The translations under genes and the position numbers were made by a program. Below the pieces are notes generated by a model. That model was not told where the DNA came from. It ran no database searches and saw only the letters and a list, made by a program, of their open reading frames with translations. From assembly GCA_001781095.1 (NCBI GenBank), contig MFKU01000014.1:1-59528 (forward strand): a stretch of 59,528 bases of DNA, given 5' to 3'. Source of the stretch: Candidatus Kaiserbacteria bacterium RIFCSPHIGHO2_01_FULL_53_31 (lineage in GTDB: Bacteria; Patescibacteriota; Minisyncoccia; Phycocordibacterales; Phycocordibacteraceae). Shown here one piece after another: positions 1 through 59,528 of the stretch. Within the stretch, counting starts at the first letter, position 1. Each line of letters opens with the position of its first letter.

Positions 1-123
1 AAACCTTCTAATCTGAGCTTCAGAGGGTATTTGTTTGAGTGTGTACATAGCTTCCATGATACGGGAGCTGTACCAACTGGGTCTGGATACCCATTTAGGA
101 GCACTAGAAGTAAAATAAAGAAC

Positions 124-258
124 CTAATTCTCTATAGAATATTCCACTGCGTTCCGTCCCTTATCTGATTTTGGCTTCGGTACATCAAACCATTGAGGGT
201 GTTGCTTGAACATGGCTCGTAATTCACGTATGCTTTTATCAAGATCCTTGAATTTGAG
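124..258 (-). pseudogene. small gene remnant
   Basis: An open stretch on the minus strand ends in TAG and is bounded upstream by an in-frame TAG. It reads as plausible protein containing MFKQHPQWFDVPKPK, with ATG at 213 as the only start (29 codons). I do not recognise a family. The flanks (1-123 and 259-356) hold nothing I can support. It is probably the tail of a decayed gene, or a very short CDS. Confidence 0.25.
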
Positions 259-356
259 CTACGTTTTCGGTTCAAACTTCCGGACATCGTCACCGCTTGT
301 GCACAAAACTGCAGATACGAGCGAAGTCGCTCTCTAGGTTCTGCTATTATTTACTC

Positions 357-830
357 ATGTCTCGCGCCGCTATTTTTGAATGGGAGGGTCGAGAATATAC
401 TCACGGTCCGAAAAGCGCTGATTGGTACTGGGCGCTTGGCATCATCGCGGTGGCCAGCACGACAGCGTCGATTCTCTTCGGGAATTATCTGCTGACCGTT
501 CTTATTGTTGTGGCTGCCATAACTCTCGCGCTGCACGGAGCGAAGCACCCGCCGTTGCATCGTTTCCGCATCGTCGAGCAGGGACTCGCTATCGGCGACG
601 AGTTATATCCATTTGATAACATGATCTCTTTCGCCATCTTAGAGGATGTGGAAGACGAATTTCCTCCTCTCCTTTCTGTAAAGAACGAAAGTTGGTTGTC
701 GCCGCACTTGATGATCCCGCTTGAGGGCGTTAACGCGGATATGATTTATGAATATTTCCTCCATCACGTCGATGAGGGTAAACACGAACACTCCTTCAGC
801 GATCTCGTCGCCGCGTGGCTTGGGTTTTGA
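357..830 (+). CDS. small two-helix membrane protein of unknown function
   Basis: This encodes 157 residues. The ATG at 357 is preferred over the upstream in-frame GTG because the protein then opens with a soluble stretch (MSRAAIFEWEGREY) followed by two adjacent hydrophobic helices at roughly residues 23-62. The C-terminal 90 residues are soluble and acidic, with a PH-like feel (HRFRIVEQGLAIGDELYPF), so the protein is probably anchored at the inner membrane with a cytoplasmic domain. I do not recognise a named family. It lies just upstream of two arginine tRNA genes with no obvious functional link. Confidence 0.6.
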   Translation: MSRAAIFEWEGREYTHGPKSADWYWALGIIAVASTTASILFGNYLLTVLIVVAAITLALHGAKHPPLHRFRIVEQGLAIGDELYPFDNMISFAILEDVEDEFPPLLSVKNESWLSPHLMIPLEGVNADMIYEYFLHHVDEGKHEHSFSDLVAAWLGF

Positions 831-864
831 AAAAAGGGCAATACTAAGGTACAGTCTCCGTACT

Positions 865-936
865 GCTCCCGTCGTTCAATGGATAGGACATCAGCTTGCG
901 GAGCTGACGATGTCAGTTCGATTCTGGCCGGGAGCA
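865..936 (+). tRNA. tRNA-Arg (anticodon GCG)
   Basis: A 72-nt cloverleaf. The acceptor is GCTCCCG/CGGGAGC with discriminator A936, the D stem GTTC/GGAC, the anticodon stem TCAGC/GCTGA with loop TTGCGGA, and the T loop TTCGATT. The anticodon at 898-900 is GCG, reading CGC and by wobble CGU. No CCA is encoded. Most bacteria use ACG, edited to inosine, for these codons, so a G34 arginine tRNA is unusual. Confidence 0.93.
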
Positions 937-984
937 CATGTGAATGCTGGTGCAAAGCTTTTTAATCTGCGAGAATGGCCAAAC

Positions 985-1197
985 ATGAATCACCATCGGA
1001 TCAATCGGTATACAAAAGATTTCTCCATCGCGGTGGGTATCATTATCATTTGGCGAGGAGTGTGGGTGTTGCTTGATTTATTCGATAAGTGGATGTTCGG
1101 CAATAACCATGTTGTGACGGCCGTGTTGGGAATAATTGTTGGTATCATCATCCTCTATCTTCCCGACCACAATCTCAAAACACTCGAACGGCTATAA
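985..1197 (+). CDS. small two-helix membrane protein
   Basis: This encodes 70 residues starting MNHHRINRYTKDFSIAVG. Two hydrophobic helices (about residues 13-30 and 42-58) are joined by a short polar loop, and the tail is charged (PDHNLKTLERL). The ATG at 985 removes an upstream extension that would overlap the tRNA gene. Small proteins of this layout are common in Parcubacteria, but I know no function. It sits between two arginine tRNA genes. Confidence 0.65.
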   Translation: MNHHRINRYTKDFSIAVGIIIIWRGVWVLLDLFDKWMFGNNHVVTAVLGIIVGIIILYLPDHNLKTLERL

Positions 1198-1233
1198 ACA
1201 CGACTAAATACAGCGTGGTATCGTAATTTTGCA

Positions 1234-1305
1234 GCTCTCGTCGTTCAACGGATAGGATGCGGCCCTCCGAAGGCTGTGATGCCAGTTCGATTCTGGCCGA
1301 GAGCA
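1234..1305 (+). tRNA. tRNA-Arg (anticodon CCG)
   Basis: A 72-nt cloverleaf with acceptor GCTCTCG/CGAGAGC and discriminator A1305. The anticodon stem is CGGCC/GGCTG with loop CTCCGAA, giving anticodon CCG at 1267-1269 (codon CGG). The T stem is GCCAG/CTGGC with loop TTCGATT. No CCA is encoded. The sequence is clearly related to the tRNA-Arg(GCG) 300 bp upstream. A hairpin repeat begins exactly at its 3' terminal GCA. Confidence 0.94.
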
Positions 1306-1342
1306 CTACTTCGCTCAGTTAGGAAACAGAGCTTCGAAGTGC
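1303..1342 (+). repeat. hairpin repeat overlapping the 3' end of tRNA-Arg(CCG)
   Basis: GCACT at 1303-1307 pairs with AGTGC at 1338-1342, enclosing CTTCGCTC and GAGCTTCGAAG modules. The first three bases of the hairpin are the last three of the tRNA. The same arrangement follows tRNA-Gly(UCC) and tRNA-Gly(GCC) near 51 and 54 kb. It may act in transcription termination or tRNA 3' maturation. Confidence 0.6.
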
Positions 1343-1347
1343 ACGCA

Positions 1348-1614
1348 CTAAACTTTCGAACGTTTGATGAGCCCGGTGAGGCGGGACTTCTTGCGAGACG
1401 CGGTATTGGCTTTGATGACGCCCGTCTTACGTGCCTTATCGATTGCGGCATAGGCCGCTGGGAGCAGTTTCTCAGCTTTGACAACCTCTTTGGCAGTGAC
1501 CGCCTGAATCACGGCCTTGGTCGCATCATAGAGCGCGTTCTTGCGGCGCACGTTGAAAACATGCTTCTTAGCCGCCGTGCGGATTGCCTTCTTCGCGGAA
1601 CTGGTTATTGCCAT
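1348..1614 (-). CDS. rpsT: 30S ribosomal protein S20
   Basis: An 88-residue basic protein starting MAITSSAKKAIRTAAKK. It has the S20 pattern of long lysine/arginine-rich helices (NVRRKNALYDATK, KANTASRKKSRLTGLIKR) and the usual length of the family. S20 binds 16S rRNA early in assembly of the small subunit. The gene is monocistronic and divergent from ruvA, with 55 bp between the starts that must hold both promoters. Confidence 0.95.
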   Translation of the reverse strand: MAITSSAKKAIRTAAKKHVFNVRRKNALYDATKAVIQAVTAKEVVKAEKLLPAAYAAIDKARKTGVIKANTASRKKSRLTGLIKRSKV

Positions 1615-1669
1615 GTGCGCTTACCATAATGTATACGCAGTATAAGTGCAAGAGTGATAGGATATACGC

Positions 1670-2215
1670 ATGATTCGACAAGTACGCGGGAAAGTGGTTT
1701 CAATTGGCCCGACGAGTGCCATCGTCGAGGTCGCCGGCCTCGGCATTAAGGTCCATATGAGTTCTCCCCAATCACTTTCAGAAGGCCGCGAAGCTTGCCT
1801 GGCCACCCACCTAGCCGTGAAGCAGGATGGCATGGATCTCTACGGATTCCCCGATGCTCTTGACCGCGACTTTTTTGAGCTCATTCTATCGGTTTCGGGT
1901 GTAGGCCCTAAGACAGCGCAGAGCGTTCTGCGTCGTGCGCCTCGCGAGGCACTCGAGGGAGCCATTAGCGCACGCGATCTCACGTATCTCACCAAAGTCG
2001 TCGGCATCGGGAAGAAAATCGCGGAGAAAATGCTCGTTGAGCTCGCAGACAAAGTAGGCCCGCGTGCCCACGAGAGCCAAGACGGCGAAGTATTTGATAC
2101 ACTCGTCGCCCTTGGCTACACAGAACGCGAAGCGCGCAAGGCGCTGCAAAATATCCCCGACAGCGCGGTCGGCAAAGACGTGCGCCTGAAGGCCGCTTTG
2201 TCGTCCGGCCAATAA
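1670..2215 (+). CDS. ruvA: Holliday junction branch migration protein RuvA
   Basis: This encodes 181 residues, slightly short for RuvA (about 200 in E. coli). The N-terminal OB domain begins MIRQVRGKVVSIGPTSAIVEV. Two helix-hairpin-helix motifs follow (VSGVGPKTAQSVL and VVGIGKKIAEKM), then the C-terminal RuvB-binding domain (TLVALGYTEREARKAL). RuvA tetramers clamp four-way junctions and load the RuvB motor. ruvB and ruvC lie 9-11 kb downstream on the same strand. The stop is 6 bp before the murE-like gene, suggesting cotranscription. Confidence 0.96.
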   Translation: MIRQVRGKVVSIGPTSAIVEVAGLGIKVHMSSPQSLSEGREACLATHLAVKQDGMDLYGFPDALDRDFFELILSVSGVGPKTAQSVLRRAPREALEGAISARDLTYLTKVVGIGKKIAEKMLVELADKVGPRAHESQDGEVFDTLVALGYTEREARKALQNIPDSAVGKDVRLKAALSSGQ

Positions 2216-2221
2216 GTTCAT

Positions 2222-3502
2222 ATGTACGAACTCGTTAATCGCATCGTTCGCCTCTTGCAGACGGTCACGCCACAACCGGTGGTGCGACTGCTGCGGTCGC
2301 CGTATCATGCGTCCCTCGCTTCGCTTGCAACCGTTTCGTACCGATTCCCTGCAAAAAAACTAACGGTCATCGGTATCACCGGTACCAAAGGTAAATCCAC
2401 AACGGCTGAAATGCTTTTTTCAATATTCCGCGCTGCTGGCTATAAAACCGCCCTTATTTCAACGATACGATTCGCGATCGAAGACGACTCTGAACCTAAT
2501 CGATACAAAATGACATTGCAAGGGCGCGGCTTCGCACAGGCCTTTATGCGCAAAGCGCTCACGGCCGGATGTTCGCACCTCATTATTGAAATAACGTCAG
2601 AAAGCACGCTTCAATATCGGCACTGGTTCCTCAACCTCGACGCGCTCGTTGTGACGAATATTCAGCGCGAACACATAGAAAGCCACGGGTCGTTCGAGAA
2701 ATATGTAGCGGCCAAGCGCGCGATCGTCACTACGCTCGCACGCTCACCTAAGAGCGCGCGAATTCTCGTGACAAACGCGGATATTCCAGAAACGAAAAAT
2801 TTTCTTTCCATTCCGGTCACTAAAGCAATCGGCTTCACCGCGGAGGATCTGCATATGCTAGTGAGCGATGACCGCGAAGTGCGTTTTACCTATGCAGGAG
2901 AGGAGTTTTCGCTTCCTTTGCCGGGCACGTTTAATGCAATGAACGCACTGGCCGCCATAAAGCTATGCGAAGCATTCGGCATACCTCTCACCACCATGGC
3001 GACGGCTCTTGCGACGCTTCCTACTGTGCGAGGCCGCGTCGAGCATATCGACGCGGGACAGGATTTTCTCGCAATTGTCGATTACGCCCACACGCCGGAT
3101 TCGCTCCGCGCTCTGTATGGTGCGTTTAAAAACCGTAGGAAAATCTGTGTGCTCGGTAACACGGGTGGCGGCCGAGACACGTGGAAGCGTCTGGATATGG
3201 GAAAAATCGCCGATGAAGAATGCGCAGAAGTTGTTCTCACCAACGAAGACCCCTATGACGAAGACCCACGCACGATCGTCGACGCGATGGCGGCTGGTAT
3301 GCGCCGCGCGCCGACTATCATCATGGACCGTCGCGAAGCGATTCGACATGCACTGTCGCTTGCCAGGAAAGGCGACGCCGTGCTTATTTCTGGGAAAGGC
3401 ACTGATCCCTACATCATGGGACCAAAAGGGTCGAAGCTCCCGTGGAGCGACGCGGCTATTGTCCGAGATGAGTTGGGTACGTTGCTAGCAAATAAGCTAT
3501 AG
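2222..3502 (+). CDS. murE: Mur ligase family protein, MurE-like
   Basis: This encodes 426 residues. The ATP-binding loop GITGTKGKSTTAEM lies at residues 51-64, followed by the Mur central domain (ALVVTNIQREHIESH) and the C-terminal domain (VDYAHTPDSLRALY, VLGNTGGGRDTWKR, TNEDPYDEDPRTI). MurE adds the third amino acid to UDP-MurNAc-dipeptide in the cytoplasm during peptidoglycan synthesis. The usual N-terminal UDP-binding domain of about 100 residues is missing, as in many CPR homologues, so the exact substrate is uncertain. A peptidoglycan synthase is encoded at 13-15 kb. Confidence 0.85.
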   Translation: MYELVNRIVRLLQTVTPQPVVRLLRSPYHASLASLATVSYRFPAKKLTVIGITGTKGKSTTAEMLFSIFRAAGYKTALISTIRFAIEDDSEPNRYKMTLQGRGFAQAFMRKALTAGCSHLIIEITSESTLQYRHWFLNLDALVVTNIQREHIESHGSFEKYVAAKRAIVTTLARSPKSARILVTNADIPETKNFLSIPVTKAIGFTAEDLHMLVSDDREVRFTYAGEEFSLPLPGTFNAMNALAAIKLCEAFGIPLTTMATALATLPTVRGRVEHIDAGQDFLAIVDYAHTPDSLRALYGAFKNRRKICVLGNTGGGRDTWKRLDMGKIADEECAEVVLTNEDPYDEDPRTIVDAMAAGMRRAPTIIMDRREAIRHALSLARKGDAVLISGKGTDPYIMGPKGSKLPWSDAAIVRDELGTLLANKL

Positions 3503-3511
3503 TAGTCTCGT

Positions 3512-4456
3512 ATGGAACGAGACGCATGGTTCTTCGTCGGAATCCTGGTTTTTATATTCCTCATTTGGATTGCTACCGGAGGACCTACGCATCCGATCTC
3601 CTTCACCGGCCCGACACTTGCGCAGCCAGAAGAGCTCGGCGGCGGCACCTATCTGCAATTCCCGCGTGCTCCGTTCACCATCGGCAGTCCCGAAACACGT
3701 TTGCTCGGCTCCTCAAATGGTGCGGAACGGCCGGCGGCGGCACCTCGATACGACTCATCTTTCGGCCCGACTTCAGCATACCGAAACATCGTCTCGTTGA
3801 ATGACTACATCTCGAACGCAGACACCGTGAAGGAATATGTCGAGATCAATGTGTCACAGAACGCGGGCGGGCCTGTGAACATTACCGGATGGACGCTGGC
3901 GAGCGAAACGACCGGTAACACCGAAGTGATACCGCGCGGGACCGCGGTTCCCATCCTCGGCGTCGTCAATCAGACTCAGAATATTCTTCTGAATCCCGGC
4001 GATCGTGCGATTGTGAGCTCCGGGCAGTCACCTATGGGGGTATCCTTCCGCGAGAATAAATGCACGGGATACTTAAACACGTTTCAGAATTTCTATCCAG
4101 CCCTGCCCCAGAATTGCCCTACGGCGGCAAAGGAGCTCGAAACCTTTTACGGCTCGCGAGGAAGTCACGATCTCGCCTGTGTCGATTACATGGAAACCGT
4201 CCCGCGCTGTCGCTTCCCGCTCGGAGGGAAAAATGATTTGAGTGTTACCTGCAAGGCGTTCCTCACCGATTATTTGAACTATAACGGCTGCGTGAATGTA
4301 CACCAGGGCGACGCCGATTTCGCAGGCAACACCTGGCGCATCTACTTGGGCCGCAAAACGACATCGGGCAAGACGAAGCCGATGTGGCGCACGAGCCGCG
4401 AAGTCGTTCAGCTTTTCGATGAGAGGTATAAGACCGTCGATGAGTTCAGTGACTAG
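3512..4456 (+). CDS. membrane-anchored protein with lamin-tail-like domain
   Basis: This encodes 314 residues. A single N-terminal helix (residues 7-22, FFVGILVFIFLIWIA) anchors an exported domain. Residues about 90-180 resemble a lamin-tail/LTD immunoglobulin fold: EYVEINVSQNAGGPVNITGW followed by LLNPGDRAIVSSG. The C-terminal part has six cysteines (KCTGYL, NCPTAA, LACVDY, RCRFPL, TCKAF, NGCVN), which may form disulfides. LTD proteins are found on cell surfaces in many bacteria and CPR, but their role is unclear. It starts 10 bp after murE. Confidence 0.65.
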   Translation: MERDAWFFVGILVFIFLIWIATGGPTHPISFTGPTLAQPEELGGGTYLQFPRAPFTIGSPETRLLGSSNGAERPAAAPRYDSSFGPTSAYRNIVSLNDYISNADTVKEYVEINVSQNAGGPVNITGWTLASETTGNTEVIPRGTAVPILGVVNQTQNILLNPGDRAIVSSGQSPMGVSFRENKCTGYLNTFQNFYPALPQNCPTAAKELETFYGSRGSHDLACVDYMETVPRCRFPLGGKNDLSVTCKAFLTDYLNYNGCVNVHQGDADFAGNTWRIYLGRKTTSGKTKPMWRTSREVVQLFDERYKTVDEFSD

Positions 4457-4491
4457 AAAAAATTACCTAAAAGGGGTACGGTATACACAAC

Positions 4492-4564
4492 GCGCCCATA
4501 GCTCAGTTGGTAGAGCAGCTCCCTTTTAAGGAGAAGGTCGCAGGATCGTAACCTGCTGGGCGCA
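4492..4564 (+). tRNA. tRNA-Lys (anticodon TTT)
   Basis: A 73-nt cloverleaf with acceptor GCGCCCA/TGGGCGC, discriminator A4564, D stem GCTC/GAGC and anticodon loop CTTTTAA (TTT at 4525-4527). The T stem is GCAGG/CCTGC but its loop reads ATCGTAA instead of TTCRANN. The nearly universal T54-A58 reverse-Hoogsteen pair is thus inverted to A54-T58. No CCA is encoded. Confidence 0.93.
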
Positions 4565-4625
4565 CAGTGTGGTTCTTTTTACTGGAAGAGGAATTTGCTT
4601 CTTAAGAGCGGAAAAGGAGGAAATC

Positions 4626-4901
4626 ATGGAAGACGTAAATAACGCCTATGTATGTGCGCGTCGAATTATCGTGGAAATTGATCTTCCTGAAAGGTGTGCG
4701 AATGAATTTAAGAGAGAATTCCACGCCAAATTCACTGAGGACGGTGAATATTCAGAAGATATCGAGACACGAATGGTCGGCAGCCACCAAAAAGAGGACC
4801 AGTGCACGGTTATCTTCCGCACTTCAGAAGAGGAGGAGGGACGCATTTACAAGTTCTGCGAGCTCTTTTTCCTCGATAGGAACATTTCATTTCACATCTG
4901 A
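4626..4901 (+). CDS. small acidic protein of unknown function
   Basis: This encodes 91 residues (MEDVNNAYVCARRIIVEIDL...). The ATG at 4626 follows a near-perfect Shine-Dalgarno sequence (aaaaggagg), which decides the start over an upstream in-frame GTG/TTG. The protein is soluble, rich in Glu/Asp, with two cysteines and alternating beta-like stretches. I do not recognise a family. A strong hairpin follows its stop, so it is probably a single-gene transcript. Confidence 0.7.
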   Translation: MEDVNNAYVCARRIIVEIDLPERCANEFKREFHAKFTEDGEYSEDIETRMVGSHQKEDQCTVIFRTSEEEEGRIYKFCELFFLDRNISFHI

Positions 4902-4912
4902 TACGTGCACAT

Positions 4913-4937
4913 AGGGTTTCGCTTCCAGCGAAACCCT
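4913..4937. terminator. convergent hairpin terminator
   Basis: A perfect 11-bp stem (AGGGTTTCGCT/AGCGAAACCCT) with a 3-nt loop lies between the plus-strand gene ending at 4901 and holA ending at 4944 on minus. It could serve both directions. T-runs on either side are short. Confidence 0.6.
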
Positions 4938-4943
4938 TGAAAT

Positions 4944-5648
4944 TTATACCGATAACGCGAATCGCTCTAAGGATTCTGCCAAGTCGAGTCCACGACGACG
5001 AGACTCTTGTAGGAGAGATACGAGATCGCGAGAAAGTTTCCTGGCTTCATCAAACGGCCACGTTCTGCTTCCCTTTTCCATCAAGTCGCGCGCTTTCCAG
5101 TGCAAGAGGCCATGGAGCATCTCGGGCGCGTCGCCCGCGTAAAGCGCTCGGTTGATCTCCAGCCAGAGTCTTTCGCGACTTCGTGCACCGAGTGCATTAA
5201 CGAGATTTGAATTGAATCCTCGTTCGGTCGAGTGCGCGACAGATTTGTCGTATTTGTATTCAAATTTCGCTTTGGCAATAATCTTTTTCGCTTTTGCCGC
5301 CAGCAGTTTGGGCGCGAGAATCACGATGGCGTTGTCTGAGTCAGCAATCATATCAATATAATCATCGAGCACCGAGCTCTTACTGGATTCTGACACCGTT
5401 AGTGCATCATCAGATGGTGGGCTTACGGTGTCCCTCACAGTCGGGAATGGATCATCGATGAGCGTGAGAGTCCTCTTCGCGAAGAGACTGTTTGATAATG
5501 CCGCATCGAGCAATGTGCTTACGTTCAGTTCTTCGCGCGAAAGTCGCACGTAGACGAGATTTGGCTCTTTTACTCTTGCTTTCTCGATCCATTCAAACGC
5601 TTTGGATCGCGTCTTCGCGACATCACTACCGTGGAAGAGATATATCAT
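4944..5648 (-). CDS. holA: DNA polymerase III delta subunit-like protein (clamp loader)
   Basis: This encodes 234 residues starting MIYLFHGSDVAKTRSKAF, the usual HolA opening. The segment SLFAKRTLTLIDD matches the delta-subunit AAA+ fold, which has no Walker motif, and the C-terminal helical collar (SRDLVSLLQESRRRGLDL) is short. Family members are usually about 330 residues, so this is a reduced version. Delta opens the beta clamp (DnaN, encoded at 15.6 kb). The start overlaps the polA stop by 4 bp, indicating translational coupling in tsaE-polA-holA. Confidence 0.8.
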   Translation of the reverse strand: MIYLFHGSDVAKTRSKAFEWIEKARVKEPNLVYVRLSREELNVSTLLDAALSNSLFAKRTLTLIDDPFPTVRDTVSPPSDDALTVSESSKSSVLDDYIDMIADSDNAIVILAPKLLAAKAKKIIAKAKFEYKYDKSVAHSTERGFNSNLVNALGARSRERLWLEINRALYAGDAPEMLHGLLHWKARDLMEKGSRTWPFDEARKLSRDLVSLLQESRRRGLDLAESLERFALSV

Positions 5649-8050
5649 AGGCTCTGCATCGTGCCCCAGTTGGGCCCGCCCTTCACAGTCACAAGGATCG
5701 GAACGTCACGGACATCTTCTTTGGACAGCACTGACTCCATAATTTCCTTTATTCGCGCAGCGAGCGTTTCAGTGCGTTCCATTCGAACTTCGTAGACGAG
5801 TTCATCATGCACCTGCAGTACGACATGCGCGTCCTCCTGCACGCCATCTCGCACCATCATGTCGTCGACTCGCACCATCGCGAGTTTAATAATGTCCGCT
5901 TCCGTTCCTTGTACCGGCGCATTTATCGCCATGCGCTCTGCCTGCGCCCGCACATACGGGAGCGATGATTTCATTTCTGGGAATTGGCGGCGGCGGCCGA
6001 AGAGCGTCTCGGTGTATCCGTGCTTGCGCGCGAAGCCGCGCGTGCTCTCGAGATATTCCGAAAGCGTCTTGAATGTAGCGAAGTAGTCCTCGAGATATTG
6101 ATGCGCCTCGGCGGTAGTCGACCCGAGTTGCGCGCGGAGTGCATTCACCCCCATGCCGTAGAGAATACCGAAGTTGATAACCTTCGCGCGTCGGCGCATC
6201 TCGGGGTCAACCTTCTCGGGTGCAACATGGAATACTTGCGCTGCGACTTCTTGGTGCACGTCCCGGCCGTTTCTGAATATCGCGCAGAGCTTCTCGTCGC
6301 CCGAGAGGATGGCCGCAAGCCGCAGTTCTATCTGCGAATAATCGAGCGAGACGAGCGTAAACTCTGGAGGTGCGATGAATGCGTGGCGGATGGCTCTCCC
6401 GCGTTCGGAATGGAGCGGAATATTCTGGAGATTCGGATTTTGACTCGCCATGCGGCCGGTCGTCGTACCTGCCTGAAGAAATTCAGCGTGCAGGCGGTTG
6501 CCCGCATCGAGGAGCGGCGGGAGATTCTCAATATAGGTTGAGAGCAGTTTCTTCAGTTCGCGATATTCGAGGATGTCGCTGACGATGGGATGCGCATCGC
6601 GAATCTTCTCGAGCTCGCTCTCGCGCGTCGATCGCTGGCCGCCCGCCGTTTTCCTCTGTTTCTCGGGAATAATCCGGAGCTCATCGAAGAGCACTTCACC
6701 GAGTTGTTTAGGTGAACTCACGTTGAACTCACGTCCCGCCGCACTAAATATTTTTTTTTCAAAATTGAGAAGTTCGGAACGATATTTTTTTGCAAGGATA
6801 TTTAGTGCGCCGGGATCAATGAGAACGCCGCGTTTCTCCATTCGGTCTATGATCGGTATCAGCGGCTTTTCAATTTTTTCATAGACGTCGCGCACTCGCC
6901 CTAGTTCGGCTATTTGTTTCTCGAGGACCGCATACGCTCCGTCAAATGCTCGCTCTTTGGTAAACGCAAGAATATCGTCGAGTGATGGATTGGTGAAGTC
7001 CGACGAAATAAGCCAGAGCATGACTGCCGCTTCAGCGAGGAGCGTTGCCTCAACTTCTTCGACGGGTATGTCTGGCTCAAAGACTATGTCTAATGACCCA
7101 TTTTGGAGCGATGTGAGGCCTGACGACTTCGCGAGAACACTCTTCACCCGTTCGCGTAGTGAGCGGAAGCCGAACTCGTCGCACATACTAAGCACTTTCT
7201 GAATATTCACGCCCTCGTGCCAGAGTCTTTCTGGCAAGGTGAAAGCGATTGGAGCGTCGAGCCGTATCGTCGCAAGAGATTTGGAGAATCGTGCATCCTC
7301 TTCATGTTCTCTAAGCAAGCCAATCATGCGAGCTTTGATGCCTTTTTTTATGAATGCATCATCACCCTTCTTCAGGGCCGCATATATTTTCTCAATCGAG
7401 CCGAAGCCCGTGATGAGTTCTGTCGCTGTCTTCTCGCCGACGCCGGGAATACCCTTAATATTGTCGGAAGGATCTCCGCGAAGCCCTTTCCAATCCGGAA
7501 TGAGTGCAGGAAGAAAGCCGAATCGCGCGAGCACTGCCTTCTCGTCGTAGAGAATGGTGTCATTGATGCCTTTTTTGGGCGTGTAGACACGAACGCGCTC
7601 GTCGTCGACGAGCTGGAGCGTGTCCATGTCGCCCGACGCGATGATAACGTCAACTCCTTTCTCTGTTTTTAATTCGTGCGAGATCGTACCGAGCAAGTCA
7701 TCAGCTTCAAATCCTTCGCGTTCATATGCGGGGATGCCAAACGCGTCAAAAACCTTTCGCGATTCCTGTAGCTGGAGGGCGAGAGCGTCATCCGTCTTCA
7801 CGCGTGTCGCTTTATATCCTTCATATGCCTCGTGACGGATCGTCGGCTTCGGCAAGTCGTAGCAGGCAGCAATGTAGTCGGGCTTCAGATCAGTAATAAT
7901 CTTGAGCAACATCGCGACGAGACCGTAGAGCGCGCCCGTGGGCGCGCCCGTGGGGCCTGTGAACTCAGGGAGTGCGTGGTAGGCGCGATGAATGATCGCG
8001 TGCGTGTCGAGTAGAACGATTCGCTTCTTGTTTGTAAGTTTCTTAGCCAT
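5645..8050 (-). CDS. polA: DNA polymerase I
   Basis: This encodes 801 residues from ATG at 8050; an alternative start 18 bp upstream would overlap tsaE further. The N-terminal 5' nuclease (VLLDTHAIIHRAYHALPEF; EREGFEADDLLG; helix-hairpin-helix GIPGVGEKTATEL) spans about residues 10-300. The 3'-5' exonuclease region (about 320-400) is strongly reduced and lacks recognisable catalytic acidic motifs. The polymerase domain is complete: motif A DYSQIELRLAAILSGD, motif B RRRAKVINFGILYGMG, motif C LQVHDELVYEV. It should act in repair and Okazaki processing without proofreading. Confidence 0.96.
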   Translation of the reverse strand: MAKKLTNKKRIVLLDTHAIIHRAYHALPEFTGPTGAPTGALYGLVAMLLKIITDLKPDYIAACYDLPKPTIRHEAYEGYKATRVKTDDALALQLQESRKVFDAFGIPAYEREGFEADDLLGTISHELKTEKGVDVIIASGDMDTLQLVDDERVRVYTPKKGINDTILYDEKAVLARFGFLPALIPDWKGLRGDPSDNIKGIPGVGEKTATELITGFGSIEKIYAALKKGDDAFIKKGIKARMIGLLREHEEDARFSKSLATIRLDAPIAFTLPERLWHEGVNIQKVLSMCDEFGFRSLRERVKSVLAKSSGLTSLQNGSLDIVFEPDIPVEEVEATLLAEAAVMLWLISSDFTNPSLDDILAFTKERAFDGAYAVLEKQIAELGRVRDVYEKIEKPLIPIIDRMEKRGVLIDPGALNILAKKYRSELLNFEKKIFSAAGREFNVSSPKQLGEVLFDELRIIPEKQRKTAGGQRSTRESELEKIRDAHPIVSDILEYRELKKLLSTYIENLPPLLDAGNRLHAEFLQAGTTTGRMASQNPNLQNIPLHSERGRAIRHAFIAPPEFTLVSLDYSQIELRLAAILSGDEKLCAIFRNGRDVHQEVAAQVFHVAPEKVDPEMRRRAKVINFGILYGMGVNALRAQLGSTTAEAHQYLEDYFATFKTLSEYLESTRGFARKHGYTETLFGRRRQFPEMKSSLPYVRAQAERMAINAPVQGTEADIIKLAMVRVDDMMVRDGVQEDAHVVLQVHDELVYEVRMERTETLAARIKEIMESVLSKEDVRDVPILVTVKGGPNWGTMQSL

Positions 8051-8486
8051 ACACCAGTTTCCGCGCATTGTCGGGCAGTACCTCTATTGAAATGGTCTTC
8101 GCTGTGAATTTTACGAGGGCATCAGCTACTTTCTCTGGCCATTCGAGCAGAATAAGATTTTCAGGTTCCTGCATAATTTCATCGAAACCGAGCGAAGCGA
8201 GATCGCTCCCCTTTTCGAGCCGGTACGCGTCGATATGAATCAATCTTTCAAACTCGGAATTCGCACTTCCAAATTTATATATTTTCTCGAGGACAAACGT
8301 CGGACTATTCACCGTTTCTGTAACACCGAGCGTTCGCGCGACCGCTTTCGTAAAAGCAGTCTTCCCTGCCCCGAGCTCTCCCGAAAGGGTGATCAATGTC
8401 GCCCACTTCACCGTCGGCGCGAGTGAGTGCGAAAAGCGAGCTGCCTCTTCTTCAAACTCAGTAAGTGTGTGAATGATTCTCTGCAT
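8043..8486 (-). CDS. tsaE: tRNA threonylcarbamoyladenosine biosynthesis ATPase TsaE
   Basis: This encodes 147 residues from MQRIIHTLTEFEEEAARF. The P-loop is LSGELGAGKTAFTKAV, followed by the family signature VNSPTFVLEKIY and HIDAYRLEKGSDLASLGFDE. TsaE hydrolyses ATP to drive the TsaB-TsaD complex in making t6A37 on ANN-decoding tRNAs. The length is typical. I chose ATG 8486 because the upstream extension is not conserved-looking. It overlaps polA by 8 bp and leads that operon. Confidence 0.92.
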   Translation of the reverse strand: MQRIIHTLTEFEEEAARFSHSLAPTVKWATLITLSGELGAGKTAFTKAVARTLGVTETVNSPTFVLEKIYKFGSANSEFERLIHIDAYRLEKGSDLASLGFDEIMQEPENLILLEWPEKVADALVKFTAKTISIEVLPDNARKLVYG

Positions 8487-8507
8487 GAGAGGCTCATTGT
8501 ACCGCTG

Positions 8508-8556
8508 AAAATGGAAGTGCGCCCGGGCCAGCGAAGGCTCGAGCGCACATTTTCCT
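8508..8556 (-). terminator. hairpin after the lipoprotein gene
   Basis: On the minus strand GAAAATGTGCGC pairs with GCGCAC..CATTTTC around a GC-rich 20-nt loop, starting at the stop of the lipoprotein gene. No U-tract follows, so it may be a processing or pausing structure rather than a classic terminator. Confidence 0.4.
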
Positions 8557-8905
8557 ACCAAGCCCGCCGATATCCGCGGATGCGGTCACGATGCCCCCAG
8601 CCGAAGCGAAAATCGAAAGCGGCAGGTGGATAGAACGATGGCGCAACATAGGTTATCGGCGGTCCGTCATAGAACGGATACACCGACTGATACGATGGCA
8701 TCGTGCATACCCAGCGTGTACCCGTATATACCCATCTGCCCGGGTGGGTACATTCAGGTAGAGCCGGTTGTGCTTGCTGCGCCATGACTGGCGCGGGCGG
8801 AGCGCTCGGCATCGGAGCCGATTGATAGGGACTCGGCTGGCAGACGGGCATCGCGCACCCAACCAGGACAGTAAAAAGAACCGGTACTAACCATTCTATT
8901 TTCAT
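8555..8905 (-). CDS. small proline-rich lipoprotein
   Basis: This encodes 116 residues. MKIEWLVPVLFTVLVGCAMP is a lipoprotein signal peptide with lipobox LVGC, so Cys17 would be lipidated. A proline/alanine/glutamine-rich linker follows, then aromatic patches (GRWVYTGTRWVCTMP, YPFYDGPPITYVAP). The ATG at 8905 follows a good Shine-Dalgarno (GGAGGGAG) and a consensus promoter. I do not recognise a family. It is a surface-exposed, probably well-expressed protein. Confidence 0.7.
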   Translation of the reverse strand: MKIEWLVPVLFTVLVGCAMPVCQPSPYQSAPMPSAPPAPVMAQQAQPALPECTHPGRWVYTGTRWVCTMPSYQSVYPFYDGPPITYVAPSFYPPAAFDFRFGWGHRDRIRGYRRAW

Positions 8906-8930
8906 GGTTTCTCCCTCCAAACCTGAATGT

Positions 8931-8960
8931 ATTATATCACCATATATACGTCTTTGTCAA
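8931..8960 (-). promoter_or_regulatory. consensus sigma70-type promoter for the lipoprotein gene
   Basis: On the minus strand TTGACA (8955-8960) and TATAAT (8931-8936) both match the consensus exactly, with an 18-bp spacer, about 25 bp upstream of the lipoprotein start. It is divergent from the PilB-like gene. Confidence 0.8.
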
Positions 8961-9001
8961 GTATCCCATTTGAGCCAGTATTCTGGTGTTATTATTCCGT
9001 C

Positions 9002-10672
9002 ATGGATTCACCCTTTGATACTCAAAGTGAGGACGCGAAACTCTCCGAAATGCATGCGCGCGAGGAGGAGGATGTCGTGCAGATCCTCTCCGAGAAATAT
9101 GGTATTCCTTACGTCGATCTTTCACTGAAAGAAGTAGACAACGACGCGCTCCGCACTATTCAAGAGGCGCAGGCGCGCGAGGCCGAGGCAGCAGCATTCG
9201 CTCGCGTTGCGCATGAACTCTCGCTCGCCATTCATAATCCGAACAACCCGGCGCTTACCAAACTTATCAGCGACCTCACGGGACGCGGGTTCAAGCTTAA
9301 AGAATTCCTCGTCTCGAAGCGGAGTTTGGAAAAAGCGTTTGCACGGTATAGCGACTTGTCGCTCGCGACCGAATCAAAGGCAGGGATATTCACGGTCGCG
9401 CCTGCAACGCTCGCGAAGTTAACTCGGCAAAACGGAACGCATGCCGCATTCGGCGCGGAGCTCGATACGGCGGCGGCGGCGAAATCACTCGATCACGTGT
9501 CGTATGTTTTCGAAGTCATTCTCGCCGGAGCATTTGCGCTCCGCGCCTCTGATATTCACTTCGAGCCCGAAACCGAGAAAACGCGTTTGCGTCTGCGTGT
9601 GGACGGCCTCCTTACTGATATTCATTTCTTCGATCCAAAAACGTATCACCAGCTCAATTCGCGCATCAAACTTCTCTCGGGAGTGAAGCTGAATGTGGCT
9701 AATCGTGCGCAAGATGGACGCTTCAGTGTCGCGCGGGAGGACGGTCAGGTAGAAATGCGCGTCTCGTTCATCCCGGGCAATTACGGTGAATCAATTGTTC
9801 TGCGCATCCTCGACCCAAAAGCGACAAAAGTTTCTTATAAAGAACTCGGTATTCATCCGAAGTTGCTCGCACGACTGGAGACAGAAATCCGTCGATCAAA
9901 CGGCATGCTCCTCACGACGGGACCTACGGGGAGCGGCAAAACAACGACGCTGTATTCATTCTTGCGCGAGATACATTCTCCCGAAATAAAGATCATTACT
10001 ATTGAAGACCCGATCGAGTACCACCTCGACGGTATCGTGCAAACGCAGGTTGCGGGAACGAAGTACACCTTTGCCGAAGGTCTTAAATCTATCGTGCGCC
10101 AAGATCCGGACATCATCATGGTTGGTGAAATTCGCGATGGCGAGACTGCCGATATTGCTATTCAGGCGGCGCTCACCGGCCACTTTGTCTTCTCGACCTT
10201 ACACACCAACGATGCCGCTGGCACCTTCCCGCGCCTCTGCGACCTTGGAGCAGACCCGAAGTCCTTCGGGTCTGCTGTCACCGTCTCGATGGCCCAACGC
10301 CTCGTACGCACGCTTGATCCGGACAAAAAGAAAGAACGTCCACTCACCGATGCTGAGAAAAAAATGATCGCAAACGTATTTGAGCCGCTAGCCGATAAAA
10401 CTTTAATTCCTGAAAAAATAGAAACGGTCTGGGAACCATCTCCTGCGAATGAAGAGGAGACGGGTTACAAAGGCCGCATCGGCCTCTACGAAGCAATCTT
10501 TATGAACGACGAGCTCGCCACTCTCTTGCGCGATAACCCGCCCGCAAACGAAATCGCGAAGTTGGCAGCCAAGCAGGGCTATCTCATGATGGCGCAAGAC
10601 GGCATATTGAAGGCACTCGCGGGTGTGACTTCCCTCTCCGAAGTCGCCGCCACCATCGACCTGCCACAATAA
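9002..10672 (+). CDS. type IV pilus/type II secretion assembly ATPase (PilB/GspE family)
   Basis: This encodes 556 residues from ATG 9002 (MDSPFDTQSEDAKL). The N-terminal GspE domain (ILSEKYGIPYVDLSLKEV) is followed by the C-terminal ATPase: SDIHFEPE, Walker A TTGPTGSGKTTTLYSF, Asp box ITIEDPIEYHL, Walker B IIMVGEIRDGETADIA, His box FSTLHTNDAAGTFPRL. It powers pilus extension at the inner membrane. A second paralogue lies at 42-44 kb beside PilC. The tetracysteine zinc site of many GspE proteins is absent (region 460-500). Confidence 0.93.
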   Translation: MDSPFDTQSEDAKLSEMHAREEEDVVQILSEKYGIPYVDLSLKEVDNDALRTIQEAQAREAEAAAFARVAHELSLAIHNPNNPALTKLISDLTGRGFKLKEFLVSKRSLEKAFARYSDLSLATESKAGIFTVAPATLAKLTRQNGTHAAFGAELDTAAAAKSLDHVSYVFEVILAGAFALRASDIHFEPETEKTRLRLRVDGLLTDIHFFDPKTYHQLNSRIKLLSGVKLNVANRAQDGRFSVAREDGQVEMRVSFIPGNYGESIVLRILDPKATKVSYKELGIHPKLLARLETEIRRSNGMLLTTGPTGSGKTTTLYSFLREIHSPEIKIITIEDPIEYHLDGIVQTQVAGTKYTFAEGLKSIVRQDPDIIMVGEIRDGETADIAIQAALTGHFVFSTLHTNDAAGTFPRLCDLGADPKSFGSAVTVSMAQRLVRTLDPDKKKERPLTDAEKKMIANVFEPLADKTLIPEKIETVWEPSPANEEETGYKGRIGLYEAIFMNDELATLLRDNPPANEIAKLAAKQGYLMMAQDGILKALAGVTSLSEVAATIDLPQ

Positions 10673-10718
10673 AACCAAGCCAGCAGACGATTTCTCGCCT
10701 ACTGGCCTCGCTCCTGAA

Positions 10719-10859
10719 CATATTCCTCCAGGCAAAACCCGCATAAATGCGGGGGGAGCGTAGCACCTGAGGATATTCGCAGCATTAATACCGAGGTACT
10801 AGACCATGAAGTCCTTGGGGAAACGCTCGAAGCCGTCAAGCCTTGCCTAGAGGAATATG
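10719..10859 (+). ncRNA. candidate structured RNA in the ruvB upstream region
   Basis: CATATTCCTCCAGGCAA (10719-10735) pairs with TTGCCTAGAGGAATATG (10843-10859), 16 of 17 positions. Inside are a 6-bp tetraloop hairpin (CCCGCA/TGCGGG, 10738-10753) and a GAGCGT/ACGCTC stem (10756-10761 with 10823-10828). There is no convincing gene in 10673-10908. It could be an independent small RNA or a ruvB 5' leader. I could not match it to RNase P RNA, tmRNA, SRP RNA or a riboswitch; a 6S-like rod is possible. Confidence 0.4.
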
Positions 10860-10908
10860 CACAAGATCAAAAAACGTGTGGTAGAATGCTAGCACATACC
10901 TTGTTTCT

Positions 10909-11904
10909 ATGTCAACCCCCTCCTTAAAATCGATCGTCGTACCTCAAGTTCTTGATGCGGCACTGCGCCCGGTACATTGGGACGATTATGTGGGGCAGAA
11001 ACAGGTTAAAGCGAACGTCCGCATCGCGATCGATGCTGCAAAGAAGCGAGGCGGGATGCCCGAGCACTTCCTTTTCTACGGGCCGCCGGGAGTTGGTAAG
11101 ACAACGCTCGCCCATTTAGTCGCGACAACGCTTGATGCTCCACTCAAAAGCACGTCCGGTGTGGCAATCGAACGTGCAGCGGATCTCGCCGCTATTCTTA
11201 CGAATCTCGATCCGGGTACTGTGCTTTTCATCGATGAGATCCACCGCCTCTCGCACAAAATCGAGGAGTTGCTGTATCCGGCGCTTGAAGGTTCGCATCT
11301 CGATATCGTCCTCGGGAAGGGTCCTTCGGCGCGGACGGTTGAGCTCGCGCTCCCCTCCTTCACTCTTGTCGGTGCGACCACCCGCGTTGCAGAACTCTCG
11401 GGTCCACTCCGTTCGCGCTTCGGTGGCGGCATCTACCAACTCGATTTCTATACCGACGACGACCTGCGAGATATCATTCGCCGTTCCGCACAGGTGCTTG
11501 GGCTTACTGCTCCGGAGGAAGTGATTGAACGCATCGCGGCACGAAGCCGCGCGACGCCGCGTGTCGCAAACGCGCTTCTGAAACGCGTTCGCGACTTCTC
11601 TGAAGTCCGAGAACGTGCTCTCACCGCCGCACTCTGCGATGAGGCATGCAAACTCTTCGGTATAGATTCTCTCGGCCTCACGAAAGATGATCGGCGTTAT
11701 CTTGAAACGCTTATGAATGGTTTCCACGGCGGTCCAGCCGGCGTGCGTGCGCTCGTCGCCGCTCTGCACGAGGATGTAGACACCGTCGAGCACGTGTATG
11801 AACCGTATCTCCTGCGGCTCGGTTTTATCGAGCGTTCTCCGCGCGGTCGCATCTTGACCCCCGCAGGCCGCGAGTATTTGAATGGCGACACTCTGCCAAT
11901 TTGA
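10909..11904 (+). CDS. ruvB: Holliday junction branch migration ATPase RuvB
   Basis: This encodes 331 residues, the normal RuvB length. It opens with LRPVHWDDYVGQKQVKANV, has Walker A FYGPPGVGKTTLAHLVA, Walker B VLFIDEIHRL, sensor 1 LVGATTRVAELSGPLRSRFG and the winged-helix C-terminus (RGFIERSPRGRILTPAGREY-like). RuvB hexamers pump DNA through RuvA-bound junctions. It is followed by yebC and ruvC on the same strand, as in many bacteria. Confidence 0.97.
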   Translation: MSTPSLKSIVVPQVLDAALRPVHWDDYVGQKQVKANVRIAIDAAKKRGGMPEHFLFYGPPGVGKTTLAHLVATTLDAPLKSTSGVAIERAADLAAILTNLDPGTVLFIDEIHRLSHKIEELLYPALEGSHLDIVLGKGPSARTVELALPSFTLVGATTRVAELSGPLRSRFGGGIYQLDFYTDDDLRDIIRRSAQVLGLTAPEEVIERIAARSRATPRVANALLKRVRDFSEVRERALTAALCDEACKLFGIDSLGLTKDDRRYLETLMNGFHGGPAGVRALVAALHEDVDTVEHVYEPYLLRLGFIERSPRGRILTPAGREYLNGDTLPI

Positions 11905-11960
11905 ATTTCCTATCTGCTGATTTACTATTCCCTGCAACCTATTCACTAACAAACTAGTTC

Positions 11961-12518
11961 ATGTCCGGACACAGCAAATGGTCACAGATAAAGAGACAGA
12001 AAGGCGTGACCGATATCGCGAAGTCGCGCGTCTTTGCGAAATACGCGCGTATGATCACGCTTGAAGCGAAGAAGGCGGGCGGGCAAATTAATTCCCCAGC
12101 ACTTATCGCTGCCATCGCGCGCGCGAAGGCGGCTAATATGCCGAAGGACAACATCGACCGAGCGATGGCGAAGGGCACATCAAAGGACGCGGGTTCGATG
12201 GAACAGCTCCAGTGCGAGGCGTATGGGCCCGGCGGTACAGCTATTTTGATCGAAGCACTTACCGATAATAAAAATCGCACCGTACAAGAACTGAAACATT
12301 TGCTCTCACGAAATGGTGTCGAGCTTGCGGCACCCGGCTCCGCGAGTTGGGCGTTTTCTAAATTTCCGGAAGGCTGCTTGGTACCAAATGAGCCACTGAT
12401 GGAGCTCGGCGAAGCAGACGAGGAGAAGTTGGGCGTTATTCTCACCGCTCTCGACGAGCATGATGACGTCCAGGAGGTGTATACCAATGCGCTCGGCTAT
12501 GAGAAAGTATCCGATTAA
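11961..12518 (+). CDS. yebC: YebC/PmpR-family translation or transcription regulator, shortened
   Basis: This encodes 185 residues; typical YebC proteins have about 240. The N-terminal signature MSGHSKWSQIKRQKGVTD and KAANMPKDNIDRAMAKGT are intact, as is AYGPGGTAILIEALTDNKNRT. The protein ends at LDEHDDVQEVYTNA, but the middle and last domains are trimmed. YebC proteins have been described as DNA-binding regulators and, more recently, as ribosome-associated factors for polyproline translation. Stop and ruvC start are 2 bp apart, so they are cotranscribed. Confidence 0.9.
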   Translation: MSGHSKWSQIKRQKGVTDIAKSRVFAKYARMITLEAKKAGGQINSPALIAAIARAKAANMPKDNIDRAMAKGTSKDAGSMEQLQCEAYGPGGTAILIEALTDNKNRTVQELKHLLSRNGVELAAPGSASWAFSKFPEGCLVPNEPLMELGEADEEKLGVILTALDEHDDVQEVYTNALGYEKVSD

Positions 12519-12520
12519 CC

Positions 12521-12991
12521 ATGAGGATACTTGCGATTGACCCCGGCTATGACCGGCTCGGCGTCGCGGTTGTCGAAGGTGATTCATCGCGGCCGACGCT
12601 CATCATGAGCGATTGTGTGATACCCAGAAAAGGCGAACGCAAGGATCGTCTCGCCACAGTATCGTGCACGATTTCTGCCGCAATTGAGAAGTACACACCT
12701 GATGCACTCGCTCTCGAGACGCTTTTTTTCAATGCAAATGTAAAGACGGCCCTCGGCGTCGCTGAAGCGCGCGGCGCCATCTTGGCGGCTGCTGGCATCG
12801 CTTCACTCACTGTTATTGAGTGCTCGCCACAACAGGTGAAAGTTGCGATTACCGGCCACGGTGGCGCCGATAAAACTGCCGTCGCGCAGATGATCCCGCG
12901 ACTTCTCACCCTCCCGACTAAAAAACGGCTCGATGATGAACTTGACGCCATAGCTATCGGCATCACCGCGCTTGCGACAAATCGTTTTTAG
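12521..12991 (+). CDS. ruvC: crossover junction endodeoxyribonuclease RuvC
   Basis: This encodes 156 residues. It starts MRILAIDPGYDRLGVAVVEG (catalytic Asp7), has Glu66 in ALETLFFNANVKTALGVAEARG and the acidic pair in RLDDELDAIAIG (Asp139 and Asp142), the four metal ligands expected for RuvC. It resolves Holliday junctions after RuvAB migration. With ruvA and ruvB the window encodes the whole resolvasome. Confidence 0.96.
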   Translation: MRILAIDPGYDRLGVAVVEGDSSRPTLIMSDCVIPRKGERKDRLATVSCTISAAIEKYTPDALALETLFFNANVKTALGVAEARGAILAAAGIASLTVIECSPQQVKVAITGHGGADKTAVAQMIPRLLTLPTKKRLDDELDAIAIGITALATNRF

Positions 12992-13094
12992 AACTAATCC
13001 ACACCTAGCGAAAATAGTGCTTGCAAGAAAACTTATTTTCGTTTAAATATAGCGGTCTCGCTTGAGACGCGATTACCTATCTACACTATATAGT

Positions 13095-13202
13095 ATGAAT
13101 GAAGAAATTCGTGATGAGAACATCTTTGGCGATGACGTCGACGGACTCGATAAAGATAAAGAAGGCGAATTTGAGGAGGAGGACGTGGAGGAGGACGTCT
13201 AA
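13095..13202 (+). CDS. very small acidic protein
   Basis: An ORF of 35 codons (MNEEIRDENIFGDDVDGLDK then a run of Glu/Asp ending EEDVEEDV). Similar tiny acidic ORFs occur in Parcubacteria, but I cannot name a family. No clear Shine-Dalgarno; an AT-rich TATATAGT sits directly before the ATG, so a leaderless transcript is possible. The flanks 12992-13094 and 13203-13241 hold nothing else I can see. Confidence 0.4.
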   Translation: MNEEIRDENIFGDDVDGLDKDKEGEFEEEDVEEDV

Positions 13203-13241
13203 ACGACGAGTTACGACATAATTCGTGTTAGCATACGAGCC

Positions 13242-15437
13242 ATGATGGCTCGTATGCTAGTTCATACAAAGAAATTGCACGCTTGGTGGCGTACGTCGCG
13301 ACGACACATTCTTATCGTGTCAGCTTTTGTGATTTTCGGCCTCGCGCTGACTCTCGCCGGGGGGACCCTACTGGCCGTCGCCTTCACTCCAACACCGAGC
13401 ATCAGTTCCTTTGCTGATCGCCAGGTCGATCAGTCGACAAAAATCTATGATCGCACCGGCCAGATACTCCTGTACGACTACAACAGAGATGCGAAGCGCA
13501 ACATCGTGCCGCTTGCTGACATATCCCGAAATGCCATCAGTGCAACGTTGGCTATTGAAGATTCCGATTTCTACGCGCATGGTGGTATTCGTCTAACCTC
13601 CATTTTCCGCGCGATTATCTTTGACATCATTGGTGGTTCTCTTTCACAGGGCGGTTCAACGATCACACAACAGGTGGTGAAAAATACGCTGCTCACCAAT
13701 AAAAAGAGCATCACGCGCAAAGTGCACGAATGGGTACTCGCGCTGAAACTCGAGCAGTCCTATTCAAAAGATCAGATTCTCGAGACATATCTGAATAGCA
13801 TTCCGTACGGCGGGACGCTGTATGGAATCGAAGCTGCATCTGAAGCGTATTTCGGCATTCCCGCAAAAGATCTTTCCACCGCGCAGGCGGCCTATCTCGC
13901 AGCGATGATCCAAGCGCCGACGCACTACTCTCCTTATGGACCGAACCGCGCCGAGGTTGATTCGCGTAAAGATCTTGTGCTTGATCGTATGCGCGCACTC
14001 GGATTCATCGATGACGCCACTCATACTGCGGCCAGAGCGGAGCTCGTGTCCTTCTCCCCTTCGGGTCAAAATTCTATCATCGCACCTCATTTCGTTTTCT
14101 ATATTCTCAGCCAACTGGAAGAAATGTACGGGTCAGACGCCCTCATGACGGGGCTTAAGGTCACCACGACGCTTGATGCGGATCTTGAGATAAAGGCTGA
14201 ATCTATCGTAAGCCGCTATGCACTCGAGAACGTTAGTAAATTTAAAGCATCAAATGCGTCGCTCGTTGCAATCGATCCGGCGACCGGGCAGATCCTCGCG
14301 ATGGTCGGCTCGCGCAGCTTCTTCGATACCGGCATCGACGGACAATACAACGCGACGCTCGCCCTCAGACAGCCCGGCTCGACGATGAAGCCATTTATAT
14401 ACTCTCTTGCACTTATGCGCGGATACACACGCGATACGGTTATCTTCGATGTTCCAACACAGTTTTCAACCGCGTGCAGCCCTACAGACGTTATGAATAG
14501 CACACCGCCCTGCTATGCCCCGAAAGATTATGACAATAATTTCCGCGGCCCCATGACGTTTGAGACGGCACTCGCCCAATCGATCAACATCCCTGCTATC
14601 AAAGTGCTCTATCTCGTCGGTATCAAAAATGCAATAAATCTTGCTAAATCATTCGGGCTGAACACGCTTGGCGACGCGAGCCAGTACGGCCTCACGCTCG
14701 TACTCGGCGGTGGTGAAGTCCGTCTTTTGGATCTTGTCGGCGCGTATAGTGTCTTCGCCAATGATGGGGTGAGAAATACTCCCACAGGCATTCTTGAAGT
14801 GAAGGACGGCCAGGGGAACGCACTCGTAAAATTTAAAACGAGTGCATCACAAGTATTGCCTGCTGCGATTGCGCGCGACCTATCCGCGATGCTCTCTGAC
14901 GCACCAGCGCGCTTGCCTGAATATCCACTCAATTCTCCCCTCTCCTTCCCCGGATACGACGTCGCGGCGAAAACGGGTACAACCGACGACACGCGCGATG
15001 CGTGGGTTATCGGCTATACACCCTCGATTGCACTCGGTGTGTGGGCCGGCAACAACGACAATACGCCGATGGTGAAATCTATCGCAGGATACATCGCGGC
15101 GCCGATGTGGCACGAGGCGCTTGCGTACGCACTTACGAAATATCCAAAAACATACTTCGGCGAGCCAAATCCTATTTCAGCTTCCGTGCCACCAATGCTG
15201 CAGGGTAATTGGCAAATACCTGACGGTGCAGGCAACGTTGCTCCGCACAGCCTCCTGTACTGGACTGATAAAAACAACCCGCAAGGTTCTCCGCCTTCCA
15301 ATCCTGCGCAAGACCCTCAGTTTTCGGCGTGGGAATACGGAATACAAGTGTGGTACGCGAGCTACCCGAATCTATTCATCAATCCGCCGATCTTCGTTCC
15401 TCTTTCTTATACAACGCAGACAACTTCACAACAATAG
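13242..15437 (+). CDS. class A penicillin-binding protein (transglycosylase/transpeptidase)
   Basis: This encodes 731 residues. One N-terminal helix (residues 23-48) anchors the protein. The GT51 transglycosylase has AIEDSDFYAHGG and GGSTITQQVVKNTLL. The transpeptidase has SxxK in QPGSTMKPFIYS, SxN in AQSINIPAIKVL and KTGT in VAAKTGTTDDTRDAW. It polymerises and crosslinks peptidoglycan outside the membrane. The C-terminus is proline/asparagine-rich. Possible ATG starts lie at 13242, 13245 and 13254. 15438-15558 downstream is empty apart from a weak hairpin near 15476. Confidence 0.95.
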   Translation: MMARMLVHTKKLHAWWRTSRRHILIVSAFVIFGLALTLAGGTLLAVAFTPTPSISSFADRQVDQSTKIYDRTGQILLYDYNRDAKRNIVPLADISRNAISATLAIEDSDFYAHGGIRLTSIFRAIIFDIIGGSLSQGGSTITQQVVKNTLLTNKKSITRKVHEWVLALKLEQSYSKDQILETYLNSIPYGGTLYGIEAASEAYFGIPAKDLSTAQAAYLAAMIQAPTHYSPYGPNRAEVDSRKDLVLDRMRALGFIDDATHTAARAELVSFSPSGQNSIIAPHFVFYILSQLEEMYGSDALMTGLKVTTTLDADLEIKAESIVSRYALENVSKFKASNASLVAIDPATGQILAMVGSRSFFDTGIDGQYNATLALRQPGSTMKPFIYSLALMRGYTRDTVIFDVPTQFSTACSPTDVMNSTPPCYAPKDYDNNFRGPMTFETALAQSINIPAIKVLYLVGIKNAINLAKSFGLNTLGDASQYGLTLVLGGGEVRLLDLVGAYSVFANDGVRNTPTGILEVKDGQGNALVKFKTSASQVLPAAIARDLSAMLSDAPARLPEYPLNSPLSFPGYDVAAKTGTTDDTRDAWVIGYTPSIALGVWAGNNDNTPMVKSIAGYIAAPMWHEALAYALTKYPKTYFGEPNPISASVPPMLQGNWQIPDGAGNVAPHSLLYWTDKNNPQGSPPSNPAQDPQFSAWEYGIQVWYASYPNLFINPPIFVPLSYTTQTTSQQ

Positions 15438-15558
15438 GACGTTCATATACGCTCGTGTATCCCAACATACGAAAAACACCTTCTTAAAAGTGTCCTTGAA
15501 ACAAATGCTTCGATACAAAAAAAGAAATTGATGGTGATGACAAAATAGACTGAGCACC

Positions 15559-16659
15559 TTATTGATTCATCGGGGAGATGAGATAGAGAAGTGAGTTATC
15601 GCCAACACCTTTGATAATGATGGGGCGGCCGATGCCGGCTGCGGTGAGAGAAATACTTTCAGAAGTTGTGAGAGAAAATACCGTTGAGAGGAAGCGATGA
15701 TTGAATGAGAGATTCAGGTCGCTGCCTAAGATTTGTGCCGAAAGCGATTCGGAAGATTCACCGATGTCGCTATTTTTTGCAAAGAGTACCAGATGTTTTC
15801 TTTTCGGATCGAAGCTGAGTGAGACTTTCTGGAATGAGTCTGCAAAAATAGTCGTTCGCTTCAGCGCTGTTTCGAAATCCTTTCGTAGTACAACTGCTTC
15901 AACGATGGAGTCTTTTGGTATTATTTGGCGATAATCGGGATACGCCGCACTTGTGAGTCGTGAGACGATCATTCCTTGTGAGCTCACAAATGCACACTGG
16001 TGTTCATCAAATGAAATAGTTACATCGCCGTCCGGGAGCGCCTGCGCTATCTCAAGTGCATTTTTTGCCGGTATGAGGAACGTCCCTTGGATGCCTTTAT
16101 TACTGAGTGGCACTTTTTTCTCTGCGAGCCGAAAGGAATCAGTTGCTACAACCGTTAATAATCCTCCTTCGACCGCGAAGTAGAGACTTGCGAGCTCCGG
16201 CCTGATGGTTGATGGTGACGCACAAGCAGCAATAGAGCTAAAAAGAGTTCGCAGCAGAACCCCAGGAAGAAGTATATTTTTTTTTGGGTTCTCCGGAAAT
16301 GGAATCGAGGGAAAATCGTCGTAGGGAACGGTCTTTATGGCACTTTTACTGGTCCCACTCGTGAGGGAAATGACATCTCCCGAGTGCTCAAGGGTTATTT
16401 TTCCCTCTCCCACGAGCGAACCCGCTATTTGTTGGAGCAGTGTCGCAGGAATAGCAACGACACCCTCACTCATACATATTCCTTCTAGTTTGAGGTCGAT
16501 ACCCGTTTCAAGATTCGTCGCGCGCATTTTTATTCCATCATCTCCTGCCAGTATGAGAATCGAAGAGAGTGCTGGTAGTGTCGAGCTCTTACGCTCAGCA
16601 AATCGTGCGACTTTATACACAGCTTCAGAGAATATCTTTTTTTCAATTGAAATATTCAT
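15559..16659 (-). CDS. dnaN: DNA polymerase III beta sliding clamp
   Basis: This encodes 366 residues from MNISIEKKIFSEAVYKVARF, the usual beta-clamp opening; the upstream in-frame start would add 11 unlikely residues. Three repeated clamp domains are visible (LPALSSILILAG; VATDSFRLAEKK; the C-terminal PIIIKGVGDNSLLYLISPMNQ). Rings of this protein tether replicative polymerases to DNA. It lies downstream of dnaA on the same strand. Confidence 0.96.
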   Translation of the reverse strand: MNISIEKKIFSEAVYKVARFAERKSSTLPALSSILILAGDDGIKMRATNLETGIDLKLEGICMSEGVVAIPATLLQQIAGSLVGEGKITLEHSGDVISLTSGTSKSAIKTVPYDDFPSIPFPENPKKNILLPGVLLRTLFSSIAACASPSTIRPELASLYFAVEGGLLTVVATDSFRLAEKKVPLSNKGIQGTFLIPAKNALEIAQALPDGDVTISFDEHQCAFVSSQGMIVSRLTSAAYPDYRQIIPKDSIVEAVVLRKDFETALKRTTIFADSFQKVSLSFDPKRKHLVLFAKNSDIGESSESLSAQILGSDLNLSFNHRFLSTVFSLTTSESISLTAAGIGRPIIIKGVGDNSLLYLISPMNQ

Positions 16660-16699
16660 ACATGCCTTATTAGGGTTGTTGATAGCGCGCATCTATGAA

Positions 16700-16870
16700 A
16701 AGAAGTGAGATGTGGCTTATGTATTTTTGTCAGTACTGATTTGATAAGGTGTGGATACATAGTGTTTTATATCTATACAAGAAGTGAACGAATATTTTGA
16801 ATTTCTTTTGCCAGACTTGTATCCACAACTATTTCACGCTTTATCTTCTCGCAGGAGTGGATAACTGTTG
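16700..16870. other. candidate replication origin region with DnaA-box-like sites
   Basis: Three 9-mers match the DnaA box TGTGGATAA at 8 of 9 positions: TGTGGATAC at 16750-16758, its reverse complement at 16819-16827, and AGTGGATAA at 16856-16864. They span the AT-rich dnaA-dnaN spacer and the 3' end of dnaA. The neighbourhood (rpmH, rnpA, yidC, dnaA, dnaN) is the classic bacterial origin locus. The alternative site is the 96-bp dnaA-rpmH spacer, which holds TGTGCATAA near 18204. Confidence 0.35.
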
Positions 16871-18128
16871 TGTGATCGCGACCACCAAGTTTCGTTCCAA
16901 TCGAGGGATACGAAATGCGAAAATCTTCTCGCAAGAGATACATAATTACTTGACGCGGACGCACCACTTCCCTTCGGCGAGTCTTCTCGTAGATACTTTC
17001 TTCGTTGATGCCGTAGAATTCAGCAACCCTGCCAACAACATTCTTCACCGAGATGCTCTTCTGTGGTCGTGTAAACGATCGCAAGGACTGACGAACTTCA
17101 GCGATGTCCGGCGCAAGTCCTTTTACTTGCGCATGACAGACAATACTGTTCACCATACCCTCTAATTCCCGTATCGATCCAGTCAATGTTGTCGCGACAT
17201 ACTCAACGACGTCGTCTGACAGAATAACCCCATGTAATGCCGCCTTTTTCCGTACTATCACCATACGTGATTCAGGGTCTGGTTCGCTGATATCGACTGC
17301 CATTCCGCTCGAAAAGCGACCTTTCAAGCGCTCGGCAATGTCAGGTATCGCGACAGGCGCACGGTCTGATGAAAAGATAATTTGCTTATTGGTGTCGTGC
17401 AGCGCGTTAAAGAGATGGAAGAGCTCCTCTTGAGTTTTGTCTTTTTTCGACAGAAATTGCACGTCGTCCATGATGAGGAGATCATATTGACGGTATTTAT
17501 CTTTGAAACGATTCGCGGTTCCCGCCTGCACCGCGTCGGTGTAATCAACAACGAATTTTTCAGATGTTAGGTAATATACTTTTCGGCCGGGATACTGCTT
17601 CTTGTATTGATTGCCAATGGCTTGTACGAGATGGGTTTTTCCTCTTCCAGTATCACCGTAAATAAAAAGAGGGTTGTAGGTGATGCCGGGACGCTGAATC
17701 GCAACTTGCGCGGCAGAGTATGCGAGATCGTTGAAGGATCCAACAACAAAGGTATCAAACGTATAGCGCGGATTTAAATTGTCGCTTTTATTGATATAAA
17801 ACTCATGTAACGGTAGTTCTAGAGCACCGCGTCCCGCGCTTACCGTCTCTTTCATGGGTTTCCTGCGTTCATCCTTCACGATCATGTATTCAATATTCCT
17901 GAATTCGTACGATACATCGCGAATAATCTTCAGTAATAACGTGTGGAACTTCTTCAGATACCAATCTTTGAAAAATTGGCTTGGGACGCCAATGTATACA
18001 ACGCCATCCTCACCTATTTTAACGACGAAACTGCTTCGGAACCATGTATTGAAATTTGCCGATGATATTGAAAGTTCAACCTGCGTGAGCATATATTCCC
18101 ATAGTTCACGCGGATTACCCTTGTCCAT
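16773..18128 (-). CDS. dnaA: chromosomal replication initiator DnaA
   Basis: This encodes 451 residues from MDKGNPRELWEYMLTQVEL. Domain I is at residues 1-90; the AAA+ domain has Walker A FIYGDTGRGKTHLVQAIG and Walker B LLIMDDVQFLSKKDKTQ; domain IV has the DNA-binding signature LGGRDHTTVIHSCEKI. The P-loop reads GDTGRGKT where most bacteria have GGVGLGKT. It unwinds oriC and loads the helicase. It precedes dnaN and is divergent from rpmH. Confidence 0.97.
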   Translation of the reverse strand: MDKGNPRELWEYMLTQVELSISSANFNTWFRSSFVVKIGEDGVVYIGVPSQFFKDWYLKKFHTLLLKIIRDVSYEFRNIEYMIVKDERRKPMKETVSAGRGALELPLHEFYINKSDNLNPRYTFDTFVVGSFNDLAYSAAQVAIQRPGITYNPLFIYGDTGRGKTHLVQAIGNQYKKQYPGRKVYYLTSEKFVVDYTDAVQAGTANRFKDKYRQYDLLIMDDVQFLSKKDKTQEELFHLFNALHDTNKQIIFSSDRAPVAIPDIAERLKGRFSSGMAVDISEPDPESRMVIVRKKAALHGVILSDDVVEYVATTLTGSIRELEGMVNSIVCHAQVKGLAPDIAEVRQSLRSFTRPQKSISVKNVVGRVAEFYGINEESIYEKTRRREVVRPRQVIMYLLREDFRISYPSIGTKLGGRDHTTVIHSCEKIKREIVVDTSLAKEIQNIRSLLV

Positions 18129-18224
18129 AGTGCTCTCGATTATACGCTTATTACGGAATATCTGCAGGACTAGCATTTCGGGGAGAACCTGTTAGTATCA
18201 TGTGCATAAGCTAATTTCTTTTTC

Positions 18225-18365
18225 ATGTCGACGAAACGAACCTATCAACCGAAGAAGCGCAAGCGTGCAAAGGCGCATGGCTTCCGTGTGCGTATGAAAA
18301 CGAGCTCAGGACGCAAGATCGTCCGAGGACGTCGTCGCGCCGGTCGTACGCGCCTCTCAGTCTAG
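18225..18365 (+). CDS. rpmH: 50S ribosomal protein L34
   Basis: A 46-residue highly basic protein: [20 protein letters not shown] then [20 protein letters not shown]. The L34 consensus TYQPxxxKRxxxHGFRxRM is intact. It heads the rpmH-rnpA-yidC operon, 5 bp before rnpA, and is divergent from dnaA. Confidence 0.96.
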
Positions 18366-18370
18366 ACACT

Positions 18371-18706
18371 GTGTTCCCACACAAAGAGAGAATTTCGCGT
18401 GCGGAGTTCCCTATCCTCAGCAAGACTGGCCGGAGAGTCTGTTCACCGCGTTTTAACATTGTCGTAGAAACAAATAATGGTGTATCTGCTCGGAATCATG
18501 GGTATTCTGTCGTCGTGTCCAAAAAGGTCGCGAGGCTCTCAGTAACCAGGCATCGCTTAAAGCGCCAGGTGGTCGCGGCACTCAAATCACTTTCGAACGG
18601 GCTTCCCGCGGCGCTCATCGTGTTCCCTCGGGTATCGGCGGTCGACATGGATTTCAAAGATATAAAGGCCGAGCTGGTAACACTCCTTTCTAAAATTCGG
18701 AAGTAG
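18371..18706 (+). CDS. rnpA: ribonuclease P protein component
   Basis: This encodes 111 residues from GTG 18371. The RNase P protein core is visible (FNIVVETNNGV, YSVVVSKKVARLSVTRHRLKRQV), the latter being the RNR-like motif that binds the RNase P RNA. It assists 5' maturation of tRNAs. Its location between rpmH and yidC supports the call. No RNase P RNA gene was recognised in the window. Confidence 0.92.
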   Translation: MFPHKERISRAEFPILSKTGRRVCSPRFNIVVETNNGVSARNHGYSVVVSKKVARLSVTRHRLKRQVVAALKSLSNGLPAALIVFPRVSAVDMDFKDIKAELVTLLSKIRK

Positions 18707-18720
18707 CGTAGAATTGTCTT

Positions 18721-19473
18721 GTGATAAAGATTTTCTTCTACTCGGTTTTCTATAATCCTATCTACAATGCGCTTGTCGCGCTTGTCGCGCTTGTTCCGGG
18801 TTCGGACACGGGCATCGCCATTATATTGCTCACGATCATCATCCGGCTCATATTACTCCCCTTCTCGCTCTCCGCAGCACGCACCCAACGCGCGATGAAA
18901 TCACTCGAGCCGAAGATTAAAGAGCTGAAGGACAAACACAAAGGCGACAAAGAAAAAGAAGCGGTAGAGACACTCGCGCTCTATCGTGAGGCGCGCGTCA
19001 ATCCATTCGCAAGCATTTTAACCGTTTTTATTCAGCTTCCGGTGCTTCTCGCACTCTATTTCGTCTTTCTCTACGAGCCGTTTTCAACCATAAATACGGC
19101 GCGATTATATGCCTTTACACCTATCCCGGGCGCTATTTCACTCCAATTTCTCGGCCTGATTTCCCTCACTGCTAAGAGTATGATTCTCGCGATATTCGCG
19201 GGGCTCACACAGTTCCTCCAAGCCCACCTCGCTCTCTCAGGCAGCTTGAAGTCCGCGGACGGTACCAGCGTGCAAGGAGACTTCCAGAAAGTAATGAACC
19301 TCCAGCTAAAGTACGTATTCCCCTTCATCATCGCGACCATTTCATACACCACATCTGGCGCGATAGCGCTCTATTTCATCACCACCAATCTCGCAGGATC
19401 GCTCCAGGAATGGTATGTCCGCCGCACGATCGCGACACAGGAAACCGCAGTCGAGGTTCTTATAGAAGGTTAG
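18721..19473 (+). CDS. yidC: YidC/Oxa1 family membrane protein insertase
   Basis: This encodes 250 residues from GTG 18721. It has five hydrophobic segments typical of the short Gram-positive-type YidC, without the large periplasmic domain. Signature regions are RLILLPFSLSAARTQRAMKS, the charged hairpin LEPKIKELKDKHKGDKEKEA, and NPFASILTVFIQLPVLLALY. It inserts proteins into the membrane alone or with SecYEG. The last 4 bp overlap the convergent gene on the minus strand. Confidence 0.95.
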   Translation: MIKIFFYSVFYNPIYNALVALVALVPGSDTGIAIILLTIIIRLILLPFSLSAARTQRAMKSLEPKIKELKDKHKGDKEKEAVETLALYREARVNPFASILTVFIQLPVLLALYFVFLYEPFSTINTARLYAFTPIPGAISLQFLGLISLTAKSMILAIFAGLTQFLQAHLALSGSLKSADGTSVQGDFQKVMNLQLKYVFPFIIATISYTTSGAIALYFITTNLAGSLQEWYVRRTIATQETAVEVLIEG

Positions 19474-20663
19474 AGTTGATAGACCCAGAGGGAACCGTCG
19501 GTTTTATTGATAAACGCGAGTGTGGTGTTCGCGGAATCGAGAGCGAGTGCCTGCGCATCGAGCGATACCTTGGCTTCTTTAGAAAAATCGAGTACGAGCT
19601 GCGCGTACCGGCCGGCTACATCTATTTTCCAGATACGATCAGAGAATTGCACGGCACCCTGGTACCAATCGTCCGGGTATACATAGTTGGCTGACGGATT
19701 TGCAGGAACGCCGCAGTACACGCCTGAATCATCAACCGCCCAGACACACTTGTCGGCGATCGTGGCGACCGGGAGAGGGAGCGTTTCGCGCGTTGTCGTA
19801 TTGACTAGCTCCATCTGCATCTCGTTACTGCGCGTATAACTCACGAGCACCCACTTCCCCGAAGGGCTTGCGAGGGCGACAAGGCCGTTATGAGGACCAA
19901 CAATATGGGAGAAGAGTCCCACCGCGTCGACTAGAAATGCATCACCACCGAGCGTCGCCGATGGTCTGGTGAACGCGAGGTAGCGCTCCTTTCCTGCAAA
20001 CGAAGCGCGCAAAGATGAGAGCGGCGTAGTAAATAAAGCTTTTGTATTGGTACCATCGGGGCGCTCGATCGATGCGGCAGAGCCGTTCACGCCCGAGGCG
20101 AGCATGAGGACACTCGTGGAAGCAACAGCGATATCGGAAAGATTTTGCGGCAAGAAAAAGCCGGACGCGCCGTTTGCGGGAAGTGCATAGGTGTTCGCCG
20201 TAGAGAAGTCAGCACCTGAGAGATAGCGGACGAACGCTATACTTGCGTCGGGCAGCCATGATGCGGTCTCGATACCCGGGACCGTACGATTACTCGTACG
20301 AGTGATCGTTCGAGCGTGCGTGAGATAGCGGAAGATGTTACCACTCTGACGCTCGATGTAGTTGACCGCAACGTCCGAGGAAGAACTCGCGTTTGTTGCA
20401 GGTACGTCCACAACGACCAGCCCCCGCGCGACGGGGCCGGTGCTTATTCTCACCAGGCGCTGAGTTACAAGCGAGGCCGTTATGATGGGAGTCGTAGTCG
20501 CGTCGTCACCAACCCGTGCAGTCTGTCCGGCCGCGGGCAATGAAGACCCGTTCTTGGGCGCGACAATGATACTAGCGGTGTTGGCGAAGAAATAGAAATA
20601 GACCGCCACGCCGATCCCGAGGATGACAACCAGACTCGCGAGAATAATAAGTGCGCGTCGCAT
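19470..20663 (-). CDS. membrane-anchored beta-propeller-like protein
   Basis: This encodes 397 residues from ATG 20663 (MRRALIILASLVVILGIGVA), chosen because it places the anchor helix at the N-terminus. The exported part has repeated blades rich in beta strand (IRFVRYLSGAD-like, GKWVLVSYTRSNEMQMELV, DKCVWAVDDSGVYCGVP, DRIWKIDVAGRYAQLVLDF), suggesting a propeller. It is the last gene of the minus-strand secretion-like cluster and follows the VirB2-like gene closely. The specific function is unknown. Confidence 0.65.
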   Translation of the reverse strand: MRRALIILASLVVILGIGVAVYFYFFANTASIIVAPKNGSSLPAAGQTARVGDDATTTPIITASLVTQRLVRISTGPVARGLVVVDVPATNASSSSDVAVNYIERQSGNIFRYLTHARTITRTSNRTVPGIETASWLPDASIAFVRYLSGADFSTANTYALPANGASGFFLPQNLSDIAVASTSVLMLASGVNGSAASIERPDGTNTKALFTTPLSSLRASFAGKERYLAFTRPSATLGGDAFLVDAVGLFSHIVGPHNGLVALASPSGKWVLVSYTRSNEMQMELVNTTTRETLPLPVATIADKCVWAVDDSGVYCGVPANPSANYVYPDDWYQGAVQFSDRIWKIDVAGRYAQLVLDFSKEAKVSLDAQALALDSANTTLAFINKTDGSLWVYQL

Positions 20664-20668
20664 AATAG

Positions 20669-21751
20669 TTAAGATGAACTCATGCTGCACGTTAACTCCT
20701 CGTTTGCGCATTTAAAACCATATTGGTTATCTGAGTCAACGATTGGAAGATTGGCATCGCCTGGGCAATCATATGCCGATCCAACCATGAACTTAACGAC
20801 CGTTCCGCCACCGACGGCGCAGGCCGCAGTAAACGAACTCTCAACGTTGGTATCGCGCGGTACGATCTTGCTACTCTTCTCATCATAACTAAGGCCGAGG
20901 TAATGAGTCGGGAAATAATATACGACCGTCACAGATTTTCCCTCACACGCAACCGGATATGTATCGAGACACTGTTTCGCATTCGGATCATAATTCCGAC
21001 AACCACTCTTAAACTGCAGTGTCCTCCGGCCCCCATTCTTACATGGGTAAGCCCGAGCTAGCTCTATGGTTGGGCATACAGCAGTTTCTAAATACTGATC
21101 ACTATGAACTGTTACGCAAGAGTTCGCAGGAGGGATGACATCTCTGTATGCATCTGGGTCTGTAGTTGATTGGGAAGTATTACCACCCGAGCTTCTGGAC
21201 GCCGTATCGAGCGGGGGAAGATTTAGAGACAGATTCAGAATACTTGGATTGATGACGGAGAAGACGATGACCGGAGAGAGGACGAGTACGAGGCCGAAGA
21301 TCGCCTGCACGATGTGCCCCTTGCTGTCAGTAATGGTGCTTATGCTGTCTTGATTGAGTGCAATCCGAATACCGGACCAGATAATCTGAATAATGGCGAG
21401 TATTGCGGCGAGTCCGATCAAGTATTTGTAAAGGTTATTGAAAAATATTGCGAGAGATTCCGAGTTCACAACGGCGGTCTGGCTGAAATCGGTGAGACCC
21501 GTGATCGGTGCTAGGGCCACAAAACCGCTCGGCCGTGATTGAATCAAAGAGACCTGCGACGAATCAGGAATACATGATTGGATGGTCGGATCGCATGAAG
21601 GAATGGTAGCTGGGGCTGGAGCTTGGGCGGGAGTTACCGCATCGGGGCACGATGTTCCTGGCTCACACTCGGCTTGCGCAGAGTGTACTCCGGCGAAAGC
21701 GGAAATTATTCCTACAAAAACAAACGTGGTAATGAGAAAGTAGTTGTTCAT
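20669..21751 (-). CDS. TrbC/VirB2-like pilin-type membrane protein with Cys-rich C-terminus
   Basis: This encodes 360 residues from MNNYFLITTFVFVGIISAF; an ATG 177 bp upstream lies in the overlapped gene and gives a low-complexity Arg-rich shadow. A signal peptide is followed by two long helices (NNLYKYLIGLAAILAIIQII and IVQAIFGLVLVLSPVIVFSV), the VirB2/TrbC arrangement. The last 150 residues are exported and contain about ten cysteines, unusual for a pilin. It overlaps the upstream gene by 4 bp (ATGA). Confidence 0.6.
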   Translation of the reverse strand: MNNYFLITTFVFVGIISAFAGVHSAQAECEPGTSCPDAVTPAQAPAPATIPSCDPTIQSCIPDSSQVSLIQSRPSGFVALAPITGLTDFSQTAVVNSESLAIFFNNLYKYLIGLAAILAIIQIIWSGIRIALNQDSISTITDSKGHIVQAIFGLVLVLSPVIVFSVINPSILNLSLNLPPLDTASRSSGGNTSQSTTDPDAYRDVIPPANSCVTVHSDQYLETAVCPTIELARAYPCKNGGRRTLQFKSGCRNYDPNAKQCLDTYPVACEGKSVTVVYYFPTHYLGLSYDEKSSKIVPRDTNVESSFTAACAVGGGTVVKFMVGSAYDCPGDANLPIVDSDNQYGFKCANEELTCSMSSS

Positions 21752-22746
21752 AGGCCAAAGAATCCTTCGCCGGAGACTGCGCCGAAGGAGAGCGAGAGGT
21801 TCACCGTCGCGGTCGTCAGCTCGCCGGCCGAGGCGACGAGGGAGAGCGAGGCATTTCCCTTCCCCGAGCCGGTCGGCCGGAGCGTTATCATGCTTCCCGT
21901 CTGTGCGAGGGCGCCGTTTAGAAACCATTTGATGAGCGGCGCGCCCGCGCTGGCCGGGAAGGAGTATGCCGCACCGTAGAGCGAAGACTCCGCACTCGTA
22001 ATATCGTATGAATTAGAAATAGCGCGATCAAACATGACGCCGAGCAGAGGATCATTCCGGTAGATGCGCACAATGGGTTCCTCGGCGGTGAGCGAGAGCG
22101 ATGCACCGCTCGCAACACTGCCGTCCTGACTCTGCACGCTCACTGACACATCTCGATTGCGGTATTGCAGTGGTGACGCCATGATAATCGCGTCCCTACC
22201 GATACCCGAAGCGTTCGCGATCCTCGTGCCGTCAATGGTCCATTCGTATGACAATGTCGCGGGGTTAATTGCCTTGCCGTTCGCACCTGTCAACTGCGCG
22301 ACCGCGACAACTCGCACAGTCCCCTCGATTGGCACAAGCGGTTTGCCGGGGTAAAGCACCGGAGCCGAAGAGATTGGTTCAGCGATGATTGCGACATCCT
22401 GAGGACGGAGCGAGAGAGTTTTGGTGTAAGGAGTGCCGTCTGAGGTCATCGTAACCTTGACGGAGGTGAGTACACCGGGTGCATCAAGTGTGACCGCTGC
22501 CGGCTGTGCATTGCCTTTGTATATTTCTTTGCCGTCCACTACCACCGTCATGACCGCATTCGCCAAATTGACTGCGTTTGAGGTTGGATTGATTACTATT
22601 GTGCTATAGGGCCGCGGGTACTGTGGGCTAATCGAAAGAGTAAATGGATCGGTGGCATCCATCGATTGTGCAGACACGATAAGCGGCAACACAAACATCA
22701 CACCGGAAAAGAGTTTCAATGATAGTCCTAAAATGCGCGGAACCAT
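21748..22746 (-). CDS. secreted immunoglobulin-like domain protein
   Basis: This encodes 332 residues. A signal peptide (LKLFSGVMFVLPLIVSAQS) precedes beta-rich repeats that resemble Ig/cadherin-like modules (YPRPYSTIVINPTSNAV; ATLSYEWTIDGTRI; PLIKWFLNGALAQTGS), so it is probably an extracellular structural part of the secretion-like machine. It lies between the membrane subunit gene and the VirB2-like gene. No catalytic motif is seen. Confidence 0.6.
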   Translation of the reverse strand: MVPRILGLSLKLFSGVMFVLPLIVSAQSMDATDPFTLSISPQYPRPYSTIVINPTSNAVNLANAVMTVVVDGKEIYKGNAQPAAVTLDAPGVLTSVKVTMTSDGTPYTKTLSLRPQDVAIIAEPISSAPVLYPGKPLVPIEGTVRVVAVAQLTGANGKAINPATLSYEWTIDGTRIANASGIGRDAIIMASPLQYRNRDVSVSVQSQDGSVASGASLSLTAEEPIVRIYRNDPLLGVMFDRAISNSYDITSAESSLYGAAYSFPASAGAPLIKWFLNGALAQTGSMITLRPTGSGKGNASLSLVASAGELTTATVNLSLSFGAVSGEGFFGL

Positions 22747-22776
22747 ACCGCTATAGTATATCGCTTCTTGCGACGA

Positions 22777-23526
22777 TTATGCCGCCTCGCGCATTCCTTC
22801 TGGGGAATCCTGTATTTCTCGCTCCTGTTCCAACCCCTCTTTTGCGATTTCAACTTCCTGCTCGTCCTCCATTTGGCGTTCAAATTGGGTTTCAGCCGCA
22901 TCGCGTTCTTGGCGCGCCCGCGTGAGATCTACAATTTTTTGATCGCGCTCCTCTCTCGCAATCACTTCCTGTTCTTTTTTCCATTGTTTTAGCTGTTTTT
23001 TCTCCACTGTAATCTGCGTGCGATACAACTTCCCTACCATGAAGGTGAGAGCCGGCAATGCACTCAAGAACGGGAGTTCACTTACGCCAAAACCAAGAAG
23101 AAACCAGAACACAGCACTCTCATTCGCCTTAAAAATGCGCGAGTTTTTCAGAATGAGAATAAGTCCAATCGTGAGCCAGCCGAGAATGCCGAGCGCCATC
23201 GCCATCACGGCTCCGAACATAATCAACGCTGGAGACAATACGGCACCCGCCTTGACGGCGACTGCTGAGCATATCGTGGCCACCGCCTTCGTTCCGAGCG
23301 CTCCCCCCGTGACGGCCGCGACAGTGTCACTCGCGCCATAGGTGCAGTATGCAGCGGCTAACGCCGGTCCGAAGAGCCAAAACATGCTAAAAAAACCACG
23401 GGTAAGATCGAAAATGACGCAGAAAACAAGAACGAACGACGCTTTTAGCCACGTCATCGTCTCTGGCGGCGGGCTTGCCCCTCCGACGCGGCCTCGCGCG
23501 GGGGGACTATTTTTGTTCGGAGACAT
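22777..23526 (-). CDS. polytopic membrane protein with C-terminal coiled coil
   Basis: This encodes 249 residues from ATG 23526. Residues 25-180 hold four or five hydrophobic helices (ASFVLVFCVIFDLTRGFFSM; ALIMFGAVMAMALGILGWL). The C-terminal 80 residues form a highly charged coiled coil (KKQLKQWKKEQEVIAREERD). A VirB6/TrbL-like role is plausible from position only. The N-terminus (PPARGRVGGASPPPE) looks like a translated GC-rich repeat. The start overlaps the VirB4 stop by 20 bp. Confidence 0.55.
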   Translation of the reverse strand: MSPNKNSPPARGRVGGASPPPETMTWLKASFVLVFCVIFDLTRGFFSMFWLFGPALAAAYCTYGASDTVAAVTGGALGTKAVATICSAVAVKAGAVLSPALIMFGAVMAMALGILGWLTIGLILILKNSRIFKANESAVFWFLLGFGVSELPFLSALPALTFMVGKLYRTQITVEKKQLKQWKKEQEVIAREERDQKIVDLTRARQERDAAETQFERQMEDEQEVEIAKEGLEQEREIQDSPEGMREAA

Positions 23527-25324
23527 GGCGCTCCTTCTCTTGTTTGATCGCGAGCAGCTGTGAAGGGTCAGACGTGATGATTTGATCCTCGGTGTAGCTC
23601 GCGACGATCTTGATCGCCACATGTTTAAGCCCTGCGAAGAACAACCCCTCGCCTACCCCGGCCTCGAGCAGAAGGTATTTCTCTTCATCGGTGAGGTTGA
23701 ACGTTTGTTGGAGCACATCGATGGTCGTCGGCGACTGCTTGAGGAGTAATTGCATTGAAGAATTGGTGAGTATCGGCCGCCCGTAGGGACTCTTCAAGAA
23801 ATCCTCAACGTCCTGCGTGATGGTACAGACACCGAGGTAATATTTGCGCCCGCGCTTCGCGAGGGAGTAGAGGAATGAGGCGGTGTCCTCACTCTTCATC
23901 ATCCACCACGCCTCGTCGATGATAAGCAGTCGTTTTTTAATCTCATGGCGCACGGCATTCCAGATATAGTGGGTGACAATGTACATCGCAACGGGCTTCA
24001 GCTCATCCTCCATATCGCGCACCGAGAAGACGACAAACTGCTGCTTAATATCGATGTTCGTCGGCTGATTAAGGAATCCTGCCCATGTGCCGCGGGTATA
24101 TTTCGATAAACGCTGGACCAGAGACTCGCTCCCTTCCATGCCGGAGAGCACTTGTTCGAAGTCGGAGAGGAGCGGCGGCTCGGCACCCGTGAAGTCGGCG
24201 TCGCCCGTAATGTCTTTGAGCGCATAGGTCTCACTGATTGCGCGATCGACAATAGCGTCCTCCTCGGGCGAGAGACCGCCGAGCATAATGCGGAAGAGCC
24301 CGACCAGATTGATGATGTTGGAACGCAAAATATCTTTTGGATCCTCGTCTTCTCTAACCGGTGGGAGATCAAATGGATTAATGTGGTGCTCCGACGAGAG
24401 TGAAATGTGGAAAGAACGTCCGCCGGTCGCCTCGGCAAGCTGTTCGTATTCGCGCTCGGGATCGATGACGATAACATCAGTGCCGAACATGAGTGAACGC
24501 AGTATCTCGAGCTTCGTCTCGTAGCTCTTGCCGGAGCCGGATTTCGCGAAGATGACGGAATTGTAGTTCTCGAGCGAGAAGCGGTCGAAGAGAATGAGAG
24601 AGGAATTATGGCGATTGATGCCGTAGAGGATGCCGCGGTCGCTCGTGAGATCGAAGGAGACAAAGGGGAAAATCGAAGAGAGCGGGGCTGAATTCAATTT
24701 CGAATTGACGAGGAGTTCATCGGTGCCGAGCGGCAGGCACGAGCGGAATCCCTGCTCCTGCTGGAAGAGTGCCGGCTTGGTGTAGACCAATTTCGCGTCA
24801 AGAATGCCGCGGATAGCGCCCTCGGTCTTGTCAATCTCTTCTTTGGAATCACCATAGAGTGCGAGATAGAGACCGACATCAAACAGCTTCTCCTGCGCTT
24901 GCTGAAGATTGTCACGCAGACTCTCAAGGTCTTGGTACGCTGTGTCCAAGAGAGGATCGCGCACGAGTCCGCGCGATTCGCGCTCGTTTATCTGGCTCTG
25001 TACCTCGGCAACCTTCTTCTGAAAGCCGCGTAGAGCCTGCTCAGTCTCAATCGGATGGATGAAAAGAGAGACATCGAGCACATGGTCGAGATTAATAACG
25101 GGCGCGAACCAGCTGTCGGAAAGAAAGCGGGGATATGAAATCGTATAAAACGCGCGGACAAACTTCTCGCCGAGTTCGAGCTCGCGCGAGCCGATCTTAA
25201 GCGCGGTCGGCGCGATCGTGTCGACGAGATCGAGCGCTCCCCGCACATAAATATTTTTCGGCAAGACCGGTGTTACCGTGGGTGTCTCTTCTTTCTTGTG
25301 ATTAAGAAAATTGAGCAGGGACAT
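23507..25324 (-). CDS. virB4: VirB4/TraC-family type IV secretion ATPase
   Basis: This encodes 605 residues. The N-terminal 230 residues are VirB4-specific. The motor domain has Walker A IFAKSGSGKSYETKLEIL, a VIVIDPEREYEQLAEATGG element, Walker B RLLIIDEAWWMM, and the VirB4 motif LAKRGRKYYLGVCTITQDVEDFL. VirB4 energises substrate or pilin transfer at the inner membrane. Its usual N-terminal part appears to be encoded by the separate gene upstream. No relaxase, VirD4, VirB8, VirB9 or VirB10 gene is nearby, so conjugation is not implied. Confidence 0.9.
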   Translation of the reverse strand: MSLLNFLNHKKEETPTVTPVLPKNIYVRGALDLVDTIAPTALKIGSRELELGEKFVRAFYTISYPRFLSDSWFAPVINLDHVLDVSLFIHPIETEQALRGFQKKVAEVQSQINERESRGLVRDPLLDTAYQDLESLRDNLQQAQEKLFDVGLYLALYGDSKEEIDKTEGAIRGILDAKLVYTKPALFQQEQGFRSCLPLGTDELLVNSKLNSAPLSSIFPFVSFDLTSDRGILYGINRHNSSLILFDRFSLENYNSVIFAKSGSGKSYETKLEILRSLMFGTDVIVIDPEREYEQLAEATGGRSFHISLSSEHHINPFDLPPVREDEDPKDILRSNIINLVGLFRIMLGGLSPEEDAIVDRAISETYALKDITGDADFTGAEPPLLSDFEQVLSGMEGSESLVQRLSKYTRGTWAGFLNQPTNIDIKQQFVVFSVRDMEDELKPVAMYIVTHYIWNAVRHEIKKRLLIIDEAWWMMKSEDTASFLYSLAKRGRKYYLGVCTITQDVEDFLKSPYGRPILTNSSMQLLLKQSPTTIDVLQQTFNLTDEEKYLLLEAGVGEGLFFAGLKHVAIKIVASYTEDQIITSDPSQLLAIKQEKERHVSEQK

Positions 25325-25326
25325 AA

Positions 25327-25959
25327 TTAATTATCTAGCCTAATAGGATTCTCAAGTTCGCCCGGGTTGAAGGAGCGGTACAAGAGTTCGATAACTTCTT
25401 CAGTGCCGAGCGGGATCGCACGGACGCCCGTACCCGCGAGTCCCGATGCGACGAGCGTGAGTCGCTGTTCGAGTTGGGCGCGATCCTCCTCGAACGAAAT
25501 GTCAGTGGTGCTCTTCGCTCTCGGCGTCCCTCTCCGTAGGAAACTGACTGCGCTCGCGGCAGTAACGCGTGGTGCATAGGGCACGACGACATAGAATGAT
25601 TTCGTCATGATGTTCGCTTGGTCGGCGAAAGAACGGACGAATTCGACATACTCATGCAGTTGGATCTTCATGAGCTCAGTTTTCTGCACGGACGCCTTTT
25701 CTTCGAGGAGTGCGAGATAGGGACGCAGGTCCATCTTGCGCGAGTTCACAACAATCTGGATGGAAAAGTCGAGCGTGTTCAGAAAATTCTGGAAACCGAG
25801 AGTGATGGCGTGCTGCTCATCTGCTGACTTGAGTCCGAAATTGATAGAGGAACAAATGAGGATACCGCGGTAACTGCCGTCTTTCAAAACGACGATGCCA
25901 TTCCGAATCTCTTTAACCGGAACGAATTGTTGCGTCGCGCCTGCGGGTTTCGTCGCCAT
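25327..25959 (-). CDS. TraC-like N-terminal domain protein of the secretion locus
   Basis: This encodes 210 residues. It resembles the N-terminal domain of TraC/VirB4 proteins (FVPVKEIRNGIVVLKDGSYR; GFQNFLNTLDFSIQIVVNSR; KSFYVVVPYAP). It stops 3 bp before the VirB4 gene, and the two probably work as a split ATPase. The last residues, PIRLDN, end cleanly, so this is not a simple frameshift. Confidence 0.75.
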   Translation of the reverse strand: MATKPAGATQQFVPVKEIRNGIVVLKDGSYRGILICSSINFGLKSADEQHAITLGFQNFLNTLDFSIQIVVNSRKMDLRPYLALLEEKASVQKTELMKIQLHEYVEFVRSFADQANIMTKSFYVVVPYAPRVTAASAVSFLRRGTPRAKSTTDISFEEDRAQLEQRLTLVASGLAGTGVRAIPLGTEEVIELLYRSFNPGELENPIRLDN

Positions 25960-25961
25960 AC

Positions 25962-26408
25962 TTAGGTTGTTTGTTGGTCGTCAACGGGCGGCTGCTGCTG
26001 CACATCGAGCGACCACGCGAGCTCGGAGAGCTTCCCGCGAGTGAGCTTGGGCGTCCCGAGCGGCTGCCGCGCGGCTTCTTCGGCGGCTGCCGCAGCGGCT
26101 GCCGCGGCACTCACCTCCCCCGCCTTCAACTCTTTGTGCTTCCAGAGGAAGAACTTCGCACCGGTGTAGTAGTTGAATCCGGCCTCGAGGAGCTCAATAA
26201 AAGGTTTCCCGTTTATTTTATAAAAAGCGAGTGCACCGCCGAGCGCCACGACCGGTACGGAAAGCACTATAGCGAAAACAAGCGGCAGATAGAACGCGAA
26301 CACGACACAGAGACCGACGGTGCCGGCGATGTAGATAAATTGTTTCAGCGTGAGTGGACCAATGATTTTGTCCTCAACTTCAATAAATTGCGGCACTTGG
26401 TATTCCAT
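25962..26408 (-). CDS. PrgI-family membrane protein (VirB3-like)
   Basis: This encodes 148 residues. The opening YQVPQFIEVEDKIIGPLTLK and two adjacent helices (FIYIAGTVGLCVVFAFYL; VLSVPVVALGGALAFYKI) with GKPFIELLEAGFNYYTGAK match PrgI proteins, which precede VirB4 in Gram-positive and CPR type IV systems. Residues about 102-114 are a poly-alanine stretch (AAAAAAAAAEEAA). Three bp separate it from the next gene. It leads the operon. Confidence 0.85.
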   Translation of the reverse strand: MEYQVPQFIEVEDKIIGPLTLKQFIYIAGTVGLCVVFAFYLPLVFAIVLSVPVVALGGALAFYKINGKPFIELLEAGFNYYTGAKFFLWKHKELKAGEVSAAAAAAAAAEEAARQPLGTPKLTRGKLSELAWSLDVQQQPPVDDQQTT

Positions 26409-26463
26409 CGCATACCATTATAGCAGTCGCGCGAAGCGCGAAATGAAGAAATCAAGTGGGATA

Positions 26464-26724
26464 TTACTCCCCGCTCCCCCTTATATCCTTGATTTGGATC
26501 GGGCTCTCGATGCCGGGGGACCACTTCGCGTCGATGGTTCCGAATTTCTTCTCGTATTCGTCGAGTTGGTGCGTGAGGCTCTGCACGACGCGCTTCATGT
26601 GTGGCGGCGTAAGTGCGTAGGCATTCGCCGTCTCTCCCACGTTCATAAGTAGCACAAAATTCTCCTGTGAATGCCCGGCGACAACGTTCTCGCAGAATTG
26701 TTTAGGTATTTTATTGAAGTCCAT
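26464..26724 (-). CDS. DUF3467 domain protein
   Basis: This encodes 86 residues from MDFNKIPKQFCENVVAGHSQ. The segments NFVLLMNVGETANAYALTP and HMKRVVQSLTHQLDEYEKKFG match DUF3467, a small alpha/beta family of unknown role. ATG 26724 is preferred because the upstream extension overlaps the protease gene and is low complexity. It lies 7 bp after the site-2 protease gene. Confidence 0.8.
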   Translation of the reverse strand: MDFNKIPKQFCENVVAGHSQENFVLLMNVGETANAYALTPPHMKRVVQSLTHQLDEYEKKFGTIDAKWSPGIESPIQIKDIRGSGE

Positions 26725-26731
26725 AGCGGCA

Positions 26732-27373
26732 TTATATGCTTCCACCTGCGACGAGTCCAAAGAGCCAGAGAACGAGATTGAAGAAAGGTCCAGCGAGCAC
26801 CGCCGAGAACACAAACAGGAATATAAGCAGCGAGAACACGCCGGCGCCCCGAATCTGGTTCTCAAAGCGGCTTAAACTCGAGGATACATCCCACGGAAGC
26901 GCAGCGCGCAGCGTCGTAAATCCATCAAGTGGAGGAAAAGGGATGAGGTTGAAGAGGCCGAGGAACAGATTAACGAATGAAATTGTTGCAGCGATCGACA
27001 GTGCTGCGACGTTCAGACCGACAATTGACCCGAAGCGCACGACGAGGCCGAACAGAATCGAAAGAAGGATATTAGTTGCGCTTCCAGCGATAGCGACGAG
27101 TGCTTCACCCCATCGCTGATTCTTTAGGTTATATGGATTATACGGAACCGGCTTCGCCCAGCCGAAGAGCATTGGGGAACCGGTGAAGATAAGCAGCGCC
27201 GGAATGACGATCGAGCCCATAAGATCGATGTGTGGAATTGGATTCAGCGTCAATCTCCCTTGGAGGCGGGCGGTCGGATCGCCGAGAGAGTTCGCCGCAT
27301 AACCGTGCGCTACTTCGTGCGCAATAATCGAAAGAATAAGAACGACAAGGGCAAGAATAGCGTCAGTAGTCAT
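26732..27373 (-). CDS. site-2 protease family membrane metalloprotease (M50)
   Basis: This encodes 213 residues and about five helices. The zinc motif HEVAH (IIAHEVAHGYAANSLGD, residues 18-34) and the third ligand in NLIPFPPLDGFTTLRAAL are present, as in minimal SREBP/rhomboid-like M50 proteases. It would cleave transmembrane substrates within the inner membrane; the substrate is unknown. It is divergent from rpmB. Confidence 0.92.
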   Translation of the reverse strand: MTTDAILALVVLILSIIAHEVAHGYAANSLGDPTARLQGRLTLNPIPHIDLMGSIVIPALLIFTGSPMLFGWAKPVPYNPYNLKNQRWGEALVAIAGSATNILLSILFGLVVRFGSIVGLNVAALSIAATISFVNLFLGLFNLIPFPPLDGFTTLRAALPWDVSSSLSRFENQIRGAGVFSLLIFLFVFSAVLAGPFFNLVLWLFGLVAGGSI

Positions 27374-27414
27374 ATGGTTGCTCGTTTAGCATCTTATGGT
27401 ACCATGCGAGAACT

Positions 27415-27657
27415 ATGGCACGCGTATGCGAAATCACCGGCAAGAGCACGCAGATTGGCGGGCGGTACTCTAACCGCACCCGCGCGACGCAATTCAACCC
27501 GACCGGTAAGGTGCGCCGTAAGGCGAATCTCCAGCGGCGGCGCATCTACGTCGCTGAGCTCGGCAAAACCGTCATCGTGGACGTTTCAGTAAAAGGGCTT
27601 AAAACTATAAAGAAAAATGGCGCCTTCGCAGCGCTCAAGAAGGTTGGGGTGGTTTAA
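27415..27657 (+). CDS. rpmB: 50S ribosomal protein L28
   Basis: This encodes 80 residues (MARVCEITGKSTQIGGRYSN). The L28 core RTRATQFNPTGKVRRKANLQ and a basic C-terminus are present. ATG 27415 lies 42 bp from the divergent protease start. The final 4 bp overlap the convergent ComEC-like gene. Confidence 0.94.
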   Translation: MARVCEITGKSTQIGGRYSNRTRATQFNPTGKVRRKANLQRRRIYVAELGKTVIVDVSVKGLKTIKKNGAFAALKKVGVV

Positions 27658-28163
27658 TTTTCCTTCGTAATCGTTTTTCCGTCTGAAATATAGACGCCTT
27701 TGGGTGTGGATGTTGAGATCGTGAGTGCGGTCGCGCCGTAGGATAGTCTGACGACGGGCGACTTTGTGGTCGTCAGGACATCAATAGATACGGCACCTAG
27801 CGAGAGGCGTTTGCCGTAGGGAGACTTCTCCATGGCGGAGACATGATATCGGCCCATGACGGCTGGTAACCCGCCCACGAGATTTGCACTTCCACTGGTC
27901 AGTATTATTGCGTCGAGCCTGCGTTGCCACATAGGGAGTGCAGTGCCGAGTGCGCGTAAAATGCTCGCATCCGGCCCGGCATTAATAAGCACTGTTTTAC
28001 CATGTGGGGTGCGCACGAGTAGCGCGCTGCCCTTCCCCACGTCAAGCATGATGATCGAAAGGACTGGAGCGGCGAATATGTCTCGATATATAAAAATGTT
28101 CGCCACGATAATTCCGCACAATATGAAAATGAGATGCGGCGTCTTAGCTCGTGTGCGAATCAT
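27654..28163 (-). CDS. ComEC C-terminal metallo-beta-lactamase-like domain, metal site lost
   Basis: This encodes 169 residues. One N-terminal helix is followed by the ComEC beta-lactamase-fold opening (IIMLDVGKGSALLVRTPHGK, VLINAGPDASIL). Where active enzymes have THPHADHIGG-like metal ligands, this protein has TSGSANLVGG, so the histidines and aspartate are gone. It is probably a structural partner or decaying part of ComEC, whose membrane domain is encoded separately at 28.7-30.3 kb, with the sod gene between them. Confidence 0.75.
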   Translation of the reverse strand: MIRTRAKTPHLIFILCGIIVANIFIYRDIFAAPVLSIIMLDVGKGSALLVRTPHGKTVLINAGPDASILRALGTALPMWQRRLDAIILTSGSANLVGGLPAVMGRYHVSAMEKSPYGKRLSLGAVSIDVLTTTKSPVVRLSYGATALTISTSTPKGVYISDGKTITKEN

Positions 28164-28205
28164 GAGTCGAGTATAGCGTCTCGGTTTATGGTATTTTTAT
28201 GCATA

Positions 28206-28796
28206 ATGAACTACACAGCAAAACAATTCAATATCCCGAACTTGGCGGGGATTTCGGAGAAGCAAATTAAAGTGCATTTGGGATTGTATGAGGGGTATGT
28301 GAAGCAGGTGAACTTCATTGGCGAGAAGCTCGCGGCTGCGCGCGCTGGGAAACTCGAGCTCGATCCATACATTGTTTCGGAACTGCGGCGGCGATTTGCA
28401 TTTGAGTTCGATGGCATGCGGATGCACGAGTATTATTTTGAACAGCTGCAGGGTGGAAGTTGTAAGGTGAAAGAAGAAAATGCATTCGCGAATGCAGTAA
28501 AGGAAAAGTACGGTGAGCAGGGACTCGAGGCGCATATTCGTGAAGTCGCAGGGAGTCGCGGGATCGGTTGGGTCGTTGTGTATTACGATCCGTTAAGTCA
28601 GTCGCTTATCACAACTTTCGTCAGTGGTCATGAGGTCGGCCAGCTCGCGGGGCTACCGATAATTCTCGCACTCGATCTCTGGGAGCACGCCTTTATGGTG
28701 GATTATGTCCCTGCAGATAAGAAGAATTATATTGATGCTTTCTTTGCCAACATCAATTGGGGCGTTGTTGAAAAGCGGTTCGACGCTACAAAATAA
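28206..28796 (+). CDS. sodA: iron/manganese superoxide dismutase
   Basis: This encodes 196 residues from MNYTAKQFNIPNLAGISEKQ. The N-terminal helical hairpin holds HLGLYEGYVKQVN; the second His is in FDGMRMHEYYFEQLQGG; the C-terminal metal motif is ALDLWEHAFMVDYVP (Asp and His ligands). It removes superoxide in the cytoplasm; metal choice cannot be decided by eye. The 3' end overlaps the convergent comEC gene by 70 bp, an unusually long overlap. Confidence 0.93.
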   Translation: MNYTAKQFNIPNLAGISEKQIKVHLGLYEGYVKQVNFIGEKLAAARAGKLELDPYIVSELRRRFAFEFDGMRMHEYYFEQLQGGSCKVKEENAFANAVKEKYGEQGLEAHIREVAGSRGIGWVVVYYDPLSQSLITTFVSGHEVGQLAGLPIILALDLWEHAFMVDYVPADKKNYIDAFFANINWGVVEKRFDATK

Positions 28797-30334
28797 ATTA
28801 GAATCGCATACGCGACGAGGACGAGCCAGAACGGGAATAATGGGAGAGTAAACGCCGCGAACGGTAATGCGGCGCTGCCTCGCGCGATGAAGATTAAATA
28901 CCAGTTGGCGAGATATGCCGGGAACGCGAGCACGATGCCGAGAAGTGGTGCGAGAGAACCGAATAGTATGCCGGCGAAGCCAGCGAGGGCTGAGAGCGCC
29001 ATCGCCACGGGCACTATCGGCATCGTGAGCAGGTTTGCGGGAATTGCGACCAGCGAGAGGTTGCCGGTGTCATAGAGGAGGATCGGAAGGACGGCGATCT
29101 GTGCGGCGAGGGTTGTGGCAATTGCTTGCAGCCAAAATCCGCTTGAGGAAGAAGATTTTTCAGAGCGTTTCGCCTCGCCTGGTGGCGAGGCTGCACTTGG
29201 CATCACTCTGAAAAATCTTCTTCTTCGCGCTCCTTCAGTCAGAATTATTTCAATAACGGGTTCCAACCAAATGAGTCCAGCAGTTGCCGCCACCGAAAGG
29301 CCAAAGCCGGGATCGAAGACGAGGTAGAGAGGGTTCCACACGAGCATGAGAAACACGACAAAGAGAAGCGCGCGGCTGGCGGCGTAGGTGCGGCCGGTCG
29401 CGCGTGCGTAGAGCGCGATGAGTGCCATCAGCGCCGCTCGTATTGCGGTCGCTGATGTGCCGGCGACACCGACGAAGAAGATCAGGGCGAGCGCGCCCGC
29501 AACAGCACTTCGCCTACGCGAGACATTGAAATACGCGAGCGCTGCCATGACCCACTCGGCAACGACCATCACGTTGTAGCCGGAGAGAACGATGATCTGC
29601 ACGAGACCGGAGCGGACGAACGCATCTTTCAGGCCAGTGCCGAGACCGGACTTCCCTCCTATCACGATGCCTCCGGCGAGCGAGGCATAGGGCTCGGGCA
29701 GTGTCGCCGAGAGTCCACCAAGAAATGCATGCTTCACGCGCGCGAGCCCCGTTAAAATTCTGATTTCTAACGAGGCAAGCGCAGCAGGACTTTCTAGGAC
29801 TCGTATTGTTGCGAAGTTGAAGATAAAGCGTACGCCGTCTCGTTGTAGATATTTATCATACTGAAATGTTCTCCCGCCTTCGCTCGCAAATGGTTCGGGC
29901 TTAAACAATGTGCCAGTCACGCTCACACGATCGCCAACGGTGACTATTGGATACAGCTTCGCGACTGCGAGCACGATCGTCGACACGTCTTCGTCAGCTG
30001 GTGAATTCACCCGAATTTGTACTCGCTGCGTGGCATCGCGTACGTCAGGATCTGCGACGACAATTCCCTCGTATGAAACGCGATGCCTCAACTGGCTCGC
30101 AAATGTTTGTGGCAGCGGCGTGTCGGCGAGCACCGCGCGTAGCATGCCGAACGCAAGCAGAAAGCAAAACACCGCGCCGAGCGAGTACACTTGGCGCGGT
30201 TTAAGAAATGCAGCCGCTCCAAACAGCATCGCAAGTAACACTGCAAACACCATCGGTTCCCACTTGAAAATAAAAATTGAGCGGAGAAATACCCCGCTCG
30301 CAAATCCCGAAACGGCAGCAATGAAGGAAATCAT
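28727..30334 (-). CDS. comEC: ComEC/Rec2-family DNA uptake channel protein
   Basis: This encodes 535 residues. An N-terminal membrane pair precedes an OB-like domain (YEGIVVADPDVRDATQRVQI), then the competence domain with multiple helices and the signature LVQIIVLSGYNVMVVAEWVM and GTSATAIRAALMALIALYA. It would carry single-stranded DNA across the inner membrane; natural uptake fits the pilus genes here. The beta-lactamase domain is missing and is encoded as a degenerate separate gene. Residues 371-393 (VMPSAASPPGEAKRSEK...) come from an inserted palindromic repeat. Confidence 0.92.
   Translation of the reverse strand: MISFIAAVSGFASGVFLRSIFIFKWEPMVFAVLLAMLFGAAAFLKPRQVYSLGAVFCFLLAFGMLRAVLADTPLPQTFASQLRHRVSYEGIVVADPDVRDATQRVQIRVNSPADEDVSTIVLAVAKLYPIVTVGDRVSVTGTLFKPEPFASEGGRTFQYDKYLQRDGVRFIFNFATIRVLESPAALASLEIRILTGLARVKHAFLGGLSATLPEPYASLAGGIVIGGKSGLGTGLKDAFVRSGLVQIIVLSGYNVMVVAEWVMAALAYFNVSRRRSAVAGALALIFFVGVAGTSATAIRAALMALIALYARATGRTYAASRALLFVVFLMLVWNPLYLVFDPGFGLSVAATAGLIWLEPVIEIILTEGARRRRFFRVMPSAASPPGEAKRSEKSSSSSGFWLQAIATTLAAQIAVLPILLYDTGNLSLVAIPANLLTMPIVPVAMALSALAGFAGILFGSLAPLLGIVLAFPAYLANWYLIFIARGSAALPFAAFTLPLFPFWLVLVAYAILIYFVASNRFSTTPQLMLAKKASI
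29150..29223. repeat. palindromic element copy 1, in frame inside comEC
   Basis: A 17-bp perfect inverted repeat (AAGAAGATTTTTCAGAG at 29150-29166 and its complement at 29207-29223) encloses 40 bp beginning CGTTTCGCCTCGCC and ending TGCACTTGGCATCA. The interior matches copy 2 at 30.8 kb, but the outer arms differ. It is translated in ComEC without breaking the frame. Confidence 0.8.
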
Positions 30335-30355
30335 GCTCTTATTGCAGTGTTGTTA

Positions 30356-30775
30356 TTAAGATCCCCTATCCATCGCTTCGTTGGCGAGGGCGTCGGCGTC
30401 GCTGTTTTCTTCGCGCGGAACGTGCGTGAAGGTCACGGAGCCAAATGCCGACGCCCCCTGCGCGAGGCGCGCGTACTGTTCTTTCAGGACGGGATGCTTC
30501 ACTTTATATTCTTTTTTCATCTGCTTCACGACGAGCTCGCTGTCCATCTTTACCATGACGGGAGTGTCTTTACACTTCCCCGCTCCGACGAGTTTCGCAA
30601 GCGTTTCAAACGCGAGAATCACCGCTTCGTATTCTGCGAAGTTGTTGGTACGCGTGCCGAGGAATTGTGAGACGCTGGCGACTGAGTTACCGCGCTCATC
30701 GCGAATCATCGCTCCCGCGCCCGCTGGCCCGGGATTTCCCCGCGATCCCCCGTCAGCATGAATAGTGAAATGCAT
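30356..30775 (-). CDS. rnhA: ribonuclease H family protein (RNase HI type)
   Basis: This encodes 139 residues from MHFTIHADGGSRGNPGPAGA. The catalytic acids are Asp8 (HADGGSRG), Glu48 (TNNFAEYEAV), Asp in VKMDSELVVKQM and the C-terminal Asp in NSDADALANEAM. It degrades RNA in RNA-DNA hybrids. ATG 30775 is chosen because the upstream in-frame extension runs into palindromic repeat 2 and translates to MPSAATPRGG, the repeat's own peptide. Confidence 0.92.
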   Translation of the reverse strand: MHFTIHADGGSRGNPGPAGAGAMIRDERGNSVASVSQFLGTRTNNFAEYEAVILAFETLAKLVGAGKCKDTPVMVKMDSELVVKQMKKEYKVKHPVLKEQYARLAQGASAFGSVTFTHVPREENSDADALANEAMDRGS

Positions 30776-30807
30776 TCCGCCTACTATACACCTGTGCTTG
30801 CCCGGAC

Positions 30808-30883
30808 AGAAATGTTTTTGAGAGCGTTCCGCTCCGCCTCTTGGCGTAGCTGCACTTGGCAATTAACTCTCAAAAACATTTCT
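30808..30883. repeat. palindromic element copy 2, between recJ and rnhA
   Basis: A 17-bp perfect inverted repeat (AGAAATGTTTTTGAGAG at 30808-30824; complement at 30867-30883) encloses 42 bp: CGTTCCGCTCCGCC ... TGCACTTGGCAATTAA. The interior is clearly homologous to copy 1 at 29.2 kb, and the outermost arm bases are specific to this locus. It lies just after the recJ stop and could also act as a terminator. Confidence 0.8.
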
Positions 30884-30897
30884 ACGCTCGCTCGCGG

Positions 30898-32631
30898 TTA
30901 CACGAGTCGAATGTCCAAGAGGCGCAGGCGGACGGGGGTGCCGCGCGAGAAGGTGTCGCGTTCGAGATGCGCGAGGAGACTCACACGGCTACCGGGCGCG
31001 AGATCGGTCGCCGTGCGTGCGGTCTGACCCTTGGTGAAAAATTGCACGGCGTCGATGGTGCGAGCGCCGTCGTCCGCAGCGATTTTTAATTTCAGGTGTT
31101 CCTGCCCTTTCCCGAAGCGTGAAATCTCTCGCAACGAGACATCACGCAGAAGGAACAGCGGTTTAGGATTCTTCATGCCGAAAGGGGCGAGTCGCTCCAC
31201 CTGCGACAAAAATTTTGCATTCACTTCCTCTGGTGTGATGACAGCATCGGCATGCAACGAGAGATCATTTGACTGCGCCTCCCCTCCTTCGCCAAGGCTA
31301 CGGAGGGCGAGGACGAGTCGATCTTCAAGAAAGAAAACGGCTGATTCTTGGACGGTGAATCCGCCCGCTGCAGCGTGTCCGCCGCACTCAACAAAGGTGT
31401 CTTCTGTCGCCCGCATCAGCTCGAGCGCATGCGTGGCTCCCCCACTCCGTACCGAACCTTTGATGCTGTTGTTGCCCTCGCGACCCCAGAGGAATACCGG
31501 CCGCTCATATTCTTCTGCAATCGTATTCGCAACGAGACCGAGGAGTCCCGGTCGCCACGCTGGGTCGCCAAGAGCGATCACGCTGCGCATCTCGCTACGC
31601 TCTTTGAGGCGCGCATGTACCGCGCGCGTGATAGCACCCGCTTCCGCTTTACGAGTCCGATTGACCGATTCTAATTTCTTCGCGAGGGTGTCGGCTTCGC
31701 TCTCGGAGTCGGTCGTGAAGAGGAGGAAGGCATCGCGTGCATCGTCCATCCGGCTCGCGGCGTTCACGCGTGGTGCAATCATGAAGCCGATATCGTCTTC
31801 GGTGATCGTGCACTGCTCGACGCGGATCACGCGACACAGTTTCTGCACGCCAATGCGCGGCGATTTGCGAAGCACAAGGAGTCCATACGTTGCGAGCACG
31901 CGGTTCTCACCAACAAGTGGCACCATATCTGCAATGGTTGCGATCCCTACCATATCGAGGAGCCACTTCTCCCATCCCTCGGGTACCCTCTCGCGAAATG
32001 AGGGTTCCACTGCGAGCGTGGCACACACAAGCTTCCACGCTACCGCGGCACCACAGAGATCGTGAAAAGGGTACATCTCGTCTACGCGTGCGTTTGGATT
32101 AACAACTGCGTATGCCTCCGGCAATCCCTTTTCTGAAATCAAATGGTGATCTGTCACAATCACTTCAATACTGAGTTCTTTTGCACGGGCGAGTGCTGCA
32201 TGATCAGTTATGCCAGAATCAATGGTGACCACGAGTGATATTCCCCTCTTCGCAAGTTGTTCGATGCCAGCGACGTTTACTCCGTACCCTTCCCTATGCC
32301 GGTGTGGAATGTAATTTTCAAAATTGGCACCACTCTTTTTTAAGAAATCGTGCAGCACGACTGCGCCCGGGATACCGTCGCAATCATAATCGCTCCACAC
32401 AGCAATTTTTTCCTTTGCGAGGATGGCATCTGCGAGGCGACGTGCCGCCTTCGGCATGTCAGTCATCTGGAGAGGGTCGTGCAGGTGCAAATCATAAGAG
32501 GGATTCAAAAATCTATCTGCGTCTTCCCTCGTCACAATGCCTCGGCGGGACAGTAGTGCCGCCGTGAAATCATCATATTGAGAAAATTCCGCACGAAGTG
32601 CGTCATCAATAGTGTCATGGAGTGAGAACAT
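30898..32631 (-). CDS. recJ: single-stranded-DNA-specific exonuclease RecJ
   Basis: This encodes 577 residues from MFSLHDTIDDALRAEF; 47 further in-frame upstream residues look untranslated. DHH motifs are visible: VWSDYDCDGIPGAVVL, VTIDSGITD, VIVTDHHLISEKGLPEAY, and the DHHA1 motif ECGGHAAAGGFTV, then a C-terminal OB fold. RecJ degrades 5' single-stranded ends in recombination and repair. The segment SLGEGGEAQ near residue 450 comes from a GC-rich palindrome in the DNA. Confidence 0.95.
   Translation of the reverse strand: MFSLHDTIDDALRAEFSQYDDFTAALLSRRGIVTREDADRFLNPSYDLHLHDPLQMTDMPKAARRLADAILAKEKIAVWSDYDCDGIPGAVVLHDFLKKSGANFENYIPHRHREGYGVNVAGIEQLAKRGISLVVTIDSGITDHAALARAKELSIEVIVTDHHLISEKGLPEAYAVVNPNARVDEMYPFHDLCGAAVAWKLVCATLAVEPSFRERVPEGWEKWLLDMVGIATIADMVPLVGENRVLATYGLLVLRKSPRIGVQKLCRVIRVEQCTITEDDIGFMIAPRVNAASRMDDARDAFLLFTTDSESEADTLAKKLESVNRTRKAEAGAITRAVHARLKERSEMRSVIALGDPAWRPGLLGLVANTIAEEYERPVFLWGREGNNSIKGSVRSGGATHALELMRATEDTFVECGGHAAAGGFTVQESAVFFLEDRLVLALRSLGEGGEAQSNDLSLHADAVITPEEVNAKFLSQVERLAPFGMKNPKPLFLLRDVSLREISRFGKGQEHLKLKIAADDGARTIDAVQFFTKGQTARTATDLAPGSRVSLLAHLERDTFSRGTPVRLRLLDIRLV
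31277..31312. repeat. short GC-rich palindrome inside recJ
   Basis: The core CTCCTTCGCCAAGGCTACGG with GGAG/CTCC arms lies within the RecJ coding sequence and is read in frame as LGEGGEAQ. A similar module (GCCTTCGCTGAAGCTACGGC) occurs at 51181-51204 between genes, so this looks like a mobile or amplified repeat. Confidence 0.5.
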
Positions 32632-32676
32632 GTAGGGCGATTGTATCAGGAAGTGAATGGAGTATCCTAACGGCAT

Positions 32677-33063
32677 ATGAACGACTGTATTTTCTGCAAA
32701 ATTGTGGCGGGTGAGATTCCTGCCGACAAGGTATATGAAGATGAGGACTTTCTTGCCTTCTTGGATATCCACCCCGCGTCATGTGGGCACACACTGATTA
32801 TTCCCAAAAAACACTATCGATGGGTATGGGACCTGCCTGCCGACAGGCAGGCGTCCCCGAACATTGGCGCCTACTTTGAAGTGGCTCAGAAGATCGCTCG
32901 CGCTCTGCAAAAAGCATTTGATCAAGAAGCAATTTGGAGCGGCATCAAGGGAGACGAGGTGCCGCACGCACATGTCTCTATCCTTCCTCATTCGAAGACG
33001 AAAGGAAATAAAAAAGATTTTGCCGGTAACGCAGCAAAAATCCGAGCAAATCTGGCTGCTTGA
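32677..33063 (+). CDS. HIT family hydrolase
   Basis: This encodes 128 residues. The start NDCIFCKIVAGEIPADKVYE and the C-terminal histidine triad region DEVPHAHVSILPHS are clear. The triad reads HAHVS: the first and central (nucleophile) histidines are kept, but the third is Ser. HIT proteins hydrolyse nucleotide phosphoramidates or dinucleotides. DLPADRQAS in the middle is encoded by a palindrome inserted in frame. The stop overlaps the -35 box of the DGR target promoter. Confidence 0.9.
   Translation: MNDCIFCKIVAGEIPADKVYEDEDFLAFLDIHPASCGHTLIIPKKHYRWVWDLPADRQASPNIGAYFEVAQKIARALQKAFDQEAIWSGIKGDEVPHAHVSILPHSKTKGNKKDFAGNAAKIRANLAA
32832..32851. repeat. CCTGCCTG palindrome inside the HIT gene
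   Basis: CCTGCCTG CCGA CAGGCAGG is a perfect 8-bp hairpin with a 4-nt loop, translated in frame as LPADRQA. This palindrome is a common dispersed repeat in Parcubacteria genomes (recalled, not checked). HIT proteins do not need these residues, so it is probably an insertion. Confidence 0.6.
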
Positions 33064-33087
33064 CAATAGACAACATTCGTGTATACT
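33060..33087 (+). promoter_or_regulatory. strong promoter of the DGR target gene
   Basis: TTGACA (33060-33065, exact consensus) and TATACT (33082-33087, 5 of 6) are separated by 16 bp. The -35 box overlaps the HIT stop codon. Transcription would start near 33094, leaving a leader of about 155 nt. Confidence 0.75.
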
Positions 33088-33116
33088 ATACAGATAGTTC
33101 TTTGATATCAACTTGC

Positions 33117-33183
33117 GTTCGCCACAGCAGAAAGTGGCTTTCCGTCAGCTGGCGGATCTAGGCCGTTCTCTGCTGTGGCGAAC
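33117..33183 (+). promoter_or_regulatory. long hairpin in the 5' leader of the DGR target gene
   Basis: GTTCGCCACAGCAGA (33117-33131) pairs perfectly with TCTGCTGTGGCGAAC (33169-33183). The loop contains the palindrome CCGTCAGCTGGCGG, related to one at 44.12 kb. A second small stem (GCTAC/GTAGC) and a Shine-Dalgarno (aggagg) precede the ATG. It may attenuate or stabilise the message. Confidence 0.55.
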
Positions 33184-33250
33184 TCACTAACGAGAAGACC
33201 ACCAATACTGAGGCTACCCGCAAAGGAGTAGCGCTCAATAGGAGGAACCT

Positions 33251-33949
33251 ATGAGCAAAGCAACATTCGGACAGGCGCTTCAGGCGTTGAATCTGATTCA
33301 CGCAAAGGACCCGACTGCAGAACGCCTCACGGCGCTCTACAACTCCGGCATCCTCGCGGATGTGCTCGACGCAGACCTTTCGAAGGTCGAACGCGATGCT
33401 GTCCGTGCTGCGCTCAAGCTCGGAAGCATCTTCACTCGCAACGAGCACGGCCACGTTGTCGTGACCTTCACCGGTCTCGACATTACGGGTGCCGAGGAAA
33501 TCGCTCGGCTCGAAGCAGGCGGGTACCGCGTGGGCAACTACGCGAAGCAGTGCTTCACGAGCACGAACGACGACAGCTACGACAAGTGTCATCGTCTCGT
33601 CGCCGGTCAGCAGTATCGGATCGCCCTCGTCCCCGGAAAGGACATCGAGCGCGATTCCGAGCGGACAACCGCAGCCCTGCAGAAACTCGGCGAGAAGTGC
33701 GGCTATGGCAAGGCGCTCGGCGGACATATCCCGCGAATCCGAGAGATCATCTCGGACAAGCAGATGGAAGAAATGGGGATCTGGTACATCGCAGCCCTCC
33801 ATGACCCCATCAAGAATTCCGGCGGCGACCCGAGTGTGCTCGACGTCTACCGCTACGATGGCGAGCGATGGGTCAGCACCTATTGGGGCTCTCCCGACAG
33901 TCAGTGGGATGGCAGTGGCGCTTTCGCGTTTCCCGTTGCCGCAAGTTAG
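33251..33949 (+). CDS. DGR target (variable) protein with C-type-lectin-like C-terminus
   Basis: This encodes 232 residues after an AGGAGG site and strong promoter. The N-terminal part (TAERLTALYNSGILADVLDA; HVVVTFTGLDITGAEEIARL) is a conserved-looking body without signal peptide. The C-terminal half (IPRIREIISDKQMEEMGIWY, then residues 190-231 covered by the VR) fits the CLec fold of DGR targets. Residues that differ from the TR are Asp192, Ser195, Asp198, Tyr200, Ser214, Asp220, Gly221 and Ser222, so they line a presumed ligand-binding face. The ligand is unknown. Confidence 0.88.
   Translation: MSKATFGQALQALNLIHAKDPTAERLTALYNSGILADVLDADLSKVERDAVRAALKLGSIFTRNEHGHVVVTFTGLDITGAEEIARLEAGGYRVGNYAKQCFTSTNDDSYDKCHRLVAGQQYRIALVPGKDIERDSERTTAALQKLGEKCGYGKALGGHIPRIREIISDKQMEEMGIWYIAALHDPIKNSGGDPSVLDVYRYDGERWVSTYWGSPDSQWDGSGAFAFPVAAS
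33818..33944 (+). repeat. DGR variable repeat (VR)
   Basis: This is the 3' end of the target gene, aligned to the TR with an offset of 479. Mismatches lie at 33827, 33834, 33842, 33848, 33891, 33908, 33912 and 33915; each corresponds to A in the TR (six A to G, one A to T, one A to C). The invariant 3' part, from 33916 (TGGCGCTTTCGCGTTTCCCG onward), should contain the initiation site for mutagenic homing. Confidence 0.92.
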
Positions 33950-34003
33950 CACTTAGGACTTGGAACCTTGGTCTTTTGGACTTAGGAACTTTGTTCTTCG
34001 TAT

Positions 34004-34039
34004 TTGGGCTCCGCTCGCTTCACTGCGCGCGGAGCCCAA
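34004..34039 (+). terminator. hairpin after the DGR target gene
   Basis: TTGGGCTCCGC (34004-34014) pairs with GCGGAGCCCAA (34029-34039), an 11-bp stem with a 14-nt loop about 60 bp after the VR. No U-tract follows. In some DGRs a hairpin or cruciform just downstream of the VR promotes retrohoming, so it may be such an element or a terminator. Confidence 0.5.
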
Positions 34040-34296
34040 TCTGTTTTGATACACTGCAAGTGGCAGTAGGTGCATACGCGGGAGATTACGGTTTCCCGCT
34101 ACCGAACCCAGTATCCATACATCCAGAATATTCGCGATTACGGTTTCGGGTACCGTGGTGTATGCAGACACTTCAAAAATTGAAGATACTTGGTGTGGAG
34201 TGCTCTGGCATTACAGATGCCGAAGACCGCGGGACCCCCGCAGACAGCCCCGAGAGTATTCAAGGGTGCAGTGATATGGACGGCACTCCACACATC

Positions 34297-34423
34297 TCCG
34301 GCGGCAACCCGAATGTGCTCAACGTCAACCGCTACGATGGCGAGCGATGGGTCAGCACCTATTGGGGCTATCCCGACAGTCAGTGGAATGACAATGGCGC
34401 TTTCGCGTTTCCCGTTGCCGCAA
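34297..34423 (+). repeat. DGR template repeat (TR)
   Basis: A non-coding copy of the VR in the same orientation. It contains AAC/AAT-type codon positions (GGCAACCCGAATGTG, CTCAACGTCAACCGC, TGGAATGACAATGGC) that diversify best under adenine mutagenesis. Upstream homology with the target gene decays with gaps (34273-34296), indicating an old duplication. The TR RNA would run on the strand opposite to avd, whose stop is 22 bp away. Confidence 0.92.
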
Positions 34424-34444
34424 CTCCCTTCACTTCTCGCCCCG

Positions 34445-34786
34445 CTATACGCGGGGTTGAGTTTTGCCTAGCTGCCCGTTCCAACCACCCAGCATTTTAC
34501 CGATTTCTTCAATCGGGACGGAGAGCGCAACGTATTTCTTCGTATCGAGTGATTTTGTCTCCCAGAGCACGAGTAACATCACCTTCAGGGTATCCAGTTT
34601 GCGAATGGCGAGCCGTACCCATGGCTGTTTTTCGGTTTTAGCGAGGAAAGTTGCAGAGGAGATCGCTTCTATCGTTTCTACAAAGAGCTCGTCTATCTTT
34701 CCGCCGAGAGTGTATCGATGTGTCTTGGGAATGGTCTGATAATATCCGTACCAAAGGATATATGCTGTCTTCAAACGCTCAAGCAC
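34445..34786 (-). CDS. avd: four-helix-bundle protein, Avd-like DGR accessory factor
   Basis: This encodes 113 residues from GTG 34786 (LERLKTAYILWYGYYQTIPK). Signatures of the CPR four-helix-bundle/bAvd family are RYTLGGKIDELFVETIEAI, VRLAIRKLDTLKVMLLVLWE and IGKMLGGWNGQL. Avd forms a basic barrel that binds the RT and the TR RNA. Codons upstream of the GTG (QRLLPVLERLK) still fit the family, so the true start may lie across the poly-G tract. Its strand is opposite to target, TR and RT. Confidence 0.88.
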   Translation of the reverse strand: MLERLKTAYILWYGYYQTIPKTHRYTLGGKIDELFVETIEAISSATFLAKTEKQPWVRLAIRKLDTLKVMLLVLWETKSLDTKKYVALSVPIEEIGKMLGGWNGQLGKTQPRV

Positions 34787-34800
34787 GGGGAGAAGTCGTT

Positions 34801-34810
34801 GGGGGGGGGG
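34801..34810. repeat. run of ten G at the divergent avd/RT 5' ends
   Basis: Ten consecutive G lie 15 bp upstream of the avd GTG and in the 5' part of the open RT frame. A TTG at 34799 after GGGGAG would enter the RT frame with 9 or 12 G. An ATG on minus at 34818 would enter the avd frame with 8 or 11 C. With 10 neither is in frame. This is either a phase-variable tract or an assembly error. Confidence 0.7.
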
Positions 34811-34856
34811 TTACTCATGGACGCTCGTATACGACGATATCATTTCGGTCGAGAAT

Positions 34857-35822
34857 TTGCTTGAAGCTTGGCGCGAGTTCAAACGAGACAAGCGCAAACG
34901 CGCTGATGTGCAGGAGTTTGGGAGAAACCTGATGAGCAATGTTCTCGACCTACATCGAGAACTTGCGACCGGTACGTACCAGCATGGTGGCTATCATCAT
35001 TTCAAGATAAGCGATCCAAAACCGCGTGATATCCACAAGGCGAGTGCGCGCGACCGGCTCGTACATCACTCGCTTCATCGAAAACTATATCCATTCTTCG
35101 ATCGCATCTTTATTGCTGACTCATATTCTTGTCGTATCGAGAAAGGAACGCACAAGGCGATGAATCGCTTTCGCGCATTCGCCTACAAAGTTTCGCAGAA
35201 CAACACACGCACCTGCTGGGTTCTCAAGTGCGACATTCGCAAATTCTTCGCGTCTATCGATCACGAAGCGCTCGTCCGTATCTTGCGTGCACATATTTCT
35301 GATGAGCGTCTGATGTTGCTTCTTGTAAATATTATCGGCAGTTTCAATTCAGACACTGTGGGGAGAGGTCTCCCGCTCGGGAATCTCACATCACAGTTAC
35401 TGGTAAACATTTACATGAACGAGTTTGATCAGTTCGTGAAGCATAAAATCAAAGCGAAGTATTACATCCGCTACGCTGATGATTTTGTGATTTTCTCCCA
35501 TGACCGAACTCATCTGGTAGAAATACTTCCATATATGGACGTATTTCTACGTTACCAGTTGAAACTTAAAATGCATCCGAACAAGGTTTCCATCGCAACC
35601 CTCTCTTCTGGCGTCGACTTTCTGGGCTGGGTCCATTTTCCCGATCGCCGCGTGCTACGTACGAGCACAAAGAAGCGAATGTTTAGAAACATACAAGAGA
35701 AGCAAGGGCACGAGGCAACAGTCCAGTCGTATCTCGGCCTGTTGAGTCATGGGAATGCTTGGAAACTTCAAGAAAGTGTAAAGTCCTTGCACGAGGTAGC
35801 GCTCGCGAAGCATTCGGTTTGA
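34857..35822 (+). CDS. DGR-type reverse transcriptase
   Basis: This encodes 321 residues from TTG 34857; the open frame continues upstream through LVYDDIISVEN (34824-34856) to the poly-G tract with no standard start, so the real N-terminus is about 20 residues longer. RT motifs: CDIRKFFASID (palm Asp), GLPLGNLTSQ (the DGR form of motif 4), YYIRYADDFVIF (catalytic YADD), GVDFLGWVHFP. No maturase or endonuclease domain is present, which argues against a group II intron. It copies TR RNA into adenine-mutated cDNA. Confidence 0.92.
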   Translation: MLEAWREFKRDKRKRADVQEFGRNLMSNVLDLHRELATGTYQHGGYHHFKISDPKPRDIHKASARDRLVHHSLHRKLYPFFDRIFIADSYSCRIEKGTHKAMNRFRAFAYKVSQNNTRTCWVLKCDIRKFFASIDHEALVRILRAHISDERLMLLLVNIIGSFNSDTVGRGLPLGNLTSQLLVNIYMNEFDQFVKHKIKAKYYIRYADDFVIFSHDRTHLVEILPYMDVFLRYQLKLKMHPNKVSIATLSSGVDFLGWVHFPDRRVLRTSTKKRMFRNIQEKQGHEATVQSYLGLLSHGNAWKLQESVKSLHEVALAKHSV

Positions 35823-35857
35823 CAGGGAAGGCATACCTAAAGTAGTATATTGGTATG
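35819..35857 (+). promoter_or_regulatory. promoter and possible operator of the toxin-antitoxin genes
   Basis: TTGACA (35819-35824, overlapping the RT stop) and TAGTAT (35843-35848) are spaced by 18 bp. CATACC (35832-35837) and GGTATG (35852-35857) form an inverted repeat covering the -10 region and the start codon, a plausible binding site for the antitoxin. Confidence 0.55.
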
Positions 35858-36130
35858 AATACGAAGACAACCATCACCATCAAAACCGACAAGAAGTTGC
35901 GTGACGCAGCGAAGCGCACGGCCATGAAATTGGGCATTCCACTCTCAACCGTGATGAATGCCCAACTTGCGCAATTCGTCTCCGAAGGGCGTTTTGAGGT
36001 GTCGCTCACTCCCCGTCCTGAAAGGGTACGAGCATGGGAACGCATAAGTGAAGAAATGGATCAACACCCGGAGCGCTATAAAGTGTTTACGAATGCCGAT
36101 GACTTGCTTGTTGATCTCGGTCTCGCATGA
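35855..36130 (+). CDS. RelB/DinJ-family antitoxin
   Basis: This encodes 91 residues. The N-terminus TTITIKTDKKLRDAAKRTAMKL (ribbon-helix-helix, in two parts: TTITIKTDKKLRDAAK and RTAMKLGIPLSTVMNAQLAQ) is typical of RelB/DinJ; the C-terminal half would wrap the toxin. It overlaps the toxin gene by 4 bp (ATGA), the usual coupling. It lies directly after the DGR reverse transcriptase. Confidence 0.88.
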   Translation: MNTKTTITIKTDKKLRDAAKRTAMKLGIPLSTVMNAQLAQFVSEGRFEVSLTPRPERVRAWERISEEMDQHPERYKVFTNADDLLVDLGLA

Positions 36131-36390
36131 TCATTGTCTACGCGTCCAGCTTTAAAAAGCAGATTCGCCACTTGCCTCCGGGGATCAAACGGGCACTGTC
36201 TGAACGATTGCGTCTGTTCGTGGACATGCCATACCACCCATTACTCGACAATCACGTATTGAAGGGAGATCGCCGCGGATACCGTAGCATCAATATCACC
36301 GGTGACTGGAGAGTTATCTATGAATATGTTGACGCAACAAACGTACGACTCATCGAAATAGGCACGCACCACGATCTGTACGGTACCTAG
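36127..36390 (+). CDS. RelE/YafQ-family mRNA interferase toxin
   Basis: This encodes 87 residues: IIVYASSFKKQIRHLPPGIK at the start, HVLKGDRRGYRSINITGDWR in the middle and LIEIGTHHDLYG at the end, matching YafQ-type toxins that cleave mRNA on the ribosome. The C-terminal His of HHDLYG is the expected catalytic residue. The stop overlaps convergent pgk by 4 bp. Confidence 0.88.
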   Translation: MIIVYASSFKKQIRHLPPGIKRALSERLRLFVDMPYHPLLDNHVLKGDRRGYRSINITGDWRVIYEYVDATNVRLIEIGTHHDLYGT

Positions 36391-37538
36391 CCGAGTGCTT
36401 CGATGCCGGGCAGGGTGCCGCCGTGCGCTAGGAATTCGAGCATGGCGCCACCGCCCGTAGACACGAAGGAGAATTGAGACAGGAGCCCGAGTTTCTCGAT
36501 CGAGGCGACCGTGTCGCCACCACCGATGGTGGAATCGGTGCTGGACGAAGCAACGGCGCGCGCGACCATATTCGTAGCATCAGCAAATCCATTTTCGTAA
36601 TTCCCAAGGGGACCGTTCCAGAGAATCGACTTCGCCCTGCGTATAAGCTCGCCGAGAAGGACCGTTGTTGCCGGCCCGACATCAAGAATAATCTCGTCGG
36701 AACGCACTTCCTCCACCAATGCAACACGAGCGTGTGAACGCGCGTCTGCGCTCGCGAGGGCGCTTTCCGGAACCACGAGAATGTCGATCGGCAGAACGAG
36801 TTTCGGGTTCGAGAGGAGTTCTTTAATTTGCGCTGAACCGCCGCTGCCGACGAGGGACTTCCCCACCACGTGTCCCGCCCCTTTGAGGAAATCGCTTGCA
36901 AGCGCGCCACCGACAAATACGCGGTCGTAGGTCGCGATGAGCGCGCGGAGCACTGGTTCCTTGGTAGAGAATTTAGCGCCGCCGATGATCGCAAGCGCGG
37001 GGTGCGTCGGTGTGCGTGCTCTCGTGAGCGCCGCGACTTCTTCTTCGAGGAGGATGCCGGCATACGAGGGAAGAATCTTTGGTAGACGGACGATAGATGC
37101 GTGCGTACGGTGGCAGGTATCGAAGGAATCTTCCACGAATACATCGCCGAGTGCAGCGAGCTCATGCGCAAACGTCACGTCGTTCATTACTTCCCCGCGG
37201 TTACGACGCAAGTTTTCAAGAACGAGCACTTTCCCCGGCATAAGATCGCGAACAGCCGCGCGCGTGGAAGCACCGATCGTTTCTGGAAAGAATGAGACAC
37301 CGGGCAATAATTTTCTAAGTGCATCTGCAACGGGCGCCAGTGTTTCTGTACCCTTCTGACCAAGGTGACTTATGAGTACGACGCGTGCACCGCGCTGAGT
37401 CAAATAGCGGATCGTCGGTATCGTACGACGCAAGCGATACTCGTCGGCGATGACGCAATGTTCCGTCGGCACGTTTAGCGTGGCGCGGACCAGTATGGGG
37501 ATATTCTCGAAGAGTCCGATGTCTCGAACGAAGCGCAT
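36387..37538 (-). CDS. pgk: phosphoglycerate kinase
   Basis: This encodes 383 residues. Motifs: KVLVLENLRRNRGE, AIIGGAKFSTKEPVL, ILWNGPLGNYENG, TIGGGDTVAS, FVSTGGGAMLEFLAHG. The substrate motif usually reading VRxDxNVP is VRATLNVP here, so the conserved Asp is Thr; most other motifs also have small deviations. It should transfer phosphate from 1,3-bisphosphoglycerate to ADP. The start follows the tpiA stop directly. Confidence 0.9.
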   Translation of the reverse strand: MRFVRDIGLFENIPILVRATLNVPTEHCVIADEYRLRRTIPTIRYLTQRGARVVLISHLGQKGTETLAPVADALRKLLPGVSFFPETIGASTRAAVRDLMPGKVLVLENLRRNRGEVMNDVTFAHELAALGDVFVEDSFDTCHRTHASIVRLPKILPSYAGILLEEEVAALTRARTPTHPALAIIGGAKFSTKEPVLRALIATYDRVFVGGALASDFLKGAGHVVGKSLVGSGGSAQIKELLSNPKLVLPIDILVVPESALASADARSHARVALVEEVRSDEIILDVGPATTVLLGELIRRAKSILWNGPLGNYENGFADATNMVARAVASSSTDSTIGGGDTVASIEKLGLLSQFSFVSTGGGAMLEFLAHGGTLPGIEALG

Positions 37539-37539
37539 G

Positions 37540-38286
37540 CTAGGAGATCTCCTTGATCAGTTGGCTGAACGTCTTTGGATCGATTGAGGCATGGCCAATG
37601 AGAAATCCGTCGACGCCGGAACTGGCTGCGAGGTCACGAATATTGGCCGGTTCGACCGAGCCGCCGTAGAGCACGAGCGTATGAGCAGAGCTTTTGCCGG
37701 GGAGAAATTCGGCGAGCACTTTGCGTATGTAGAGCACTATTTCGCATAGATCATCCGCGTGAATGGCGAGCGCAGCCGTTTTCTCAATCGCCCATTCTGG
37801 TTCGTAGGCCACAATGACCTTGCGCCGCTCTTTCGGAGAGAGCGATTTTATAGCGAGGGTCAGCTCTTCTCTTAGAAAGGAGAGGTAGCGGCCTTCAGTG
37901 TCACGCTCCTTCTCGCCGATACAGAGAATAGGTACGAGTCCATGGGCGAGCGCGTGCGCCAGCTTCTCGGCGATGACCGCGTTAGAATCGCCGGCGGCGC
38001 GACGTTCCGAGTGCCCGATGATTGCATAAACAGCGCCCGCGGCAGCGTACACCTGCGCAGTCACTTCACCGGTTTGCGCGCCGCCTGTCGTCGCCGAGAT
38101 ATCTTGGGCTGCGAAGAGAATGGGTGAGGAGTTCCCGAGCGCGAGAGCGCCGAGGAGAACAGACGGCGGCGCAAGTACGACGGTTGTCGTTCTCTGTCCT
38201 CGCACGAGTCGTTTGCCAAGCGAGAAGAGCTCCTTCGCTCTCTTAATATCCTCGACGTACGCTTTCCAGTTAGCAACGAGTAACAT
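37540..38286 (-). CDS. tpiA: triosephosphate isomerase
   Basis: This encodes 248 residues from MLLVANWKAYVEDIKRAKEL; seven upstream residues are excluded because the TIM barrel starts at this Met. The substrate/catalytic residues are in NWKAY (Asn, Lys), IIGHSERRAAG (His) and VAYEPEWAI (Glu), with LYGGSVEPANI near the end. It interconverts DHAP and glyceraldehyde-3-phosphate. It forms a glycolytic pair with pgk. Confidence 0.96.
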   Translation of the reverse strand: MLLVANWKAYVEDIKRAKELFSLGKRLVRGQRTTTVVLAPPSVLLGALALGNSSPILFAAQDISATTGGAQTGEVTAQVYAAAGAVYAIIGHSERRAAGDSNAVIAEKLAHALAHGLVPILCIGEKERDTEGRYLSFLREELTLAIKSLSPKERRKVIVAYEPEWAIEKTAALAIHADDLCEIVLYIRKVLAEFLPGKSSAHTLVLYGGSVEPANIRDLAASSGVDGFLIGHASIDPKTFSQLIKEIS

Positions 38287-38337
38287 ATATGAAGTATACC
38301 AGCCCATTCCGGCCTTCTCGCTTGCTATACTACGCGT

Positions 38338-38724
38338 GTGATTCGTACATTTAAAGAACGCGGATTTACGTTAATCGAGATATTGGTTGCGCTTTTCATT
38401 CTGTCGCTGACCGTTGTCTTCGCGACGCTCATCATCGGATCAATTAAGATAGTTGGGGATGCAAAATATGAAAATGTGGCCTTCCGCATCGCGAACAACA
38501 AGCTTGATGAGCTCCGTGCCGGAGGATACGATGCATTGTCTGCGGGTGGTCCGTTTGTCGACGACGAGCTTGCTAATCTGCCCCAAGGATCGGCGAGTAC
38601 GAGCATCACCATCCTTAACGAACAGACCAAGCAGGTAATGTCGGGCGTTTCGTGGCGCGGCGCAGACGGCATCACACGCGTCGCCTCGCTCACGACCTTG
38701 GTGACCGAATTTGGCGGCCTATAG
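38338..38724 (+). CDS. type IV prepilin/pseudopilin
   Basis: This encodes 128 residues from GTG 38338. The class III signal is MIRTFKERG|FTLIEILVALFILSL, with cleavage after Gly9 and Glu at +5. The rest is a short globular head (KLDELRAGGYDALSAGG). It resembles GspI/PilV minor pilins. It heads a three-gene operon with the next two. Confidence 0.9.
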   Translation: MIRTFKERGFTLIEILVALFILSLTVVFATLIIGSIKIVGDAKYENVAFRIANNKLDELRAGGYDALSAGGPFVDDELANLPQGSASTSITILNEQTKQVMSGVSWRGADGITRVASLTTLVTEFGGL

Positions 38725-38726
38725 AT

Positions 38727-39275
38727 ATGTTGCGAGGCGTAACCTTAATCGAGATAGTGATCACCGTGGCGATTTCCGCTATTCTTATGCTCGCCATAAC
38801 GCAACTCTATGTGATGTATGGGCGCGTTATCGAATCGCAGCAAGCATCGATCGAAATGATGCTCGGCGGGAGCAGTATCATGGACACCGCGCGTGCCGCA
38901 GGCCTCCAAGCTGGACAGGTTGTCGCTTCGCATTCCTTCTCCGGCACAACCTACGCAACGGGCGCTACAACGGTCGTTTTTGAACTTCCTGCCGTCGATA
39001 TCTCGGGAGGTATAGTTCCTGGTGCATACGATTATATTGCGGTTTTTTCTTCCGGTTCCAATGTGTACCGTCTGGTCGATGCAGCCGCCGAAAGCGCGCG
39101 TATTTCAGAACAAACACTTTTGACGGACGTGCTCGGCGCACTCAGTTTTAGCTATGACAACCCTGACTTTCCTTCCGCGACACGGGTGACGGTCGATGCG
39201 ACAACCAGCATACGCGTGCGAGGTGTGGCAGCCGAGGCGCATTTCTATGAACAAATTTATCTTCGAAATATATGA
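38727..39275 (+). CDS. type IV prepilin/pseudopilin (GspJ/PilW-like)
   Basis: This encodes 182 residues from ATG 38727 (MLRG|VTLIEIVITVAISAILM), a class III signal with cleavage after Gly4. A globular part (RVIESQQASIEMMLGGSSIM; YDYIAVFSSGSNVYRLVDAA) follows. The gene starts 3 bp after its neighbour and overlaps the next by 4 bp, so the three are cotranslated minor pilus components. Confidence 0.88.
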   Translation: MLRGVTLIEIVITVAISAILMLAITQLYVMYGRVIESQQASIEMMLGGSSIMDTARAAGLQAGQVVASHSFSGTTYATGATTVVFELPAVDISGGIVPGAYDYIAVFSSGSNVYRLVDAAAESARISEQTLLTDVLGALSFSYDNPDFPSATRVTVDATTSIRVRGVAAEAHFYEQIYLRNI

Positions 39276-41038
39276 TGCGGAACCACGAAGCGTATAAACG
39301 CGGTTATATCCTTCTCGTCGTCCTTGTCGTTAGTGCCGTCGTTATCGCAATTACAAGCGGTTTTTTCAATTATTACGGGAGCGCAGTTTATTCTGAGCGC
39401 CACGCATTCGCTTCAGCGCGAGCACTCGCGCTCGCAGAGGCGGGTATTGATAAGGCCGTGTATGAGCTCAATCAGGATGCGGATTACTCGGGAGAAAGCG
39501 ATACTGTTCTTGGCGCGGGTTCCTTCAGCGTCTCGGTCGCGAGCATCGATGGCAATACAAAACGCTTGACCGTCACCGGTTTCGCCCCGAACAGCGCTAA
39601 CCCAATCGCCACCAAAGTCGTCAAAGCGACCGTCAGCATAAATTCGTCCGTCGTGTCGTTTCGTTACGGGGTCCAGGTCGGGCAAGGAGGAGTTAGTATG
39701 AGCAACGGTTCGCGCATTGAAGGAAATCTATTTTCCAATGGCAGCGTTACCGGCAGCGGCACCATATCGGGCGATGTTACCGTGGCGGTGAGCACAGATC
39801 CTATTGCCAATCAACAGTGGACGGTACAAAACACGGGCTTCAAAATTGGAGACATCGCCGCACACGCCGACGTAGCGCAGTCGTTTAAGCCTTCAGTAAG
39901 CGCGTCGCTCGCGGGAATCAGTCTGCAACTTAAAAAGACGGGGAGCCCAGGCGATATCACGATTAAGATCGTGAACGACATTGGCAGCAAACCAGGATCG
40001 ACCGTACTTGCGAGCGGCGTTATCCCCGCATCACTCATAACTTCTGCATACGGCTTTGCCGACGTTACTCTTGATGCTTCTCCTACAGTCACATCGGGAA
40101 CAACCTATTGGATTATTGCGATCGCAGCCGTGAGTGTGAACGATTATTTCATGTGGGGGCAAGATAGCGGCGGCGGTTACAGCAGAGGTGTTGCGAAATA
40201 CAGCAGCAATTGGAACGCACCGAGTCCGTCATGGAATAATATCACAGGCGATTTAGATTTTAGGATGTTCGTGAACGGAATAGCTACGACATTGAGCGGG
40301 ATAACGGTAGGCGGAGATGCATGGGCGCATACCCTGTCAAGCTGCACCGTCGGTGGCGATGCCTCGTATCAGACCATTTCGAATTGTGATGTAACCGGAA
40401 CGGAAAATCCCGGAACAGATCCGGCGACGCCAGTGCCGCTTCCTATTTCTGAGGCGCAAATTGCAGAGTGGGAGGCCACTGCCGAAGCCGGAGGCACATT
40501 GCCCGGCCCCTATTCATATGAGGGTACTCGGACATTGGGTCCGGTGAAGATAGATGGCGATCTTACCGTGACGAATGGCGCCTCGCTCATTTTGACCGGC
40601 CCGGTGTGGGTACGAGGCAACGTGACGTTCTCTAACAACGCTGTTCTTACCGTTTCGCAAAGTACCGGCAACAGCGGGGCGGTCATCATCGCCGACGCAA
40701 CCGGAAATACGAACGTTAAAGGCATCGTTAATCTTTCTAACAACGTCATTGTCAGCGGCAACGGAGAAGAAAATAGTTTCCCGATGATACTTACCACGAA
40801 TACCGGATCAAACGCGGTTGAACTATCAAACAATGCAGTCGGCGTTATCCTGTACGCGCCCTACGGATCTGCCGAAATCAGCAATGGCACGCACGCGACC
40901 CAAGTGACGGCGAAGAGTCTTGAATTGGAGAACAACGCAGTCGTCAGCTATGACAATGGACTGCAGAACGCAAGCTTCTCTAATGGACCGGGTGCGTCGT
41001 GGGCGGTCGTTTCCGGCACCTACGCAATCACGCAGTGA
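39272..41038 (+). CDS. PilX/GspK-like pilus protein with large adhesin-like region
   Basis: This encodes 588 residues. The N-terminus GYILLVVLVVSAVVIAITSG and ALAEAGIDKAVYELNQDADY is the PilX N-terminal pattern. Residues 150-560 are secreted and beta-rich with repeated right-handed-helix-like segments (GSRIEGNLFSNGSVTGSGTI; NNAVLTVSQSTGNSG; LSNNAVGVILYAPYGSAEIS). A jelly-roll-like module lies at 190-330 (AQSFKPSVSASLAGISLQLK). It may be a tip adhesin. Convergent with pilC with no gap. Confidence 0.8.
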   Translation: MMRNHEAYKRGYILLVVLVVSAVVIAITSGFFNYYGSAVYSERHAFASARALALAEAGIDKAVYELNQDADYSGESDTVLGAGSFSVSVASIDGNTKRLTVTGFAPNSANPIATKVVKATVSINSSVVSFRYGVQVGQGGVSMSNGSRIEGNLFSNGSVTGSGTISGDVTVAVSTDPIANQQWTVQNTGFKIGDIAAHADVAQSFKPSVSASLAGISLQLKKTGSPGDITIKIVNDIGSKPGSTVLASGVIPASLITSAYGFADVTLDASPTVTSGTTYWIIAIAAVSVNDYFMWGQDSGGGYSRGVAKYSSNWNAPSPSWNNITGDLDFRMFVNGIATTLSGITVGGDAWAHTLSSCTVGGDASYQTISNCDVTGTENPGTDPATPVPLPISEAQIAEWEATAEAGGTLPGPYSYEGTRTLGPVKIDGDLTVTNGASLILTGPVWVRGNVTFSNNAVLTVSQSTGNSGAVIIADATGNTNVKGIVNLSNNVIVSGNGEENSFPMILTTNTGSNAVELSNNAVGVILYAPYGSAEISNGTHATQVTAKSLELENNAVVSYDNGLQNASFSNGPGASWAVVSGTYAITQ

Positions 41039-42256
41039 TCAAATTGCCGAGGAGAGCGAGTAGATAGGCGAGATCATCGAAACGGCGAAGATGCCGACCA
41101 CCCCGCCGATAAGGAGCATCAAGACCGGCTCGATAATAGTCGAGAGATCTTTTGTCTTCTCGGACACATCTTCTTCGTAGAATTCGGCAACCTGTTTCAA
41201 CATCGGTGCGACCTTCCCTGTTTCCTCGCCGACCGAGAGCATCTCGCTCATAAGTATGGGGTAAATCTTTGTATGTTCTGCAAATGCTATCGACAGTGGC
41301 TCTCCTTTTTTGACTCGTTCCTCGGCTTCTTCAATGACGCGAGCGAAGGCATTGTCACGAACCACTTCCTTGGTAATCGAAAGTGCGTTCAGCACCGGAA
41401 CGCCGGCAGAGAGGAGCGAAGAGAGCGTGCGCGCGGTGCGCGCCGCAAATGTCTCGCGAATGAGTTCGCCCACAACCGGCACATAAAGTGCGCCGGCGAG
41501 TACGATCGCACTGCCCCGCCGCGAACGGACGAAGGCGATAGTTCCCACTACAAACGCGATAAGTGCGGCGAAGACAAATGGCGCGTACGCCACCATGAAG
41601 TTTGAAAGCGAAATGAACAGTTTTGTCGCGGTTGGCAAAGGCACCTTAAGTTCGGTGAAGGTCTTGGTCAGCGTTGGCACGACATAGATAAGCATGAGAA
41701 TGCTGACGATCAGAATTGCCGTGATGATGATGAACGGATAGATCATTGCGCCCTTTATTTTCCGCGTTAGCGCTTCGGCGCGTTCCATCTGAAGCCCGAC
41801 GACCGCAAGTGAGTCAGACAGTGATCCTGATTCCTCGCCAGCGCGCACCATCGCGGTCAGTATTCCCGGGAACACCTTGGGATAACTAGTGAGCGCCTCG
41901 TGGAATGAGGACCCTTTTTTAATCGATTCAGAAATATTGGTAACGACCGCTTTCAGATGCTTATTCCCGGTCTGTCGTTCGATAACGGAGAGCGCACGAG
42001 CGAGCGAGAGTCCGGCGGAGAGCATCGTAGCGAGATTTTTCGCCATAAGACTCACATCGGAGCGCTTGATGCCGGTACCGAATATGCTGTAGGACAGCAG
42101 TTTTGAAAGACTTAAGTCCCATTTGTGCTCCGTAAGGTCGACTACGAACCCTCCCTCCTTCTGAACTTGTTCGTATACTTCGAAGCGCGACGCTGCGTCG
42201 ATGACGATCGTGCTGTCAGGCGCGCCCTCTTTGCGTATCGTGGTGCGGAATTTCAT
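41039..42256 (-). CDS. pilC: type IV pilus inner-membrane platform protein PilC (GspF family)
   Basis: This encodes 405 residues. Two GspF domains are present (SLMAKNLATMLSAGLSLARA near residue 85; RTARTLSSLLSAGVPVLNAL near 290), each with MVRAGEESGSLSDSL or MLSVGEETGKVAPML, plus three membrane helices. PilC couples the PilB motor to pilin extraction from the membrane. It follows pilB with 1 bp spacing. Confidence 0.95.
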   Translation of the reverse strand: MKFRTTIRKEGAPDSTIVIDAASRFEVYEQVQKEGGFVVDLTEHKWDLSLSKLLSYSIFGTGIKRSDVSLMAKNLATMLSAGLSLARALSVIERQTGNKHLKAVVTNISESIKKGSSFHEALTSYPKVFPGILTAMVRAGEESGSLSDSLAVVGLQMERAEALTRKIKGAMIYPFIIITAILIVSILMLIYVVPTLTKTFTELKVPLPTATKLFISLSNFMVAYAPFVFAALIAFVVGTIAFVRSRRGSAIVLAGALYVPVVGELIRETFAARTARTLSSLLSAGVPVLNALSITKEVVRDNAFARVIEEAEERVKKGEPLSIAFAEHTKIYPILMSEMLSVGEETGKVAPMLKQVAEFYEEDVSEKTKDLSTIIEPVLMLLIGGVVGIFAVSMISPIYSLSSAI

Positions 42257-42257
42257 C

Positions 42258-44006
42258 TTATTCGGTTATCGCGCGCAGGACTTCTTCGATGCTTGTGATT
42301 CCGCGGGCAGCTTTATAGAGACCATCTTCGAACATCGTGAGCATGCCTTCCTTCTTGGCTTGCGCCTCAATCGAATCCGTTGTGCTGGTGTGGAGCATAA
42401 TCTCACGTATTGCAGGTGAGACCGCGAGCACCTCGTGAATACCGATGCGACTCTTGTAGCCGTCCTCGCTCTCGGTAGAGGGCGTGGGACGATAGAATCG
42501 CAAATCATTCACGGCCGCGTCCTCCTTCACTAGTTTTTCCGCACGGAGCGAGTTCAAAACAACATCGAACTCGGCGTCGCTCGCAATCTTCGCGCGCGCG
42601 ACCTTATCGAGCTCGTATTCTTTTTTGTTCTCGCAGAGCTTACGTACGAGCCGCTGCCCGACGATAACGCGAATAGTCGAAACGAGCAGAAAGGGCTCCA
42701 CGCCCATGTCGATAAGGCGCGGAATAGCGCCCGCGGCACTGTTGGTGTGGATGGTGGAGAGCACGAGATGGCCGGTGAGTGCGGCGTTTATAGCGAGCGA
42801 TGCCGTCTCGCTGTCGCGAATTTCGCCGACCATGATGATGTCCGGGTCCTGGCGCACGAGCGATCGAAGACCGTTCGCAAAGGTGAATCCGATGTCAGGA
42901 TTCACCTGGGTTTGATTGACGCGCTTCATCTGATATTCGATAGGATCTTCGACTGTGGAGATATTGACGTCCGGCCGATTCAGAATGTCGAGCATCGTGT
43001 AGAGCGTCGTCGTTTTCCCACTGCCCGTCGGTCCGGAGATGAGGATGATACCGGTGGTCTGTTGGAGCGCGTGATGTATGTGCTCCATATTTTCGCCATG
43101 GAGGCCAAGTGCTTCGAGCGTGAAGCCTTCGCCGGTCTCGCGCAGGAGACGCATTACTGTCTTCTCGCCATAGAACGTGGGCAGGATAGAAACGCGGAAT
43201 GAAACGCGGTCTGCCTCCGTTTCCATCTTGAATCGGCCGTCTTGCGGGAGGCGCTTCTCGTCGAGCTTTAAGTTCGCAAGTATCTTGATGCGCGCTACGA
43301 TGCCCGCCGCCGCGTTTTTTGGCAAGGTCATCGCGTCGTGGAGCATACCGTCGATGCGATACCGGACCAGCACCTCGTTTTCCATTGGTTCAATATGAAT
43401 GTCCGACGCACTTTGCGAGATCGCATGTCGTAGTAGTGTGTCGACGATGCGGACGATCGGCAAGTCCTCTGCCATTTTCTTCAGATCGTCGCCGGAGAGA
43501 TCTTTGGTTCCATCGGCGACGAGGCGAATCTTCCCCGCTTCAGTCGAGATGATGTCCCCGAACTCGTCCTTCAGGGATTTCTGATATTGCAGGAGCGAAT
43601 GTTTGATACTTTCGGAATCCGTCAGCCGTGGAAGTATCTTAAGCCCCGTCTTCTTGCGTACCGAATCGACTGAGGCGAGATCCTCGACATCGAGCATCGC
43701 GACTTCAAGCGAGTCGTTCCCCTTCTTGTAGGCGATGATGTTGTGCGTACGGGCGATTGGTTCCGGAATGAGGGCGAGGACTTCAATCGGCACGTGATGC
43801 TCCTTGAGATTAACGAACGGAATGCCGAACACATATGCCTGAATACGTCGTAGAGCATCATCGGTCAGTGATCCGCGCGAGACGAGGATGTCCGCGAGCG
43901 ACTGCCCTTTCTTCGTCGCTTCTTCTGCAGCAGCGTCGATATCTTTCTTTGCGACGAGGCCAGAGTCGATAATGAATTCTTTCAGCTGCCCTTCTGAAAC
44001 GTGCAT
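42258..44006 (-). CDS. pilB: type IV pilus assembly ATPase PilB
   Basis: This encodes 582 residues from ATG 44006 (MHVSEGQLKEFIIDSGL); other ATG/GTG options lie up to 51 bp upstream. The N-terminal GspE domains are at residues 1-150. The motor has SASDIHIEPMENEVLVRYRI, Walker A LISGPTGSGKTTTLYTML, Asp box STVEDPIEYQMKRVNQTQ, Walker B IIMVGEIRDSETASLAINA and STIHTNSAAGAIPRL. It is the second extension ATPase in the window and is coupled to pilC. Confidence 0.95.
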   Translation of the reverse strand: MHVSEGQLKEFIIDSGLVAKKDIDAAAEEATKKGQSLADILVSRGSLTDDALRRIQAYVFGIPFVNLKEHHVPIEVLALIPEPIARTHNIIAYKKGNDSLEVAMLDVEDLASVDSVRKKTGLKILPRLTDSESIKHSLLQYQKSLKDEFGDIISTEAGKIRLVADGTKDLSGDDLKKMAEDLPIVRIVDTLLRHAISQSASDIHIEPMENEVLVRYRIDGMLHDAMTLPKNAAAGIVARIKILANLKLDEKRLPQDGRFKMETEADRVSFRVSILPTFYGEKTVMRLLRETGEGFTLEALGLHGENMEHIHHALQQTTGIILISGPTGSGKTTTLYTMLDILNRPDVNISTVEDPIEYQMKRVNQTQVNPDIGFTFANGLRSLVRQDPDIIMVGEIRDSETASLAINAALTGHLVLSTIHTNSAAGAIPRLIDMGVEPFLLVSTIRVIVGQRLVRKLCENKKEYELDKVARAKIASDAEFDVVLNSLRAEKLVKEDAAVNDLRFYRPTPSTESEDGYKSRIGIHEVLAVSPAIREIMLHTSTTDSIEAQAKKEGMLTMFEDGLYKAARGITSIEEVLRAITE

Positions 44007-44051
44007 GGTGCACATAGTATAACGTGCATCGCTTCCTATACGACAATAAAT

Positions 44052-44088
44052 ACACACTGCGGCGCCCCGTAGGGGCGCCGCAGTGTGT
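44052..44088. terminator. 17-bp perfect hairpin terminator downstream of the HU gene
   Basis: ACACACTGCGGCGCCCC (44052-44068) pairs with its complement (44072-44088) around a 3-nt loop. On the minus strand it follows the HU gene and precedes pilB, with a T-rich stretch (TATTTATT) after it. Confidence 0.75.
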
Positions 44089-44119
44089 CAACAGATTTAT
44101 TTAACCGCGAATGTGCCGC

Positions 44120-44135
44120 TCCGCCAGCTGGCGGA
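44120..44135. repeat. TCCGCCAGCTGGCGGA palindrome
   Basis: A 16-bp perfect palindrome abuts the HU stop codon. Related cores (CAGCTGGCGG) occur in the DGR target leader at 33142-33156 and beside tRNA-Pro at 52930. It is a dispersed repeat. Confidence 0.55.
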
Positions 44136-44408
44136 TTATTTTACGGCATCCTTCAATGCTTTTGCAGGGCGGAACTTTGCCGTGCGAGAAGCCGCGATAC
44201 GGATGGTCTCGCCGGTGCGAGGGTTGCGTCCTTCGCGCGCAGGGCGTGCCTTCGTCGCGAAGATGCCGAGGCCGGCGATCGAGACTTCGTCGCCGGACTT
44301 CAAGCTCGAGACGATTGAATCAATGACGGTTTCGACGGCGCGTTCTGCGTCGGCCTTGGTCGAGCCGAGAACACCATGGACCTTGTCGACAATGTCAGCT
44401 TTGTTCAT
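44136..44408 (-). CDS. hup: HU-family DNA-binding protein
   Basis: This encodes 90 residues from MNKADIVDKVHGVLGSTKAD. The HU/IHF signature GLGIFATKARPAREGRNPRT and GETIRIAASRTAKFRPAKAL is intact and the length is standard. It compacts the nucleoid and bends DNA. ATG 44408 is the natural start; the longer open frame upstream runs through a repeat-rich spacer. Confidence 0.96.
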   Translation of the reverse strand: MNKADIVDKVHGVLGSTKADAERAVETVIDSIVSSLKSGDEVSIAGLGIFATKARPAREGRNPRTGETIRIAASRTAKFRPAKALKDAVK

Positions 44409-44542
44409 GAGTAAATCTTTAGTGATAAGTGCCCACCTCTGTGCTCCACTTAGGCGCTGCGCCCGACGTAGCCGAGCTCCGGCGAGGCGAAGGCGGGGGG
44501 CTGCGAAGAAGTATAGGAAATGAGCCATTTTGTGCAATAGGG

Positions 44543-44571
44543 TTGACAATAACATGTTGATACTGTATACT
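44543..44571 (+). promoter_or_regulatory. strong consensus-like promoter
   Basis: TTGACA (44543-44548) and TATACT (44566-44571) are spaced by exactly 17 bp, with TG just upstream of the -10 box (extended -10). It faces the small cysteine-rich peptide gene. The leader of about 90 nt has a direct repeat ATCGGTGGA at 44585-44593 and 44628-44636. Confidence 0.8.
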
Positions 44572-44668
44572 CCCCCCGAATGGCATCGGTGGACAGCTCG
44601 CACATTACCGTCTGACAGGAGTACACTATCGGTGGAGCGCATGTTTTGTGGATAGGAAGGAGGCGAGA

Positions 44669-44773
44669 ATGTTAACCAGCATGTTGGTGGCCGTACTCGT
44701 CTGGCTTTTCGGGAAAAGGTGCCCAACCCCATCCTGTTCCTGTCCGCTTGGATGTGAACATCGAATCGGATGA
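44669..44773 (+). CDS. tiny membrane peptide with cysteine-rich tail
   Basis: A 34-codon ORF: a hydrophobic N-terminus (MLTSMLVAVLVWLFGK) and a tail RCPTPSCSCPLGCEHRIG with four cysteines. AAGGAGG lies 5 bp before the ATG, a consensus promoter is upstream and a hairpin terminator follows, so it is a complete stand-alone gene. I know no family. The four cysteines could bind metal or form disulfides. The transcript might instead act as an RNA. Confidence 0.6.
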   Translation: MLTSMLVAVLVWLFGKRCPTPSCSCPLGCEHRIG

Positions 44774-44794
44774 GGGCATATCTCCTAGCGATCT

Positions 44795-44822
44795 AAGCCC
44801 CGACGCGCAAGCGCCGGGGCTT
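44795..44822 (+). terminator. terminator of the small peptide gene
   Basis: AAGCCCCG (44795-44802) pairs with CGGGGCTT (44815-44822). It lies 21 bp after the peptide stop and just before the convergent rny stop, so it may work in both directions. Confidence 0.7.
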
Positions 44823-44843
44823 CGAAGTTGTACGGATGAGAAA

Positions 44844-46373
44844 TTATCGGGCGAATTCAACGACGCGGTTCTCGCGAATGATATTCACTTTTATCTCTCC
44901 CGGATATTTAAGTTCTGCCTGGATACGTGTTGCGATAGAGCGCGCCAGCTTATGCATAGCGAGATCAGTAATTTTTCCCGGATTCACGAAGATGCGTATT
45001 TCCCGCCCTGCTGAAATCGCGTAGACTTTCTCAACGCCTTCAAAGGTGCCCGCGAGGCGCTCAAGGTCGCCGAGCCGTTCGAGATATCGCTCGACGGTGT
45101 CACGGCGTGCTCCCGGGCGGCTGCTTGAGATCGCGTCCGCCACCTGCACGATAACCGCCTCGGGCGTCTCGTAAGGGTACTCGTCATGATGCGACTGCAT
45201 CGCGAGGATAATACGCTTGTCGACGCCGAACTTCTCGAGAATTCTTCGGCCAATTTCGACGTGTGTGCCTTGTACTTCGTGATCAACCGCCTTGCCAATG
45301 TCGTGCAAGAGCGCGCCGGTTCGGGCGATTGAGGGATCGGCGCCGAGCTCGGTCGCCAATATGCCGGCGATATGCGCCATTTCGATGGAATGTTGAAGCA
45401 CATTCTGGCCGTAGCTCGTGCGGAAGTAGAGTCGACCGAGAAGCGCCGTCAGTTTCGGATCGAGTCCAATAACGCCTGCGTCGTACGCAGCCGCTTCGCC
45501 CTTCTGCCGCGTCATATCGGCTACTTCAGCGCGTGTCTTCTCCACGGTCTCTTCAATCTTTGCCGGCTGGATGCGGCCATCCGCAATCAGCTTTTCAAGC
45601 GCGATCTTTGCGATATGGCGCCGCAACGGATCGAAAGAAGAGAGCGTAATCCGATCTGGCACATCATCGATAAGCACGTCGACACCCGTCGCGCGCTCAA
45701 ACGCTTTTATGTTGCGCCCTTCCTTCCCGATGATTTTCCCTTTCACCTCGTCAGACGGCAGTGCGACGAAGAGCGACATAACTTCGGCATTCACGGTATT
45801 GCCCAGCCGATGGATAGTGCTTATGAGGATATCGCGCGCCTTATCCTCGAGGCGTTCACGCCCGTGTGCTTCGAGCTTCTGCAATCGCAGAAGAATAGAC
45901 TCTTCATACACATGTTCAATTTCTGAAAAAAGTTCTTCGCGAGCTTTGTCTTCTGAGAGGTTCGCCACTTTCGCCAATTCCTTCGTGCGCTCTGTGGCGA
46001 GGCTCTCCGCGACGGTTCGCAGATGCTTCGTCTCCTGTTCGTATGAGCGCAGCTCGTTCTCCTTATCATCGAGATCGCGCTGGCGCGAATCGAGAAACTC
46101 CTCGCGCGCGCCGAGGCGCTCTTCTCGCACCGCGAGTTTTTCTTCGCGCTCTTCGATTGGAGCAAGACGTTCCGTCTCAGCGACCTCACTACGAAACTCG
46201 GCATCAGCGATAATCTGTGCCGCGGTCTCTTTCGCCTGGAGCATTTTCTGCTTTATTTCGAGTTCGACTGAGCCGCGTTGAGCGAGCCCGATGAGGACTC
46301 GTAGAACGTAGCCAAGCGCAACGCCACCGACGCCCGAGAGCGCAAGCATTATCAATATTATTTTGAGTGACAT
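44844..46373 (-). CDS. rny: ribonuclease Y
   Basis: This encodes 509 residues. One N-terminal helix (IILIMLALSGVGGVALGYVL), a long coiled coil (about residues 35-170), a KH domain (GKIIGKEGRNIKAFERATG) and an HD domain (ALLHDIGKAVDHE; QSHHDEYPY) are in the RNase Y order. It initiates mRNA decay at the membrane. The length is typical. Confidence 0.97.
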   Translation of the reverse strand: MSLKIILIMLALSGVGGVALGYVLRVLIGLAQRGSVELEIKQKMLQAKETAAQIIADAEFRSEVAETERLAPIEEREEKLAVREERLGAREEFLDSRQRDLDDKENELRSYEQETKHLRTVAESLATERTKELAKVANLSEDKAREELFSEIEHVYEESILLRLQKLEAHGRERLEDKARDILISTIHRLGNTVNAEVMSLFVALPSDEVKGKIIGKEGRNIKAFERATGVDVLIDDVPDRITLSSFDPLRRHIAKIALEKLIADGRIQPAKIEETVEKTRAEVADMTRQKGEAAAYDAGVIGLDPKLTALLGRLYFRTSYGQNVLQHSIEMAHIAGILATELGADPSIARTGALLHDIGKAVDHEVQGTHVEIGRRILEKFGVDKRIILAMQSHHDEYPYETPEAVIVQVADAISSSRPGARRDTVERYLERLGDLERLAGTFEGVEKVYAISAGREIRIFVNPGKITDLAMHKLARSIATRIQAELKYPGEIKVNIIRENRVVEFAR

Positions 46374-46496
46374 ACCCGCTTTTTATTAGTTCCATCCCCT
46401 CTTTTGCGAGATGGCTTACGTTCTAGAAATGGGACAAATCTGAGTTCAGCCGAAGCGGTCGGACGGTCGTGCGGTGAGGCTTTGACTGTAGCACAA

Positions 46497-46529
46497 AACA
46501 CCGCGCGCCGCGATCCGGCACGCGGTGTT
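46497..46529 (-). terminator. hairpin terminator downstream of clpP
   Basis: AACACCGCG (46497-46505) pairs with CGCGGTGTT (46521-46529); on the minus strand TTTT follows. It lies 15 bp after the clpP stop. The rest of the 170-bp clpP-rny spacer holds nothing else I can name. Confidence 0.65.
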
Positions 46530-46543
46530 CACTCGAGTGTCGA

Positions 46544-47146
46544 TTATGCGTACACCTTATCGATGAGACCGTACTTCTTGGCTTCGTCTGCCGTCATGAA
46601 GAAGTCACGTTCGACGTCTTTCTCGATTTTCTCGAGCTGTTGGCCGGTATTCTTCGCGAGAATCCGGTTCAATCGCTCTCGCAGTTTCAAAATCTGCTTC
46701 GCCGTGATCTCGATGTCGGTTGCCTGCCCTTCTGCACCGCCGTGCGGCTGATGGATCATCACTTCCGCATTCGGAAGCGCGAAACGCTTCCCTTTCTCTC
46801 CGGCCGACAGGAGGATCGCTGCACCCGACGCCGCCATGCCGACACAGACGGTTGATACCGCCGGCTTCACGTGGTTCATCGTGTCCACCATCGCGAGCGT
46901 TGCCGTCACCGAGCCGCCCGGTGAGTTGATGTAGAGAGAAATATCTTTTTTCGGATCTTCCGCTTCGAGAAAGAGGAACTGTGCGATAACGAGGTTCGCG
47001 GTGTCGTCATCAATGACCCCACCGAGGAAGACGATCCGCTCCTTCAAAAGACGCGAATAAATGTCGTAGGCGCGCTCGCCGAACTGGCTCTTCTCGACGA
47101 CCATCGGCACCAGCATCGAAGCGCGAGGATGGGTGTGTGTATTCAT
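46544..47146 (-). CDS. clpP: ATP-dependent Clp protease proteolytic subunit
   Basis: This encodes 200 residues. The catalytic Ser is in [20 protein letters not shown], the His in [19 protein letters not shown], and the Asp in [38 protein letters not shown] is the typical oxyanion region. It forms tetradecamers with Clp ATPases for regulated proteolysis. GMAASGAA replaces the common GQAASMGA. Confidence 0.95.
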
Positions 47147-47159
47147 AGGAATTAATTAT

Positions 47160-47357
47160 TTATAGTGTCTCCTGCTCAGTCGTTGTTGCCGTGTCTATCG
47201 GCCCTTGTGCGACACGCTTGCCCCACGCATAGAACGCACCGACGATGATCATGAGCACGATGATGACGATAGAGATAACTGCGCCCCAGGATTGCTGCTT
47301 AGGCGTTGGCATCACTGTAGGAATCATTACATCATTCACAGAGGGTTCAGAGGTCAT
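47160..47357 (-). CDS. small single-helix membrane protein
   Basis: This encodes 65 residues. One transmembrane helix (SWGAVISIVIIVLMIIVGAF) follows a 23-residue proline-rich N-terminus; the tail is polar and Thr/Glu-rich. It sits between hppA and clpP, 13 bp before clpP. Such one-helix proteins are common in Parcubacteria; the function is unknown. Confidence 0.65.
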   Translation of the reverse strand: MTSEPSVNDVMIPTVMPTPKQQSWGAVISIVIIVLMIIVGAFYAWGKRVAQGPIDTATTTEQETL

Positions 47358-47378
47358 AATGGCAGTATACTAATTCGA

Positions 47379-49517
47379 CTAAAAGAAAGCGGCGAGCGTT
47401 GCGAGCAAGAGCAGAGCTACGATGTTCGTGATCTTGATCATCGGATTGATCGCAGGGCCTGCAGTATCTTTGTAAGGATCACCGACGGTGTCCCCCGTGA
47501 CTGCGGCCTTGTGTGCGTCTGATCCCTTACCACCATGATTGCCGTCTTCAATATGTTTTTTTGCATTGTCCCATGCTCCCCCGCCTGAAGTCATCGAGAT
47601 GGCGACGAACAAGCCCGTCACAATGACGCCGAGCAACATAGCGCCGAGCGCATTAAAGGCAGACGATTTCCCGGCTATAAGGTTCACGATTATAAACAGC
47701 GCAACCGGTGATACGATCGGCAGAAGCGAGGGGAGCAACATCTCGTGAATGGCCGCTTTGGTAAGCATATCCACGGCACGACCGTAATCCGGTTTCTGCG
47801 TGCCCTGCATGATGCCGGGCATTTCCCTAAACTGTCGGCGTACTTCTTCTACTACAGCACTGGCTGCGCGACCGACTGCAGTCATCGCCACTCCGCCGAA
47901 CAGATACGGCAAGAGGCCGCCGAGGAAGAGACCGACCACGACCCACGGATCGGTGAGACTAAACGAAGGTACATCAATTCCGGCGAAGAAGGGATACGCC
48001 CCGGAATTGACGAAATATTTCAAGTCCTCTGTGTAGGCGGCGAAGAGGACGAGTGCACCGAGTCCTGCAGAACCAATTGCGTACCCCTTCGTAACCGCTT
48101 TCGTCGTGTTGCCGACTGAGTCGAGGGCATCGGTAACCTTACGGACGTCGCCCTCGAGACCTGCCATTTCGGCAATACCGCCTGCGTTATCAGTCACGGG
48201 ACCAAATGCATCAAGGGCGACAATCATGCCGGCCAATGACAACATCGTTGACACGGCAATAGCGATGCCGAACAGACCGGCGAAAGTGTATGCCGCAATG
48301 ATACCGACACAAATAACGACTGCTGGCATCGCCGTCGCTTCCATAGATACCGCAAGCCCCTGGATGACATTGGTACCGTGACCGGTGACTGACGCCGCGG
48401 CGATTTTCTTGACCGGACGGAAGTTCTTGCTCGTGTAATATTCACTGATCCAGATCAGGGCGCCGGTAACGGCGAGACCGACGACGCCCGCGAAGAACAA
48501 ATCTATGCCGGTAAACGTAAGACCTCCTGTCGTTGTAAGCGGCGCAGTTAATCCGCCTGGAATCAGTTTATTCATGAGCGGCCACAGTCCGATGAGAGAT
48601 AAAACACCGGTTGCTATGACTCCCTTGTAGAGGGCGCCCATGATGCTCTGTTTTGCGCCGAGTCGTACAAAGAACGTGCCGACAATGGAAGTCAGAATGC
48701 ACATGGCGGCGATGGCGAGCGGCAGGAGCATAAGCGCACTCTGTAGGTCGCCCGTGAAATAGATCGAGGCGAGCACCATCGTGGCAACCGTGGTCACCAC
48801 AAAGGTCTCAAAGAGGTCCGCTGCCATGCCGGCGCAATCGCCAACATTGTCGCCAACATTGTCAGCGATGGTTGCAGGATTGCGCGGATCATCCTCAGGT
48901 ATACCCGCTTCTACCTTGCCTACCATGTCGCCACCCACGTCGGCTCCCTTGGTAAAGATGCCGCCACCGAGGCGGGCGAAAATAGAAATGAGCGAAGCGC
49001 CGAAACCGAGCGCGATGAGTGAGTCCTGGATTACGCGGGCTCCTGCTGTCGAAGCGCCATCCAGTCCAAGACCGTACATCATGAAGGCATAGTAGCCGGC
49101 AACACCAATGAGCCCGAGACCAACCACAAGAAGACCGGTCACCGAACCTGCGCGAAATGCCAGCGTGAGTCCTTCAGCGAGGCCTTTGCGCGATGCCTCT
49201 GCAGTACGCACGTTGGCGCGCACGGAAACATTCATGCCGATATAGCCGGCAGCTCCGGAAAGTCCTGCGCCAATCAAGAAGCCCACGCCGACTTGCCACC
49301 CGAGGAAACAGGCAAGCACAAAAATAACTGCACCGACGATTGCAATCGTAGTGTATTGGCGATTCAGGTACGCCTTCGCCCCCTCTTGGATCGCTGCAGC
49401 GATCTCTTGCATGCGCGCATTCCCCGGACTCTTCGACATGACGGACTGTGCTGCCCATCCGCCATAAAGAAGCGCTGCAACTCCGCACGCGAGTATAAGT
49501 CCGAGTACTGTAATCAT
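47379..49517 (-). CDS. hppA: membrane-bound proton-translocating pyrophosphatase, K+-independent type
   Basis: This encodes 712 residues and about 15-16 helices. Substrate motifs are [20 protein letters not shown] and [20 protein letters not shown]. The subtype-determining motif reads [18 protein letters not shown]: Lys at the position that is Ala in K+-dependent enzymes marks the K+-independent H+ pump. It builds a proton gradient from pyrophosphate, useful in a cell with limited respiration. Confidence 0.95.
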
Positions 49518-49542
49518 AGGTATGATTGATTATGTTTTAGTA

Positions 49543-50928
49543 TTATAGATCTTTTGCCACATCGCGATCTTCTTCTTTATCCGCGACGGTCTCATCGCTG
49601 TTCGGAAGGATTGTCGTCTCTTCTTCCGCGGGGAGTCCGGTCTTTTCTGTAGTTTCTTCAGTGGCGATTTCTGAGCTTTCCGTCGGAGCAACTCCTGCTT
49701 CAATAGCCGGATCCACGGCTCCATTTCCTGTGCCTTGACCCTCCTCGTCAGCCGACATGGCGACGGATTCGCCATCGGATCCTGCTACTTCGCCGCCGCC
49801 AGCAGAGACGATGTCGATGTTCCATCCAGTGAGCTTCGCGGCGAGCCGCACGTTCTGGCCGCCGCGTCCGATCGCTCGTGACTGCTCATCCTCGCTCACG
49901 GTCACCATGGCGCGATGCCCTTCTTCGTCGAGCGTGACATCGAGCGGAATTGCTGGAGAAAGTGATTCCTTCACGAACTCCCTCGCGTCATCGCTCCACT
50001 CGATAATATCGATACGCTCGCCGCCTAGCTCGCTCATGACGGTCGAGACGCGGACGCCGCGCTGACCAACGAGAGAGCCGACGGGATCGACGTGAGGATC
50101 AGTCGAGACGAGCGCTATCTTGGTGCGGCTGCCCGGTTCGCGCGCAAGCGCCTTCACTTCGATGGCGCCGGTTGCGAGCTCGGGTGCCTCGATCTCGAAG
50201 AGCTTCACAACGAACTTCGGATGCGCGCGTGAGAGTCGCAGATACACACCGCGGAATCCTTCGTCCACGGCGTAGAGATACGCGCGAATACGCTCGCCCA
50301 TGCGGTACCGCTCGCCCGGAATCTGCTCCTCGTAGGGAATGATTCCCGTGGTGCGGCCAAGATCGACGAAGATCGCACCGCGCTCCATGCGCTGCACGAT
50401 GCCGCTCACAATCTCGCCTTTCTTCTCGCCGAACTCCTCCATCATCGAGAGCTTTTCTGCCTCGCGCACCTTCTGGATCACGACTTGCTTCGCGGTTTGT
50501 GCGGCAATGCGGCCGAAATCATCCTGCGGCTCGAGCGCGAAAATGATCTCATCACCGAGCGCTGCGCCGCGTTTAATGAGTTTGGCATTGGAAAGAAGAA
50601 TGTGCTTCTCGCTGTCGAAGCGCGGCAACTCTCCTTCCGCAAGCTGCTCTTCTTCTGCGTGGAATGAATGGAGGCGTGTTCCGAGCTCTTCCTCACCTTC
50701 TTTCGGGAATCGCGCCGTTGTTTCATCGACGACGGCCTTCACTTGTTCAAAAGAAACGGTGCCAGTATTCAGGTCGAGCTTCGCACGCACGACTTGGCCG
50801 CGCTTGCCGTATTCCCTCTTATACGCCGTCGCCATCGCACTTTCGATGGCATCGATCATAGTCTCGCGGCTGATTCCGCGAGTTTCGAATTCTCCGAGCA
50901 CCGTGTTGATTGTTTTCAGGTCGATCAT
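49543..50928 (-). CDS. nusA: transcription termination/antitermination factor NusA
   Basis: This encodes 461 residues. NusA N-terminal domain (MIDAIESAMATAYKREYGKR), S1 domain (GEIVSGIVQRMERGAIFVDL), and two KH domains (PVGSLVGQRGVRVSTVMSEL; SRAIGRGGQNVRLAAKLTGW). The last 90 residues are an acidic, Glu/Thr-rich disordered tail. It binds RNA polymerase and modulates pausing. It lies alone upstream of hppA, with 25 bp between. Confidence 0.96.
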   Translation of the reverse strand: MIDLKTINTVLGEFETRGISRETMIDAIESAMATAYKREYGKRGQVVRAKLDLNTGTVSFEQVKAVVDETTARFPKEGEEELGTRLHSFHAEEEQLAEGELPRFDSEKHILLSNAKLIKRGAALGDEIIFALEPQDDFGRIAAQTAKQVVIQKVREAEKLSMMEEFGEKKGEIVSGIVQRMERGAIFVDLGRTTGIIPYEEQIPGERYRMGERIRAYLYAVDEGFRGVYLRLSRAHPKFVVKLFEIEAPELATGAIEVKALAREPGSRTKIALVSTDPHVDPVGSLVGQRGVRVSTVMSELGGERIDIIEWSDDAREFVKESLSPAIPLDVTLDEEGHRAMVTVSEDEQSRAIGRGGQNVRLAAKLTGWNIDIVSAGGGEVAGSDGESVAMSADEEGQGTGNGAVDPAIEAGVAPTESSEIATEETTEKTGLPAEEETTILPNSDETVADKEEDRDVAKDL

Positions 50929-51040
50929 ATGGGCTGTGTATGTAGCACGTTTTTATAAAAACTTCTCGCACGCAAATCGAAGTTGTCCACAAGATACCAG
51001 ATGCTCGCACCTATGTCAAATCACCCTATTTTTGTGCTTG

Positions 51041-51074
51041 CACTTCGAAGCTCCGTCGGCGGAGCGAAGTAGTG
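51041..51074 (-). repeat. hairpin repeat at the 3' end of tRNA-Gly(TCC)
   Basis: On the minus strand the hairpin starts with the last bases of the tRNA (GCACTACTTCGCTC) and ends GAGCTTCGAAGTGC, the same sequence as the repeat after tRNA-Arg(CCG) at 1.3 kb apart from the loop. Confidence 0.65.
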
Positions 51075-51143
51075 CGGGATAGGAGAATCGGACTCCTGTT
51101 CTCAGTTTGGAAAACTGATGTTCTACCATTAAACTAATCCCGC
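51073..51143 (-). tRNA. tRNA-Gly (anticodon TCC)
   Basis: A 71-nt cloverleaf on the minus strand: acceptor GCGGGAT/ATCCCGC, discriminator A, D stem GTTT/GAAC, anticodon loop TTTCCAA (TCC). The T loop is TCCGATT, so position 55, nearly always T (pseudouridine), is C. No CCA is encoded. Confidence 0.94.
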
Positions 51144-51146
51144 TTC

Positions 51147-51204
51147 GCCCTTCGAAGCTCGCCCATGCGAGCGAAGTAGGGCCTTCGCTGAAGCTACGGC
51201 GGGC
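51147..51204. repeat. tandem palindromic repeats upstream of tRNA-Gly(TCC)
   Basis: GCCCTTCGAAGCTCGC (51147-51162) and GCGAGCGAAGTAGGGC (51167-51182) form one hairpin; GCCTTCGCTGAAGCTACGGC follows at 51181. The first belongs to the family beside the other tRNA genes, the second to the family found in recJ. The rest of 51205-51296 is GC-rich with further inverted pieces and no gene. Confidence 0.55.
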
Positions 51205-51296
51205 ACGCCCGCTTTCACTCGTGTCCCGCCGAAGCCCGTAATCGGGCGAAGGGGGATGATGCGAGGATACCATTTTTGCGTTACCGTAGAGAAGTC

Positions 51297-52367
51297 ATGG
51301 ATCGTGTAGCGCCATATCTTGGAATCGTTGCCGCGCTTGGCGTATTCTTTTTTGTCATCACGCATGTAGGCGTCGCGATACCGTCGCCCTCGAATATGAC
51401 GGCCATCGTTGGTTCTTCCCAGGCAGAATTGACTTCTCCGACGCAAGAAATATCGTCAGACGTCGCAACCACGTCATCCTCCAGTGAGCAGGCGGTACCC
51501 GTGAAGGCCTCGACAGCTCGAACAGTTGATCCCGCCAAGCTTCATGCCGCAGCATCGAAGTTGAACAGCGCTCTCGTAAACATTATTTGTTTCGCTCCCA
51601 AGAAAAGCGGCGTACATTCTATCTCGGGGAGCGGTGTCATCGTGAGCAAGAACGGGCTCATTCTCACGAACGCCCACGTGGCGCAGTACCTCCTTCTTGT
51701 CGATCGCGGCGTGTCCTGCGATATCCGTACCGGGAGCCCGGCGACGAGCACCTATCGTGCTGCGCTTGCTTATATTCCAACGGCTTGGGTTCAAGAGAAC
51801 AGCGCTGTTCTTACGACGGAACTGCCGAGAGGTACGGGCGAGCGCGATTTCGCCTTTCTCGCTATCACCGAGAGTACACAAGCGTCGAGTACTCTCCCGA
51901 GCGCTTTCCCCTACGTCCCTCTCTCGAGCGCGGCACCAGTCGAAGGAACTCCGGTCGCAATTGCCACGTACGGAGCGCAATTCCTCGAAGCGAGACAGAT
52001 TGCCTCCGCGCTCTTCCCTACCATTGTCCTCAGTACCGTGAAGGGCGTTTTTACGTTCTTAGACAATACGATAGATGTCATCACCCTCGGCGGTTCGGCG
52101 GCGGCGCAGGAAGGATCATCGGGCGGAGGTGTTGTCGATGCGAACGGAAACCTCGTAGGAACGATAACGACGAGTACCGTGAAGGGTTTACTCACCGATC
52201 GCTCGTTGAGCGCGATTACTGCCGCATATATCCGCACCGAATATGCGCGTGAGACGGGGCAGCCACTCGATGTGTTCCTCACTAAACCGACCGTGACTGC
52301 CGTTGCCGACTTCGCTCCTCAAGCGCCCGCACTCGAAGCACTGCTAGTGGGTGCTCTTAGGAGGTGA
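51297..52367 (+). CDS. membrane-anchored trypsin-like serine protease
   Basis: This encodes 356 residues from ATG 51297. One N-terminal helix (LGIVAALGVFFFVITHVG), a Ser/Thr-rich linker, then a chymotrypsin fold: His in GLILTNAHVAQYL, Asp in GERDFAFLAITES, Ser in AAQEGSSGGGVVDANGNLVG. It lacks a PDZ domain, unlike full DegP/HtrA. It probably cleaves extracytoplasmic proteins. A TTG start 21 bp upstream is less likely. Confidence 0.85.
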   Translation: MDRVAPYLGIVAALGVFFFVITHVGVAIPSPSNMTAIVGSSQAELTSPTQEISSDVATTSSSSEQAVPVKASTARTVDPAKLHAAASKLNSALVNIICFAPKKSGVHSISGSGVIVSKNGLILTNAHVAQYLLLVDRGVSCDIRTGSPATSTYRAALAYIPTAWVQENSAVLTTELPRGTGERDFAFLAITESTQASSTLPSAFPYVPLSSAAPVEGTPVAIATYGAQFLEARQIASALFPTIVLSTVKGVFTFLDNTIDVITLGGSAAAQEGSSGGGVVDANGNLVGTITTSTVKGLLTDRSLSAITAAYIRTEYARETGQPLDVFLTKPTVTAVADFAPQAPALEALLVGALRR

Positions 52368-52400
52368 TTTAATATAGGAAGTTACTTAAAATACATAATT

Positions 52401-52817
52401 ATGTTTTTCAATAAAGAATCATATTCGAGAGAGGGGTACGAAAAAGCTCAGGAAGAGCAAAGAGAGGTTTCAGGAAATTTGGCAGAAGTCGTAGAAGAAA
52501 CTGGACAGTTTCCTGAAGAGAAAGACAAACAGAAGCGGTTAGACGCTGCACATAATTCATACGAAGCAGCAGGGGCGAAACTCGATCAATTGTTGAAAAG
52601 CGGCGCTAAGGATGCAATCGAAATCGATAAGGAGTACGACTTACTAATGAGTAAGAGAGACGATGCCGAAGATAAATTTGATTCAGCCAAGAAAGCATAT
52701 CTGGCGGCACAACAAGAATACAAAGCAGTTACTGAAGAACTTGAGGATTTCAGACGGGTTAAATTAGGAATTGACGAGCCTATTACTCTGGGAGAAGAAC
52801 GCGAAGTCCTGCAATAG
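52401..52817 (+). CDS. coiled-coil protein of unknown function
   Basis: This encodes 138 residues, almost wholly charged heptads (EKAQEEQREVSGNLAEVVEE; DLLMSKRDDAEDKFDSAKKA), predicted as a long coiled coil. No signal peptide. The DNA is more AT-rich than its neighbours, hinting at transfer. It ends just before tRNA-Pro. Confidence 0.6.
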   Translation: MFFNKESYSREGYEKAQEEQREVSGNLAEVVEETGQFPEEKDKQKRLDAAHNSYEAAGAKLDQLLKSGAKDAIEIDKEYDLLMSKRDDAEDKFDSAKKAYLAAQQEYKAVTEELEDFRRVKLGIDEPITLGEEREVLQ

Positions 52818-52839
52818 GCATCCTTGTAACGCAATTCTG

Positions 52840-52910
52840 TCGGGGCGCCGAGAATCGGACTCGGTCTACTTGCTCCCAAAGCAAGTGTACTACCGGTATA
52901 CTACGCCCCG
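52840..52910 (-). tRNA. tRNA-Pro (anticodon TGG)
   Basis: A 71-nt cloverleaf on the minus strand: acceptor CGGGGCG/CGCCCCG (C1-G72, as expected for proline), discriminator A, D stem GTAT/GTAC, anticodon stem CTTGC/GCAAG with loop TTTGGGA (TGG). The T loop is TCCGATT with C at position 55, as in both glycine tRNAs. Confidence 0.93.
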
Positions 52911-52914
52911 CTGT

Positions 52915-52952
52915 GCCCTTCGAAGCACGCCAGCTGGCGAGCGTAGTAGGGT
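52915..52952. repeat. hairpin repeat upstream of tRNA-Pro
   Basis: GCCCTTCGAAGCACGCC and GGCGAGCGTAGTAGGGT enclose AGCT. It is the same family as the repeat upstream of tRNA-Gly(TCC) and starts 5 bp from the tRNA 5' end. Confidence 0.55.
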
Positions 52953-52970
52953 TATTGCACTGTAGCAGAT

Positions 52971-53366
52971 TCAAACCAGTTGCGGCAGGTAGCAGACGCG
53001 CGCGATGCCATCGCGGCGCCGTAGCCAGACGAGGCAGCCGTCCACCTGCCACTCCCCTTCCCACTTTTTCTCAAGGACATACCATTCTCCCGTTCGAGAA
53101 ACCTTCCGTAGCTTCGCCGCGTGCAAATTCAGCGACGGATCATAGTTGTCTTGCGTCGATTGCTTAACGGGAAATTCTTCTACGAGAATCGTCTTAACCT
53201 CAACGAAATGCAGTGTCCCCTGCTCCTCTGCGATGATGTCCAGCTCCCCTGTTTTACGTGCAAAGTTAGTGTCGAGAATGCAAAATCCGTGTCTCACAAG
53301 GTATGCCGCAGCGACCTTTTCGCCTAGGGCGCCTACTTCTTTACGGCTTTTATCTGTTAAGTCCAC
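52971..53366 (-). CDS. yraN: YraN family (UPF0102) nuclease-like protein
   Basis: This encodes 131 residues from GTG 53366. The signature GALGEKVAAAYLVRHGFCIL, FARKTGELDIIAEEQGTLHF and VEVKT gives the PD-(D/E)XK-like GELD...VEVK core of YraN. The biochemical role of the family is not settled; a Holliday-junction-resolvase-like fold is proposed. The C-terminus is longer than usual. Confidence 0.88.
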   Translation of the reverse strand: MDLTDKSRKEVGALGEKVAAAYLVRHGFCILDTNFARKTGELDIIAEEQGTLHFVEVKTILVEEFPVKQSTQDNYDPSLNLHAAKLRKVSRTGEWYVLEKKWEGEWQVDGCLVWLRRRDGIARVCYLPQLV

Positions 53367-53518
53367 GACTTTTTTGAAAATGGCTTATTTACTTGATATT
53401 CTTTAAGACCGTATGTGAACAATCATAACAGACTTCTGTCCTTTATCCACTCTGCTAACAGCTTTGTCCACTACTATTGTCTTCCACAAAATGAATTTGT
53501 AGATAATAATATAGGTAC

Positions 53519-53950
53519 ATGACGTGGACGCCTGAACGGAGGAAAGAATATCAAAAAGAATATCTAAAGAAGAGAAAAGCTGCTTGTAAAGCAAGAGGGA
53601 TTTGCCCTAACTGTGAGAAAAATCCAGCTGCCAATGGAAAAACATGCTGCCAAGATTGTCTCAACGACAAAAAATTGACACTGCAATTTGGTACGGCCGG
53701 ACCATATAGACAGCTATATGCTGAACTATTTGAAAGGCAAGGCGGATTATGCGGAATTTGCCGCAATCCAATGCAAAGGCCAGTTCTTGACCATTGCCAT
53801 AAAACATTGGCTGTAAGAGGTTTACTATGCTCGAACTGCAATAATGGATTGGGTCAGTTTAAAGACAGTCTCGAACTTCTCTCGTCAGCGCTCAAATACA
53901 TTGAAAACAACGCAGGAATTGGCATTTTCATGAAAAGAAACAAGGAGTAA
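53519..53950 (+). CDS. recombination endonuclease VII-like HNH nuclease
   Basis: This encodes 143 residues. A basic N-terminal helix (RRKEYQKEYLKKRKAACKAR) precedes CPNCEKNPAANGKTCCQDC and the core GGLCGICRNPMQRPVLDHCH, then GLLCSNCNNGLGQF. These are the zinc cysteines and DHCH...N of phage endonuclease VII, which resolves branched DNA. It suggests phage or element ancestry. It lies between tRNA-Pro and tRNA-Gly. Confidence 0.85.
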   Translation: MTWTPERRKEYQKEYLKKRKAACKARGICPNCEKNPAANGKTCCQDCLNDKKLTLQFGTAGPYRQLYAELFERQGGLCGICRNPMQRPVLDHCHKTLAVRGLLCSNCNNGLGQFKDSLELLSSALKYIENNAGIGIFMKRNKE

Positions 53951-53963
53951 CTTTACAGTGCTT

Positions 53964-53991
53964 GCACTAGGAAGTTTTAACGAAGCAGTGC
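53964..53991 (-). repeat. hairpin at the 3' end of tRNA-Gly(GCC)
   Basis: On minus, GCACTGCTTCG starts in the tRNA 3' end and ends with TTCCTAGTGC; GCACT pairs with AGTGC. This is a diverged form of the repeat after tRNA-Arg(CCG) and tRNA-Gly(TCC), with the same position and stem. Confidence 0.55.
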
Positions 53992-54059
53992 GGGTAGGGA
54001 GAATCGGACTCCCATCCTCTGATTGGCAACCAGATGTTCTACCATTGAACCATACCCGC
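53989..54059 (-). tRNA. tRNA-Gly (anticodon GCC)
   Basis: A 71-nt cloverleaf on minus: acceptor GCGGGTA/TACCCGC, discriminator A, D stem GTTC/GAAC, anticodon loop TTGCCAA (GCC), T stem GGGAG/CTCCC with loop TCCGATT (C55). No CCA. It borders the poorly coding region and the AT-rich island, so it may be an old integration site. Confidence 0.94.
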
Positions 54060-54371
54060 GTGTAGGCGACATCATACCACGCTGTTCACAATTGTTTCTA
54101 GTGTGCGCCGACCCGATAGAAGATCGAACCTATAAGCGAAAATGGCAGTCATTGATACTCAAAATGCTACGTTCCTTCGAATCCGAACGAAGCGATCATT
54201 TTCGCCGGCGGGCCGCTTGATCGACTACCAAGTCCGCATCTGCGTGTACTTTAGCATAGACGAATCGGGCCTCGCTCCAAGACCGGGAACGTTGCCGGAT
54301 GCGTTAGTAACTTCAAGCACACCTAGGCGGCACTGCGAAGACCAACCCGAGTCCAAGCTGGCTGGTCCACT

Positions 54372-54653
54372 TTACACACCCCCTTTCTGGTCCCCCGCTT
54401 GTTCGCCGCCACTCATTCCAAGCCTTTCTTTTTCAAATATGGCGAGAGCGTTCTGGGCATCCGCCACCGCTGTAGCAAGCCGCTCGCGCTCTTCCTCTAG
54501 AGCCAAGGCATCTCCATGTCTCCATGTGCATCTAAGATCGTTCCACTGAGCGAATGGGAAGTTCGGCAAACGGACTCCATCTTCGATTCTTCGCGTCTCG
54601 TCGCCGGTGTAATTATCCCGGTCAGTTCGGAAGTTCGAATAGAACCCCGGCTA
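54372..54653 (-). pseudogene. gene fragment with coherent reading frame
   Basis: The minus-strand frame reads coherently (FYSNFRTDRDNYTGDETRR; LPNFPFAQWNDLRCTWRHGD; a helical LEEERERLATAVADAQNAL) but is cut off upstream by TAG with no good start; TTG 54569 is the only late start. It looks like the C-terminal part of a decayed gene of unknown family. No whole gene is evident between 54060 and 55094. Confidence 0.35.
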
Positions 54654-55018
54654 CCGGCCATGCACGCTTCAGGCAGTTCTTCCCTTCTCCAGGTGGCGGC
54701 GAGTTCGCGATTGCTCCCGCCATCCGCTTTTAGCGCCGATGTCAGTGTCGCGCTGGTTACTCTCCGCTGTTCTCCATCGTGAGCTGACAATTCACATCCT
54801 CCGCTCGCCTCTTCTACACCAGCAACATCCACACCGCAAGCCACATCTTCCGCCTTGACTTATTGCTCGTACCGACGTACGCTGCCGCAGCGGTAAGCAG
54901 ATATCAGCACGCTGCTAGTGCTGCTAGCAAATCTTCGAGCGAACGGTGCGATAGATGGAGATCAAAATGCACGTCATCAAGTCACCGGAAAACCAAGAAT
55001 GGATTCGAGGCCCGTAAG

Positions 55019-55047
55019 AAAAAGGGTGGCTGCGTGACCAGCCACCC
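55019..55047 (-). terminator. intrinsic terminator, minus strand
   Basis: GGGTGGCTG (55024-55032) pairs with CAGCCACCC (55039-55047), 9 bp; on minus it is followed by TTTTTC. No gene I trust ends here on that strand, suggesting a lost gene or an unrecognised RNA. Confidence 0.5.
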
Positions 55048-55094
55048 CGTGACCATAGGTCGACCCCAGCAAAACCGTAGAATGAGGATAACTT

Positions 55095-55397
55095 ATGATC
55101 AAATTAAATCTATCACTCACGCTTAATTATTGCAAGCCGAAGCGTCCGCCGTTTGTCGGGAGACCGCCTTGTCCGGGGCTCGATTCACTTAACTCGATTG
55201 CGCTGGTACGCCGCCTCAACGAACTGCTTCGACAGACACCCCCAGAGAGCCCATGCGGAGAAGGCCGTTGGGCGTTGCCCGGCCACCTGAGCGATAGCCT
55301 GCTTCCGCAGTTCGGCTTCCTCGCCTATGCACCATCGCGACAATTCAATCGGGAGTACTCGACCGGGACTGGTGAACGGTTTTATGGAAGTATTTGA
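55095..55397 (+). CDS. possible small protein of unknown function
   Basis: An ORF of 100 codons (MIKLNLSLTLNYCKPKRPPF) with GAGG 8 bp before its ATG. Arg/Leu-rich helix (IALVRRLNELLRQTPPESPC) and many prolines. No recognised domain. It lies in a region with several gene fragments, so it may be spurious. Confidence 0.3.
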   Translation: MIKLNLSLTLNYCKPKRPPFVGRPPCPGLDSLNSIALVRRLNELLRQTPPESPCGEGRWALPGHLSDSLLPQFGFLAYAPSRQFNREYSTGTGERFYGSI

Positions 55398-55416
55398 GTA
55401 ATCATATATGGAGTAC

Positions 55417-55543
55417 TTGACGCAGTCGCCATGTATACCTCATACTGACAGTACCGTGCGAAGGTTGCTCACTCCTTCGACCTCGGTAGTGGTAGACGGC
55501 GAACGTCAGCCCAGCCCTCGGATTTCGGTCCGGGGGCTTTTTT
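55417..55543 (+). ncRNA. candidate small RNA with promoter and intrinsic terminator
   Basis: TTGACG (55417-55422), 18 bp, CATACT (55441-55446) could start a transcript near 55453. The RNA would hold the hairpin CGAAGG/CCTTCG (55459-55479) and end at a strong terminator: AGCCCTCGGA (55513-55522) paired with TCCGGGGGCT (55529-55538) followed by six T. No credible ORF lies inside. The terminator alone is convincing. Confidence 0.45.
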
Positions 55544-55667
55544 GTCGCTGCCTTTATGAGGAAGGCGTTGAGGTTTCTCTACCTACGCGCCTGGCGCCCA
55601 CTGGCGCTCCTTTCAACCTTGCGTGGATCAAGCAGTGTCGTATGATACGCGGCTCGCGGGAGGGTGA

Positions 55668-55889
55668 TCGTGCCGAGCAATAAATCCGTCGCCGCCAGCG
55701 ATCGAACCTGATAACGGTGGCTCTGCAATAGGATACGCGGGCTCTCGCACAACCGCCATTAATTCTGGGTGCCCAGAGTATGAGGCAATTATAAGTATAT
55801 TTCAAGACCGAAATTACATGGATAAAATGGCTCAGCAGTTGCTGTTTATCAAAATGCTTCAACGGGCGGAGGAATCTCAGAATGTATGA
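55668..55889 (+). pseudogene. ORF remnant
   Basis: A 73-codon open stretch after an in-frame TGA reads like real protein (PAIEPDNGGSAIGYAGSRTT; YEAIISIFQDRNYMDKMAQQ; LLFIKMLQRAEESQNV) but has no good start codon. It may be the 3' end of a lost gene. Function unknown. Confidence 0.25.
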
Positions 55890-55954
55890 GGACGGGACGG
55901 AAATGAAGGGTCGAACCCGAGCATGAGGCTAATATAACCGGGGTTTTGAAATGA

Positions 55955-55980
55955 CAAACGCTCCCGAGCTGGAGCGTTTG
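55955..55980. terminator. 10-bp hairpin
   Basis: CAAACGCTCC (55955-55964) pairs perfectly with GGAGCGTTTG (55971-55980). A CTTTTTGG stretch follows 11 bp later. It could terminate the remnant upstream. 55981-56100 holds no feature I can support. Confidence 0.4.
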
Positions 55981-56100
55981 GATGGCATGTCTTTTTGGGC
56001 ACCATCTCAATCAAGCCGTGCTACAGAATAAGTGAGTGGTCATTTCTCAGATTAATTAGGCTCTACCTACTCAGACAACTTTTCCAAGAAGCCAGTCAAC

Positions 56101-56526
56101 TTATTGCGAGTAGATCTCCGAGGAAACAAGTACAATGTTATCCCAATGCTGTCTTGGCACATTATTCGTAATCACATCATTCAGTTCCTGTCTCTTGTTC
56201 CCCGGCACAATAACATAGAGTTTTGAAGGAAGTCCATTCTTGCTACGATTGGAGCACAGGCAATACTGAGTGATGGAGTGTTGTGTGCCGATATCACCTT
56301 CGCCTGTTTTTGCTTCACCTCGGGCGATACGCCCTGATGAAGTGTGCGTGCTGCAGATATCAGGTATTTTGTTCTCCCCATCTCCTATCGTGCCACTGTT
56401 TTCAATCACATCCGGCTTCTTATGACCCTCAATATCAATGGCGGTGATGGTATAACCGTCACGCTTCATGACTTGTGCGAGTTCAGCTATGAGGTCTACG
56501 TGCTTTTTACTTTCGGTCTTTTGCAT
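56101..56526 (-). CDS. PD-(D/E)XK-like nuclease-fold protein
   Basis: This encodes 141 residues. The core KKPDVIENSGTIGDGENKIP then ICSTHTSSGRIARGEAKTGEGD has the D...E-x-K spacing of restriction-type nucleases (Asp, then GEAK). IDIEGHKKPDV is also typical of such folds. The catalytic site is plausible, not proven. Low GC and phage-like neighbours suggest it came with the island. Confidence 0.5.
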   Translation of the reverse strand: MQKTESKKHVDLIAELAQVMKRDGYTITAIDIEGHKKPDVIENSGTIGDGENKIPDICSTHTSSGRIARGEAKTGEGDIGTQHSITQYCLCSNRSKNGLPSKLYVIVPGNKRQELNDVITNNVPRQHWDNIVLVSSEIYSQ

Positions 56527-56727
56527 AAATTGTTTATGCTACTAACTACTGATAGCATCATTAAGCTGGGAAAGGGATCGATCGCACCCTTCCCATTATG
56601 TCTGTAAATCACATTGATTCGCGCAGACAAACCCAGTGTAACTCTCTCGATGAGTCTGTAAAGAGTCTATTTACATTGAGGTGTGCATAACTTTTCTATT
56701 GACGGCAGAGGGCATTATAATGAGCGT

Positions 56728-57339
56728 ATGGAGATGCACGAGACTCAGAAAAAGCTCTTGAAATACCTCAAAAATGTAGAAGACTTGGAAGGGATAAGTC
56801 TCAGGCATATAGCACGGGAGGTGGGTATTAATAACGCCCAAACAGTTTCCCATCATTTGAAGCAGCTTGAAAAGCACGGCTATATTCGAAGGAATTTCAG
56901 TAATCCAGCCCTATTTGAGATTCTCAAAGACCCTGTAGAAGATGTTGTTTACTTAGATCTTCTTGGTTTTGCTCAATGTGGCAATGAAGCGGAATTCTTT
57001 TCTGACGGAAATCTCAAAGAAAAGATTGCCATATCAACTAAATTGTTTGGTATCCGAGATCCACAAGATGCTTTTTTAGTGAGAGCAAAAGGAGATTCGA
57101 TGTTACCAGATATTGTAGAGAGAGACTTGATCCTTTGCGATAAAAGAGACGACGTTGATAGCGGCAGCATTGCTCTTGTGATAGATGGAGATGAACCAAA
57201 ACTAAAGAGAGTTATTAAGAAGAGTAGAAATGAATACATTCTCAATTCTATTAATCGGAAATATGACGATAAGTCTGTGAAAAGAGGTCAGGACTTTAGA
57301 ATTCTTGGTGTCGGAAGAAGTGTAATAAGGGGTTTATAA
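56728..57339 (+). CDS. LexA/CI-type repressor with S24 self-cleavage domain
   Basis: This encodes 203 residues from ATG 56728. The N-terminal winged helix (LKYLKNVEDLEGISLRHIAR, then EVGINNAQTVSHHLKQLEKH) is LexA-like. The C-terminal S24 domain has Ser in AKGDSMLPDIVERDLILCDK and Lys in DEPKLKRVIKK. The probable cleavage site is FAQCGNEAEF, Cys-Gly as in UmuD rather than the Ala-Gly of LexA. It may control an SOS response or the island beside it. 56527-56727 upstream holds a weak hairpin and a TATAAT close to the ATG. Confidence 0.85.
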   Translation: MEMHETQKKLLKYLKNVEDLEGISLRHIAREVGINNAQTVSHHLKQLEKHGYIRRNFSNPALFEILKDPVEDVVYLDLLGFAQCGNEAEFFSDGNLKEKIAISTKLFGIRDPQDAFLVRAKGDSMLPDIVERDLILCDKRDDVDSGSIALVIDGDEPKLKRVIKKSRNEYILNSINRKYDDKSVKRGQDFRILGVGRSVIRGL

Positions 57340-57346
57340 TACTCAT

Positions 57347-58216
57347 ATGGAAATAAACTCACCATTTCGATACCCGGGCGGAAAATTCTACGCCAGGAAA
57401 CTCATAATGGAGTTATTACCAATACACGATTTTTATATTGAGCCATTCGCAGGTGGTGGTTCGGTATTTTTTGCTAAAGAAAAGGTAAAGGAGAATTGGC
57501 TGAATGATATGGATACAGAACTAATTAACTGTCTCTCTGTAATTCAGAAAAGGCCGCAGGATCTTATAGCAGCTCTTGAGGGTGAGGCTGCCACAAAGGA
57601 GCGACATAAATACTTCAAAAATGAATACCAACCTCGGAATCAACTTGAAAGAGCAAAACGATGGTTTTATTTGAATCGAACCTCTTACTCGGGAATAATG
57701 ATGATGCAAAATTGTTTTTGGGGCTATGGAGATAAATATAGTATGCGTCCAGAAAACTGGCCCAGAAATATTCTTCGTACCTCAGAAAAATTAAAAGGAG
57801 TTAAATTAACGTCTCTGGATTTTGAAGATGTCATCGATCAGGCACCTGACGGCGCCTTTCTTTTCTTAGACCCACCCTACTTTAACGCAGACCAAGATAA
57901 GTTTTATACACATTCATTTGCAAAGGATGATCATTTCCGTCTCAGTGACGTATTGAGGAGACACGCGGATCGACTCACATACCTAATTACTTACGATAAT
58001 TCTCCAGAGGTCAGAGAAATCTACTCGTGGGCTAATCATATCCTTGAAAAAGAGTGGAACTATACGATCAGTCGAACGGACGACCAGAAAACAAAAATAA
58101 AACGTAAGGGATCGAGGTCTAAAGGAAGAGAGATATTTATTCTTAATTATGGACCCAGCTATCAACAGGCTCCTTTATTCGACGAAGCCATCCAGTACGC
58201 GTACAGCATTGCTTAG
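57347..58216 (+). CDS. D12-class DNA adenine-N6 methyltransferase (Dam family)
   Basis: This encodes 289 residues. SAM-binding motif I YIEPFAGGGSVFFAKEK (residues 30-46), catalytic motif IV FLFLDPPYFNAD, and the N-terminal SPFRYPGGKFYARKLIMEL are the Dam/D12 pattern. It methylates adenine; the recognition site is not visible from sequence. It starts 7 bp after the repressor gene and overlaps the convergent nuclease-like gene by 42 bp, so a restriction-modification pair is likely. Confidence 0.92.
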   Translation: MEINSPFRYPGGKFYARKLIMELLPIHDFYIEPFAGGGSVFFAKEKVKENWLNDMDTELINCLSVIQKRPQDLIAALEGEAATKERHKYFKNEYQPRNQLERAKRWFYLNRTSYSGIMMMQNCFWGYGDKYSMRPENWPRNILRTSEKLKGVKLTSLDFEDVIDQAPDGAFLFLDPPYFNADQDKFYTHSFAKDDHFRLSDVLRRHADRLTYLITYDNSPEVREIYSWANHILEKEWNYTISRTDDQKTKIKRKGSRSKGREIFILNYGPSYQQAPLFDEAIQYAYSIA

Positions 58217-58999
58217 ATAATGCCAGGGGGTTTGAGGTTCTAACGTTTCCGTAGTAAATGTGATAACCGGATAGTTTGGTATAAATCCGCAATTACGTTT
58301 TTTGGTGCATCGTCGACGTGTACATCGCACCCCGTTGTTGGCCACAGCAAGATCAGAGGCTTTGGCAATGTACATTTGACTGAAGGCAAAATCTTTTAAA
58401 GGCATCTCGGGTGAAATACCGTACTTGGCTCGCAGTGCCTCTAAAAACGCAATTCCATCTGAAGTGGGGGTCCAAGTGAAAAAACCAGTATTCGGATCGG
58501 TTTCGTAAAAAGCGTTACCTATGGACGTAATAACTACATCAAAATCTCCAGGTAAATATTGGTCGTTGTGCACTTTTAGTTGGGCCTCGGTCACATGAAA
58601 TCGTGGCGCCAATGCCTTGACCATCGCTTCACCAAGAGTGCGCGATCGCATGCACTTTACAGAAATCTCTGAAGAACCACTGGATTGATGCCGAAATCGA
58701 CCTTTCCCAGCAAGTTTACATTCAACATTTATTGCTCGTCCGGATGAAAGGTGGGTGATATTTACATCGATGTCATGCGCTCCTTGTTGAGCGTTCATCG
58801 GAGTTTTGCTCACTCTCCACGTGTGCTCATCCAGTATGCCTTGTAGAGCAAGCAGGACAGAAAATTCAAAGGCCTTCCCGCGTATCATAGGTACTACTTT
58901 TGGCTCATATAGGGTGTTCGCTAAGTATTCAATCGGAATATCGTATTCCTTGCAATATGCCTCAATCCTTCGTTGCCATTCTTCCATTGTGGCAAGCAT
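58175..58999 (-). CDS. putative type II restriction endonuclease
   Basis: This encodes 274 residues from ATG 58999 (GTG 59011 is an alternative). The segment QGAHDIDVNITHLSSGRAIN followed by VECKLAGKGRF gives a D...ExK nuclease core (Asp and Glu-Cys-Lys). A cluster of Cys (RCTRRRCTKKRNCGF) near the C-terminus may bind zinc. Placement opposite and overlapping an adenine methyltransferase supports a restriction role. The family is not recognised by name. Confidence 0.6.
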   Translation of the reverse strand: MLATMEEWQRRIEAYCKEYDIPIEYLANTLYEPKVVPMIRGKAFEFSVLLALQGILDEHTWRVSKTPMNAQQGAHDIDVNITHLSSGRAINVECKLAGKGRFRHQSSGSSEISVKCMRSRTLGEAMVKALAPRFHVTEAQLKVHNDQYLPGDFDVVITSIGNAFYETDPNTGFFTWTPTSDGIAFLEALRAKYGISPEMPLKDFAFSQMYIAKASDLAVANNGVRCTRRRCTKKRNCGFIPNYPVITFTTETLEPQTPWHYLSNAVRVLDGFVE

Positions 59000-59194
59000 C
59001 GCATTTCTCACGATTATTTACAAACTCACAGTTGTGCGAGTAATCGATAGGTAAACCCTCATCAACACCGCTTATTCGCTTCCTGCTAACGAGTTTAAGT
59101 CGAATTGGTACATTTCCTCATTCGTGAGGTTTATTATCGTACGCAAAGGCATTATTATTTTTATGATTTATTGATTTTTATCAATCTTTATTCT

Positions 59195-59521
59195 ATGGCA
59201 AAAGGAGGATACCGTCCGGGAGCAGGGAGAAAGAAAGGATTCAATGCTATCAAAGCTGAACAAGCCAGAGCATATGTTATTGAACGAATAACGAAAGAAC
59301 TTGACTCTATCATCACAGCTCAGATAGAAGCTGCGAAGGGAATATATGTTGAGGAAGTGAACGAAAAAGGAGAACGGATCAGAGTATTCAAGAAAGAGCC
59401 GAATCTAAGAACAGGAGAATTCTTATTGAACCAAAACATAGGAAGATCGAAGGAAACGATAGAAACACACAAAATGCCGACAATAGACTGGGATGCTGTG
59501 AGAGCAGAATTTAGAGCTTGA
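59195..59521 (+). CDS. phage terminase small-subunit-like protein
   Basis: This encodes 108 residues from ATG 59195 (MAKGGYRPGAGRKKGFNAIK). The GGxRPGAGRKKG start and the following helices are typical of small terminase subunits and related phage or plasmid DNA-binding proteins. It ends 7 bp before the window edge, so a large terminase gene may follow outside. The 183 bp upstream hold no gene. Confidence 0.6.
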   Translation: MAKGGYRPGAGRKKGFNAIKAEQARAYVIERITKELDSIITAQIEAAKGIYVEEVNEKGERIRVFKKEPNLRTGEFLLNQNIGRSKETIETHKMPTIDWDAVRAEFRA

Positions 59522-59528
59522 AAGATGT

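Follow-up and report, generated by a model that had tools for sequence, protein, structure and literature searches.

The stretch of DNA analysed here (the window, 59,528 nucleotides) comes from a 667-kb genome of the Patescibacteria type whose closest relatives are Kaiserbacteria/Paceibacterota MAGs, in line with the Parcubacteria-like origin proposed in a preliminary description of the sequence. A complete diversity-generating retroelement (DGR) had been placed at positions 33251-35822, and the target gene, variable repeat (VR), template repeat (TR), Avd gene and reverse transcriptase (RT) gene are indeed all found there. The reported repeat pair is real: two copies of 127 nt, both on the + strand (VR, 33818-33944; TR, 34297-34423), lie 479 nt apart and are 94% identical. 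They differ at 8 of 127 positions, and since all eight mismatches fall at adenines of the 34297-34423 copy, which has 26 A among its 127 positions (chance about 3e-6), this copy is the template. A genome-wide comparison of the 667 kb revealed no match to the TR beyond the VR. Among 76 related loci, 1213 of 1255 VR/TR mismatches are located at TR adenines; at the level of sequence, these A-specific differences make membership of the DGR family unambiguous. Taken alone, the element is an ordinary Patescibacteria/CPR DGR, of an already known kind.

The target gene (33251-33949, + strand) is an open reading frame encoding a protein of 232 amino acids with no known domain; searches against Pfam-type, NCBIfam and phrog profiles returned no family match. 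About ten relatives share the C-terminal VR and, in part, the N-terminal region. The protein had been described as unsecreted, and inspection by eye agrees with this, as no signal peptide or obvious hydrophobic stretch was seen at its start. The C-type-lectin-like fold proposed for it was not confirmed: its AlphaFold model (pLDDT 80, pTM 0.70), which was computed from only 11 sequences, gave no significant Foldseek match in the PDB or BFVD.

Upstream of the target gene, sequence comparison identified a strong sigma-70-type promoter, TTGACA-16-TATACT (33060-33087, + strand), and a similar promoter precedes 37 targets that were chosen for having one. The leader contains a boxA-like motif, GTTCTTTGA (33097-33105, + strand), which recurs in many target leaders and might have a role in antitermination. 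Further downstream, an inverted repeat forms a conserved hairpin of the target mRNA (33114-33186, + strand), with compensatory changes at 13 of 21 pairs in an alignment of 18 leaders. This arrangement of boxA-like motif and covarying hairpin (33097-33186) is common to many CPR DGR targets and resembles an antitermination leader.

A second structured RNA is located 5' of the TR (34062-34293, + strand). Its alignment, which like that of the target leader comprises a subset of loci sharing the motif and not all relatives, contains 21 sequences and 56 base pairs, 40 of which show changes on both sides, with 97.1% of cells paired. None of 500 shuffled controls scored as high, and structures slid along the alignment reached 35-56%. 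A 12-bp helix (34193-34204 with 34282-34293) closes the domain 3 nt before the TR. An Rfam search gave no match, and the domain is a candidate new RNA family. Just 3' of the TR lies a hairpin with a T-rich tail (34439-34465, + strand), which could be terminator-like or serve as a cDNA-priming spacer; a comparable hairpin follows the TR in most relatives inspected. These elements suggest that the TR is carried on a discrete RNA of roughly 400 nt, distinct from the layout of the Bordetella phage BPP-1 DGR.

The Avd-like protein of the preliminary description is borne out by matches to PF22296 (bAvd, E 2e-11, above the curated cut-off), to NCBIfam DivGenRetAVD (NF033474, E 2e-15, below that model's curated cut-off) and to phrog_3206, annotated as 'Avd protein of DGR'. 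The RT matches RVT_1 (E 2.5e-25) and carries the motifs GLPLGNLTSQ and YADD, with a motif of the GxxxSQ type. Its closest solved structure is 8ub7_A (E 3e-41), an entry titled 'Reverse transcriptase' that we take to be the BPP-1 DGR enzyme, and every other RT matches at 1.8e-15 or weaker. The NCBIfam matches of the RT include no DGR RT model; group_II_RT_mat is among them, below its cut-off. The structural match and the motifs support a DGR-type enzyme, as first described, over a group II intron or retron RT. The avd gene (34445-34818, domain 34445-34810) is on the minus strand between the TR and the RT gene (34762-35822, + strand), so that the two genes are antisense and divergent, an orientation that had not been stated before. 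The same head-to-head arrangement is found without exception in the 152 distinct junctions of related loci, which come from Patescibacteria and viral contigs; a sense avd occurs only in more distant relatives (L119, L120 and the second DGR of L037). Degenerate or broken RTs, with a frameshift or stops, were seen in two related loci, L042 and L104; the tract at the L104 junction has decayed, and its sister L107 is intact.

The DGR is followed by a RelB/DinJ-like antitoxin and a YafQ/RelE-like toxin (35855-36390), which lie between it and pgk. We rejected this pair as a part of the DGR, as it is not found near related DGRs. In about 27 relatives of the same genus, recJ-HIT-pgk-tpi are contiguous without a DGR, and the DGR and toxin-antitoxin pair (33064-36386) have therefore been inserted between the HIT gene and pgk.

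The most interesting feature of the locus, absent from the preliminary description, is a slippage tract at the avd/RT junction. This simple-sequence repeat, G10 (34801-34810), is embedded in the overlapping 5' ends of avd and the RT gene, and we propose it as a phase-variation tract. Because of it, the deposited sequence has no in-frame ATG start for either gene. The avd ATG (34818-34816) is out of frame at G10 and in frame at G11; ATG 34762 requires G11 (or G8) to be in frame with the RT, and the mechanical open reading frame of the RT starts at TTG 34857. With G11 (or G8), Avd would read MSNPPP(P)QRLLPVLERL... and the RT would read MLSSNAQARGEVVGGG(G)YSWTLVYDDIIS..., and G10 yields neither, so a single slip is predicted to turn both genes on or off. 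A QISLF-like sequence, reminiscent of a sliding-clamp-binding motif, appears in some ON-phase RT N-termini and was interpreted as a side effect of the antisense Avd codons.

A simple-sequence repeat occupies this junction in 128 of the 152 distinct relatives' junctions (about 84%). Its unit varies widely, from G7 to G14 through (GA)n, (TTGG)n, (TTCG)n, (ATTG)n and (CTGA)n to (TGGCGGC)n. In 834 kb of related loci, 74 of the 78 poly-G/C runs of at least 8 were within 11 kb of junctions, and shuffling predicts such a run near the junction in less than 1% of loci. The 667-kb genome of the window has G8 or longer at four sites only; the junction G10 is the longest and the other three are exactly G8. 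Sister loci with RT DNA 81-90% identical carry TTGG, ATTG, TTCG or G tracts at one site; CTGA and 7-mer tracts were found in this same clade, and (GA)n requires several changes on the tree. Such different units at a single site in close relatives are hard to explain unless slippage itself has been kept. Further slippage tracts were noted in L037 (5980-6030 and 7840-7875), namely a G9 within a promoter spacer and a G10 immediately 5' of the sense avd of its second DGR.

The start of the Avd domain adjoins the tract, and an ATG between tract and domain exists in only 8 of 128 loci, so there is no conserved internal start; beyond the tract, an Avd ATG is usually available in one frame out of three. 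As assembled, with the caveat that homopolymer lengths may be wrong, an in-frame Avd is seen in 28 of 128 loci with a tract versus 20 of 24 without one (Fisher p=1.5e-8). With phylogenetically independent pairs the contrast is borderline, with about 4.5 pairs for and 0 against (median p 0.06), because few pairs are available. Among six viral-contig relatives with an antisense avd, five (L113, L114 and L116-L118, with one junction common to L116 and L117) have no tract and an Avd in frame; the sixth, L115, has a G8. Positions 1-2797 of L115, an IMG/VR contig, end in an exact 125-bp terminal repeat and would form a 2672-bp circle, either real or an assembly artefact, that holds the DGR alone (target, TR, antisense avd, G8 and RT) without a replication gene. 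There are also loci, such as L055 and L177, in which the tract is lost and Avd has no in-frame ATG, and GTG or TTG starts within Avd could yield some truncated protein. On the RT tree the phase changes 43 times, against 46.3 +/- 2.7 after shuffling, and thus carries no phylogenetic signal; tract presence changes 16 times against 21.6 and is clustered.

Coupling of the two genes depends on where the RT can start. In 95 of the 128 tract loci a possible RT start (ATG, GTG or TTG) lies right of the tract, and therefore only Avd would switch there. In the remaining 33 loci, which include the window, an upstream RT ATG is in frame in 32 of 35 Avd-ON phases and in 9 of 64 Avd-OFF phases (p=1.5e-14); after phylogenetic correction this coupling is likewise one-directional and borderline. 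The idea that ON loci have more mutated VRs than OFF loci was rejected, as the two groups show no difference in the fraction of TR adenines that are mutated.

We considered whether the junction could be explained without a switch. An ordinary DGR might be constitutively active, with the G tract a neutral or assembly-prone homopolymer and with Avd starting at GTG 34786 and the RT at TTG 34857. Mechanical open reading frames with these starts do exist, poly-G lengths are prone to error, and three assemblies (L058, L078 and L100) have an N at or near the tract. However, the tract is found at one site in 128 of 152 junctions and almost nowhere else in the flanks, and 2-, 4- and 7-nt units occupy the same site; moreover, the GTG and TTG starts are not conserved and would delete conserved residues of both Avd and RT. 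We thus regard a constitutive element as improbable. Transcriptional or ribosomal slippage, programmed to give a fixed share of in-frame Avd and RT with the DNA unchanged, appears the least probable explanation of all. Homopolymers can make a polymerase stutter and most assemblies are out of frame, but repeats of tetra- and heptanucleotides, which also occupy this site, do not fit slippage by polymerase or ribosome, and all three phases occur.

The tract could also work mainly through transcription, by setting promoter spacing or as part of an RT leader, and not through reading frames. In L037, a G9 lies within the 17-nt spacer of TTGCCA-17-TATAAT upstream of another gene; that gene has a signal-peptide-like start. 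A T is common directly after the tract, and RT ATGs are often 13 nt beyond it. There is, however, no conserved -10 or -35 hexamer near the tract, for which reason we rejected the tract as a fixed promoter element, and the in-frame Avd of tract-less loci would be left unexplained. We regard a mainly transcriptional role as slightly less probable than a constitutive DGR, although such an action could be additional to an effect on reading frames.

The explanation that best accounts for these observations, and which we consider very probable from the comparative evidence, is a functional-type DGR whose activity is phase-variable through the junction repeat. Replication slippage in the cell would alter the length of a hypermutable repeat (G10 in the window) placed where the divergent avd and RT genes overlap at their 5' ends. 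Usually, one tract length of three (mod 3) would connect Avd to its own ATG, and in window-like loci the same length would also connect the RT to its upstream ATG; a single slip could then change the expression of the two mutator genes, one on each strand. The DGR itself would act by mutagenic retrohoming, with the TR copied into the VR of a target protein that is small and apparently cytosolic. If Avd is needed in this lineage, there would be no retrohoming without it, so the VR would stay as it is in OFF cells and be diversified in rare ON cells. As assembled, with G10, the window is predicted to be OFF for both Avd and RT, because the ATG of avd is in another frame and the RT has no proper start; 11 G would restore both. 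The earlier proposal that this cell diversifies a protein is supported as to the complete set of DGR parts and incomplete as to the assembled genotype.

Several features of the locus are shared with the BPP-1 DGR (mtd-avd-TR-brt), namely A-specific TR/VR differences, the same RT family, Avd and a C-terminal VR in the target. In BPP-1, avd is in sense orientation and the RNA of the TR is flanked on its 5' side by the 3' end of the avd coding sequence (PMC12875486). In the window, avd is antisense and downstream of the TR, a separate structured non-coding domain lies 5' of the TR, and avd and RT meet at their 5' ends in a slippage tract. Retrohoming of BPP-1 in E. coli falls to background with stop codons in avd, and this 2026 study of the best-known DGR treats regulation as a matter of speculation (PMC12875486). 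By description, the DGR of the window is similar to clade 2, the Patescibacteria-restricted group of DGRs described by Roux et al. (2021), in host group, its being a cellular DGR, a target without recognisable domain and low reported activity; in the passages available from that study, clade 2 is below average in activity and viral DGRs are highest, and those passages mention no simple-sequence-repeat switch, antisense avd or pair of conserved RNAs (PMC8144416). The junction also resembles the simple-sequence-repeat contingency loci of Neisseria and Campylobacter (PMC6321876, PMC3786947), in which the reading frame is switched by a hypermutable tract within the 5' part of the coding sequence: here too the repeat lies in 5' coding sequence, its number sets the frame, and frames differ between relatives. 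Those loci control surface or modification genes, whereas here the switch would act on the genes of a targeted mutator, and a single tract can serve a pair of genes encoded on opposite strands. In the open-access literature we found no paper describing a DGR with repeat slippage or phase variation, an antisense avd or poly-G. Our best reading of the compared sequences is that a slippage switch conserved across Patescibacteria is new relative to known DGRs.

Patescibacterial DGRs would then probably combine two tiers of hypermutation, in which the tract randomly switches a targeted mutator, so that rare cells diversify while the others keep a proven binding protein. The covarying RNA by the TR offers a means to find and engineer CPR DGRs. 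If the switch is true, the annotation of DGRs in Patescibacteria suffers systematic damage, since the starts of avd and RT look broken, and a heritable random switch would explain the lower apparent activity of CPR DGRs compared with viral ones (PMC8144416).
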